From: Pseudorhodobacter sp.
Lineage (GTDB): Bacteria > Pseudomonadota > Alphaproteobacteria > Rhodobacterales > Rhodobacteraceae
Reading direction: 5' to 3'
DNA: 53,711 nucleotides
Assembly: GCA_024642045.1 (NCBI GenBank)
Contig: JAHEBX010000005.1
Span: 1 to 53,711, forward strand
Part shown: in pieces, positions 1 to 53,711 of the stretch
How positions within the stretch are numbered: position 1 is the first letter of the stretch
Layout of the letters: every line of letters starts with the position of its first letter
The notes under the pieces: model-generated
The model's database searches: none
The model's input: only the letters and a program-made list of their open reading frames with translations
Told to the model about the DNA's origin: nothing
Translations under genes and position numbers: made by a program

Positions 1-270
1 GCCAAGGGCGAAATCATCGTGCTGGATGTGCGCGAGGCGAATGAAGTGCAGGCGAGCGGCAAGGCGGCGGGTGCGGTGCATATTCCGCTGTCGCTTGTGG
101 GGTTGCAGGCGCGCGAAAAGCTGCCCGCTGGCAAGCCAGTTGCCGTTTATTGCGCGGTGGGCGGACGGGCAGGTATGGCGGCGCAGACTTTGGCGGGGCT
201 GGGCTATGATGTGTCGAACATCGGCGGCTTTGGCGACTGGGCGAATGCAGGCGGGCCTGTGGCGCGCTAG
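1..270 (+). CDS. Rhodanese-like domain protein (5' end truncated by window)
   Basis: Frame open from base 1 (AKGEIIVLDVREANEVQ...VAVYCAVGGRAGMAAQTLAGLGYDVSNIGGFGDW); DVRE and catalytic-loop YCxxGGRA pattern of the rhodanese fold. Confidence 0.8.
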   Translation, partial: AKGEIIVLDVREANEVQASGKAAGAVHIPLSLVGLQAREKLPAGKPVAVYCAVGGRAGMAAQTLAGLGYDVSNIGGFGDWANAGGPVAR

Positions 271-1424
271 ATACGCCGGCGGCGCGCCTGCCATTGGTGC
301 AGAGCGATGCCCAGGGCGGAAAACCCGACCAGAAACAGCGCAAGGCCGGAAACGCCGGCCTTGGCCAGAATCAGTGCCAGCATTGGCGTGCCCGTGGTGG
401 TGCCAAGGTTGCCAAGCTGGGCAATCGCACCTGCGGCGGCGGCACGATCGGGCAGGCTTGCGTTGAGTTGGGGGATGGCGGCAAAACTTGCGCCTTGAAC
501 CGTGCCCATCGCGGCGGCGATCAGGCAGGCGAACCCAAATTCAGCCACGCCCTGCCCCCATGCAAACCAGAGCCCGAGGCTGGCGAGGATAACGACGCCA
601 AAGCCCAGTTGCACCACGCGCACCGCAGGCATCTTGCTGAGCAGCCAAACCCCCAAGCTGAGCGAAATGATGATCGAAACCAGCGGCATGGCGACGGCGG
701 TGGCATGCCCCCAGCGCGGCGTCACCGCGCCCGGCAGCAGCGTCAGGCATGCAACGTAAGTGACTGTATAGCATACGAAACCCATCGAGGGTGCCGCGAT
801 ACGGGGCGAGCGATAGCTGTGGATGTGCTGGGCAATCAATCCGCGCTCGGCGCTTTGGCCAAGGCGTGAGGGATCCTTGGGCATCAAGACCGCCAGCACC
901 CCAAAGCACAAGATAAGCCAAGCCGCATGGGCCTGAAACAGAGCCGCCGTGCCATGGCTTTCGACCAACTGCGGGGCCAGCAGCGCGAGGATGGTGAAGG
1001 TCAGACCGAAAAAGCTGCCCCAGAGCGTCATCACCATGCCCTGAAAGCGCGGGCTTGCCGTGGCGGCTATGGCTGTAGGCCCGACAACAACGATGGTGAG
1101 GTGCGAAAACCCTTCTGGCACACGGCTGGCCAGCATCCAGCCAAAGGGCAGACCAAAGGATTGGATCAGGCTGATCGCCGCCCCGAGCAAAAGCGCGCCG
1201 AGCATGGCGCGCTTGGGGCCGATGCGCGAGACAAGCATCCCCGCCGTGGTGCCAAAGATCAGCCCGACGATGCCGATGATCGAGACCATCAGGCCAAGAC
1301 CCACGGCGCCGTGGCCCGCATAGGCCTTACCCAATTCGGCAAAGATCACCGACAGTTTGCCAAATTGCGCCGCAGCGCCAAGCCCCGCAAACCAGATCGC
1401 AAGGGCAGTCAGCACTGAGCGCAT
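267..1424 (-). CDS. MFS transporter
   Basis: 385 aa hydrophobic ORF with multiple TM stretches and MFS-like motifs. Confidence 0.8.
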   Translation of the reverse strand: MRSVLTALAIWFAGLGAAAQFGKLSVIFAELGKAYAGHGAVGLGLMVSIIGIVGLIFGTTAGMLVSRIGPKRAMLGALLLGAAISLIQSFGLPFGWMLASRVPEGFSHLTIVVVGPTAIAATASPRFQGMVMTLWGSFFGLTFTILALLAPQLVESHGTAALFQAHAAWLILCFGVLAVLMPKDPSRLGQSAERGLIAQHIHSYRSPRIAAPSMGFVCYTVTYVACLTLLPGAVTPRWGHATAVAMPLVSIIISLSLGVWLLSKMPAVRVVQLGFGVVILASLGLWFAWGQGVAEFGFACLIAAAMGTVQGASFAAIPQLNASLPDRAAAAGAIAQLGNLGTTTGTPMLALILAKAGVSGLALFLVGFSALGIALHQWQARRRRI

Positions 1425-1446
1425 GGCGTTCCTTTTGAAGCGACGC

Positions 1447-2841
1447 TTAAATGTGGAGTGCGCGCCCGTATGCGTCCAGCACAGATTCGTGCATCATTTC
1501 GGACAGGGTTGGATGCGGAAAGACGGTGTTCATCAGGTCTTCCTCGGTTGTCTCAAGGCTGCGACCTATGACATAGCCTTGGATCAGCTCGGTGACTTCT
1601 GCACCGACCATGTGGGCGCCCAACAGCTCGCCGGTTTTGGCATCGAACACGGTCTTGATCATGCCCTCAGCCTCGCCCAGAGCAATCGCCTTGCCGTTGC
1701 CAATAAAGGGGAAGCGTCCAACCTTGATGTCGAACCCGGCCTCTTTGGCCTTGGCTTCAGTCATGCCCACGCTGGCAACCTGTGGCTGGCAATAGGTGCA
1801 GCCAGCAATCGAGCCGGGCTTGATCGGATGCGGGTGGCCGCCGGCGATCAGTTCAGCGACCATTACGCCCTCGTGGCTGGCCTTATGCGCAAGCCATGGC
1901 GCGCCTGCGATGTCGCCGATGGCATAGAGCCCCTCGATTCCCGTGCGGCAGAATTCATCAGTCACGACATGGGTGCGATCAATCTTTACGCCCAAGGCTT
2001 CAAGCCCGAGATTCTCGATATTGCCGACAATGCCGACAGCCGAGATCACGGTATCAAACTCCTGCGTTGTGGTGCCTTTGGCATCCTCAAGGTGAGCGGT
2101 CACCTTGCCCTTGGCGCGGTCGAGTTTCTTGACCGTGGTCTTTTCAAGGATCTTCATGCCTTGCTTGATGAAAGCCTTTTTGGCGAAGGCCGAAATTTCG
2201 GCGTCTTCGACCGGCAGCACGCGGTCCATCACTTCAACAACAGTAGTGTCGGCCCCCAACGTATTGAAGAAGCTGGCAAATTCGATACCAATCGCGCCTG
2301 AGCCGATGACGAGCAGCTTTTTCGGCATGCGTTTGGGTTGCAGCGCGTGGCGATAGGTCCAGACAAGATCACCATCCGCCTCAAGCCCCGGCAATTCACG
2401 CGCGCGCGCACCCGTGGCCAGGATGATCGACTTTGCGGTCAGCTCTTCGGTTCCCTTGTCTGTCTTGACCGTGACCTTGCCCTTGGCGGGGACGTTGGCC
2501 TCGCCCATGAACACTGTGACTTTGTTCTTTTTCATCAAGTGGCCGATGCCGCCTGACAGCTGTTTCGCCACCCCACGCGAGCGGGCGACGACCGCATTCA
2601 GGTCAAAGTCGATGCCGGCAGCCGAAAGCCCAAATTCCTTGGCGCGGTGCATCAGGTGGAACACCTCGGCCGAACGCAAAAGCGCCTTGGTCGGGATGCA
2701 ACCCCAGTTCAGGCAGATGCCGCCCAAGTTCTCGCGCTCGACAATGGCGACCTTCTGGCCAAGTTGGCTGGCGCGAATTGCCGCAACATAGCCTCCCGGA
2801 CCTGCGCCAATTACAATTACGTCGAATGTTTGAGCCGCCAT
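1447..2841 (-). CDS. lpdA: Dihydrolipoyl dehydrogenase (E3)
   Basis: 464 aa; FDVIVIGAGPGGYVAAIRASQLG, redox-active GGICLNWGCIPTKALL, C-terminal HPHPTLSE-like FPHPTLSEMMHE; SD GAGGAGGG upstream. Confidence 0.97.
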   Translation of the reverse strand: MAAQTFDVIVIGAGPGGYVAAIRASQLGQKVAIVERENLGGICLNWGCIPTKALLRSAEVFHLMHRAKEFGLSAAGIDFDLNAVVARSRGVAKQLSGGIGHLMKKNKVTVFMGEANVPAKGKVTVKTDKGTEELTAKSIILATGARARELPGLEADGDLVWTYRHALQPKRMPKKLLVIGSGAIGIEFASFFNTLGADTTVVEVMDRVLPVEDAEISAFAKKAFIKQGMKILEKTTVKKLDRAKGKVTAHLEDAKGTTTQEFDTVISAVGIVGNIENLGLEALGVKIDRTHVVTDEFCRTGIEGLYAIGDIAGAPWLAHKASHEGVMVAELIAGGHPHPIKPGSIAGCTYCQPQVASVGMTEAKAKEAGFDIKVGRFPFIGNGKAIALGEAEGMIKTVFDAKTGELLGAHMVGAEVTELIQGYVIGRSLETTEEDLMNTVFPHPTLSEMMHESVLDAYGRALHI

Positions 2842-2860
2842 CTTTCCCTCCTCAGAAAAA

Positions 2861-2880
2861 GTAGTTTGCCATTAAACTAT
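2861..2880 (-). promoter_or_regulatory. Putative palindromic operator upstream of lpdA (ATAGTTTAATGGCAAACTAC on - strand)
   Basis: Same 20-nt layout as the site upstream of pdhA (51781-51800); 15 of 16 non-central positions identical. Confidence 0.6.
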
Positions 2881-2935
2881 TTTTTTCACCCAAGCAACAA
2901 TGGCCGCGCCGCAGGGCTATGCACTGAACGCATGG

Positions 2936-3502
2936 CTATTTCAGACTTTGCACGATTGCGCCGTAGCCCCCTTCGGCAAGAAAGGTGGCTTCTTCTGGCG
3001 TGGTTGCACGACTTAAGGCGGCATTGCGAAAGGGAAAGCGGCCAAAGCGGGCGATAATCTGTTGATGAGCGCGCGCGTGCAGAGCCATCTCGGGTTCAGA
3101 GGCCAGGCGGTTGGTCAGATAATCAACAGCAAGGGCTTGATCATCAGGATCTTCAGAATGTTCAAACGGCATGTAAAAGAATTGCCGCTCGGGTTCGGGG
3201 GCGTTCATATCCCACCCTTCGGCCACGGCGCGACGGGCGGCAGCGCGGGCTTGAGCGTCGGTGGCAAAGGCTTCGGGCTTGCCGCGATGGATGTTGCGGG
3301 CCAACTGGTCACAAATGATGAGATAGGCCAGCGTGCCGACGGTGCCTTCAACCCAATGCTCCAAACCTCCATCGGCAGCGGCCTGCCACAGATCGGCAAA
3401 GCGCGCGGCGATCTCGGCGTCAAGGTCTTCGCCCCCCGCATACCAACCCTCGGGCCCGACATCGCCCAGCCAGAAATCCAGCACTTCGATTGGGTCCGCC
3501 AT
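2936..3502 (-). CDS. DUF924 family protein
   Basis: 188 aa; EVLDFWLG...ICDQLARNIHRG...FFYMPFEHSED pattern of DUF924. Confidence 0.85.
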   Translation of the reverse strand: MADPIEVLDFWLGDVGPEGWYAGGEDLDAEIAARFADLWQAAADGGLEHWVEGTVGTLAYLIICDQLARNIHRGKPEAFATDAQARAAARRAVAEGWDMNAPEPERQFFYMPFEHSEDPDDQALAVDYLTNRLASEPEMALHARAHQQIIARFGRFPFRNAALSRATTPEEATFLAEGGYGAIVQSLK

Positions 3503-3552
3503 CTTGCACCTCTCTTTGAGGTTAGCCTGACAGGTTTGGCCGCGCCCTGCAA

Positions 3553-4809
3553 TCAGCCGCGGGCGTGGGCCTCTTCTGTTTTTTCAAGCGCGGCTTCGAC
3601 GGCGACGACGGAACTGTTCGGCGACATTGGCGTAAACGAACTTTGAGCATCGGGCGTGTGACGCCGCCGCGTCATGCGATAGGCCGTATAGACCGCAAGG
3701 GCTGCAAACAGCACTGACATAAACAGAAAAAATCCGTTGGGTCCGACCTGCGCCATGATCCAACCGGTGATGACAGGCCCCGTGATCGCGCCCAGACCAT
3801 TGATGAAGATCAGACCCGCCGAGGCCGCCGCCATATCCGAATTATCAAGGTAATCATTTACATAGGCAACCAGCAGCGAATAGAGCGGGTTCGATATGCC
3901 GCCCCCCGCCGCGCCAACCAAGACCAGCACCGGAAAGGGCACCGAGCCAATCAACGCGCTCCAAAGGATTGGCACCATCAGCATTGCCGCCCCTATCGCC
4001 GAAAGGCCAAGCACAAGCCGGCGCCGGTCCATGCGGTCTGAAAACCAGCCAATCGGATATTGCAGCACCAGTCCGCCTACATAGATGAAGGCCACAAAGA
4101 TCGAGATTTGTTTGACACTGAGCCCCGCTTGGGTGCCCCAGACCGAGGCCATGCCAAACTGCGCCGAAAACACACCGCCGAGCAAGAACATCCCCACGCA
4201 GCCCAAGGGGGATGCCTCATACAAGCGGCGGAAGCTCAGCGGTTTGGTCGCCTCGAAAGCGGGAGCTTGGCTGACAGACAGCAGGATCGGCGTGAAGGCG
4301 ATGGAAACCAGGATTGACGGGATCACGAACAGGATAAAGCCCGAAGGATCGCCCACGTTCAGCAGGATCTGCGCGAGGATGATACCAACCATCTGCATGA
4401 TCAGATAAAGCGACAGCGCCTGACCTCGCGTTTCGTTGGTCGAGGCAGAGTTCAGCCAGCTTTCGGCCGTGATATAGACGCCGGAAAAAGAAAATCCGAT
4501 CAACACGCGCATCGCAGCCCATGCCATCCAGTTCGGGGTCACGGCATACATGATCAGCACCGCCGAAATCATCGACCCAAGGGCTGCAAACACGCGGACG
4601 TGGCCAACGCGACGGATCATATCCGGCGCCATCCGCGACCCGAACAAGAAGCCTAGAAAATAGGCCGACATCACAAAAGACATTTGCAGCGTGGTGAAAT
4701 GCTCGATCGATCCGCGAATGCCCAACAGCGTGCCCTGCATGCCATTGCCCAGCATCAGCAGCATGATGCCCAAGAGCAGAGCCCAAGCATTGCGAAGCAC
4801 AAGCAACAT
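3553..4809 (-). CDS. MFS transporter (YcaD-like)
   Basis: 418 aa, about 12 TM segments; AESWLN motif typical of this MFS subgroup. Confidence 0.8.
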   Translation of the reverse strand: MLLVLRNAWALLLGIMLLMLGNGMQGTLLGIRGSIEHFTTLQMSFVMSAYFLGFLFGSRMAPDMIRRVGHVRVFAALGSMISAVLIMYAVTPNWMAWAAMRVLIGFSFSGVYITAESWLNSASTNETRGQALSLYLIMQMVGIILAQILLNVGDPSGFILFVIPSILVSIAFTPILLSVSQAPAFEATKPLSFRRLYEASPLGCVGMFLLGGVFSAQFGMASVWGTQAGLSVKQISIFVAFIYVGGLVLQYPIGWFSDRMDRRRLVLGLSAIGAAMLMVPILWSALIGSVPFPVLVLVGAAGGGISNPLYSLLVAYVNDYLDNSDMAAASAGLIFINGLGAITGPVITGWIMAQVGPNGFFLFMSVLFAALAVYTAYRMTRRRHTPDAQSSFTPMSPNSSVVAVEAALEKTEEAHARG

Positions 4810-4900
4810 GAGAAAGCCTTTCGAGGGTGTCTGACCAGAATCTAGCGACTATGGGTCAAGGTTCAGTAACAACATACGACATTTCGCGTCGGTAATCGCC

Positions 4901-5935
4901 TTATGGAAGCAGAAGCGAGCTATCACCATAGGAAAAGAACCGATAGCGCTGCGCAATCGCGTGATCGTAAATGGTTTTGATCCGCTCTTGCCCCATGAGT
5001 GCCGCGACAAGCATCATCAGCGTCGATTTCGGCAAGTGAAAGTTGGTCATGAGCGCATCGGCCACCCGGAATTTGTAACCGGGATAGATGAAGATATCGG
5101 TCTCGCCCTGCCACGGCGCGATCCGGCCCGAATGGGCCGCCGACTCGATCAGCCTCAATGCTGTCGTGCCGACCGGGATCACCCGCCCGCCCGCGGCCTT
5201 GGTGGCGGCAATTTCGGCGGCTGCGGTTTCGCTTACCTGCCCCCATTCGGCATGCATCTTGTGGCTGGTCACATTCTCGACCTTGACCGGCAAAAAGGTG
5301 CCAGCGCCAACGTGCAGGGTGATTTCGGTGAAATCGACCCCTTTGGCGGCGAGGGCGGCAAGCAAGTCGGTATCAAAGTGAAGACTGGCGGTCGGCGCGG
5401 CCACGGCGCCGGCGTGGCGGGCAAAGACGGTTTGATAGTCGGTCTTGTCTTGCGCATCGGCGGGGCGTTTGGCTGCGATGTAAGGTGGCAGGGGCATCAT
5501 CCCCGCTTCAAGCAAAGCCGCGTCGAAATCTACGCCACTCAGGTTAAAGGCCAGCGTCAGATCCGTCTCGGACTTGGCAGCGACGGTCGCGGACAGATGA
5601 TCGGAAAAGCGGATCATCTCGCTTGGATTGACCTTGCGCAGCGGCTTGGCAAGCGCGCGCCAGTGACCCGAGGCTTGGGGTTCCAGTAACGTGATCTCGA
5701 TACGCGCCACGGCCTCACCGCGCTGGCGTGTGCCAAACAGACGCGCCGGGATCACCTTGGTGTTGTTCAGCACCAGACGATCACCCTTGCGCAGGATATC
5801 CACCAGATCAACTACATGGCGGTCTTGCAGGCTGTCCCCTTGGGCCAGCAAAAGCCGCGCCGAGGTGCGGGGGCTGGCGGGGCGCACGGCGATAAGGTCT
5901 TCGGGCAGATTGAAGTCAAAGTCAGAGAGTTTCAT
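4901..5935 (-). CDS. queA: S-adenosylmethionine:tRNA ribosyltransferase-isomerase
   Basis: [29 protein letters not shown]...[12 protein letters not shown]...[19 protein letters not shown]. Confidence 0.97.
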
Positions 5936-5943
5936 GCGGGCCT

Positions 5944-8900
5944 TTACGGTTTGGGCTTTTTCGCGATGACGGGGGGGGCCGCGCGAAAGATCTCGCGGAA
6001 CATGCCAGGGGTCAGAATCGACAGCGGGTTAACCGAGACCGCTGGATCAGCGGCCTTGCCTCGCAACGCATAGTTAAAGCCAAAAAGCCCCTCTCCGCGT
6101 TTGGAAAACAGCGCGCCAATGCCGTTGAGCAGATAGATCGGAGAGACGACACCCTGCATGAAAACTTCATCCGTCGAGGTTCTGTAGACCCCTGCGATTG
6201 ACACCCCAAGCGAGGCACCTACCGCCGAGCCTCGGGTGACTTCAACCCCGTTCGGGGCCAAAACGAAATCGCCTTGCGCCTCGTTAAAGACCAGACCTTC
6301 GCCGTTAAGTTGCTCCAGAATACCCACGACCGAGATCGCATTCAGCAGGTCGGCCAGCACATTCGTGTTGCGCACGCGCAGTTTTGCCATGTCGATATGG
6401 CCATCGTAAAACCCCGCTTGGGCGCGTGGTTTCAGGCGCATGTCCAGACTGCCGCCGCGCGCTGATTTGAAAATGCCAGCCGCGGACAGAACCGTGCCGG
6501 CATCATCCGATTGCAAGCGCACCGCGGTTCCATTGGGGTCAGGGATGGCCGTGCCGCGCACCGCAACCGCTCCGTTAAGCCCCGACCGGAAATTACCGCT
6601 CAGACCGCCCGCAAGCCCAAAACTGCCACGAAAATTGGTCAGGCTGATGGTCGAGCTGATCCGAAGAGCATCAAGGCGCAGATCAAGCGGCGTGTCGCCC
6701 CCCCCATTGCCCCCGCCAGAGCTGCGCTGGGATGCGGGCGGGATCTTGCGCATATCCACCGTGCCACCCAGAACAGCAAGTGCCACCGAGCGCCCTTTGC
6801 CGCGCCCGCGCATCTCGACCGGCGCATCCAGCCAGTCCATCAGCCGGACCCGATCAAAGCGTGCGACATCCAGCCCGCCGCCCGGGTTCATGGTGACCGT
6901 GCCCTTGGCATTCAGCCCAGCCGCGTTGATGTCAAGACGGTCGACTTTGGGCGTTTTGCCCAGCGTCACCTGTGCGGCAAGGCTTCCCGTACCGCCCGCC
7001 CCCTTGCGCCAGCCGACCTCGGGGATGGCAAGCCCGATACCCGCCAGATTGGATTTCAGCGATAAGGTGCCCGGCCGGCCACGGCGCAGCTGAATTTCAA
7101 CCCGCCCCTGCCCTGCACCCGAAACCATCCCGCTTGGCAGGCCCAGACCGAATTCCTCGGCGGTGCGTTGCGACAGGGCAACCGTGCCCGCAATACGCGC
7201 ATGGCCCTTTTCGGCGGGCGTAAAGGCTTGCGAATACGTAACGTTAAACGGTACCGCCCCGATCTGCCCCTTGCCCGATATCTGCAAGCCGGCTGGCGTT
7301 ACAGAGACGACCAGACGCGGAGACGAGATCGTGCGCCCCGGTACGAGGCTCGTCGAGACGACATCGCTCAATACGCCCGAGACCTTGTAATCGACATCCC
7401 CAATCAGGATCTGCTTTTGCAGCGGCAGTCTCAGGACTGTCTTGATCACCGCCCGACCTTCGCCCAAGGTCACCGGCTGTTCGGCCTTGGTCAGAAATTG
7501 AAACGGAGGCTGATCCAGCAGTGACAAGGCGGCGGTCAGGCTGGATTGGGTGCGCAACGTGACCTGTGCGATGGCGGGCTTGCTGGTCACATCGGGGATG
7601 GCAAAGACGGAACCCGCCACGTCGATCTTGCCGCCTTCGGGCGGGGTTACCGTGCCTTGAGACAGCACCATCGAATAAGTTTGCCCGTCGATGTTGGCAT
7701 AGCCTGATCCCGACTCGATCGGCGGCAGGGTGTTGACGAAACGCACATCCGCATTGGCAAAGCTATAGCCCAGATGCAATCGTGGCTCGTTGCCCTGCTC
7801 CAGCCGCAACGCCGCCTGCACATCGGTCAGCGAGCCCGACAATACGTTCTTGTCCACCCATTGCCGCGTCAAAGGCACCAGCGTGACCGGCCAAAGCGCA
7901 ACAAGGCGGTCGTGGGCAATTTCGTTCAACGTCAGATCGACTGCGACCTGCCAGCCGTTTTCATTGGCGCTGACCTTACCCTTGGCAGCCAAACGACGCT
8001 CGTCTTCTTTCAGAACCAGTTGTCCAATCTCGATTGAAAACGGCTGGGTGCGCAGGCGCAAATCCAGCGCACCGTCCGAGAATTTGACCGGTTCCTGAAA
8101 CAGTTTTTCGGGATCAACCATCACCTGACTGAAATGCAGTTGCGCAAGGTAAGAGGCGGGCACGTCTTGCCCCAGCGGGCCCGTCAAACGGCTGCCATCA
8201 GCGCGCAGCAGATAAGTCTGCCCCTCGGCCTGCAAACGCAGCGTCGGGCTTTGCACCGACAGCTCGGTTACCGCCATTCTGCCCTGAGCGGGATCATACA
8301 ACAGCCGCATCTCGGCGTGGTCAAACGGGATCGCCCGCGCGCCCGGGTTAGGTTGCAAAGCCCCCGAACCAAAGGTCAGGCCTGCCTCCAGCGCCTCGAT
8401 TCCATCTTCGGCCAATGTGGTCTGAATCCGCCCAGACATCGGCGCATCCACCGCCCCTGCCCACGAAAAAGGCGCAACTTCTGCCGCAAGATCGCGGGCC
8501 GCGATATTGTCGATCTGCGCGGTAATCCGCGCGAGCTTGGCCGATTTCTCGGAGACCACTGTCAAGACGGCCTGCGCGGGTGCAGAGCCAGAGATCACCG
8601 AAAGCCCCAGTTCCAACGCCACGGTGGTGTCGCGATTGTCCAGCCGCAAACGCCCGTCACCCAGTTCCCACACCCGTCCGGCACGCGCATCCTTGAAGGT
8701 AACGCTCAGCGCCTCGGCCTCGATTGAGATCAGGTTCTCTGCGCCCGGCTGGGCAAAGGCGGTATCGATCGCCTCAAACAGATCGGACAAGCTGCGGATC
8801 CTGGGCTTGCTCCCCTGCGCCCCCAGATCAAAGTCAAACGCCCCGGTGCTGTCGCGGCTGACCTGCACATGTGCGCCGGTTATTTTCAACCGCCGCAAAT

Positions 8901-9402
8901 GGACCTGACCATGCAGCAGCGCCGAAGGTTCCACGCTGACCCGCACCTCTGGCAAGCTCAGTAAGGCCGTGCCGTCGGATTTAAGCAGGCGCACATCATC
9001 CAGACGCAGGCGCGGCACCCAATCGGCATCCACCCGCAACTCGACCCCACCAAGTGCCAGTGCCCCTTCGGGCAACGCTTTGGACAAGGCTGCGTTTGCG
9101 CGGGTCTCGATTTCGGCCACCAGAAACACCGGCAGCGGAATGGGTTTTCCCGACAGCCCCAGAACGCCAAAAATTGCCCCGAACACCAGCGCAACAAACA
9201 ACAGCCGCCAGCCCAACCCTGTGCGGTGGCGCTTGCGCGCGGGCTTGGGCGCGGCAACGGCTACAACCGTGGCATCGGGCGGTGACGCGCCCTGCTCTGC
9301 CTGATTGTCGCTCGCCATACCTGTTTCCCTGCTCAAGACCTGCGGTTTGCCGCTGCCGACTACTTTGACAACGGGCTTGCCTTTATCTTTGTCAAAAGGC
9401 AA
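5944..9402 (-). CDS. AsmA/YhdP-like large membrane-anchored protein (DUF3971 / AsmA C-terminal type)
   Basis: 1152 aa, one N-terminal TM, long beta-rich repeat-like region; TTG start in ORF track, alternative ATG (MASDNQAEQ...) possible. Confidence 0.7.
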
Positions 9403-9445
9403 CTAGATCGCAAAGGGTTGATCCCCGAAAGGCAAGGAGCCGCGC

Positions 9446-9907
9446 ATGATTTCCATCGGTCAAACCGCCCCCGATTTCACCCTGCCGCGCGACGGTGACG
9501 GCAGTCTTACACTGTCCTCCCTTCGCCCCAAGAAGGTGGTGCTGTACTTCTACCCCAAGGATGACACCCCCGGCTGCACCCTCGAGGCGCAGGATTTCAC
9601 CGCCAAACTGGCTGATTTCCACGAAGCAGGCTGCGAAGTGATCGGCATCTCGAAAGACACGGTTGCCGCCCATGACAAATTCTGCCGCAAATATGGCTTG
9701 GGCATCGTGCTGGTGTCGGACGCCGAGGGCACCGTTTGCGAAGACTATGGCACATGGAAAGAAAAGAGCATGTACGGTAAGACCTATATGGGGATCGAGC
9801 GCACCACGGTGCTGATCGACGCCGCCGGTCGGGTCGCCCAAGTCTGGGAAAAGGTTAAGGTCAAAGACCACGCCGACGAGGTACTGGCTGCCGTGCGGGC
9901 CGTGTAA
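9446..9907 (+). CDS. bcp: Peroxiredoxin (Bcp/AhpC-TSA family)
   Basis: 153 aa; YFYPKDDTPGCTLEAQDFTAKLADF. Confidence 0.93.
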   Translation: MISIGQTAPDFTLPRDGDGSLTLSSLRPKKVVLYFYPKDDTPGCTLEAQDFTAKLADFHEAGCEVIGISKDTVAAHDKFCRKYGLGIVLVSDAEGTVCEDYGTWKEKSMYGKTYMGIERTTVLIDAAGRVAQVWEKVKVKDHADEVLAAVRAV

Positions 9908-9917
9908 GGCGAACCCC

Positions 9918-10730
9918 ATGAGCCTGACATTGGCAGAGCGCGCGGTCGAGGTCTTGTCGACAGCCGATGGCCGCACAAAAACCGCGTTGTCCCATGCACA
10001 TGCCGCCGACTGGCGCGTAGCACGGGCGGCGGGCAAGCCCTTGGCCATCGGGCGGGCCGATCCGCCCGCGCGCCCTGCCCGCCCGATCAAGCCCGACCTT
10101 TTGGACCCGCGCGACGTGCCGCGCCGCCGTCCGAATTCGACGACGGGGCGGATCGCGCTGTTGCATGCAGTGGCCCATATCGAATTGAACGCGGTCGATC
10201 TGCACTGGGACATCATCGCGCGCTTTGCTGATCAGCCGATGCCCTTGGGGTTTTACGACGACTGGGTGCAGGCGGCGGATGACGAATCCAAGCACTTCAA
10301 CCTGTTGTGCGATTGCCTCGAGGCCTTGGGCAGCCACTACGGTGCGATGCCCGCACATGCCTTCATGTGGCAGGCGGCCGAAGATACGGCTGGCGATTTT
10401 CTGGGGCGTCTTGCCGTGGTGCCGATGGTGCTCGAAGCGCGCGGGCTCGATGTCACACCGGGCATGATCACACTGTTTGAAAAGGCCGGCGAGGCGCCAG
10501 CGGTCGCCGCCTTGCAGACGATCTACGCCGAAGAGGTTGCGCATGTGGCCTATGGATCCAAATGGTTCAACTGGCTTTGTGGCCGCGCGGGCGATGACCC
10601 CAAAGAGGTGTTCCATACACTTGTGCGACAGTATTTCCATGGCACCTTGAAGCCGCCGTTCAATGAAGCAAAGCGCGCCGAAGCGGGTTTGCCGCCCGAT
10701 TTCTACTGGCCGCTGGTCGCAAAGCCTTAG
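9918..10730 (+). CDS. Ferritin-like domain protein (DUF455)
   Basis: 270 aa; HAVAHIELNAVDLHWD...DDESKHFNLL...YAEEVAHVAYGSKWF metal-ligand-like E/H pattern. Confidence 0.85.
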   Translation: MSLTLAERAVEVLSTADGRTKTALSHAHAADWRVARAAGKPLAIGRADPPARPARPIKPDLLDPRDVPRRRPNSTTGRIALLHAVAHIELNAVDLHWDIIARFADQPMPLGFYDDWVQAADDESKHFNLLCDCLEALGSHYGAMPAHAFMWQAAEDTAGDFLGRLAVVPMVLEARGLDVTPGMITLFEKAGEAPAVAALQTIYAEEVAHVAYGSKWFNWLCGRAGDDPKEVFHTLVRQYFHGTLKPPFNEAKRAEAGLPPDFYWPLVAKP

Positions 10731-10889
10731 CGCGCTTTCGGCGGATTATTGCCGACACGGGCGAGTTTCCGCCTCTGTGTTTTCGAAATTGGTCAAATTT
10801 CTTGCGACCTCCGCCCCTGCTGTCTAATCAGTCGGGACCCGCCAGCAGGGCGACAACGCCCTTATGATATCGGAACGGAAACAAGACAC

Positions 10890-12218
10890 GTGATCAACCG
10901 ACTGGCCTATCGCATCCACACTGCGCTTGAGCGGCATTTGCCGGAGCAGCGTCTGTTCCTGAAATCGGATGTCGAGACGCGGTTTATCCGCTTGCGGCCT
11001 TCTACTCAGGCCGTTGCGATTATTTTTGGCTCTTTGGCAGTGGCTTGGACCATTCTGGCGACCGCGATCCTGTTGATGGATTCGATCTCCGCGGGCACCT
11101 CGCGCGATCAGATTGCGCGCCAGCAAACGCTTTACGAACAACGGCTTAATGCACTTTCTGTCGACCGCGACCTGCGCGCAGAAGAGGCGGCTTCGGCTCA
11201 GGATCGCTTTAACCTCGCGCTGGTACAGGTGTCCCAGATGCAAGCAAGGCTGCTTGCCTCCGAAGACCGTCGACGCGAGCTGGAAACCGGCATTGACGTG
11301 ATCCAAAACACTCTGCGGGGCACCATTGCCGAACGTGATGACGCGCGCGCTCAGTTGGCAAAGGTAACGGCGACAAGCGGCGTCGGCCGTAGTGATGAAG
11401 AAAAGTTGCAGGACACCGAAGCCACCGTCAGCTTTTTGACCGGCACGCTGGGCCTGACCGCCGAGCAGCGCGACCAGATGCAGGTGAAAGCCGCAAAAGC
11501 CGATCAGCGCGTCGCGGCGATTTCCAAAGAAAAGCAAGCGCTTGAAGCACAGAACGACGTGATCTTTGGTCAGTTGGAAGAGGCGCTGACGGTCTCTGTG
11601 GAACCGTTGCAAAAGATGTTCAAACAAGCCGGTCTCTCGCCCGACGATCTACTCGCCTCGGTTCGCAAAGGCTATAGCGGCAAGGGTGGCCCGCTCACGC
11701 CGCTGTCACTCTCGACCAAAGGACTGCCCGCTTCGCCCGATGAGCGGCGCGCAAATGCGATTCTGCAAGGTCTTGATAACATGAACCTTTACCGAATCGC
11801 TGCCTTCAAGACACCCTTTGGAATGCCGATCCGAGAGGCTGTGCGACTCACTTCGGGGTTCGGCGTGCGCGACGATCCATTCAATGGATCACCCCGCCGC
11901 CACGAGGGGCAAGACTTTGCAGGCAGCTACGGCACCCCCATTTTTGCCACGGCCGATGGCGTGGTGACCAATGCAGGCTGGTCGTCAGGTTATGGCCGCC
12001 TGATCAAGATTCAGCATGCCTATGGCATCGAGACCCGCTATGGTCATCTCTCACAGATCCGAGTCGAAGTCGGTCAAAAGGTATCGCGCGGCGAGCGGAT
12101 AGGTGATATGGGCAATTCAGGCCGATCGACCGGCACGCATCTTCACTACGAGATCCGTATCGGCGGATCTGCAATCAATCCGATGACCTTCATAAAGGCA
12201 GCGACCAATGTTTTCTAA
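10890..12218 (+). CDS. M23 family metallopeptidase with coiled-coil N-terminus
   Basis: Start taken at GTG 10890 (VINRLAYRIHTALERHLPEQR); TM + coiled coil + LytM motifs (RRHEGQDFAGSYGTPIFATADGVV, GTHLHYEIRIGG). Confidence 0.88.
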   Translation: MINRLAYRIHTALERHLPEQRLFLKSDVETRFIRLRPSTQAVAIIFGSLAVAWTILATAILLMDSISAGTSRDQIARQQTLYEQRLNALSVDRDLRAEEAASAQDRFNLALVQVSQMQARLLASEDRRRELETGIDVIQNTLRGTIAERDDARAQLAKVTATSGVGRSDEEKLQDTEATVSFLTGTLGLTAEQRDQMQVKAAKADQRVAAISKEKQALEAQNDVIFGQLEEALTVSVEPLQKMFKQAGLSPDDLLASVRKGYSGKGGPLTPLSLSTKGLPASPDERRANAILQGLDNMNLYRIAAFKTPFGMPIREAVRLTSGFGVRDDPFNGSPRRHEGQDFAGSYGTPIFATADGVVTNAGWSSGYGRLIKIQHAYGIETRYGHLSQIRVEVGQKVSRGERIGDMGNSGRSTGTHLHYEIRIGGSAINPMTFIKAATNVF

Positions 12219-12717
12219 GAGCCGCATCAACGAGCCGGGCCCGAAAGCCGGCGAAACCGACAAGCCAAAAGCCGCGGAGGCACCTGTGACCAAACCCTCG
12301 ATGGATTTCACCCCTTCTGCGCCCAAGGGCAAAGTGGCCGCGTCCGTATTGTCTGCCGACCTGACTGTGGTCGGCAACTTGCGCACCACCGGTGACATCC
12401 AGGTCGAGGGCACGGTCGAAGGCGATATCCGTGCGCATTTGCTGACCGTGGGTGAAACCGCGACCATCCGTGGTGAAATTGTTGCCGACGATATCGTCGT
12501 CAACGGCCGCGTGGTGGGACGCGTGCGCGGGCTGAAAGTCCGCCTGACTTCGACCGCTCGGGTTGAAGGCGACATCATCCATAAGACGATTGCCATCGAA
12601 TCGGGTGCCCATTTCGAAGGTTCGGTTCAGCGTCAGGACGATCCGTTGTCCACAGGCCGCACCCCTGCGCCGCAAAGCCGGGTGATCACTCAGGCCACAA
12701 CAAGCGAAGAATCCTAA
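12208..12717 (+). CDS. Bactofilin (polymer-forming cytoskeletal protein)
   Basis: 169 aa; VLSADLTVVGNLRTTGDIQVEGTVEGDIRAHLLTVGETATIRGEIVADDIVVNGRVVGRVRG beta-helix repeats; overlaps the M23 gene by 11 nt. Confidence 0.93.
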   Translation: MFSKSRINEPGPKAGETDKPKAAEAPVTKPSMDFTPSAPKGKVAASVLSADLTVVGNLRTTGDIQVEGTVEGDIRAHLLTVGETATIRGEIVADDIVVNGRVVGRVRGLKVRLTSTARVEGDIIHKTIAIESGAHFEGSVQRQDDPLSTGRTPAPQSRVITQATTSEES

Positions 12718-12741
12718 GAACTTAGGGCTTTGCATTTTCCG

Positions 12742-12772
12742 GCGCGCGGCAGGTGACTGCTGCGCGCTTTTT
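12742..12772 (+). terminator. Intrinsic terminator after bactofilin gene
   Basis: GCGCGCGGCAG-gtga-CTGCTGCGCGC followed by TTTTT. Confidence 0.75.
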
Positions 12773-13545
12773 CATTGGTCCCACTGGATCACCCGCCGAT
12801 AAAGGTGCCAAGAGGCGTGGCCAAACAGGGGCAGCACCACCAGCAGCCCCAAAAACCCAGGCAACATGGCCAGAAAACTGGCCGCAGCAATCAGCGCGCC
12901 CCATCCCAGCATCACCACCGGGCTTTGCCGCACCAAGGCGAATGAGGTCAGCATCGCCGTGACAAAATCCACCTCGCGCTCTAGCAGCATCGGCAGACTG
13001 ACCACGGTGAGAGAAAACAGCAGCGTCGCAAACACCGCTCCCACCGCCGTCCCCAGCCCCAGCATTGAAAGGCCCGCCGGCGTGACAAAGACCGCCAGCG
13101 AGGTCGAGATGTTGGTCATCACCGCATTGCCCAGAAACAGCGCAAAGATCATATGCGCGAGGAAATTCCAAAACAGAAAGAACACCACGATCACCGCCGC
13201 CATCGAAGGGATCTGACGGTCTTTTTGACGAAAGATCGCGGTCAATACAGCGCGCCACGAGAGCGTCACTCCGGCCTCTAGCCTGCGCGACACTTCGTAA
13301 AGACCGCAGGCGATGAAAGGGCCAAGAATGGGAAAGCCCGCGCTGGCTGGCAAGGTCCACCACAATGCGCCTTTGGTGGTGAAGGCCCAGTAGAGCAGCC
13401 ATCCCCCAAGCACATAGACGCCTGCAAAAAACAGCCCGTAAGCCGGTGCGCGGGTCAAGTCAGCCCAGCCCGCGGCAAGTGCCGCCCGCAGGTCCTGAAT
13501 TTCGGCGTGCAAGACTTCGGGCCTTTCGGCCTGTGCTGTGGTCAT
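12772..13545 (-). CDS. DUF2189 family integral membrane protein
   Basis: 257 aa, multiple TM; DLTRAPAYGLFFAGVYVLGGWLL start. Confidence 0.75.
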   Translation of the reverse strand: MTTAQAERPEVLHAEIQDLRAALAAGWADLTRAPAYGLFFAGVYVLGGWLLYWAFTTKGALWWTLPASAGFPILGPFIACGLYEVSRRLEAGVTLSWRAVLTAIFRQKDRQIPSMAAVIVVFFLFWNFLAHMIFALFLGNAVMTNISTSLAVFVTPAGLSMLGLGTAVGAVFATLLFSLTVVSLPMLLEREVDFVTAMLTSFALVRQSPVVMLGWGALIAAASFLAMLPGFLGLLVVLPLFGHASWHLYRRVIQWDQ

Positions 13546-13615
13546 CGGTTCCCCCCGTTTTCACCAGCCTAAGCGGGGGAGAGGCGGATAGGAAAGATGT
13601 ATTTGGAATACGGCT

Positions 13616-14743
13616 TTAGCCGTCGGCATTCGCCTCTTCGCGCGACTTGCCCGCCACACCCATTGCAAGGGTTGCGGCCATAAAGCGGTCCAGATCGCCG
13701 TCCAACACTCCGGCGGTGTCCGAGGTTTCAACTCCGGTGCGCAGGTCTTTGACCATCTGATAGGGTTGCAGCACATAGGACCGGATCTGGTTGCCCCAGC
13801 CTGCATCGCCTTTCGCATCATGTTGGGCGTTGATCGCGGCGTTACGCTTGTCCAACTCCAGCTGATAAAGCCGCGCTTTCAGTGCAATCATACAGGCTTC
13901 GCGGTTCTGGTGCTGCGATTTCATTGACGATGTCACCACGATATTGGTGGGCAAATGCGTAATCCGCACCGCCGAGTCGGTGGTGTTGACGTGCTGACCA
14001 CCTGCGCCTGACGAGCGATAGGTATCGATGCGGATGTCACGATCAGGGATGTCGATCTCGATATTGTCATCTACCACCGGATAGACCCAGACCGAGCTGA
14101 ACGAGGTATGCCGGCGCGCAGCCGAATCGAACGGCGAGATGCGCACAAGCCGATGCACACCGCTTTCGGATTTCAGCCAGCCATAAGCGTTGGGCCCGGA
14201 AATCTTGTAGGCGGCAGAACGGATGCCCGCCTCATCGCCATCCGTTTCCGATTGCAGTTCCACCTTATAGCCCTTTTTCTCGGCCCAACGCACATACATA
14301 CGCGCCAATATCGACGCCCAGTCGCATGACTCAGTCCCGCCTGCGCCTGCGTTGATTTCAAGGAAGGTGTCGTTGCCGTCGGCCTCACCATCCAAGAGCG
14401 CTTCAAGTTCCTTGTTCCCCGCCAATTCGACCAATTCCTTGAGCGCGCGCTCGGCCTCGGTGATGATCTCAGCGTCGCCCTCCATCTCACCCAACTCGAT
14501 CAGTTCGACATTGTCGCGCAGGCCACTGTCGATGAGCTTATAGGTCGAAAGCTGGTCCAGCAGACCCTGGCGTTCACGCATCAGTTTCTGAGCCTTGGCA
14601 GGGTCGTTCCACAGATCGGGATTTTCGATCATGGCATCGAATTCTTCCAGCCGATGCGCAGCCGTCTCCAGATCCATCCGTTGCGCCAGAAGCTTCAACG
14701 ACTTGGTGATGGCATCGACATTGTTTTGCGTCTCAGAGCGCAT
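13616..14743 (-). CDS. prfB: Peptide chain release factor 2
   Basis: 375 aa; [24 protein letters not shown] motif ([15 protein letters not shown]); single continuous frame. Confidence 0.97.
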
Positions 14744-14816
14744 GGGGGCGTCCTTTAAGGATCAGGTGTTGGGCCGCGTGATACAGCCTTGGGATGCGGG
14801 CGGCAAGCGGGCGGGC

Positions 14817-17366
14817 CTAGTAAAGCCCACCCGACGAGAGCGTGCCAAAATCAGCCTTTTTCGGCACAGCCTTTTTTGTCCCGTCTGAAGTAGTGATCGT
14901 ATCGACCTGACCCGAGTCTGTTTCACCGATTGCAAACAGCGGCAGGTTTGACCCCATCGCAAAGCCGCCATCTACAATCATGCCAAGCGCCAGCATCGGG
15001 TCTTCGCCATCGCGGAAATATTCCTGAATGACATTGTCGCCCGTAGCGCCATCCGGCAGCGGCGCGCCACTAAAGCGGTCGATGTTCTGGAAATAGCCAC
15101 CCGGCGGCACTTTGAATTTGGTGCCCCCGCGCCGCTTGACGACTTCTTTCATGAACTCCTGAAAGATTGGCACACACAGAGTGCCGCCAAACGCCCCCGG
15201 CCCCAGACTTCGCGGCTGGTCAAAGCCCATGTAACAGCCAGCGACGGTGTTTGAGGTATAGCCGATGAACCACACATCCTTGGCGTCATTGGTCGTGCCA
15301 GTCTTGCCCGCCACAGGAACCGGCAGTTTGACGCCCGTGCCAGAGCCGCGCTTGATCACACCCTCCATCATCGAGGTGAGCTGATAGGCGGTGATCGCAT
15401 CCATCACCCGCTCGCGGTTTGACGTGATCTTGAGCCCTTCGCCCTGCGGCAGGCGCGGCGAATTACAGTCCTCGCAGGTGCGGGCGTCGTGGCGATAGAT
15501 TGTGTTGCCGAAGCGGTCCTGCACGCGGTCCACAAGCGTAGGTTCCACCCGTTCACCGCCATTGGCGAACATCGCATAGGCCGCGACCATCTTGTAAAGC
15601 GTGGTTTCCTGCGACCCCAAGGCGTTCGCCAGCACCGGCTGCAACCGCGTATAGGCGCCAAATTTTTCGGCATAGGTGGCAACCAGATCCATGCCAATTT
15701 CCTGCGCAATCCGCACCGTCATCAGGTTTCGGGATTGCTCAATGCCTGTGCGCATCGGCGTTGGACCGTAGAATTTATTCGACGAATTCTTAGGCGTCCA
15801 AAGACCTTGCGGGGTTTCCACCTCGATGGGCGCATCGACAATAATCGTGGCCGGGGTAAAGCCCGAATCGAGTGCCGCGGCATAGACAAAGGGTTTGAAC
15901 GACGACCCGGGTTGACGCGTGGCCTGTGTGGCGCGATTGAACACCGAAGCCTGATAGCTAAAGCCGCCCTGCATCGCCATGACGCGGCCCGTATTTACGT
16001 CCATCGCCATAAAGCCGCCCTGCACCTCGGGCACCTGCCGCAGAGTCCAGCGCACAAAATCGCCGGTCTTATCATCCGTCAACGCGCGCACCATGACAAC
16101 ATCGCCGACCGAGAGCAGGTCAGACGCAGCCTGCGCTTTTTTGCCCAGCTTGCCCCCCTCCAGCCGCTTGCGCGCCCATTGCACATCCTTGGCCGGGATC
16201 ACCGCATCGGCCGGGCCACCCTCGATACCGACAACAGCGTCTGTGTCGCCCAATTGCAAGACGACAGCCGCCTGCCAACCTTCGACATCGCGCGGCAGGT
16301 CCGCCACCGAAGCCAGCGCTTTGCGCCATGTTGCCTCATCCGAAAGCGTATCCGCCGGTAACGTCTTGCCTGTGCCCCGCCAGACACCCTGACTGCGGTC
16401 ATATTTTTCAAGCCCACGTCGCAGCGCCCGTTGAGCGATGTCTTGCAATTCCGGATCAACCGTGGCGCGGATCGACAGCCCCCCACCAAAGAATTCCTGC
16501 TCGCCAAACGTGCCCGAAAGCTGGCGCCTGATCTCGTCGGTAAAATAGTTGCGCGGCGGAAGTGCCTCGCGGAACGCCGCATAATCGCCGTTCTGCACCG
16601 ATTTCAACGCTTCGTTCAGCGAGGTCTTAAGTGTGTCCGCATCGATATAGCCGTTCTGATACATCTCGTTCAGCACATAGTTGCGCCTGTCGGTCAGCCG
16701 CTTTTTCTGGGTGACCGGGTTATAATCTGAAGGCGCTTTGGGCATCGAAGCCAAGGTCGCTGCCTCGGCCGCATCCAGTTGATCGAGCGATTTGTTGAAA
16801 TAGGTCTGCGCCGCTGCCGCCACCCCATAAGAGTTTTGACCCAGAAAAATCTCGTTCAGATAAAGCTCAAGAATCTTGTCTTTCGACAGAGTCTGCTCAA
16901 GCCGGCTGGCAAGGATGATTTCCTTGACCTTACGCTCGACCGACCGGCTGCCGTCCAGCAGAAAGTTCTTCATCACCTGCTGCGTAATCGTCGAAGCGCC
17001 GCGTGCATTGCGCCCGCCAGACTTCACAGCCTCCAAAGCCGCCGCGATCATCCCGGTCACGTCATAGCCCTTGTGGGTATAGAAATGCTTGTCCTCAGCG
17101 GAAATGAACGCGTGTTTCACCAGGTCGGGCACATCTTCGATCGGCACGAAAAGACGCCGCTCCTGGGCGAATTCGTCAATGATCCTCCCCTCGCCGGAAT
17201 AAATCCGGCTGATCGTTGGCGGCGTATATTTGGCAAGGCTTTCATGGCTTGGCAGATCCGCGGAATACATCCAGAAGATCGCCCCAACCGTTAACGCACC
17301 AAACAGCAGACCAAGCGTGATGGTCGTGAAAATGCCCCCGAAAAAGGACCCGATAAATCTCAGCAC
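14817..17366 (-). CDS. mrcA: Penicillin-binding protein 1A
   Basis: Start likely GTG 17366 (VLRFIGSFFGGIF); transglycosylase EDKHFYTHKGYD, RKVKEIILASRLE; transpeptidase RQPGSSFKPF, GKTGTTNDAKDVWF. Confidence 0.95.
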   Translation of the reverse strand: MLRFIGSFFGGIFTTITLGLLFGALTVGAIFWMYSADLPSHESLAKYTPPTISRIYSGEGRIIDEFAQERRLFVPIEDVPDLVKHAFISAEDKHFYTHKGYDVTGMIAAALEAVKSGGRNARGASTITQQVMKNFLLDGSRSVERKVKEIILASRLEQTLSKDKILELYLNEIFLGQNSYGVAAAAQTYFNKSLDQLDAAEAATLASMPKAPSDYNPVTQKKRLTDRRNYVLNEMYQNGYIDADTLKTSLNEALKSVQNGDYAAFREALPPRNYFTDEIRRQLSGTFGEQEFFGGGLSIRATVDPELQDIAQRALRRGLEKYDRSQGVWRGTGKTLPADTLSDEATWRKALASVADLPRDVEGWQAAVVLQLGDTDAVVGIEGGPADAVIPAKDVQWARKRLEGGKLGKKAQAASDLLSVGDVVMVRALTDDKTGDFVRWTLRQVPEVQGGFMAMDVNTGRVMAMQGGFSYQASVFNRATQATRQPGSSFKPFVYAAALDSGFTPATIIVDAPIEVETPQGLWTPKNSSNKFYGPTPMRTGIEQSRNLMTVRIAQEIGMDLVATYAEKFGAYTRLQPVLANALGSQETTLYKMVAAYAMFANGGERVEPTLVDRVQDRFGNTIYRHDARTCEDCNSPRLPQGEGLKITSNRERVMDAITAYQLTSMMEGVIKRGSGTGVKLPVPVAGKTGTTNDAKDVWFIGYTSNTVAGCYMGFDQPRSLGPGAFGGTLCVPIFQEFMKEVVKRRGGTKFKVPPGGYFQNIDRFSGAPLPDGATGDNVIQEYFRDGEDPMLALGMIVDGGFAMGSNLPLFAIGETDSGQVDTITTSDGTKKAVPKKADFGTLSSGGLY

Positions 17367-17480
17367 GCTTCCAACCCCTGCCCGTTCTCGCGCGCTTATA
17401 CACGCGCGTTGCAGCAAAGGTCAAAACACCATCATGCGAATTGATGCAAACGGGCGGCGGTGCGCCGTCGTTTTTCCCGC

Positions 17481-18689
17481 TTAACGCAGCGGCAGTTGCC
17501 GCAATGCCGCATCTTCTTGCGCCCAAGCCTTCAACCCGTCGCGCAATGCCTCGGCCATGCTCTGCCGCCAGCCTTTGTCTTGCAAACGAGACAGGTCTGA
17601 TTCCGAAGACAAGAAGCCAAGCTCAATCAGAACAGAAGGAATATCTGCCGATTTCAGCACCGAAAAGCTCGCCTCCTGATGCGGATGGCGGTGCATCTTC
17701 AGCTTGCTGGCCTTGATCGCACTTACCAGCGCCGCCGAAAGGCGCGCAATGCGCGGGCTGGTCTGGGTGCGCGCCATATCCAGCAAGACCTCGGAAACCA
17801 GATCGTCCTGCTGGCGCAAATCAACGCCGGCCAAAAGATCATCGCGGTCATGCCGCTCGGCCAAAGCGGCCGAAGCCTCATCGTTTGCATCCTTGGACAG
17901 CGTATAAACGGTCGACCCCACCGCCTCACCCTCGGACAAAGCATCAGCGTGCAAAGATATGAACACATCGGCCGCCGCCGCACGGGCGATCGAGATGCGC
18001 TCTTCCAGCGGCACAAACATGTCGCTGTCGCGCGTCATCACCACATCGAAATTGCCATCGCGCAACAACACCTCTTTAAGCGTGCGCGCAAAGGTCAAAA
18101 CCAGCGCCGCCTCATTCTGCCCCGCACGCTCGGCACCAGGGTCAATGCCGCCGTGACCGGGGTCTAGCACCACTTTGATCGGGCCTTTGCCCTCGGGTTT
18201 CGGCTGCGGCAGAGCGATGGCTTTTGGCAAAGCCCATTCCACAGGCTCGGGCAGATTGGCCTTGGCATCAAAGTCCGCAGCCGTCGCAGGTTGCAACAGC
18301 AAATCGACATGGGCCTGACCGCCCGCACCCGCCTGCGTGCGCATCTCGGCGCGACTGACCAGCATCGGTTGGCTCAATTCAATCACCAGACGCGACCACC
18401 CGGGGCGAAACACCCCCGCCCGCATCGCCATCAAAGGATCAGCCTTGACCGGCATCTGCGCCAGACCAGTCCAATCCACTTCGCGAAAATCCACCACCAG
18501 CCGCATCGGATCTTTCAACACCCGCACCCGCCAAGGCACCGGTTGCGACAACGCCAGCTGCACCTCCAGCCCCTGCGCTGTCGCGGCAATCAAGGAATGT
18601 CCCGGATCAAGCCGCGCCAAAGCTGACAGATCTTGCGCCCCCGCAGTAGAGGCCCAGATCAGCATCACAAGGGTCAAAAGCGCTTTCAT
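17481..18689 (-). CDS. N-acetylmuramoyl-L-alanine amidase (AmiC-like, AMIN + Amidase_3)
   Basis: VVLDPGHGGIDPGAER...FISLHADAL...PSVLIELGFLSSESD; signal peptide. Confidence 0.93.
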   Translation of the reverse strand: MKALLTLVMLIWASTAGAQDLSALARLDPGHSLIAATAQGLEVQLALSQPVPWRVRVLKDPMRLVVDFREVDWTGLAQMPVKADPLMAMRAGVFRPGWSRLVIELSQPMLVSRAEMRTQAGAGGQAHVDLLLQPATAADFDAKANLPEPVEWALPKAIALPQPKPEGKGPIKVVLDPGHGGIDPGAERAGQNEAALVLTFARTLKEVLLRDGNFDVVMTRDSDMFVPLEERISIARAAAADVFISLHADALSEGEAVGSTVYTLSKDANDEASAALAERHDRDDLLAGVDLRQQDDLVSEVLLDMARTQTSPRIARLSAALVSAIKASKLKMHRHPHQEASFSVLKSADIPSVLIELGFLSSESDLSRLQDKGWRQSMAEALRDGLKAWAQEDAALRQLPLR

Positions 18690-18705
18690 ACTGGTCTAAA
18701 TATCC
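18684..18705 (-). repeat. Copy 1 of a 22-mer intergenic motif (GGATATTTAGACCAGTATGAAA on - strand)
   Basis: 20/22 identical to 47742-47763. Confidence 0.6.
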
Positions 18706-18726
18706 CCGCCGGAGGCAAAAAGTAAA

Positions 18727-19869
18727 TCAAGGCGCCGACCGATAAGCCTGAAGCCGCCGCAGCCCCTCTTTGATATCATCCGTTCCGCGCGCATAGGAAA
18801 ATCGCAGCCATCGCGCGCCGCGCCGTGGGTCAAAGTCCAACCCCGGCGTCACTGCAACCGCGGCACCGTGCAGGATGTCGCGGGCGAGGGCCAGACTGTC
18901 CGCGGTCATTTCCGACACATCGGCATAAATATAAAAAGCCCCATCCGGCGGTGCGATCTTGGTAAAGCCCGCGCGTGGCAGCCCCTCCAGCATCAAGCGG
19001 CGGTTTTCGGCATAGACGGCGCGATTGGCCTCCAACTCGGGGATACACTCCAGCGCCGCAAGCGCGGCAATCTGGGCCGCGTGCGGTGCGCAAATAAACA
19101 TATTCTGTGCCAAACGCTCTATGGTGCGGATATGATCCTCGGGCACGACCATCCAGCCAACCCGCCAGCCTGTCATGCTGAAATATTTGGAGAAACTGTT
19201 GATGACATAAACATCGTCGCTGATTTCCAACGCCGAATGTGCGCGCTCGCCATAATGCAGCCCGTGGTAGATCTCATCCGAGACAAAGGCGATTCCGCGC
19301 TGATCGGCATAGGCGATCAGGTCGGCAAGTGCGTCGCGGGAAAGCATTGTGCCCGAAGGATTTCCCGGTGACGCGACGATCAAGCCCTGCATCGCGACCC
19401 CGTCCAGATCGGCCGGCACCGGCTGCAGCCGGTTGTGCAACGATGCAGGAATGCCCACAGGTTCCAGCGACAGCGCCTTGAGGATCTGGCGATACGACGG
19501 ATAGCCAGGTTCGCCCAAACCCACCCGGTCGCCCGCATCAAACAGGGCGGTAAAGGCCAGCAGAAACGCACCCGAAGACCCTGCGGTGACCACCACCCGC
19601 TCGGGGTTCATCTCTACCCCATACCAACGCTGGTAAAGGTCGGCGATCCCTTGGCGCAGCGCAGGCAGACCTAACGAGACGGTATAGCCCATCGCCTCGC
19701 GCGTCATTGCAGACCCCAGGGCCGCAAGCGCCCCCGAAGGCGCGCCTGTGCCGGGCTGGCCCACCTCCATATGGACAATGTGCCGCCCTGCCGCCTCAAG
19801 TCGTGCCGCCTCGGCGACCATATCCATCACAATAAAGGGATCGACCTGGCCCCTGCTTGATCTTCGCAT
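18727..19869 (-). CDS. PLP-dependent aminotransferase (class I/II)
   Basis: 380 aa; VASPGNPSGTML, SFSKYFSMTGWRVGWMV (PLP lysine). Confidence 0.92.
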   Translation of the reverse strand: MRRSSRGQVDPFIVMDMVAEAARLEAAGRHIVHMEVGQPGTGAPSGALAALGSAMTREAMGYTVSLGLPALRQGIADLYQRWYGVEMNPERVVVTAGSSGAFLLAFTALFDAGDRVGLGEPGYPSYRQILKALSLEPVGIPASLHNRLQPVPADLDGVAMQGLIVASPGNPSGTMLSRDALADLIAYADQRGIAFVSDEIYHGLHYGERAHSALEISDDVYVINSFSKYFSMTGWRVGWMVVPEDHIRTIERLAQNMFICAPHAAQIAALAALECIPELEANRAVYAENRRLMLEGLPRAGFTKIAPPDGAFYIYADVSEMTADSLALARDILHGAAVAVTPGLDFDPRRGARWLRFSYARGTDDIKEGLRRLQAYRSAP

Positions 19870-19951
19870 CCAATCCCCCCATGCTCTGCGCGTATGTTCC
19901 CTTCCGCGCGGCCAAGGTCAAGCCTGCCCGCCCCATGACAAAGGCCTATCG

Positions 19952-20707
19952 ATGCGTTTACCTCTGATTGCTGCTTTTCTGACCTCTGCCTGCTTGCTGG
20001 CGGCCCCTGGCTTTGCGGGTGGTCTTGGCGAGATGACAGACGCCGAACGCCAAGCCTTTCGTGACGAGGTGCGCAGCTATCTGGTCGCGAACCCCGAAGT
20101 GCTGGTCGAGGCGATGAACGAATTGCAGGCGCGTCAGGAGAAGGCCGCCGCAGCCAATGACCAACAGCTTTTGGTCACCTACAAAGATGACATCTATTCT
20201 GACAGCCACTCTTGGGTTGGGGGCAATCCGAACGGTGACGTCACCGTGGTCGAATTCATGGACTATCGTTGCGGCTATTGCCGCAAGGCCTATTCCGAGG
20301 TTGAGGAACTGGTGAAAAACGATGGCAATATCCGCTTGATTTTCAAAGAATATCCGATCCTTGGCGAGGATTCCGTCACCTCGTCGCGCTTTGCAATTGC
20401 GGTGCTACAGCTGCACGGCAATGACGCCTACAAACAGGCGCATGACGCGCTGATCACCCTGCGCGGCAAGCCTGACGCCGAAACCCTGGGCCGGCTTGCG
20501 ACGGGGCTTGGATTTGATGCCAAACCGATTCTGGACAAGATGGCCTCGGCAGAGGTCAGCGAGGTAATCGCGAAAAATCAGGATCTGGGCGTCAAGATGC
20601 AGATCTCGGGCACGCCGACCTTTGTGGTGCAGGGCGAGATGCTGCGCGGCTATGTGCCCTTGGATCAGATGCAGCAGATCGTCGCGGATGAGCGTAAAAA
20701 GGGATAA
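19952..20707 (+). CDS. DsbA family thiol-disulfide protein (secreted)
   Basis: Start at ATG 19952 (MRLPLIAAFLTSACLLAAPGFA); VVEFMDYRCGYCRKAY CxxC motif. Confidence 0.9.
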   Translation: MRLPLIAAFLTSACLLAAPGFAGGLGEMTDAERQAFRDEVRSYLVANPEVLVEAMNELQARQEKAAAANDQQLLVTYKDDIYSDSHSWVGGNPNGDVTVVEFMDYRCGYCRKAYSEVEELVKNDGNIRLIFKEYPILGEDSVTSSRFAIAVLQLHGNDAYKQAHDALITLRGKPDAETLGRLATGLGFDAKPILDKMASAEVSEVIAKNQDLGVKMQISGTPTFVVQGEMLRGYVPLDQMQQIVADERKKG

Positions 20708-20716
20708 GCGCGCGGG

Positions 20717-21832
20717 TTATTCCGGATTGGCGGCCTCCAGCTCGGCCGCCTTTTTCTCGACCAGTTCGACAATGTGGTCGACCATAGCCTCGTTGCCAAG
20801 CTTGTGGCTTTGCTTGCCCGCAAGATAGACCATCCCCGACCCTGCACCGCCCCCGGTAAAGCCGATATCCGTCATCAGCGCCTCACCCGGTCCATTCACC
20901 ACGCAGCCGATGATCGAAAGGCTCAGGCTGGTGGTGATGTGGGCCAAACGGTTTTCCAGCGCCGAGACGGTTTTGATCACGTCAAAACCCTGTCGCGCGC
21001 AGGACGGGCAAGAGATGATCGTCACCCCACGATGGCGCAGGCCCAGTGACTTCAATATCTCAAAGCCGACCTTGACCTCTTCCACAGGATCAGCCGAAAG
21101 ACTAACACGAATGGTGTCGCCAATCCCCATCCAAAGCAGATTTCCCAGCCCGATGGCAGATTTGACGGTGCCCGAGACCAGCCCGCCCGCCTCGGTGATC
21201 CCCAGATGGATCGGCGCGTCGGTGGCGCTGGCAAGCTGCTGATAGGCCGCCGCCGCCATGAACACATCCGAGGCCTTGACCGAGATTTTATACTCGCGAA
21301 AGTCGTTATCCTCAAGCAGCCGAATATGATCCATACCGGATTCTACCATCGCATCAGGACAAGGTTCGCCATATTTATCAAGCAGATGCTTCTCAAGTGA
21401 GCCTGCGTTGACGCCAATTCGGATAGAACAGCCGTGGTCCTTGGCCGCCTGCACCACATCGCGCACACGCCGCGCATCGCCGATATTACCGGGGTTAATG
21501 CGCAGACACGCCGCCCCGGCCTCAGCCGCCTCGATGGCGCGTTTGTAGTGGAAATGGATGTCGGCCACGATCGGGACAGGGCTCTCGCGCACGATCTCGC
21601 GCAGCGCACGCGTGCTCTCCTCATCCGGAGTCGAGACCCGCACGATATCAGCCCCCGCCGCCGCACAGCGCTGAATTTGCTCGATGGTGGCCGCAATGTC
21701 AGTTGTTAACGTGTTGGTCATTGTCTGCACCGAAATCGGCGCATCACCCCCGACCAGAACCTTGCCTACTCTGATTTGCCGCGACGGGCGCCGCTCGATA
21801 TTGCGCCACGGGCGGATCGGGTTGTGAGTCAT
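20717..21832 (-). CDS. ispG: 4-hydroxy-3-methylbut-2-en-1-yl diphosphate synthase
   Basis: Start at ATG 21832 ([41 protein letters not shown]); [12 protein letters not shown] and VNGPGEA motifs. Confidence 0.96.
20729..20755 (+). terminator. Intrinsic terminator for the dsbA-like gene, inside ispG 3' coding sequence (antisense)
   Basis: GGCGGCC-tccagctc-GGCCGCC-TTTTT, 22 nt after dsbA-like stop. Confidence 0.65.
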
Positions 21833-21867
21833 GGCGCGTTCCTTCTGCTTGGAGATAAGATAGGCAA

Positions 21868-21897
21868 GCAAAAGCCCCGGAGCAACTGTCCGGGGCT
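21868..21897 (-). terminator. Intrinsic terminator after rodZ-like gene
   Basis: - strand: AGCCCCGGA-cagttgc-TCCGGGGCTTTT. Confidence 0.75.
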
Positions 21898-21920
21898 GTT
21901 TTAAGCTATTGGCTACACAC

Positions 21921-23138
21921 TTACTCCGACGGCGCGGGCGACGCCAATGCCGCAGGATCGCTCGCGTCGGCGACGTTGACAAACTGCGCCAGGTCAGCAT
22001 CGCCCGAAATATCCGCCGCCGCATAAGTCTGGGTCAGCGCATCTGGCGCCAGCGCCACGTTCTTGACCACCTGAGCGCCAGGAGCCGCCGGACCGTAGGT
22101 TTTACCGTTAACGACGAAATAAATCGAACCGGAATTACCCGAACGCAGCAAGGCCGCCTCTTGCAGCGGCGGCACGTCATACCGTTCGCCCGCATCGAGG
22201 ATTTTTTCAAACAGAACAGTCCCATCCGCAGCAGAAATGCGCACCCAAGACGGGCGCACGGCCAAGACTTCAACCCCCGGCTTGGCAGCTGCAACGACCT
22301 GAACTGCGGCGTCGATTGCTTGCGCCATCGAGGTGTCTTGATCTACTTGCGCAACCTCCACTGTGCCAGCCATTCGCGGGTTGATCGCCGAAATCGGACC
22401 ATCGCGCGCGGTCAAGACCGGCGCCGAAAGCGCCTCGGGGCGGTAGAGGCGGTCAAGCGGATCGGACGACGGCGCGGCCGTGTTTGCGGCCAAGGTTTGT
22501 GGAGCGGCGGCAACCAGTGCCGGCGCAGAGGCGCTGACATGTGCCAATGGGTCCAGTTCAGCCACCACAACCGGCGCCTGATCAACCGGAGACAGCTGGA
22601 CGCGTTGCACTTCTTGCAAGACCGACCAGCCACCATACCCCAGCGCGCCGATCAAAGCCACAAGCACGCCGACTGACCCGACTGCCCCCGGCTCAATGCG
22701 GGAAAATATGCTCTCGGTGCGCGGAATAAACGACGCGTTCATTTCCGAAAACGCATCACGCTCCCCCGAGGACTGACGCGCCCGGATCGCTGTAAACGAC
22801 GCCGAGGACGCAGCCGCGGACATGCCGTGTGCGACCTCAAAATTCGCTTCGCGGCAAAATTTTGCAAAGGACGCATCAGGGTCCATACCCAGATAACGCG
22901 AATAGGAACGGACGTAGCCCGCGATGAAACCTGGGGTCTCGAATGCCGAAACGTCGGCATTCTCAATCGCGGCGATATAGGTCGCCTTGATCTTCAAATC
23001 ACGCTGGATATCAAGCAAGCTTTTGCCCAACGTAGCCCGCTCGCCACGCATCAGATCGCCTAGCCGAAGCTCGAAGTCATCAAAGCCCTTTGGCTTATCC
23101 ACTTCGGCCGCCGGAGTTCTAAACCTCCGTCCAATCAT
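21921..23138 (-). CDS. RodZ-like HTH + TM + DUF4115 protein
   Basis: Start at ATG 23138 ([62 protein letters not shown]); C-terminal [20 protein letters not shown]. Confidence 0.88.
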
Positions 23139-23254
23139 GTGCTGAGCCCCATCACTGCCCCAAGTCCCCAGAGTCGCGTGCAGGCGACTCACTTTTTTGT
23201 GGTATTGGGCTTTTTTTAACATAGCACAACCGATTCTGCATATGCAGAACAGGC

Positions 23255-24478
23255 TTACGCGCTCATCTCGGCGCGATTTAGCGCACAATGTTTCCAAAGC
23301 TGGTCCATCGCCATCACAAGCCGGTCAATTTGTTGTGAATCATGAACTGGCGAGGGGGTAAAGCGCAGCCGCTCGGTGCCGCGAGGCACGGTCGGATAGT
23401 TGATCGGCTGCGAGTAAATGCCGAATTCTTCCAGCAGCATATCGGACAGCATCTTACAATGGATAGGGTCTCCGACATGCACAGGCACAATATGCGACCC
23501 GTGATCGATGATCGGCAGGCCCAGACCCTTGAGCCGCATTTTCAGGATACTGGCGTTGGTTTGCTGCGCGTCGCGCAGGTGTTGCGCGGTCTTCAATATC
23601 CGCACCGACGTCGCCGCACCAGCCGCCACAGCGGGCGGCAAAGAGGTCGTAAAGATGAACCCGGGCGCATAGGACCGCACTGCATCGACCATCTTCGCAC
23701 TTGCAGCAATATAGCCGCCGAACACCCCGTAAGCCTTGGCCAAAGTGCCGTTGATAATGTCGATACGACCCATCAATCCGTCACGCTCTGCCACCCCTGC
23801 CCCCCGCGGGCCATACATGCCAACGGCATGCACTTCGTCGATATAGGTCAGGGCGTTGAATTCATCGGCAAGGTCACAAAGCGCTTTGATCGGGCCAAAA
23901 TCGCCGTCCATCGAGTAGATGGATTCGAACGCAATCAGCTTGGGTGCCGCCGGATCATCAGCGGCCAAAAGCTCACGCAGATGGGCCACGTCATTGTGAC
24001 GGAAAATCCGCTTGGCCCCGCCATTGCGCCGAACACCTTCGATCATCGAGGCATGGTTGAGCGCGTCGGAATAGATGATCAGACCGGGAAACAGCTTGGG
24101 CAGCGTCGAGATCGTCGCGTCATTGGCGATATAAGCCGAGGTGAAGAGCAGCGCCGCCTCTTTGCCATGCAAATCCGACAGTTCTGCCTCGAGGCGCTTG
24201 TGATAAACCGTGGTGCCCGAGATGTTGCGCGTGCCACCCGAGCCTGCGCCCGTGGCCTCGAGCGCCTCGTGCATTGCGGCCAGAACCTCGGGATGCTGAC
24301 CCATGCCAAGATAGTCGTTGCCACACCAGACGGTGATGTCAGCCTCGCTCCCGTCAGGCTTGCGCCAGATCGCATGGGGATAGGCGCCCTGACGCCGCTC
24401 GATATCGATAAAGGTACGATAGCGGCCTTCGGAATGAAGGCGGCCAATCGCGCTATCGAGAGCGGCATCATAATTCAT
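23255..24478 (-). CDS. hemA: 5-aminolevulinate synthase
   Basis: Start at ATG 24478 ([36 protein letters not shown]); [34 protein letters not shown]. Confidence 0.97.
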
Positions 24479-24531
24479 CTTCGTCTCCACTTCTTGTCTC
24501 AGCCCGATAACGCTTGCGTCCAAAGCTATCC

Positions 24532-24545
24532 TTGATGTGCATCAA
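24532..24545. promoter_or_regulatory. FNR/FnrL-type binding site upstream of hemA
   Basis: Perfect TTGAT-gtgc-ATCAA, about 54 nt upstream of hemA ATG. Confidence 0.85.
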
Positions 24546-24583
24546 ATCAGCCCATGACAAAAGAGGGCATTTTGACGCTTCGG

Positions 24584-24979
24584 TCACGGCTTCGGCCCTA
24601 CTTCCAGCAAGATCACACAGTCATCTTCGGTCGTTCGCGCGCTATTGCAGGCCTTCAACGCTGCAGTCTGCGCCGTCGTGGCGTCAGGAAGATCGGAAAT
24701 CGCTATGGCTGAGGCGACTGGTTTGCCGTCCTTGATAAACCCTTCTTTCGGCGCAGCCGCCAGAGCCGCATAACCTTTGGCAGAGGGCACAAACAGCGCC
24801 AAGGCTTCCTTATTTGTCGCCACCAGCCGCAGTGTGGCCAATTCCGTCGCATCGAGGAAGGGGTGCAGATAAAGCGTCACGGCGGAGGTGCCGTTCGAGG
24901 TCACTTCCTTTTCCAGTCCAGCCGCATGGGCCATCAGGGCAAGGCTGGCAAATCCTGCCGCCCAAAAAACTTTGCGCAT
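24584..24979 (-). CDS. Secreted hypothetical protein
   Basis: Start at ATG 24979 (MRKVFWAAGFASLALMAHAAG) with SD GGGAGG; signal peptide, no recognised family. Confidence 0.7.
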   Translation of the reverse strand: MRKVFWAAGFASLALMAHAAGLEKEVTSNGTSAVTLYLHPFLDATELATLRLVATNKEALALFVPSAKGYAALAAAPKEGFIKDGKPVASAIAISDLPDATTAQTAALKACNSARTTEDDCVILLEVGPKP

Positions 24980-25084
24980 TGCAACCTCCCGCCGTTTTTC
25001 GGCTTTTAGCGGAACTCTTCGCCGCTGGACAGTCCCCCTACCCGCCCCTAGGCTCAAATCTGCCGTCATATAGGAGCTGAGTTT

Positions 25085-26455
25085 ATGTCACTTGACGCTG
25101 TGCTTGCGCGCATCGATGCCGACCTGCCCAAATCACTGGACCGTCTGATGGAGCTGCTGCGAATCCCTTCGATCTCGACCGACCCCGCCTTTAAACCCGA
25201 TTGCGCCCGCGCAGCCGATTGGTTGGTTGAGGATTTGAAATCGCTGGGCTTTGAGGCCTCTGCGCGCCCGACGCCGGGGCATCCGATGGTGGTGGCACAT
25301 GGTGGTGAGGGCGACAAGCATCTGCTGTTCTACGGCCATTATGACGTGCAACCCGTTGATCCGCTGAGCCTGTGGGACCGCGACCCCTTTGACCCCGAAA
25401 TTCAGGACACCTCCAAGGGCCGCGTCATTCGCGCACGCGGGGCCTCGGACGACAAGGGCCAGCTGATGACCTTTCTTGAGGCCTGTCGCGCCTGGAAGGC
25501 CGTTCACGGCACCCTGCCCGCCAAGCTGACTCTCTTTTTCGAGGGCGAAGAGGAATCCGGGTCGCCCAGCCTGATCCCCTTTATGAAGGCCAATGCCAAA
25601 GAGCTGACCGCCGATATCGCGCTGATTTGCGACACAGGCCTGTTTGCCGATACCGCCCCCGCCATCGTGACGATGCTGCGGGGCCTTTTGGGTGAAGAGT
25701 TGACCATCCACGCCGCAAACAAGGACCTGCACTCAGGCGCTTTTGGCGGCGCGGCTCAAAACCCGATCCGTGTGCTGTCGCGCATCTTGGGTAATATGCA
25801 CGACGCCAATGGTCACATCACCATCCCGAATTTCTATGATGGGGTGACCGAGCTGCCCGATGAAATTCGCCAACAATGGCAAAGCCTTGCCTTTGATCAT
25901 GCGACCTTCTTGGCCAACGTTGGTCTGTCGGTGCCCGCAGGCGAGCAAGACCGCACGCCGCTAGAAATGCTCTGGTCGCGGCCCACGGCCGAGATCAACG
26001 GCATCTGGGGTGGCTATACGGGTGACGGTTTCAAGACCGTTCTGCCCGCCGAGGCGCATGCCAAGGTCTCGTTCCGACTGGTGGGGGATCAGGACCCGTT
26101 GGCGATCCGCAAACACTTCCGCGCTTGGGTCGAAGCGCAACTGCCAGCCGACTGCTCGGTTGAATGGAAGAGCCACGGCGAGGGCCCTGCAAGCGTCATG
26201 CCAATCGACGACCCTGCTTTCGAGATTGCCCGCGCGGGCCTGACCGAGGAATGGGGGCGCGCTGCGGCTTATGTGGGCTGCGGCGGCTCAATCCCGATTG
26301 CGGGGTATTTCAAGACCTATCTGGGAATGGATGCGCTGCTGATGGGGTTTGGCCGCGACGATGATCAGATCCACAGCCCGAACGAAAAATATGATCTTGA
26401 GTGTTTCCACAAGGGCATCCGGTCATGGGCGCGGATTTTGGAAAAGCTTCAATAG
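25085..26455 (+). CDS. M20 family dipeptidase
   Basis: 456 aa; LLFYGHYDVQPVDPLSLWDRDPF, RGASDDKGQ, FEGEEESGSPSL. Confidence 0.95.
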   Translation: MSLDAVLARIDADLPKSLDRLMELLRIPSISTDPAFKPDCARAADWLVEDLKSLGFEASARPTPGHPMVVAHGGEGDKHLLFYGHYDVQPVDPLSLWDRDPFDPEIQDTSKGRVIRARGASDDKGQLMTFLEACRAWKAVHGTLPAKLTLFFEGEEESGSPSLIPFMKANAKELTADIALICDTGLFADTAPAIVTMLRGLLGEELTIHAANKDLHSGAFGGAAQNPIRVLSRILGNMHDANGHITIPNFYDGVTELPDEIRQQWQSLAFDHATFLANVGLSVPAGEQDRTPLEMLWSRPTAEINGIWGGYTGDGFKTVLPAEAHAKVSFRLVGDQDPLAIRKHFRAWVEAQLPADCSVEWKSHGEGPASVMPIDDPAFEIARAGLTEEWGRAAAYVGCGGSIPIAGYFKTYLGMDALLMGFGRDDDQIHSPNEKYDLECFHKGIRSWARILEKLQ

Positions 26456-26472
26456 GGTGTCTGCAAACAACA

Positions 26473-26499
26473 ACGGGGGCAGAACTGCCCCCGTTTTTT
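26473..26499 (+). terminator. Intrinsic terminator after M20 peptidase gene
   Basis: ACGGGGGCAG-aa-CTGCCCCCGT-TTTTT. Confidence 0.85.
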
Positions 26500-26526
26500 C
26501 GAATGTCACGCCCCAGCGAAATGGCG

Positions 26527-26787
26527 CTATTTGAGCATCGAAATCTTGCTGACTTCGTTGGTTTTCCCCTTTGCTTCCCACGCGACAGCAACCTTTTCTC
26601 CGACCTTCAAATGCTTGGTCTTCATGCCTTTTGGCAAAACGTAGCTGGTGCCATCGACAAGGGTGATCACATGGGTTTTGGTATTGATCGATTTGATCAC
26701 ACCATCGGTCATCATCGGCGACGCCATCGCGAGCGATGCGGCACCGAATGACAAAATCATCGTAAGGGGAAGAACAAAGGAACGCAT
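26527..26787 (-). CDS. Small secreted DUF1344-like protein
   Basis: Start at ATG 26787 (MRSFVLPLTMILSFGAASLAMASPMMTDGVIKSINTKTHVITLVDGTSYVLPKGM). Confidence 0.75.
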   Translation of the reverse strand: MRSFVLPLTMILSFGAASLAMASPMMTDGVIKSINTKTHVITLVDGTSYVLPKGMKTKHLKVGEKVAVAWEAKGKTNEVSKISMLK

Positions 26788-27000
26788 CTGCGTCACTCCA
26801 AAATTGACCTTGGCGCACCATAGGTCGGCAGTTGAAACCGTCTTGGTCTGTCGCGTCAGAAGCAATGCCCCCCGGCAGATCCCGGCCTCGCCCCGATGTA
26901 TACGCCTTGGATTGCAACAAGATAGGCTGTCGCACCGGCTTGTGATCAGGCGTGAGATTTGCAAGCATCCGACCAAAGAAATACAACGAAAGACCGCAAA

Positions 27001-27444
27001 ATGTCCGTGATCCTTCGCGATGCTGCGCCTGCCGATGAAACCGCTTGGCGGCAGCTGTGGCAGGATTATCTGGCCTACTACGACGTTGATCTTGCGCCGG
27101 ACGTCACCGACCAGACCTGGGCGCGCCTGATGAATCCTGCCAGCCCGATGCGGGCGCGGATGGGGTTTGAGGGCGACCGCGCCTTGGGCTTCGCCATCCA
27201 TCACCACCACTGTTCGACTTGGGTGATGGGCGAGGATTGCTATCTGGAAGACCTGTTTGTCACCGCCGAGGCGCGGGGCAAGGGCTTGGGGCGGGCCTTG
27301 ATTGACGATTTGAAGGCCATCGCGAAATCAAACGGTTGGCACAGGCTTTACTGGCATACGGATGTGGAAAACACCCGAGCCCGTGCGCTTTATGACAGCT
27401 TTACCCCCACGGATGGGCATATCCGTTATCGCCTGATGCTCTAA
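27001..27444 (+). CDS. GNAT family N-acetyltransferase
   Basis: MSVILRDAAPADETAWRQLW...LEDLFVTAEARGKGLGRALIDDL. Confidence 0.92.
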   Translation: MSVILRDAAPADETAWRQLWQDYLAYYDVDLAPDVTDQTWARLMNPASPMRARMGFEGDRALGFAIHHHHCSTWVMGEDCYLEDLFVTAEARGKGLGRALIDDLKAIAKSNGWHRLYWHTDVENTRARALYDSFTPTDGHIRYRLML

Positions 27445-27662
27445 CCTTTTGCCAAGGCGGCGCGCAACAGTTTTGCCATGAGCAGGGCAAATGGGGCCGC
27501 GTGCATCAAAAAATCAAATATATCAATTGGTTTGGCCAAATTGCCCGCAGCCAGCATCTTGAGCTTTTCCCAGATATGCGGCTCTGGCAAAAACGGCGCC
27601 AAGCCCAGCGTCAGGCAGGCGAGGATCACGATATTCAGCGGGATTTGGTCAAGATAGGCCAT
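27441..27662 (-). CDS. Small membrane protein, conserved hypothetical
   Basis: MAYLDQIPLNIVILACLTLGLAPFLPEPHIWEKLKML...; two hydrophobic segments. Confidence 0.7.
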   Translation of the reverse strand: MAYLDQIPLNIVILACLTLGLAPFLPEPHIWEKLKMLAAGNLAKPIDIFDFLMHAAPFALLMAKLLRAALAKG

Positions 27663-27784
27663 GTCAGTCCTTTGCGGTTTCACATGACATTACACCATAT
27701 TCAAAAATTTGCATATGGCGAAAATCATGTCAGGCATTTGCGTTTTTTGGCCTGCGCTAACCACGAGGTTCTCTTGTCTAAAAC

Positions 27785-27812
27785 AAAAGCCAGCCCGAAG
27801 GCTGGCTTTTTG
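27785..27812 (-). terminator. Intrinsic terminator downstream of tRNA-Asp genes
   Basis: AAAAGCCAGCC-cgaa-GGCTGGCTTTT, perfect 11-bp stem. Confidence 0.85.
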
Positions 27813-27816
27813 TAAA

Positions 27817-27893
27817 TGGCGCGGTGGACGGGGCTCGAACCCGCGACCCCCGGCGTGACAGGCCGGTACTCTAACCAACTGAGCTACCACCGC
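27817..27893 (-). tRNA. tRNA-Asp(GTC)
   Basis: - strand GCGGTGGTAGCTCAGTTGGTTAGAGTACCGGCCTGTCACGCCGG...GTTCGAGCCCCGTCCACCGCGCCA; 7-bp acceptor, encoded CCA. Confidence 0.96.
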
Positions 27894-27918
27894 GCGCTTC
27901 ACAAGGCATCGGGGCAAA

Positions 27919-27995
27919 TGGCGCGGTGGACGGGGCTCGAACCCGCGACCCCCGGCGTGACAGGCCGGTACTCTAACCAACTGAGCTACCACCGC
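27919..27995 (-). tRNA. tRNA-Asp(GTC), second copy
   Basis: Identical 77-nt sequence to 27817-27893. Confidence 0.96.
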
Positions 27996-28089
27996 CGCTT
28001 TGCTCCGGTTGCCCGGGACCCGATCTCTCGGGTGTGGAGGGGTATTACGCAAGGGCCTCGGCGGCGTCAAGCGGCTTTGCGTGGCTTTT

Positions 28090-29028
28090 TCAATGATCTG
28101 GCGCGGGGATGAATTCGGCGTCATCCGCAGGCGGCAGTTTAAAGCGGCCATGCGTCCAATCGCCTGCGCGCCAAGCCTCTTTGGCGGCCTCGATGCGTTC
28201 GCGTGACGAAGCGACGAAGTTCCACCAGATATACCGAGGCCCCTCCATGGTAGCCCCGCCCAGCACCATCAGACGCGCGCCCGCGGAGCCCGCCTTGACC
28301 GAAATGCTATCAAGTGGCCTGAACACCAGCATCGCGCCCTCACCATAGGTTTTTCCGCCCTGCGAAACCTCGCCCGCCAGCACGTAGACACCGCGGTCCT
28401 CGTGGTTGTCGGGCAACGGCAGGCTTGCATGAGGGGCAAGGGTCGCGTCAGCATAGAACGTCTCGGTCGAGAGAGGCAGATCGACAGTTGCCCCCCAAGC
28501 CTGCCCCAGAATCAGTCGCACAGATTTGCCCTCGGCCTCGAGCATCGGCAGCGCGGTTGCGGGCAGATTCTGGAACTGGGCGGGTGCATCCTCGGCGGCA
28601 AGGCTGGACGCTAGCCACGTCTGCAGACCAAACATGCTGAGAGGTGCCCGACGCGCCTCACCGTCGGTACGCTCGGAATGAGTGATACCGTGGCCTGCCG
28701 TCATCAGATTGACTTCACCCGGGGTAATCCATGCATCGGTCCCCAGCGAATCACGGTGGTGCAGCTTTCCCTTGATCAGATAGGTCACTGTCGAAAGGCC
28801 GATGTGAGGGTGCGGACGCACGTCGATCCCCTGCCCTGTCAGAAACTCGGCCGGTCCCATCTGATCGAAAAAGATAAACGGGCCGACCATCTGACGCTGG
28901 GCCGAGGGCAAAGCGCGGCGCACCTCAAATCCGCCCAGATCGCGGGCGCGCGGGACAATCACGGTTTCAATCGCGTCGACGGCATTGCCAATCGGGATAG
29001 ATGCGTCCAGCAGCGGGTTCCAACTCAT
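28090..29028 (-). CDS. Pirin family protein
   Basis: Start at ATG 29028 (MSWNPLLDASIPIGNA...); FIFFDQMGPAEF, RPHPHIGLSTVTYLIKG, TAGHGITHSER. Confidence 0.95.
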   Translation of the reverse strand: MSWNPLLDASIPIGNAVDAIETVIVPRARDLGGFEVRRALPSAQRQMVGPFIFFDQMGPAEFLTGQGIDVRPHPHIGLSTVTYLIKGKLHHRDSLGTDAWITPGEVNLMTAGHGITHSERTDGEARRAPLSMFGLQTWLASSLAAEDAPAQFQNLPATALPMLEAEGKSVRLILGQAWGATVDLPLSTETFYADATLAPHASLPLPDNHEDRGVYVLAGEVSQGGKTYGEGAMLVFRPLDSISVKAGSAGARLMVLGGATMEGPRYIWWNFVASSRERIEAAKEAWRAGDWTHGRFKLPPADDAEFIPAPDH

Positions 29029-29123
29029 CTTGGGCCTCCTTGGGGTTTTCCCAAGTATAGCGCAAAGGCCGCCGATATACATGCACGCGGGCGCGCGGGC
29101 CATGTGCAGAGATGTGGAGGTGA

Positions 29124-29199
29124 TGGTGGGTCGTGACGGGCTCGAACCGCCGACATTCTCGGTGTAAACGAGACGCTCTACCAACTGAGCTAACAACCC
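29124..29199 (-). tRNA. tRNA-Val(TAC)
   Basis: - strand GGGTTGTTAGCTCAGTTGGTAGAGCGTCTCGTTTACACCGAGA...GTTCGAGCCCGTCACGACCCACCA. Confidence 0.93.
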
Positions 29200-29274
29200 G
29201 TGCGCCAGCGTGTAGCGAAGCCCAAGCGCCGATGCAAGGGCGGTTTTCGCAAATAGATCCGGGGCCGCAAAAAC

Positions 29275-29303
29275 AAAACGCGCCCCGGATGGAGCGCGTT
29301 TTT
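29275..29303 (-). terminator. Intrinsic terminator between the two tRNA-Val genes
   Basis: AAAACGCGC-cccggatgga-GCGCGTTTT, perfect 9-bp arms. Confidence 0.75.
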
Positions 29304-29310
29304 GAAGAAA

Positions 29311-29385
29311 TGGTGGGAGATAAGGGATTTGAACCCCTGACATCGTCGATGTGAACGACGCGCTCTACCACTGAGCTAATCTCCC
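29311..29385 (-). tRNA. tRNA-Val(CAC)
   Basis: - strand GGGAGATTAGCTCAGTGGTAGAGCGCGTCGTTCACATCGACG...GTTCAAATCCCTTATCTCCCACCA. Confidence 0.93.
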
Positions 29386-29398
29386 GTTGGCGGGGTGT

Positions 29399-29788
29399 TT
29401 AGCTGTCTTCGCCGACCTCTGCAAGGGCGTCTTTGTCTGCAGACGTATCATTCGACTTGGGGGTCATCCGGCGCAATTTCAGTGTCAAAATGCTGCCCTG
29501 CTCTTCTGTTCGGGCGTTTACGATGCGGATCTTGCCCAAAGGCGGCAAGTTGACGCCCTCGCCAGCCTCAAGCGCCTTACCCAGCTCGTTCAAGGTCGCC
29601 TCGACGATGGCACGCACCTTGTTCTTGTTCAGATCGGTGGCGAGGGCCACACGTTCCAGCAGATCTTTGATTTTAAGTTGTTCAGGCGCGGCGGTGTCAT
29701 CGTCATGCAGCGCTTCTGGGGCGGTCTGTGCGACTTCATCGGCTGCGGTCTTTGCTGTGGTATTGGACGTGGACTTCTTGGTCGCCAT
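29399..29788 (-). CDS. HU/IHF family DNA-binding protein with charged extensions
   Basis: Start ATG 29788 with SD GGAGAAAG; LKIKDLLERVALATDLNKNKVRAIVEATLNELGKALEAGEGVNLPPLGKIRI. Confidence 0.8.
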   Translation of the reverse strand: MATKKSTSNTTAKTAADEVAQTAPEALHDDDTAAPEQLKIKDLLERVALATDLNKNKVRAIVEATLNELGKALEAGEGVNLPPLGKIRIVNARTEEQGSILTLKLRRMTPKSNDTSADKDALAEVGEDS

Positions 29789-29877
29789 TTTGGCTTTCTC
29801 CAGTTTATTCAACCATCAGCATAGCCGCTTGATCATTGTTTCCAAGGGGGAAACTCGATCACGGTGATCTGGCCCTG

Positions 29878-29906
29878 AAAAAAGGCGCGCCGATGGGGCG
29901 CGCCTT
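29878..29906 (-). terminator. Intrinsic terminator after lon
   Basis: - strand AAGGCGCGCC-ccatc-GGCGCGCCTTTTTT. Confidence 0.85.
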
Positions 29907-29922
29907 GGGTCTTTGGCTGCGG

Positions 29923-32331
29923 TCAATGCGCCGTGGCGCTGGGGGGATTGGCCTGAGAAGCTGCGCGCGCGATGGCGGCGGCTTCCTCGGCGGCTTCATC
30001 CCATTCCACCGGCTCTGGCTGACGCACAAGCGCTTGTTTCAGCACCTCGCGCACGTTGGTGACCGGAATGATCTGCAGACCCGCTTTGACGTTATCGGGG
30101 ATCTCCGACAGATCTTTTTCATTCTCGGCAGGAATAAACACCGTCTTGATCCCGCCGCGCAGTGCCGCCAACAGTTTTTCCTTCAGCCCACCAATTGGCA
30201 ACGCGTTGCCGCGCAGGGTGACTTCGCCAGTCATGGCGATGTCCTTGCGCACAGGAATCCCCGTGATCACCGAAACGATCGAGGTCACCATCGCAAGTCC
30301 AGCCGAAGGACCGTCCTTGGGGGTGGCACCTTCGGGGACGTGAACGTGGATATCCATCGTCTCGAACTTGGGCGGTTTAACGCCAAGCTCGGGGCTGATC
30401 GAGCGGACGAACGAGGCGGCCGCGTCGATGGATTCCTTCATCACATCGCCAAGTTTGCCGGTGGTCTTCATCCGACCCTTGCCCGGAAGGCGCAGAGCTT
30501 CGATCTGCAACAGGTCGCCGCCAACGCTTGTCCACGCGAGGCCCGTGACCACGCCGACCTGATCGGTCGCCTCGGCCAGCCCGTAGTGATAGCGTTTGAC
30601 ACCAAGATAGCCTTCCAGCTTTTGTTCTGTGACCTCAACCGTCTTCGCGGTTTTCTTCACGATCTCCGTGACCGCTTTGCGCGCCAGTTTGGCAATCTCG
30701 CGTTCCAGATTCCGCACGCCAGCCTCGCGGGTGTAGGTGCGGATCATTTCGGTCAAAGCGTCGTCGGTGATCGAGAATTCGCCCTTTTTCAACGCATGGC
30801 CCGCGATCTGCTTGGGCACAAGGTGGCCCTTTGCGATCTCGCGCTTTTCGTCCTCGGTGTAACCCGAGAGGCTGATGATCTCCATCCGATCCAGCAGAGG
30901 GCCGGGCATGTTGTAAGAGTTCGCCGTGGTGATGAACATCACGTTCGAGAGGTCATACTCGACCTCGAGATAGTGATCGACGAAGGTCGAGTTCTGTTCC
31001 GGATCCAGCACCTCAAGCATGGCCGAGGCAGGATCGCCGCGGAAATCCTGACCCATCTTGTCGATTTCATCCAGCAAGATCAGCGGGTTGTTGGTTTTGG
31101 CCTTTTTCAGCGCCTGAATGATCTTACCCGGCATCGAGCCGATATACGTGCGGCGGTGACCACGGATTTCGGATTCGTCGCGCACGCCGCCTAGACTGAT
31201 GCGGATAAATTCGCGCCCCGTCGCCTTGGCAACCGAACGGCCAAGCGAGGTTTTACCCACACCCGGCGGGCCGACGAGGCAAAGGATCGGGCCCTTTAGC
31301 TTGGTAGAGCGCGCCTGCACCGCGAGATATTCGACGATGCGCTCCTTGACCTTTTCCAGACCGTAGTGATCGGCATCGAGCACCTTTTGGGCTGCCCCCA
31401 GATCTTTTTTGACGCGCGAGGACACCCCCCACGGCACGCCAAGCAGCCAGTCGAGATAATTGCGCACCACTGTGGCTTCAGCGCTCATCGGCGACATGGA
31501 CTTGAGCTTTTTCAGCTCGCCCTCAGCCTTTTCACGCGCTTCCTTCGACAGTTTGGTGGCTTTGACGCGGGCCTCAAGCTCGGCCAACTCGTTCTGTCCA
31601 TCTTCGCCGTCGCCAAGTTCCTTCTGAATCGCCTTCATCTGTTCGTTCAGATAATACTCGCGCTGAGTGCGCTCCATCTGGCTTTTTACGCGGGTTTTGA
31701 TCTTTTTCTCGACCTGCATCACGGACATTTCGCCCTGCATCTGGCCGTAGACTTTTTCCAGCCGCTCGGCCACGTCAAGCGTTTCCAAAAGATCTTGCTT
31801 CAGACCTACGTCAACGCCGAGATGGCCCGCCACGAGGTCGGCCAAGCGCGCAGGCTCGCGGGTTTCCGAAACGGCGGAAAGCGCCTCTTCGGGGATGTTT
31901 TTCTTGATCTTGGCATAACGCTCGAACTCTTCGGCAACCGCACGCACAAGCGCATTGGCCGAGTCCGGATCGCCAGGAACTTCCTCAAGCGTCTCGGCCC
32001 GCGCCTCAAAAAAGCTAGGGTTTTCAATAAATTCCGTGATCTTGACACGTGCCTTGCCCTCGACCAGCACTTTGACGGTGCCATCGGGCAATTTCAACAG
32101 TTGCAGCACATTCGCCAGGACGCCGATCTGATAGATACCATCGCTGGCAGGATCGTCGATGGAGGGGTCGATCTGGCTGGACAGCAGGATCTGCTTGTCA
32201 TCAGCCATGACTTCTTCCAGCGCCCGCACCGATTTTTCGCGCCCCACGAACAAGGGCACGATCATATGCGGGAAAACCACGATGTCGCGCAGCGGCAGAA
32301 CCGGATAGCTCGTGGAAAGGGTCTCGCTCAT
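29923..32331 (-). CDS. lon: Endopeptidase La (Lon)
   Basis: Start ATG 32331 (MSETLSTSYPVLPLRDIVVFPHMIVPLFVGREKS); GPPGVGKTSLGRSVA; catalytic KDGPSAGLAM. Confidence 0.98.
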   Translation of the reverse strand: MSETLSTSYPVLPLRDIVVFPHMIVPLFVGREKSVRALEEVMADDKQILLSSQIDPSIDDPASDGIYQIGVLANVLQLLKLPDGTVKVLVEGKARVKITEFIENPSFFEARAETLEEVPGDPDSANALVRAVAEEFERYAKIKKNIPEEALSAVSETREPARLADLVAGHLGVDVGLKQDLLETLDVAERLEKVYGQMQGEMSVMQVEKKIKTRVKSQMERTQREYYLNEQMKAIQKELGDGEDGQNELAELEARVKATKLSKEAREKAEGELKKLKSMSPMSAEATVVRNYLDWLLGVPWGVSSRVKKDLGAAQKVLDADHYGLEKVKERIVEYLAVQARSTKLKGPILCLVGPPGVGKTSLGRSVAKATGREFIRISLGGVRDESEIRGHRRTYIGSMPGKIIQALKKAKTNNPLILLDEIDKMGQDFRGDPASAMLEVLDPEQNSTFVDHYLEVEYDLSNVMFITTANSYNMPGPLLDRMEIISLSGYTEDEKREIAKGHLVPKQIAGHALKKGEFSITDDALTEMIRTYTREAGVRNLEREIAKLARKAVTEIVKKTAKTVEVTEQKLEGYLGVKRYHYGLAEATDQVGVVTGLAWTSVGGDLLQIEALRLPGKGRMKTTGKLGDVMKESIDAAASFVRSISPELGVKPPKFETMDIHVHVPEGATPKDGPSAGLAMVTSIVSVITGIPVRKDIAMTGEVTLRGNALPIGGLKEKLLAALRGGIKTVFIPAENEKDLSEIPDNVKAGLQIIPVTNVREVLKQALVRQPEPVEWDEAAEEAAAIARAASQANPPSATAH

Positions 32332-32531
32332 CTTTTGTTCCTTATCTGGCAGGAAGGTTTGCCCCGACAATCGGCAGCGCGTCTTCCCCTTCTGGCACTC
32401 TTATCTGGTAGTGCGGCACAGGCGTGTCAACCACTGCTTGGGTCTGATCATGATCCTGTGATGCGTCAAGGGCAAGTCCGCAATACGCCGGATTTAACGC
32501 CAACTGGCAGCAATGCGTTTACCGATTGGCA

Positions 32532-33662
32532 TTAAATCGGCTCCAGATCACCGGCAGCACGGGTGGCGTGGAAATTTGCGACAAAGCTGGCAAGCTGACC
32601 TGCACTGATCGCGTCGCGCAGGCCCTGCATCAGCTCTTGGTAGTAATGCAGATTGTGCCAGGTCAGTAGCATCGAGCCGATGATTTCCTGCGCGCGGATG
32701 ACGTGGTGCAGATAGGCGCGGGAATAATTGCGGCAGCAGGGGCAGGTGCAGGCCTCGTCCAGCGGGCGTGGATCGTCCATGTGACGGGCGTTCTTCAGAT
32801 TGACCTGACCGCGGCGGGTCCAGCCTTGGGCTGTGCGGCCTGACCGGCTCGGCAGCACGCAATCCATCATATCAATGCCACGTTCGACGGCGCCCACGAT
32901 GTCGTCAGGCTTGCCGACGCCCATCAGATAGCGCGGCTTGTCAAAGGGCAGCATTTCTGGGGCATAGTCTAACACGCCAAACATTGCCTCTTGCCCCTCG
33001 CCGACCGCAAGGCCCCCCACGGCATAACCGTCAAAGCCGATCTCAGTCAGCGCTTTGGCGGATTGTTCGCGCAGGTGCTGCGTGACACCACCCTGCTGGA
33101 TGCCGAAAAGCGCATGGCCCGGGCGGTCGCCAAAGGCATCGCGCGAGCGCTGCGCCCACCGCATCGAAAGTTGCATGGATTTCTCAACCTCGGCCTCGCT
33201 GGCGGGCAAAGCGGGGCATTCGTCGAAACACATCACGATGTCGGAACCCAGCAGTTTCTGGATCTCCATACTGCGCTCGGGCGACAGCATGTGTTTGGAA
33301 CCGTCGATATGGGACGAGAATTTCACGCCCTCCTCGGTCAGCTTGCGCAGGCTTGCCAACGACATCACCTGAAAGCCGCCGGAATCCGTCAGGATCGGGC
33401 GATCCCAGTTCATGAATTTGTGCAACCCACCCAGCCGCGCAATACGTTCCGCCGTCGGGCGCAGCATCAAATGATAGGTATTGCCAAGCAGGATATCGGC
33501 CCCCGTCGCACGCACGGACTCGGGTAGCATTGCTTTGACGGTCGCCGCGGTGCCCACCGGCATGAAGGCCGGGGTGCGAATTTCACCCCTTGGGGTGCTG
33601 ATCACACCCGTGCGTGCGCGTCCATCTGTTGCATGAAGCGCAAAGCTGAAGGGCTGTGGCAT
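32532..33662 (-). CDS. tgt: tRNA-guanine(34) transglycosylase
   Basis: Start ATG 33662 ([38 protein letters not shown]); [12 protein letters not shown], ECTCPxC-type zinc site [18 protein letters not shown]. Confidence 0.97.
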
Positions 33663-33743
33663 GGGAACTCCTGTCTTTTCATTGCCCTTCTGCGGGATTG
33701 GGGGCAGAAAGTGAAGGGGATGTGTCTTTGGAGACCTTGGGGA

Positions 33744-34364
33744 ATGCTGGAAGAGACTCGCGTGAAGCGTCAGAATATCCGGCTCAGCGCAGAGGCGCGT
33801 CGGACCCAAATCGCGCAGGCAGCCTTGCGCTGTCTGGAAAAGGTCGGTCGCAACGAGCTGACCGCACGAAAGGTTGCCGCCGAGGCGGGCCTCTCGCTGG
33901 GGCATCTGACCTATCACTTTGCCGATATGAAGCAGGTGTTGCAGGCGGGCTTCAGCCTTGCTGCGGAAAAGGTGCAGGAAGCGGGGCGATTGGCCCTGAT
34001 CCAGCCCGGAGGCACCGCCGCCGAGCGGCTGGAGAGGTATCTGAGGGCAGGTTTTGGCGGTGCCGAGATCTCGCCGGTCAATCTTCGGCTGCGCGTCGAT
34101 CTGTGGGCTGCCGCGCTGACTGACCCACATATCGCCGACATCGAATGGGAACTTTATCAAAACCAGCGCGAGGCGGTCGAGCGGCTGTTGCACCGGATGG
34201 CGGCGGACTATGCCATCGAACGGGTGCCGAATGTGGCTGATATGATCATGGCAACCTTGGACGGGCTTTGGCTTGACTGGCTGCGGCGTCAGGACCCGGA
34301 CGCGGTGAGCAATGGGCTGGACGGCTGCGTGCTGTTTGCGCGACTGCGGTTGGGAGGCAGCTAA
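33744..34364 (+). CDS. TetR/AcrR family transcriptional regulator
   Basis: [55 protein letters not shown]; start ATG 33744 inferred. Confidence 0.88.
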
Positions 34365-34365
34365 G

Positions 34366-35490
34366 TTACGATACGGACCGTAACTTAAGCGCTTCATTCA
34401 GAACGTCCAGAACCACATCCGACGGCACGTCGCTGGCGACGAAAGCCTCGCCAATTCCGCGCGCGAGGATAAAGCGCAGTTTGCCGTCGACCACCTTTTT
34501 GTCCTGCCCCATCAATGCCAGCAGCGCCTCGGCGGAAGGCAATTCCCCTGCGATATCAGACAGATCAACCTTAGTGCCCATCGCCTTAAGATGCGCACGC
34601 ACGCGGCTTGGCGCCTCTTGCGAACACAGGCCAAGCCGCTGGCTGAGTTCAAAGGCCAGCGCACAGCCAATCGCCACGCCTTCGCCGTGCAGCAAGCGAT
34701 CACCATAGCCCGTAGCCTTTTCCAGCGCATGGCAAAAGGTGTGGCCAAGGTTCAGCAGCGCGCGCTCGCCCTCTTCGGTTTCATCCCGGCTGACGATGCC
34801 GGCCTTCATCTCGACCGAGCGTGTGACGGCATATTGGCGCAAAGCGGCATCGCCGCGCGCCATCGCGGGCGCGTTGAGCTCAAGCCAGTCATAGAACGCG
34901 GCATCGCCCAAAAGGCCGTACTTGACCACCTCGCCATAGCCCGCCAGAAAATCGCGCGGCTCGAGTGTGCCCAGCACGTCGATATCGGCCAGCACAAGGC
35001 TGGGCTGATGAAAAGCACCGACAAGGTTCTTGCCCTGCGCGGTATTGATCCCCGTCTTGCCGCCCACCGAGCTGTCGACCTGCGCCAAAAGCGTGGTCGG
35101 GATCTGCACAAACCGGACGCCGCGGCGCAAGATCGCCGCGGCAAAGCCGACCAGATCCCCCACAACGCCGCCGCCAAAGGCCACCACGACATCGCGCCGC
35201 TCGATCTTTTGATCCAGCAACCACTCGGTCGTGCGTGCCAGTTGCTGCCATCCCTTGGATCCCTCGCCCGGTGGGACCGTCAGCGCGGTCATCGCGATAC
35301 CCTCACGTTCCAGCGCTTGGGCGAGCGTCATCAAATGTCTGGCCGCAACGGTGTCGTCGGTGATCACGGCGACCTTCTTACGGCGGAGCAGTGGCGCAAT
35401 CTGACGGCCAGCCTCAGCCACCAGCCCTTGACCTATGCGCACCTGATAGCTGCGCGCGCCCAAGGCGACGTCGATCACATTCAGGGTCAT
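34366..35490 (-). CDS. aroB: 3-dehydroquinate synthase
   Basis: [57 protein letters not shown]. Confidence 0.97.
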
Positions 35491-35491
35491 G

Positions 35492-36034
35492 TCATGTCCT
35501 TTCCAGAACGTCAGGCCGGGTCAACAGGCAGTTGATGACGCGCTGCGCCATATCGTCGACTGTCAGCGCGGCAGAACTGTCGGCGATGAGGTCGGCCTGT
35601 TGGTAAAACGGCAAGCGGGCTTCATAAAGCCCGCGCAGGGTTTCGCGCGGATTGGCGGTGCGCAACAAAGGTCGCGTGGTCTTATGACGCACCCGCTGCC
35701 ATAGCAGGTCAAGATCAGCGCGCAGCCAGAGCGAAACGCCGGCTTCGTGAATTAGTTTACGGTTCGCGTCGGAAAGAAACGCTCCGCCTCCCGTTGACAG
35801 AACGCAGGGCGCACCGCGCAACAGGCGGTTCAGCACTTCGGTTTCGCGGGCGCGAAAGAACGCCTCGCCGTCACGCTCGAAGATTTCGGCGATAGATCGG
35901 TCGGCGGCGCGCACGATTTCTTCGTCCGAATCAAGAAAAGGCGCGCCCAAAGCACGCGCAAGAGCGGTGCCGACGGCGGTCTTACCCGCGCCCATCATCC
36001 CCACCATCACCACAGTTTTCTTTAGTCGTAGCAT
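35492..36034 (-). CDS. aroK: Shikimate kinase
   Basis: Start ATG 36034 (MLRLKKTVVMVGMMGAGKTAVGTALARALGAPFLDSDEEI); STGGGAF. Confidence 0.95.
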   Translation of the reverse strand: MLRLKKTVVMVGMMGAGKTAVGTALARALGAPFLDSDEEIVRAADRSIAEIFERDGEAFFRARETEVLNRLLRGAPCVLSTGGGAFLSDANRKLIHEAGVSLWLRADLDLLWQRVRHKTTRPLLRTANPRETLRGLYEARLPFYQQADLIADSSAALTVDDMAQRVINCLLTRPDVLERT

Positions 36035-36221
36035 CAAAGTCCCTGTATGCTTTGGCGCATGCCGCAAAGAGGCGGCAGATTGCCCAAGCAAATCTTATTT
36101 GCCTGAATGGCGTGAACTTGGCGCAAATGCCATATATATTCGTGCCTGACGGGCGATCCGTGACGTGAATAAACAACAAGACGCCGCCGGAGCAACCGGC
36201 GATCTGAAAGGCATTGTGGGC

Positions 36222-36356
36222 ATGGGCTATCTAATCAAGCTGATTTTTCTGTTACTGGTGCTAGGGTTTGCAGGGCTGGTAGGCTATGCCTATCTGGTGG
36301 ATTTGGCACCTCAGGCGCAGGAGGTCAGGTTGCCGGTGGTGTTGCATGGTGAATAA
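36222..36356 (+). CDS. Small single-pass membrane protein (44 aa), hypothetical
   Basis: MGYLIKLIFLLLVLGFAGLVGYAYLVDLAPQAQEVRLPVVLHGE; overlaps next CDS by 11 nt. Confidence 0.6.
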   Translation: MGYLIKLIFLLLVLGFAGLVGYAYLVDLAPQAQEVRLPVVLHGE

Positions 36357-37971
36357 GGCCAAGGCCTTTCTAACGGTTGCGGTGATGTTTACTTGCCTGC
36401 CCAATGCGGGCCAGGCGGAAAACAAACCGCTGTCGGTGATCAGTTGGCTGTCGCAGTCAATCAAGGCGCCTTCATCCAAAGGCAGCGTGGTGCCCGATGT
36501 CAGACAGGTGCCCGCGCCAATTCCGGCACAGCCCAATGGCACTCAGGCGAATTTGCCACCTGTGGCGGGCGAAACGCCGATAAGCAGCGGTGCCGTTCCT
36601 CAGGTTGAAGCAACGCGGGTTTTGGGCAAGCCGATGCTGGATGCGGTCGGGCTCTTGCCCTCGGCCGTGACGGGCTTTCCGACCAATCTTTGGGGGATCG
36701 GGCGCAGTGACGAGATAGCAGGCGCAATCAATCAGGTGGGTGAGGACCCCCTGCCCGCGTTGCAATCGCTGCTGGTGACGCTGCTCTTGGCCGAAGCGAA
36801 CGCGCCGATCGATGCGTCGGGCGACGGGCGGTTGCTGATCGCACGGATTGACAAGCTGTTGACCATTGGCGCGTTGGATCAGGCACAGGCGCTGATCGAT
36901 GCGGCTGGGGCTGACGCCTCGGCAGAACTCTTTCGTCGCAGTTTTGACATCGGATTGCTGACAGGGGACGAGGATCGCGCCTGTGCGCTGCTCAAGGGGG
37001 CGGCCTCGCTGGCGCCGACGCTGACGACGCGGGTGTTCTGCCTTGCGCGCTCGGGTGACTGGAACGCGGCGGCGCTGACGCTGCGCACAGCGCAGGCGCT
37101 TGGCACGATTACGCCGGACGAGGACCAGCTTTTGTCGCGGTTTCTGGACCCCGAGCAGTTTGACGGCGAACCGATGCCGCCCGCCCCAAAACCTGTTACG
37201 CCTTTGGTGTGGAAAATTTACGATGCCTTGGGCGAGCCGATTTCCACCTCGACTCTGCCGCCGGCCTTTGCGCGGGCTGATCTGTCGGACCATGCAGGTT
37301 GGAAGGCACAGATCGAGGCGGGTGAGCGGCTGGCGCGGGTGGGGGCGATTACGCCGAACATGCTGCTTGGTCTTTACACCGACCGCGCGCCGGCGGCCTC
37401 GGGCGGTGTCTGGGACCGCGCGGATGCGTTCCAGCGGCTGGACGTGGCCCTGACACGCGGCGATCTGACGGCGGTCGAGCAGCGCCTGCCACTGGCCTAT
37501 GCACGAATGAAGGATGTCGAGCTGGAGGTCCCCTTTGCCATGTTGTTCGCGGGGCGCCTTGCTCAGGTCAAGCTCAGCGGCGATGCGGCACGTATTTCCT
37601 ATGAGTTGGGGCTTTTATCCAACGAATACGAACGGTTGGCCAAGAATGATCCAGGCCAGACGGATGCGCGATCGGCCTTTTTGGCGGGGCTTGCCTCTGG
37701 CTCGGTGCAAGGGTTGGTTGCGCCTGACAGTATGGCGCGCGCCATTGCCCCCGCCTTTACCGCGCCAAAACTGCCCGATGACATTGCGGAACTGGTGACG
37801 CAAAAGCGGGTGGGCGAGGCGATCTTGCAGGCGATCTTGCGGATTCAGACCGGATTGCAGGGCGAGGTCAGCAAGGTCAACGAAGGGCTGTCGACCCTGA
37901 GAGTGCTGGGGCTTGAGGATGTGGCGCGGCGCACCGCCTTGCAGGTGATGCTGCTGGAGCGGCGGGGCTGA
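36346..37971 (+). CDS. Secreted hypothetical protein, about 541 aa, helical-repeat-like
   Basis: MVNKAKAFLTVAVMFTCLPNAGQAE signal peptide; A/L-rich helical segments (RIDKLLTIGALDQAQALIDAAG). Confidence 0.75.
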   Translation: MVNKAKAFLTVAVMFTCLPNAGQAENKPLSVISWLSQSIKAPSSKGSVVPDVRQVPAPIPAQPNGTQANLPPVAGETPISSGAVPQVEATRVLGKPMLDAVGLLPSAVTGFPTNLWGIGRSDEIAGAINQVGEDPLPALQSLLVTLLLAEANAPIDASGDGRLLIARIDKLLTIGALDQAQALIDAAGADASAELFRRSFDIGLLTGDEDRACALLKGAASLAPTLTTRVFCLARSGDWNAAALTLRTAQALGTITPDEDQLLSRFLDPEQFDGEPMPPAPKPVTPLVWKIYDALGEPISTSTLPPAFARADLSDHAGWKAQIEAGERLARVGAITPNMLLGLYTDRAPAASGGVWDRADAFQRLDVALTRGDLTAVEQRLPLAYARMKDVELEVPFAMLFAGRLAQVKLSGDAARISYELGLLSNEYERLAKNDPGQTDARSAFLAGLASGSVQGLVAPDSMARAIAPAFTAPKLPDDIAELVTQKRVGEAILQAILRIQTGLQGEVSKVNEGLSTLRVLGLEDVARRTALQVMLLERRG

Positions 37972-38921
37972 TGAGCGCACCGGCGCAGGGGCAGATCTGG
38001 ATCTCGACCTTTCTGGCGGCGCAGGCGGCCGATCTGGGGGCCGCGCGCAACACGCAACTGGCCTACGGGCGCGATCTGATGGATTTTCTAAGCTGGCTTG
38101 AGCGGCGTGGCGGCGGCTTTGCGGGCACCCGTCAAGCCGATGTCGAGGACTACCTTGTGTTTTGCGAGGCGCAGGGGCTGTCGAAATCCACCCGCGCGCG
38201 CAGGCTTTCCGCGATCCGTCAGCTCTACCGCTTTGCCCACGAGGAAGGCTGGCGCGCAGACAACCCTGCGCTGCGCCTCAAAGGCCCCGGTGCAAGCCAG
38301 AGTTTGCCGAAAACCCTGTCTGTCGCGGATGTCGAGCGAATTCTTGAGGCGGCACGCAACAAGGGCCGCAATCCGGGTGAGCGGTTGCGCAATCGCGCCT
38401 TGCTCGAGGTGCTTTACGCCACGGGGATGCGCGTGTCAGAGCTTGTCGGCCTGCCCGTGGCGGCCGTGCGGGGCGAGCCGCGGATGATCATGGTCAAGGG
38501 CAAGGGCGACAAAGAGCGGATGGTGCCGCTGTCGCCTCCTGCCCGCGAGGCGCTGCGCGACTGGCTGGGCTGGAGGGATACCGAAGAGGACCGCTCGCGA
38601 AAGGCGGGCAAACCTGCCAGCAAGTTTCTATTTCCGTCTTCGGGTGCCGAAGGGCATCTGACGCGGCATCATTTCTATGTGCTGATCAAGGATATAGCCG
38701 TGCAAGCCGGTGTTTCCCCCGCGCTGGTCACGCCCCATACCCTGCGCCATGCCTTTGCCACGCATCTTCTGGCGGGCGGCGCCGATCTGATGGTGATACA
38801 GGCGCTGCTCGGCCATGCTGATGTCGCTACGACCGAAATTTACACCCATGTGCTGGATGAACATCTCAAAGACCTGGTGCTGACGCATCACCCTCTGGCC
38901 AATCCGGCGCGCAAGACTTGA
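37971..38921 (+). CDS. xerD: Site-specific tyrosine recombinase (XerC/XerD type)
   Basis: LYATGMRVSELVGL, TPHTLRHAFATHLLAGGADLMVIQALLGHADVATTEIYTHV catalytic R..HxxR..H/Y set. Confidence 0.9.
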   Translation: MSAPAQGQIWISTFLAAQAADLGAARNTQLAYGRDLMDFLSWLERRGGGFAGTRQADVEDYLVFCEAQGLSKSTRARRLSAIRQLYRFAHEEGWRADNPALRLKGPGASQSLPKTLSVADVERILEAARNKGRNPGERLRNRALLEVLYATGMRVSELVGLPVAAVRGEPRMIMVKGKGDKERMVPLSPPAREALRDWLGWRDTEEDRSRKAGKPASKFLFPSSGAEGHLTRHHFYVLIKDIAVQAGVSPALVTPHTLRHAFATHLLAGGADLMVIQALLGHADVATTEIYTHVLDEHLKDLVLTHHPLANPARKT

Positions 38922-38975
38922 ACCCCTGCGTGCGAACGCCCATAACCCGATCTGAACCACCCGTCACAGGACAAA

Positions 38976-41649
<2,674 letters not shown>

Positions 41650-41666
41650 GGGGTTACGATGAATAG

Positions 41667-41703
41667 AACGGCGCTGGCAGCTATGCTCGCGCCGTTTTCT
41701 TTT
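41667..41703 (+). terminator. Intrinsic terminator after eno
   Basis: AACGGCGC-(14 nt)-GCGCCGTT followed by TTCTTTT. Confidence 0.7.
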
Positions 41704-41792
41704 GGAAAAAGGCCATGTTACAGCCTGCGCCAAATGCTGGCTTTGATGCAGCAAAGGCGATGCGCGTTTGCGAGGCGCCGCAACGCAAAGGC

Positions 41793-42857
41793 TTAGGTCT
41801 GCGGTATCAGCAAGCGTTCGGGGCGGTAGGGATGCCAGAGCGGATGCGCGCCCTGCCCCATGATTTCGGCCGCAAGCGCCTCGGCAGCCAAGGCCGCGAG
41901 GGTGACGCCGGAGTGCATCACGGCAAGGCTAAGACCTTGGGCGACCAGACCCAGTGCAGGCAGCCCGTCGGCGGGATAGGGTCTATGTCCCAAAACAGTT
42001 TCGGCCTCGGAAATATCAGGGCCAAAGAGCGCCCTTAGGTTGGTCAACGTGGCAGCAATGGCGGCAGCGCGATCGGGGATCGTCTCGGCACTATCGGCTT
42101 GGTGGTTGGCCGCACAGGGAGCGAGCAGGCCGCCGTCGGAAAGTTGGCGGATCTCCTGTTCTGGAGATATCAGGATATGCTTCAGACGGAACCCTACCGG
42201 ATCTGTTCGTAAAAGCAGGCCCGGACGCGGCACCATCGCCAGATTGAGACCCAGCCCGTGCAACAGGCGCGGAGTCGTAATGCCTGCGGCCAATACCGTA
42301 TGCTCAGCCTCGATTGGCCCAATTGCGGTACGCGCGCCGGTGATCTTGCCGCCCACCTCGATCAGACTTTTGGCAGCGATTCCGGACAAAACCTTGGCAC
42401 CCGAAGCTGCGAGCAGGCTGCGGGTCAGCGCGGCAGGATTTACGGCACCCTCGCTGGGGAACCGCAGCGCACGGCTTGGCGGCGCATGCAACGCAGGTTC
42501 GAGGGCTGTCACTTCGGCCTGGCCAAGCACATCGACGGGGTAACCAAGAGCCTTTAGCGCACTGTGCATCTGCTCAAAACCGACACCCTCAGTCTCGAAC
42601 CAAAGTGCGCCTTGCCAGATATGACCAGCCTCAGGCAGATCGGCAGCAAGGCGGTGATGCGCTGCCATTGCCGCGACACGCAGGGCATGGTGAGCCGCGT
42701 CGGCGTAAAAGCTCGCATTTATCCAGCCAAAACTGCGGCCTGATGCGGCGCTGGCGGGTTGGTCTGCCTCCAGCACCGTCACCTCTGCCCCAGCCCGCGA
42801 GAGCCGATAGCTAAGGCTGGCGCCAAGGATGCCTGCACCGATTATCAAGACTTTCAT
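41793..42857 (-). CDS. FAD-dependent oxidoreductase (DAO family)
   Basis: Start ATG 42857 (MKVLIIGAGILGASLSYRLSRAGAEVTVLEADQPASAASGRSFGWINASF). Confidence 0.92.
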   Translation of the reverse strand: MKVLIIGAGILGASLSYRLSRAGAEVTVLEADQPASAASGRSFGWINASFYADAAHHALRVAAMAAHHRLAADLPEAGHIWQGALWFETEGVGFEQMHSALKALGYPVDVLGQAEVTALEPALHAPPSRALRFPSEGAVNPAALTRSLLAASGAKVLSGIAAKSLIEVGGKITGARTAIGPIEAEHTVLAAGITTPRLLHGLGLNLAMVPRPGLLLRTDPVGFRLKHILISPEQEIRQLSDGGLLAPCAANHQADSAETIPDRAAAIAATLTNLRALFGPDISEAETVLGHRPYPADGLPALGLVAQGLSLAVMHSGVTLAALAAEALAAEIMGQGAHPLWHPYRPERLLIPQT

Positions 42858-42915
42858 GGCTTGCTCCGTTTGCAACGATGCTGGCATGTTGGTGCGCAAG
42901 ACGAAAGGGGATGGC

Positions 42916-43332
42916 ATGGACGCAGATCAGATTATTGCAAAACTGGGATTGCAGCCCCACCCCGAGGGCGGCTGGTATCGCCAGACGTGGGTCGGTCCAC
43001 AGGTTGCAGGTCGCGCGGTGGGTACGGCTATTCATTTCTTGCTGCAGGCTGGCGAGCGCAGCCATTGGCACCGTGTGGATGCGGATGAGATCTGGCTATG
43101 GCATGCCGGCGCCAAGCTAGAGCTTTCGTTGGGGCTGCGAACGGCTACGGCACGGGTGATGGGGCCGGATGTGCTGGCGGGTGACGCAGTGCAGGTTGTG
43201 GTGCCCAAAGGCTGGTGGCAAGCGGCGCGAAGTTTGGGCGACTGGACGCTGGTGTCATGCACTGTCAGTCCCGGGTTTCGGTTTGAGGGCTTCGAACTTG
43301 CCGCGCCCGGCTTCGATCTGCCGGGGCTGTGA
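42916..43332 (+). CDS. Cupin protein, DUF985 family
   Basis: LGLQPHPEGGWYRQTW...IHFLLQAGERSHWHRVDADEIWLWHAGAKLEL. Confidence 0.9.
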   Translation: MDADQIIAKLGLQPHPEGGWYRQTWVGPQVAGRAVGTAIHFLLQAGERSHWHRVDADEIWLWHAGAKLELSLGLRTATARVMGPDVLAGDAVQVVVPKGWWQAARSLGDWTLVSCTVSPGFRFEGFELAAPGFDLPGL

Positions 43333-44216
43333 TGGATCAGAAAAGCTTTGTGCAGGCGCTGCCGATCGACGTGAAGGCGCAGCTGATGTTGCGATCAGAT
43401 GCCGCCGGATTGCGACATCTTTTAGGGCATCTGGGGTTGATCGTGGTGACGGGCAGCTGGATCGGGTTGGGCCTGTCGTTGTGGTGGGTGCTGGTCCCGA
43501 TACAAGGCGTGCTGATCGTGTTTCTGTTCACCCTAGAGCATGAGGCCACGCATAAAACGCCCTTTGCAAGCGAACGGTTGAATGAATGGGTGGGACGGTT
43601 GTGCGGGTTTCTTTTGCTACTCCCGTTCGAGTGGTTTCGCTATTTCCATCTTGCTCATCACCGCTGGACCAATATCGAGGGCCGCGACCCCGAGCTTGCC
43701 GGGGGCAAACCTTCGACGCTTGGCGCATGGCTGTGGCATGTCAGCGGCGTGCCATATTGGTCAGCGCAGCTGCGACGGATGCAAGAGCTGATCATGGGGC
43801 GGGCAGAAGGCGACTATCTGCCCGACGGGGCCAAGGCGCGGATCGTTGCACAGGCACGCTGGATGGGTTTGGGCTACGCGCTGGTGGGCTGGAGCCTGTG
43901 GCACACGCCGCTGTTGTTCTGGATCTGGATTTTGCCGGTCATGATCGGACAGCCGGTCTTGCGCCTATACTTGCTGGCCGAACATGGCGACTGCCCTCGC
44001 GTTGCAAATATGTTCTTGAATACACGCACGGTTTTTACCAACCCGCTGGTGCAATTCTTGGCGTGGAATATGCCCTACCACGTCGAACATCATGTATTCC
44101 CTGCAGTGCCTTTCTACTTGCTGCCGCAACTGCATCTGTTGATGCGGGCCGAATTGAAGCAAACTGCGGCGGGTTATCGCGCATTTTCAGCCGAGTATTT
44201 GCGCAGGCGGCGCTAA
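43332..44216 (+). CDS. Membrane fatty acid desaturase family protein
   Basis: Histidine boxes HEATH, HLAHHRWTN, YHVEHHVFP; multiple TM. Confidence 0.9.
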   Translation: MDQKSFVQALPIDVKAQLMLRSDAAGLRHLLGHLGLIVVTGSWIGLGLSLWWVLVPIQGVLIVFLFTLEHEATHKTPFASERLNEWVGRLCGFLLLLPFEWFRYFHLAHHRWTNIEGRDPELAGGKPSTLGAWLWHVSGVPYWSAQLRRMQELIMGRAEGDYLPDGAKARIVAQARWMGLGYALVGWSLWHTPLLFWIWILPVMIGQPVLRLYLLAEHGDCPRVANMFLNTRTVFTNPLVQFLAWNMPYHVEHHVFPAVPFYLLPQLHLLMRAELKQTAAGYRAFSAEYLRRRR

Positions 44217-44392
44217 GTCGAGGCGCAGGTGATGCTGCATAAACATCTGAAACAAGCACAAGACTTGGGTTTGTCGGCCTTATGCGCCTGAATCCGCGAC
44301 CTGAAGGCAATTGGCTCGCCCACGCGACATTGGGATTGTAGCGGATACAAATTTGCAGTGGCGCAGGCCTTCGGGGCGGAGTAGCGATTGGC

Positions 44393-45310
44393 ATGGACAA
44401 AATTCCCCTGCAAATTCCTGCCAAGAATGAAGACACTCTGCGCGGCTTTGGTTTTGCGCTGACCGCCTATGTGCTCTGGGGGTTTTTGCCCCTTTTCATG
44501 AAGGCCTTGGCGCATATCTCGCCTGCCGAGGTTATTGCGCATCGTGTGCTTTGGTCATTGCCTATCGCGGGCGCAGTTCTGTGGGCGACGGGGCGGACTG
44601 CAGATTTGATGGTGGCGCTGCGCACGCCGCGGATGCTGATGATGGCGGTGGCAACGGCCAGCCTGATAACCATCAATTGGGGGATCTATGTCTGGGCCAT
44701 TGGCGCAGGGCACGCGCTGGACGCCGCATTGGGCTATTACATCAATCCATTGTTTTCGGTGTTTCTGGGGGCGATGCTGCTGGGAGAGACGCCTTCGGTA
44801 GCACAAAAGTGGGCCATTGCTCTTGCAGCGGCGGCCGTGGTGGCCCTGACCTTCGAGGCGGGCAAGCTGCCATTGATCTCGCTGGCACTCACCGTGACTT
44901 GGGGTCTTTATGCCTATCTGAAAAAATCGCTGCCAATTGGGCCTAATCAAGGGTTCTTTCTTGAAATTCTGATTTTGACGCCCTTTGCTCTTGCCTATGT
45001 GATGTGGTGTCAAACGACGGGGCGCGGACATTTCATGATGGGGATTCCACGCGATACGGTGTTGTTGTTGTGCTGTGGACTTGTGACAGCGGTCCCGCTG
45101 ATTGTCTATGCCAACGGCGCGAAACTGCTGCGGCTTTCGACCATCGGCATCATGCAATATATTGCACCAACAATGATATTTCTGACGGCCGTGTTCATAT
45201 TTGGCGAACCGTTCAGTCGCGGCAAGATGATTGCGTTTCCAATGATCTGGATTGCGCTGGTGATCTATACATCTTCGATGGTGCGTCAAGCGCGCGCCGT
45301 CGGGCGCTAA
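44393..45310 (+). CDS. rarD: EamA family transporter RarD
   Basis: GFALTAYVLWGFLPLFMKALAHISPAEVIAHRVLWSLP; 10 TM pattern. Confidence 0.9.
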   Translation: MDKIPLQIPAKNEDTLRGFGFALTAYVLWGFLPLFMKALAHISPAEVIAHRVLWSLPIAGAVLWATGRTADLMVALRTPRMLMMAVATASLITINWGIYVWAIGAGHALDAALGYYINPLFSVFLGAMLLGETPSVAQKWAIALAAAAVVALTFEAGKLPLISLALTVTWGLYAYLKKSLPIGPNQGFFLEILILTPFALAYVMWCQTTGRGHFMMGIPRDTVLLLCCGLVTAVPLIVYANGAKLLRLSTIGIMQYIAPTMIFLTAVFIFGEPFSRGKMIAFPMIWIALVIYTSSMVRQARAVGR

Positions 45311-45312
45311 AG

Positions 45313-46407
45313 TCAGGGACGGCTGATCTGACCGCCTCCGATTGCCGCGGCCACCCCGGTTGTGCCAGGGCAGGATGTCGGCAGGCCATGGACGACACGC
45401 GCGGCGAGAAAGGCGAAGGCCTGCGCCTCTAACATGTCGCCATTCAGACCTTTGGCCTCGACCGGGGCGACATCTGCGCCCGTGCGCTTCGCAAGCTCCG
45501 TCATCAGTGTGACGTTGTGACGCCCGCCGCCCGCAACAAGGATCTGGTCAACGGCCTTGGGAAAATGCTCGGCCCCGCGTGCCACACAAGCGGCGGCAAT
45601 GGCGGTCATGGTCGCTGCGGCATCGGCGTTAGAGAGTTTATGTGTTTTCTTAAAGAACCGCGCGAAGTCGTTGCGATCCAATGATTTAGGCGGAATTTTA
45701 TGAAAGTAAGGCTGCGTAAGAAAGGCCTGAACGAGGCGTTCATCCGCACACCCATAAGAGGCGAGCTGTCCGCCTTCGTCGCAGTCTCGATCAAGACGGT
45801 TGCGCATCAGATCGTTGATGGGCGCATTGGCGGGACCAGTGTCAAAGGCCAAGAGTGCGCCTGCGGTTTCCGGAGCGGGTTGGCTCGGGTCGATCCAGGT
45901 CAGATTGCCAACGCCCCCGAGATTCAAGATCGCCAATGGCGTGCGGGCCTTGATGTATTTCGCACAAGCGAAGTGAAAAAATGGCGCAAGTGGCGCGCCC
46001 TGCCCGCCCATCTGAACATCGTTGGACCTGAAATCCCAAACCACCGGGCACCCCAGCGCCTCGGCCAGCAGATCACCGTTGCCGGCCTGATGCGTGCGTC
46101 CTGCTGCAGGGTCATGGGCGAGCGTCTGGCCGTGAAATCCGACCATATCATAACCGGAAAAGCGTGACAGCAGTTCAGCATGGGCGGTTTCCACCACCTC
46201 CGCGGCCTCTGCCACCCCTGCTTCGCCCTGCCAGCGCCCGAAAGCGGCACGGATTATCGCGCGTTCGTCGTCCGTATAGGGGCGATAGGCGTGAGGACCG
46301 AACTCGAGGATCTGATGCCCATCGGTGCGCAGCATCGCAGCATCGACGCCATCAAGCGAGGTGCCCGACATCGTGCCAAGAACCCAAGTCGCACCCTGCT
46401 TGCCCAT
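45313..46407 (-). CDS. anmK: Anhydro-N-acetylmuramic acid kinase
   Basis: [20 protein letters not shown]...[11 protein letters not shown]...[12 protein letters not shown]...VAGGGRHN. Confidence 0.96.
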
Positions 46408-46464
46408 ATTCCCTTTAACCCCTAGCCCCGCTATACCGTGCCCACCTTAAAGCATGAGTGTCCC

Positions 46465-47715
46465 ATGACCTACCATCCGAAATCAGATTTTATGCGCGTA
46501 ATGATGACCCGCGGCTTTTTGGCCGATTGCACGGATTATCAGGCGCTTGACGAGGCTTTGGTCAAGGGGATCGTGCCCGCCTACATCGGCTTTGATGCGA
46601 CGGCCAAGTCGCTGCATGTCGGCTCGCTTATCCAGATCATGATGCTGCGCTGGTTGCAAAAGACCGGAGGCAAGCCGATCGTGCTGATGGGTGGCGGCAC
46701 CACCAAGGTGGGCGATCCGTCGTTTAGGGCCGAAGAGCGCCCCTTGCTGACCAATGCCCAGATCGACGACAACATTGCCGGCATCAAACGGGCGTTTTCG
46801 CCTTATGTTCAGTTCGGCGATGGGCCGAATGACGCCATCATGGTGAACAACGCCGAATGGCTGGACGGGCTGAACTATCTAGAGTTTCTGCGCGACATCG
46901 GGCGGCATTTCTCGGTCAACCGGATGCTGTCATTTGAAAGCGTGAAATCGCGGCTGGACCGCGAGCAGTCGCTGTCCTTTCTTGAATTCAACTATATGAT
47001 CTTGCAGGCCTATGATTTTCTTGAGCTAAACCGCCGTTATGGCTGTCTGGTTCAGATGGGTGGCAGCGACCAATGGGGCAATATCGTCAACGGTGTCGAT
47101 CTGACGCGCCGCGTGATCGACCACGAGGTTTACGGGCTGACCTCGCCGCTTTTGACCACGAGCGATGGCAAAAAGATGGGCAAATCGCAGTCGGGTGCTG
47201 TCTGGCTGAACGCCGATATGTATTCGCCCTATGAGTTCTGGCAATTCTGGCGCAACACCACCGACGCCGATGTCGGCCGGTTCCTCAAGCTTTACACCGA
47301 GTTGCCGCTGGAGGAATGTGAGCGTCTGGGCGGCTTGGAAGGGTCCGAGATCAATGCCGCCAAGATCATTCTTGCCAATGAGGTCACGCGGCTTTTGCAC
47401 GGCGACGAGGCGGCAGCAGCGGCCGAGGCCACGGCCCGCGAGGTATTCGAGCGCGGCGGTGTCGGGGACGATCTGCCCACCGTCAGGGTGAGCGCAGAAG
47501 AAATTGGCGACGGCCTTGGCGTCGTGCAACTTTTTGTGCGCGCAGGGCTTTCAGGCTCGGGCAAAGATGCCAAGCGCTTGATCCTTGAAGGCGGTGCCAA
47601 AATGAATGACGAGATCATTACAGACCCTGGAATGCGCATCGGGGCCGGCCATTTGGCCGAACCGCTGAAGCTAACCGCGGGCAAAAAGCGTCACGCCCTC
47701 GTGGTCATGGATTGA
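46465..47715 (+). CDS. tyrS: Tyrosyl-tRNA synthetase
   Basis: Start ATG 46465 ([18 protein letters not shown]); [46 protein letters not shown]. Confidence 0.97.
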
Positions 47716-47716
47716 A

Positions 47717-47744
47717 AAAAGGCAGGACCTGAGCCCTGCCTTTT
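47717..47744 (+). terminator. Intrinsic terminator after tyrS
   Basis: AAAAGGCAGG-acctgagc-CCTGCCTTTT. Confidence 0.85.
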
Positions 47745-47763
47745 CATACTGGCCAAAATATCC
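47742..47763 (-). repeat. Copy 2 of the 22-mer intergenic motif (GGATATTTTGGCCAGTATGAAA on - strand)
   Basis: 20/22 identical to 18684-18705. Confidence 0.6.
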
Positions 47764-47806
47764 TGGGGGGTGCGGGGGGCTAGCCCCCCGTCGTCGGCCC
47801 CAGGAT
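47760..47806. repeat. Nested GC-rich inverted repeat between tyrS and cyclophilin gene
   Basis: Outer ATCCTGGGG/CCCCAGGAT enclosing CGGGGGGCTAGCCCCCCG perfect palindrome. Confidence 0.75.
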
Positions 47807-48372
47807 CACTCGGTCACCGTCACTTTTGCCATATAATCAGGCTCAGTGACTTCACCGTTCTGCCCTTCGCCGCGTTTGATGGCGTCAACGACGTCCATGC
47901 CTTTGATGACTTTGCCGATGACGGTGTATTGACCGTTCAGGAAATCGCCCGGCGCAAACATCATGAAAAACTGGCTGTTGGCCGAATCCGGATCCTGTGA
48001 GCGCGCCATCCCGACCGTGCCCCGCTCAAAGGGCACATCCGAGAACTCGGCCGGAATGTTCGGCATATCCGAACCGCCCATGCCTGCCATCGAGGTATCG
48101 CCATCTTTTTTGCCGTATTGCACATCGCCTGTCTGGGCCATGAAGCCGTCGATCACGCGGTGAAACACCACACCATCATAGGCGCCGGATTTTGCCAGAG
48201 CGACGATCTGGGCCACATGTTTCGGCGCATGCAGGACGTCGAGATCGATCACGACCTCGCCCTTTACCCCACCGTCAACCTCGATCACAAGGTTCGGACC
48301 GGGGCCGTCGCCTTCGGCGAAGGCCGGAGCCGCCGTCAGCAGCAGAGCCGCCAATGCGAGTTTATTGAACAT
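47806..48372 (-). CDS. Secreted peptidyl-prolyl cis-trans isomerase (cyclophilin)
   Basis: Signal peptide; [41 protein letters not shown]. Confidence 0.95.
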
Positions 48373-48871
48373 CGGCAGCCACCCGCACAGTGATCATACG
48401 GTCAGGGCTTGCCGGTGGCTCGCCACGGGTGATCTTGTCAACATGTTCCATCCCCGAGATGACGCGGCCATAGACCGTATACTGGCGGTTCAGAAAGTGG
48501 TTGTCGGAAAAGTTGATGAAAAACTGGCTGTTGGCCGAATTCGGGTTCGACGAGCGCGCCGCACCGATCGTGCCACGGTCATGCGGGATGCCCGAGAACT
48601 CTTGCGTCAGGTCCGGATAGGACGACCCGCCGGTGCCTGCGCGGCGCAGGTTGAAGTCTTTTTCCATATTGCCGTTTTCGACGTCACCCGTTTGCGCCAT
48701 GAAGCCGTCGATCACACGATGAAAGGCCACGTTGTCATAAGCCTTTTCGCGGGCGAGGGTTTTCATCCGCTCGACATGCAAGGGCGCAATGTCGCTGAGC
48801 ATCTCAAGGACAACTTCGCCGTCCTTCAGCGTGATGATGATGGTGTTCTCTGGGTCTTTGATTTCGGCCAT
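48362..48871 (-). CDS. Cytoplasmic peptidyl-prolyl cis-trans isomerase (cyclophilin)
   Basis: Start ATG 48871 ([25 protein letters not shown]); [43 protein letters not shown]. Confidence 0.95.
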
Positions 48872-49006
48872 TGGCGGGCATCCTTTTTCTGTTCTGGCGC
48901 GGAAACTAGCGTCCGAAGCCATGAAGGGAAAGGCCTAACAGTTGACGGCGGCGTCAGATGGGCGGAAACAGGGGGCAAGTTTACGCGACACAGCAAGGAG
49001 CGCGCG

Positions 49007-50182
49007 ATGACCTGGAAGACGATCGACGATATGGCCCTAGCGGGAAAGGTCGTTCTGACCCGTGTAGATATCAACGTGCCGATGGAGGGCACCCAAGTGA
49101 CGGATGCCACGCGGATCGAAAAGATCGTGCCCACGGTCGAGGATCTGCTGGCACGCGGTGCCAAAGTGGTGCTGCTGGCCCATTTCGGTCGGCCCAAGGG
49201 CAAAGTGGTGCCCGAAATGAGCCTGCGACTGGTGCTGCCGACGCTGGAGGCGGCCTTGGGCCGCTCGGTCACATTTATGGAAACCCCCAGCCGCGCCGAA
49301 ATCGACGCCTTGCCGCAAAACGCGATTGTGCTGGTGGAAAATACGCGATTCTCGCCGATGGAAGAGGCCAATAACCCGCTGATGGCGCAATTCCTTGCGG
49401 GCTTGGGCGATTATTTCTGCAATGACGCCTTTTCGGCGGCGCACCGCGCTCATGCCTCGACCGAAGGCGTAGCGCGGCTTTTGCCCAGCTTTGCCGGTCG
49501 GTTGATGGCGGAGGAATTGGCCGCACTTGAGGCTGCTTTGGGCAAGCCCGAGCGTCCGGTGGTGGCCGTGGTCGGTGGCGCGAAGGTGTCAACCAAACTT
49601 GATCTGTTGGGCAATCTGGTAAGCAAGGTCGATCATCTGGTGATTGGCGGCGGGATGGCGAATACGTTTCTTGTGGCGCAGGGCGTCGAGGTTGGCACAT
49701 CGCTGGCCGAGCGCGACATGGCTGCTACGGCGCTGGAAATTGTTGCCAAGGCCAAGGCTGCTGGCTGCACGATCCATCTGCCGGTCGATGTGGTGGTGGC
49801 GTGGGAGTTCAAGGCGGGCGCCGAAAACAAGACCGTCGATGTCACCTCTTGCCCGAACGACGCGATGATTCTGGATGCGGGTCCAAAGACCGTGGCCGAG
49901 CTGACCCGTGTTTTCTCGCAGTGCAGGACGCTGATCTGGAACGGACCGTTGGGTGCGTTTGAGATCGAACCGTTTAACGCCGCCACCAATGCGGCAGCGC
50001 AGGCGGCAGCGCGGCTGACGCGCGAGGGCAAGCTCGTCTCGGTCGCGGGCGGTGGCGATACGGTCGCCGCGCTGAACCAAGCGGGTGCTGCGCAGGATTT
50101 CACCTTTATCTCGACCGCAGGCGGCGCTTTTCTTGAATGGATGGAGGGTAAGACCCTACCCGGTGTCGCGGCACTTGGCTGA
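49007..50182 (+). CDS. pgk: Phosphoglycerate kinase
   Basis: Start ATG 49007 ([28 protein letters not shown]); [33 protein letters not shown]. Confidence 0.98.
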
Positions 50183-50232
50183 AATCGGCGGCTGGGGGGC
50201 AGAAATACCCCTCAGCTTCGTCCACTAAGCCA

Positions 50233-50268
50233 TTGTTAGCGCAAACAAACACCATGTTAGCGTAACCA
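50233..50268 (+). promoter_or_regulatory. Two tandem LacI-like/palindromic sites upstream of fba
   Basis: TTGTTAGCGCAAACAA (50233-50248) and TGTTAGCGTAACCA (50255-50268). Confidence 0.6.
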
Positions 50269-50332
50269 ATATTGCGCGAGCGGCCCAAGCTTTCTACCAG
50301 CAAGACATAGTCATTCCTTTTTGGAGCATGTC

Positions 50333-51262
50333 ATGCGCGCGACCAAGGCCGTTCAGAAAATTCTGTCGAATTACGAAGGTGAAACCCCCGGTGTGAAGGC
50401 GCAATTGTGTCGCATTCTGATGGAGGGCAAGCTGGGCGGCACAGGCAAGATGATAATCCTGCCGGTCGATCAGGGCTTCGAACACGGGCCGGCGCGCAGC
50501 TTTGCCAAGAACCCAGCCGGCTATGATCCCCATTATCACTACCAGCTGGCCATTGATGCGGGGCTGAACGCCTACGCCGCACCTTTGGGGTCGCTGGAGG
50601 CCGGAGCAGATACGTTTGCGGGGCAAATCCCGACAATTCTAAAGGTGAACTCGTCTAACTCGTTGATGTCCGATACGGCTGGAAAGAATCAGGCGATCAC
50701 GGGTTCGGTGCAGGATGCGCTGCGGCTGGGCTGTGCGGCGATTGGCTTCACCGTCTATCCCGGGTCGGATATGGCGATTGATATGTTTGAAGAGATCGTC
50801 GAGATGCGGCGCGAGGCTGCGGCCAAGGGTGTCGCTACGGTGATCTGGTCTTATCCGCGCGGCGAGGCGATCTCCAAAGCGGGTGAGACGGGCATCGATG
50901 TGGCGGCCTATGCGGCGCATATTGCAGCACTTTTGGGCGCGCATATCATCAAGATCAAGCTTTCGACCGATCATTTGATGCTGCCAGAGGCCAAGAAGGT
51001 CTATGAGGACGAGAAAATCGCCATCGGGGCGATGTCACAGCGGGTCAAGCATTGCGTGGATGCGTCGTTTGCCGGGCGCCGGCTGATCGTATTCTCGGGC
51101 GGTGCGGCCAAAGGCGCGGATGCGGTTTATGACGATGCCCGTGCGATCCGTGACGGCGGTGGCAACGGCTCAATTATCGGTCGCAACTCGTTCCAGCGCG
51201 AGCGTGTCGATGCTTTGGCCATGCTGAACAAGCTTGTCGAGATCTATCGCGGGCGCGCCTGA
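50333..51262 (+). CDS. Class I fructose-bisphosphate aldolase
   Basis: MRATKAVQKILSNYEGETPGVKAQLCRILMEGKLGGTGKMIILPVDQGFEHGPARSF; DhnA-type class I aldolase. Confidence 0.93.
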   Translation: MRATKAVQKILSNYEGETPGVKAQLCRILMEGKLGGTGKMIILPVDQGFEHGPARSFAKNPAGYDPHYHYQLAIDAGLNAYAAPLGSLEAGADTFAGQIPTILKVNSSNSLMSDTAGKNQAITGSVQDALRLGCAAIGFTVYPGSDMAIDMFEEIVEMRREAAAKGVATVIWSYPRGEAISKAGETGIDVAAYAAHIAALLGAHIIKIKLSTDHLMLPEAKKVYEDEKIAIGAMSQRVKHCVDASFAGRRLIVFSGGAAKGADAVYDDARAIRDGGGNGSIIGRNSFQRERVDALAMLNKLVEIYRGRA

Positions 51263-51274
51263 GCCCAAAGCGTT

Positions 51275-51311
51275 GATGCGGTGAGAATATTTTGCTCGCC
51301 GCATCATTTTT
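51275..51311 (+). terminator. Intrinsic terminator after fba
   Basis: GATGCGG...CCGCATC followed by atttttg. Confidence 0.65.
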
Positions 51312-51395
51312 GGGATTCACTTGATTCGTAGAATGTGACATGGTCGTGAAACGAACCACCCCCAATAATGAGGGGCGGGCGTAGAGGCAGAGTAG

Positions 51396-51698
51396 ATGAT
51401 CCATCCGCAATCCCGGCCCGCCGTCGGCGGCATGTTCTTTCTGGTGCTTGCGCTTACGCTTGGCGGATACTTCACATTTGCGGCTGTTCAGGGTGACTAC
51501 GGGATCTTTCGCCGGGTCCAGATCAAGGCCGAGGTGGCGGAACTTACGGTCGAGCGCGATCAGCTAAAGCTGGAGCTTGCCCGCTTGGATAACCTGACTC
51601 ATCGGCTGTCAGATGACTATCTCGATATTGATTTGCTGGACGAGCGCGTGCGCAATGTTCTGGGATACCTGCGTGCCGACGAAGTCGTGATCCGCTAA
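51396..51698 (+). CDS. ftsB: FtsB/DivIC-like septum formation initiator
   Basis: 100 aa; N-terminal TM, coiled coil VQIKAEVAELTVERDQLKLELARLDNLTHRLSDDYLDIDLLDERVRNVLGY; next to pdhA. Confidence 0.87.
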   Translation: MIHPQSRPAVGGMFFLVLALTLGGYFTFAAVQGDYGIFRRVQIKAEVAELTVERDQLKLELARLDNLTHRLSDDYLDIDLLDERVRNVLGYLRADEVVIR

Positions 51699-51780
51699 GT
51701 TTTGCACATTATGCATGGCAGCCATGCGGCAAAAAATTCGCAGCAATAAATTTTTGCGTTTTTTTGTCGATGCGGTATAT

Positions 51781-51800
51781 ATAGTTTAATACTGAACTAT
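51781..51800 (+). promoter_or_regulatory. Putative palindromic operator upstream of pdhA
   Basis: ATAGTTTAATACTGAACTAT, 27 nt upstream of pdhA TTG start; matches lpdA site. Confidence 0.65.
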
Positions 51801-51826
51801 TTGCACCGTGACGGGAGGACGCTGCC

Positions 51827-52816
51827 TTGGCTGCTAAGAAAGCCCCAGAGAAATCGAATGTCTCGAAGGAAGAACTGCTAAAGTTTTACCGCGAGATGCT
51901 GATGATCCGCCGATTCGAGGAAAAAGCGGGCCAGCTTTATGGCATGGGCCTGATCGGTGGCTTTTGCCATCTTTATATCGGGCAAGAGGCCGTGGTTGTG
52001 GGTCTTGAGGCCTGCACCAAGGAAGGCGACAAGCGCATCACGTCGTATCGGGACCACGGCCATATGCTGGCCTGTGGCATGGAAGCCAATGGCGTGATGG
52101 CCGAGCTTACGGGGCGCGAGGGCGGCTATTCCAAGGGCAAGGGCGGCTCGATGCATATGTTCAGCCGTGAGAAGCATTTCTACGGCGGCCACGGTATTGT
52201 CGGCGCGCAGGTGCCGCTGGGGGCTGGTCTGGCCTTTGCCGACAAATACAAGGGCAACGACAATGTGACCTTTGCCTATTTCGGGGATGGGGCTGCAAAC
52301 CAGGGTCAGGTCTATGAGACCTACAACATGGCCGAGCTGTGGATGCTGCCAGTAATTTTTGTCATTGAAAACAACCATTACGCCATGGGCACATCGCAGG
52401 CGCGCTCGACCAAATCGGAAACGCTGTTCGGTCGCGGTCTGGCCTATGGCATTCCCGGCGAACAGGTAGACGGCATGGACGTGCTCGCGGTCAAAGAGGC
52501 CGGGGCCAAGGCTGTAGCCCATTGTCGTGCTGGCAAGGGTCCATATATTCTTGAGATGATGACCTATCGCTATCGCGGGCATTCGATGTCCGACCCGGCG
52601 AAATATCGCTCGCGCGAAGAAGTCGATAAGATGAAATCCGAAAAGGATGCCATTGAACATGTGCGCGATATGCTGCTGAACGCGGGTCTTGCTTCGGATG
52701 AGGACCTGAAGGCAATCGATAAGGCGATCAAAGAGGTCGTCAACGCCAGCGCCGAATTTGCAAAAGAAAGCCCAGAGCCCGCATTGAGCGAGCTTTGGAC
52801 CGATATTTACGCCTGA
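51827..52816 (+). CDS. pdhA: Pyruvate dehydrogenase E1 component, alpha subunit
   Basis: TTG start with [53 protein letters not shown]...NNHYAMGTS. Confidence 0.97.
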
Positions 52817-52829
52817 GGGGGAGAAAACC

Positions 52830-53711
52830 ATGGCAGTAGACGTTCTTATGCCCGCGCTTTCACCCACTATGGAAGAAGGCACGCTGGCAAAATGGCTGGT
52901 CAAAGAAGGTGACGAGGTCAAATCGGGCCAGATCATCGCAGAAATCGAAACCGACAAGGCGACGATGGAATTTGAGGCCGTGGATGAAGGCAAGGTTGGC
53001 CGGATTCTGGTGGCCGAAGGCACAGCAGGCGTGAAGGTGAACACACCGATCATGGTGCTGGTTGAGGATGGCGAGAGCGCTAATGCAGCCCCCGCTGCCG
53101 CCAAGGCCGAGGCCGCACCTGCAGCCGCAAAAGTCGAGGTTGCGGTGGCGGCTCCGGTCGCAGTGGTTTCCAAAGCCAGCCCCGATTGGCCCGAAGGCAC
53201 GCCGATGAAGACCATGACCGTGCGGGAAGCCCTGCGCGAAGCCATGGCCGAAGAAATGCGCGCCAATGATGCTGTGATGCTGATGGGCGAAGAGGTTGGC
53301 GAATACCAAGGCGCCTATAAGATCAGCCAAGGTCTGCTGGACGAGTTTGGACCCAAGCGCATTGTGGATACGCCGATCACCGAGGCTGGCTTTACCGGCA
53401 TCGCGATTGGTGCGGCTTGGGGTGGCTTGAACCCGATTGTCGAGTTCATGACTTTTAACTTCGCGATGCAAGCCATTGACCATATTCTGAATTCGGCGGC
53501 CAAGACCAACTATATGTCCGGCGGCCAGTTGGGTTGCCCGATTGTGTTCCGTGGAGCCAATGGCGCTGCGGCCCGCGTGGGCGCGCAACATTCGCAGGAT
53601 TACGCGGCGTGGTATGCAGCTATTCCGGGCCTGCGGGTGGTGATGCCCTATTCGGCGGCGGATGCGAAGGGCCTCTTGAAACAGGCGATCCGTGATCCGA
53701 ACCCGGTGGTG
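52830..53711 (+). CDS. pdhB: Pyruvate dehydrogenase E1 component, beta subunit with N-terminal lipoyl domain (3' truncated by window)
   Basis: [54 protein letters not shown] lipoyl domain, then [41 protein letters not shown]; open to window end. Confidence 0.97.

Follow-up and report, generated by a model that had tools for sequence, protein, structure and literature searches.

This study identified a palindromic control site shared by two unlinked genes of the pyruvate dehydrogenase complex, a central gate of carbon metabolism, in Pseudorhodobacter sp. The window (the whole stretch of DNA analysed, 53,711 nucleotides of contig JAHEBX010000005.1) carries matching palindromes upstream of pdhA and lpdA and, judged by comparison with related genomes, these are a real, family-wide control site. 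They are quite probably operators of one transcription factor, the leading candidate being a winged-helix repressor of the MarR family that would block pdhA, lpdA and maeB, the gene of NADP malic enzyme. The features of the window that bear on this proposal are the following.

1447–2841, minus strand: lpdA, stand-alone dihydrolipoyl dehydrogenase (E3); TIGR01350, 562 bits, cut-off 409
2861–2880, minus strand: lpdA palindromic operator, ATAGTTTAATGGCAAACTAC; same sequence at the lpd gene of other genus members
2871–2897, minus strand: likely lpdA core promoter, predicted; -35 TTGCTT (2897–2892), -10 TTTAAT (2876–2871) inside the operator
51764–51790, plus strand: likely pdhA core promoter, predicted; -35 TTGTCG (51764–51769), -10 TTTAAT (51785–51790) inside the operator
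51781–51800, plus strand: pdhA palindromic operator, ATAGTTTAATACTGAACTAT; conserved in 80/80 GTDB pdhA relatives
51827–52816, plus strand: pdhA, pyruvate dehydrogenase E1 alpha, TTG start; TIGR03182, 506 bits, cut-off 394

The preliminary description of this DNA had reported near-identical motifs at the two genes, and this was borne out, with 15 of the 16 non-central bases equal and the same orientation relative to the gene. It had also recognized an inverted repeat, which is present, but its extent had been drawn too short, as the symmetry takes in the full 20 bp (16/20 positions are identical between the pdhA copy and its reverse complement). The distance from the operator end to the start codon is 26 nt at pdhA (TTG, 51827) and 19 nt at lpdA (ATG, 2841). 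The next homologues of lpdA in this genome are 43% and 31% identical. Elsewhere in the 3.49-Mb genome there is no good match to the two copies, and none at ≤2 mismatches. Within the window, three matches were seen at ≤3 mismatches, against 0.07 expected from shuffled windows; they represent two places, the palindromic pdhA site being matched on both strands. A position weight matrix (PWM) built from other species scored the two operators at 34.3 and 28.2 and the next place in the window at 7.9, while the maximum over 20 shuffles was 12.7.

The nearest PdhA sequences place the window in a Cypionkella/Pseudorhodobacter-like member of Rhodobacteraceae. Conservation was followed in a family sample of 249 Rhodobacteraceae genomes, nearly all of them the single representative of their genus. 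The consensus of 141 distinct sites is a 20-bp palindrome, ATAGTTTAAYRTTAAACTAT, a size that fits the palindromic operator of a MarR dimer (about 16–20 bp), and its GTT and AAC arms are near-invariant across 132 pdhA, 32 lpd and 28 maeB promoters. In its strict form the motif was found in 199/249 genomes, usually one to three times in each, while the reversed control pattern gave few matches. All of the GTDB relatives keep the pdhA site with ≤5 mismatches, and its spacing from the start hardly varies, while the runner-up position in each 300-bp region has 6–11 mismatches. A degenerate copy (≤6 mismatches) precedes pdhA in 24/26 MarR-positive genomes that lack a strict match. The scan of relatives proposed in the preliminary description found the palindrome kept at orthologous pdhA and lpd genes and rare elsewhere, which strongly supports its suggestion that one regulator other than PdhR is shared by E1 and E3. 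Motif matches were near control level in four AT-rich genomes (G047, G085, G089 and G212). Near-matches of the type ATTGTTTAATACCAAACGAT in G003 and G006 were rejected as chance, the G006 copy lying inside queA, as was a near-match in G286 (L347), which appears within coding sequence.

Most of the sampled family sites belong to three genes: of 71 examined, 25 were before pdhA, 24 before lpd and 16 before maeB (65/71 together). One of the other six precedes an AceE-type homodimeric E1 (TIGR00759), a protein non-homologous to PdhA; this palindrome is at 2205–2224 of L324 (G253:C31:20500-25000), and the same genome has pdhA and maeB sites in addition. In the Pseudorhodobacter genome itself, a malic enzyme gene (L365) carries a degenerate site, ATGATTTAAGGCTAAACTAG, at -19 from its start, and this weaker copy is kept in 11/14 genus members; no site was found upstream of the second malic enzyme gene. 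The GntR regulator AkgR (RSP_0981) has succinyl-CoA synthetase, succinate dehydrogenase and alpha-ketoglutarate dehydrogenase as targets (PMC4344238), and none of the remaining sampled sites appeared to belong to suc or sdh genes, a comparison made by target set.

The regulator was traced from outside the family. In genome G063, two tandem copies of the motif stand before an operon that encodes an FMN oxidoreductase of the Acg family together with a MarR-family regulator, and a class-wide search with this MarR found the acg-marR operon in many other alphaproteobacterial families, most with two palindrome copies 20–24 bp apart. A copy at ≤5 mismatches was present in 19/27 of the acg-marR upstream regions, versus 0.2% of dinucleotide shuffles. 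The stretch VT[KR]GAMTNT, presumably the DNA-recognition helix from its place in the MarR domain and from general knowledge of the family, is among the longest common to the Acg-linked and Rhodobacteraceae MarR types, which are about 44% identical overall. Where the helix differs, so does the operator: VPKTxMxHT pairs with a palindrome GTACGATwTCG, and VSRATMTNT with one like ATTCGATATC, a covariation that ties operator and MarR protein to each other. These altered-helix operons, with their other operator classes upstream of acg genes (L254, L255, L258, L275, L055 and L278), amount to a naturally occurring series of specificities in MarR-DNA recognition.

A MarR homologue with the unchanged helix VTRGAMTNT was found in 225/249 Rhodobacteraceae genomes, in nearly every genus, and the Pseudorhodobacter genome has exactly one.

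G000:C153:17390-17839 (L083 5388-5840, minus strand): MarR-family regulator

Like typical MarR-family repressors (MarR, HpaR, OhrR), this protein has MarR_2 and MarR domains above the Pfam gathering scores (PF12802, 41.2 bits, cut-off 27; PF01047, 29.1 bits, cut-off 24.6), while its matches to named NCBIfam MarR families were weak and all below cut-offs. Typical members regulate a neighbouring efflux or catabolic operon, whereas the role predicted here is in core carbon metabolism. The gene is on another contig, in keeping with the earlier remark that no candidate regulator sits beside either copy. In the Rhodobacteraceae genomes read, marR lies in a cluster of carbon-nitrogen hydrolase, marR and yihY, often with grxC; in Pseudorhodobacter it lies downstream of a gene for a carbon-nitrogen hydrolase similar to deaminated glutathione amidase and ahead of one for a YihY membrane protein. 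The acg-marR regulators of other Alphaproteobacteria share palindrome and recognition helix with the Rhodobacteraceae system but have two tandem sites before their own operon, whereas in Rhodobacteraceae single sites stand at pdhA, lpd and maeB, and the marR operon carries no palindrome of its own and is not adjacent to these targets. Autoregulation is frequent among MarR-family repressors but is no prerequisite.

The MarR-family protein is therefore put forward as a strong candidate for the regulator, with a predicted regulon that also takes in malic enzyme and, in a single genome, AceE. The sequence comparisons point to a previously unassigned MarR as the putative common switch for pyruvate dehydrogenase and malic enzyme. 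On balance it seems likely that a family-wide MarR repressor, homologous to the Acg-linked MarR, controls a pyruvate/malate-to-acetyl-CoA regulon of pdhA, lpd and maeB across Rhodobacteraceae and that, given the operator placed before the non-homologous AceE, metabolic role rather than gene ancestry is what unites this regulon.

It is unlikely that the site is bound by another transcription factor present in these genomes and that the link to MarR is a coincidence of shared operator type. In Rhodobacteraceae the MarR is tied to the sites neither by autoregulation nor by gene neighbourhood, and co-occurrence of protein and site is weak once relatedness is allowed for. Twenty-one of the 24 MarR-negative genomes (four of which were so classed by absence from the MarR listing) had no motif at all, and the pdhA promoter lacked a site in 11/14 testable MarR-negative genomes versus 3/55 MarR-positive ones (Fisher p = 6e-8). 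On the weakly supported PdhA tree, the MarR-negative genomes occur at scattered positions, and a tree-aware test of co-loss yielded three independent pairs on supported branches, leaving the sign test without power. The co-occurrence is thus partly phylogenetic, and is supporting but not decisive evidence for the link. However, another factor would need the exact 20-bp specificity of MarR operators in many other families, operators that covary with a MarR recognition helix that is unchanged in the Rhodobacteraceae protein. Exceptions to the co-occurrence were of two kinds. Three genomes (G207, G166 and G234) have the site without a MarR match, although G166 also lacks zwf and its assembly is, for that reason, probably incomplete. 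Three others (G034, G037 and G152) have the MarR, and the 110 nt tested at pdhA showed no clear site, but in G037 a pdhA site is found at -103. A PdhA-type E1 is itself missing from 9/24 MarR-negative genomes, which represent nine genera (G031, G101, G108, G120, G124, G147, G153, G174 and G203).

In the proposed mechanism, a MarR dimer would bind the 20-bp palindrome, which would lie across or right against the -10 element and the transcription start at pdhA, lpdA and maeB, and would block RNA polymerase until an effector tied to the pyruvate/acetyl-CoA node releases it, so that E1, E3 and malic enzyme would rise and fall together. Placing the effector among the metabolites of this node is a guess based on the targets. 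Binding by MarR in Rhodobacteraceae, repression and the ligand belong to this model, and the operator, its conservation, its targets, the tandem copies and the helix/operator covariation to the sequence data. The layout of the promoters is relevant here. In 32 lpd promoters, T-T-G at positions -17/-16/-15 from the operator reaches 97/94/91% conservation, the same TTG occurs 17 nt ahead of the operator in maeB promoters (T 75%, T 75%), and the pdhA promoter of the window has a TTG at the same distance. This conserved spacing at lpd and maeB implies a -10 element inside the operator, and it lends support to the earlier claim that the operator overlaps a plausible -10, the promoters themselves being predictions. 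In pdhA promoters generally, a TATA-like element borders the operator, and in the window an alternative -10, TATATA at 51776–51781, abuts the operator.

The favoured reading is repression, by a dimer that would occupy the -10/start region and obstruct polymerase, and it is the likeliest mode because the operator overlies the probable -10 region. Some MarR proteins activate, and the direction of regulation is not readable from sequence alone, but it is rather improbable that this MarR binds and activates, since the site lies over the presumptive -10/start region, mostly 16–31 nt from the start codon, a position that would occlude polymerase.

A known central-carbon regulator of Rhodobacteraceae, the LacI-family protein CceR/GapR (RSP_1663), is a very doubtful binder of the site, although it has been linked to some of the same genes. 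Imam et al. (2015) predicted that RSP_1663 controls pdhAB and malic enzyme through a loose motif, [AGT]GTT-N6-8-AAC[ACT], that formed two clusters by spacer (PMC4344238), and deletion of cceR in Paracoccus denitrificans lowers MaeB (PMC11323563). Both systems use central-carbon palindromes with GTT...AAC arms. However, the site of zwf, a core CceR target, is GTTAGCGCTAAC, with a GTT-N6-AAC arrangement and a CG centre, as in most LacI sites (PMC4052901), whereas the pdh site, GTTTAAYRTTAAAC, has GTT-N8-AAC and a variable centre (CG, TA, CA or TG). The GapR regulon of Ravcheev et al. (2014) has no pdh gene among its targets (PMC4052901), and the N8 palindrome also marks marR operons in other families. 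CceR was accordingly rejected as the binder of the pdh site on spacer, centre and target set, and the 8-nt-spacer class probably belongs to MarR rather than to CceR, which offers a way to separate two spacer classes earlier merged under CceR. Given the drop in MaeB on deletion of cceR in P. denitrificans, maeB may have a further CceR input beside that of MarR. A CceR-type site, TCGTTAGCGCTAACAA, was seen about 95 nt before zwf in the Pseudorhodobacter genome (L302, G000:C169).

The last alternative, a chance resemblance of two AT-rich promoters that share a -10, has a negligible probability: the TTTAAT half does overlap a plausible -10, but the PWM and shuffle controls contradict it, and the conservation of both half-sites, including G3, T4, T5, A14, A15 and C16, which no -10 explains, already refutes it.

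The nearest functional parallel to the proposed MarR system is E. coli PdhR, a GntR-family protein acting on pdhR-aceEF-lpdA, where one factor likewise controls E1 and E3 of pyruvate dehydrogenase at a promoter-near palindrome. Protein family and operator are different, and the targets in Rhodobacteraceae are unlinked and include malic enzyme. The E. coli PdhR operator is ATTGGTnnnACCAAT; it is missing from both the window site and the family consensus, and the two motifs had rightly been described as dissimilar. To our knowledge, the transcriptional regulators of pyruvate dehydrogenase outside the enteric PdhR lineage are mostly unknown. No MarR regulator of pyruvate dehydrogenase in Rhodobacteraceae was found in the open-licence literature, although priority is not certain. 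The family, which includes Rhodobacter/Cereibacter, Paracoccus and the roseobacters, gains a concrete and testable candidate regulator-operator pair.

Directly before pdhA, the window also contains an open reading frame of 100 aa (51396–51698) with an N-terminal hydrophobic stretch; an NCBIfam search with it returned no match, and it probably specifies an FtsB/DivIC-like septum protein.
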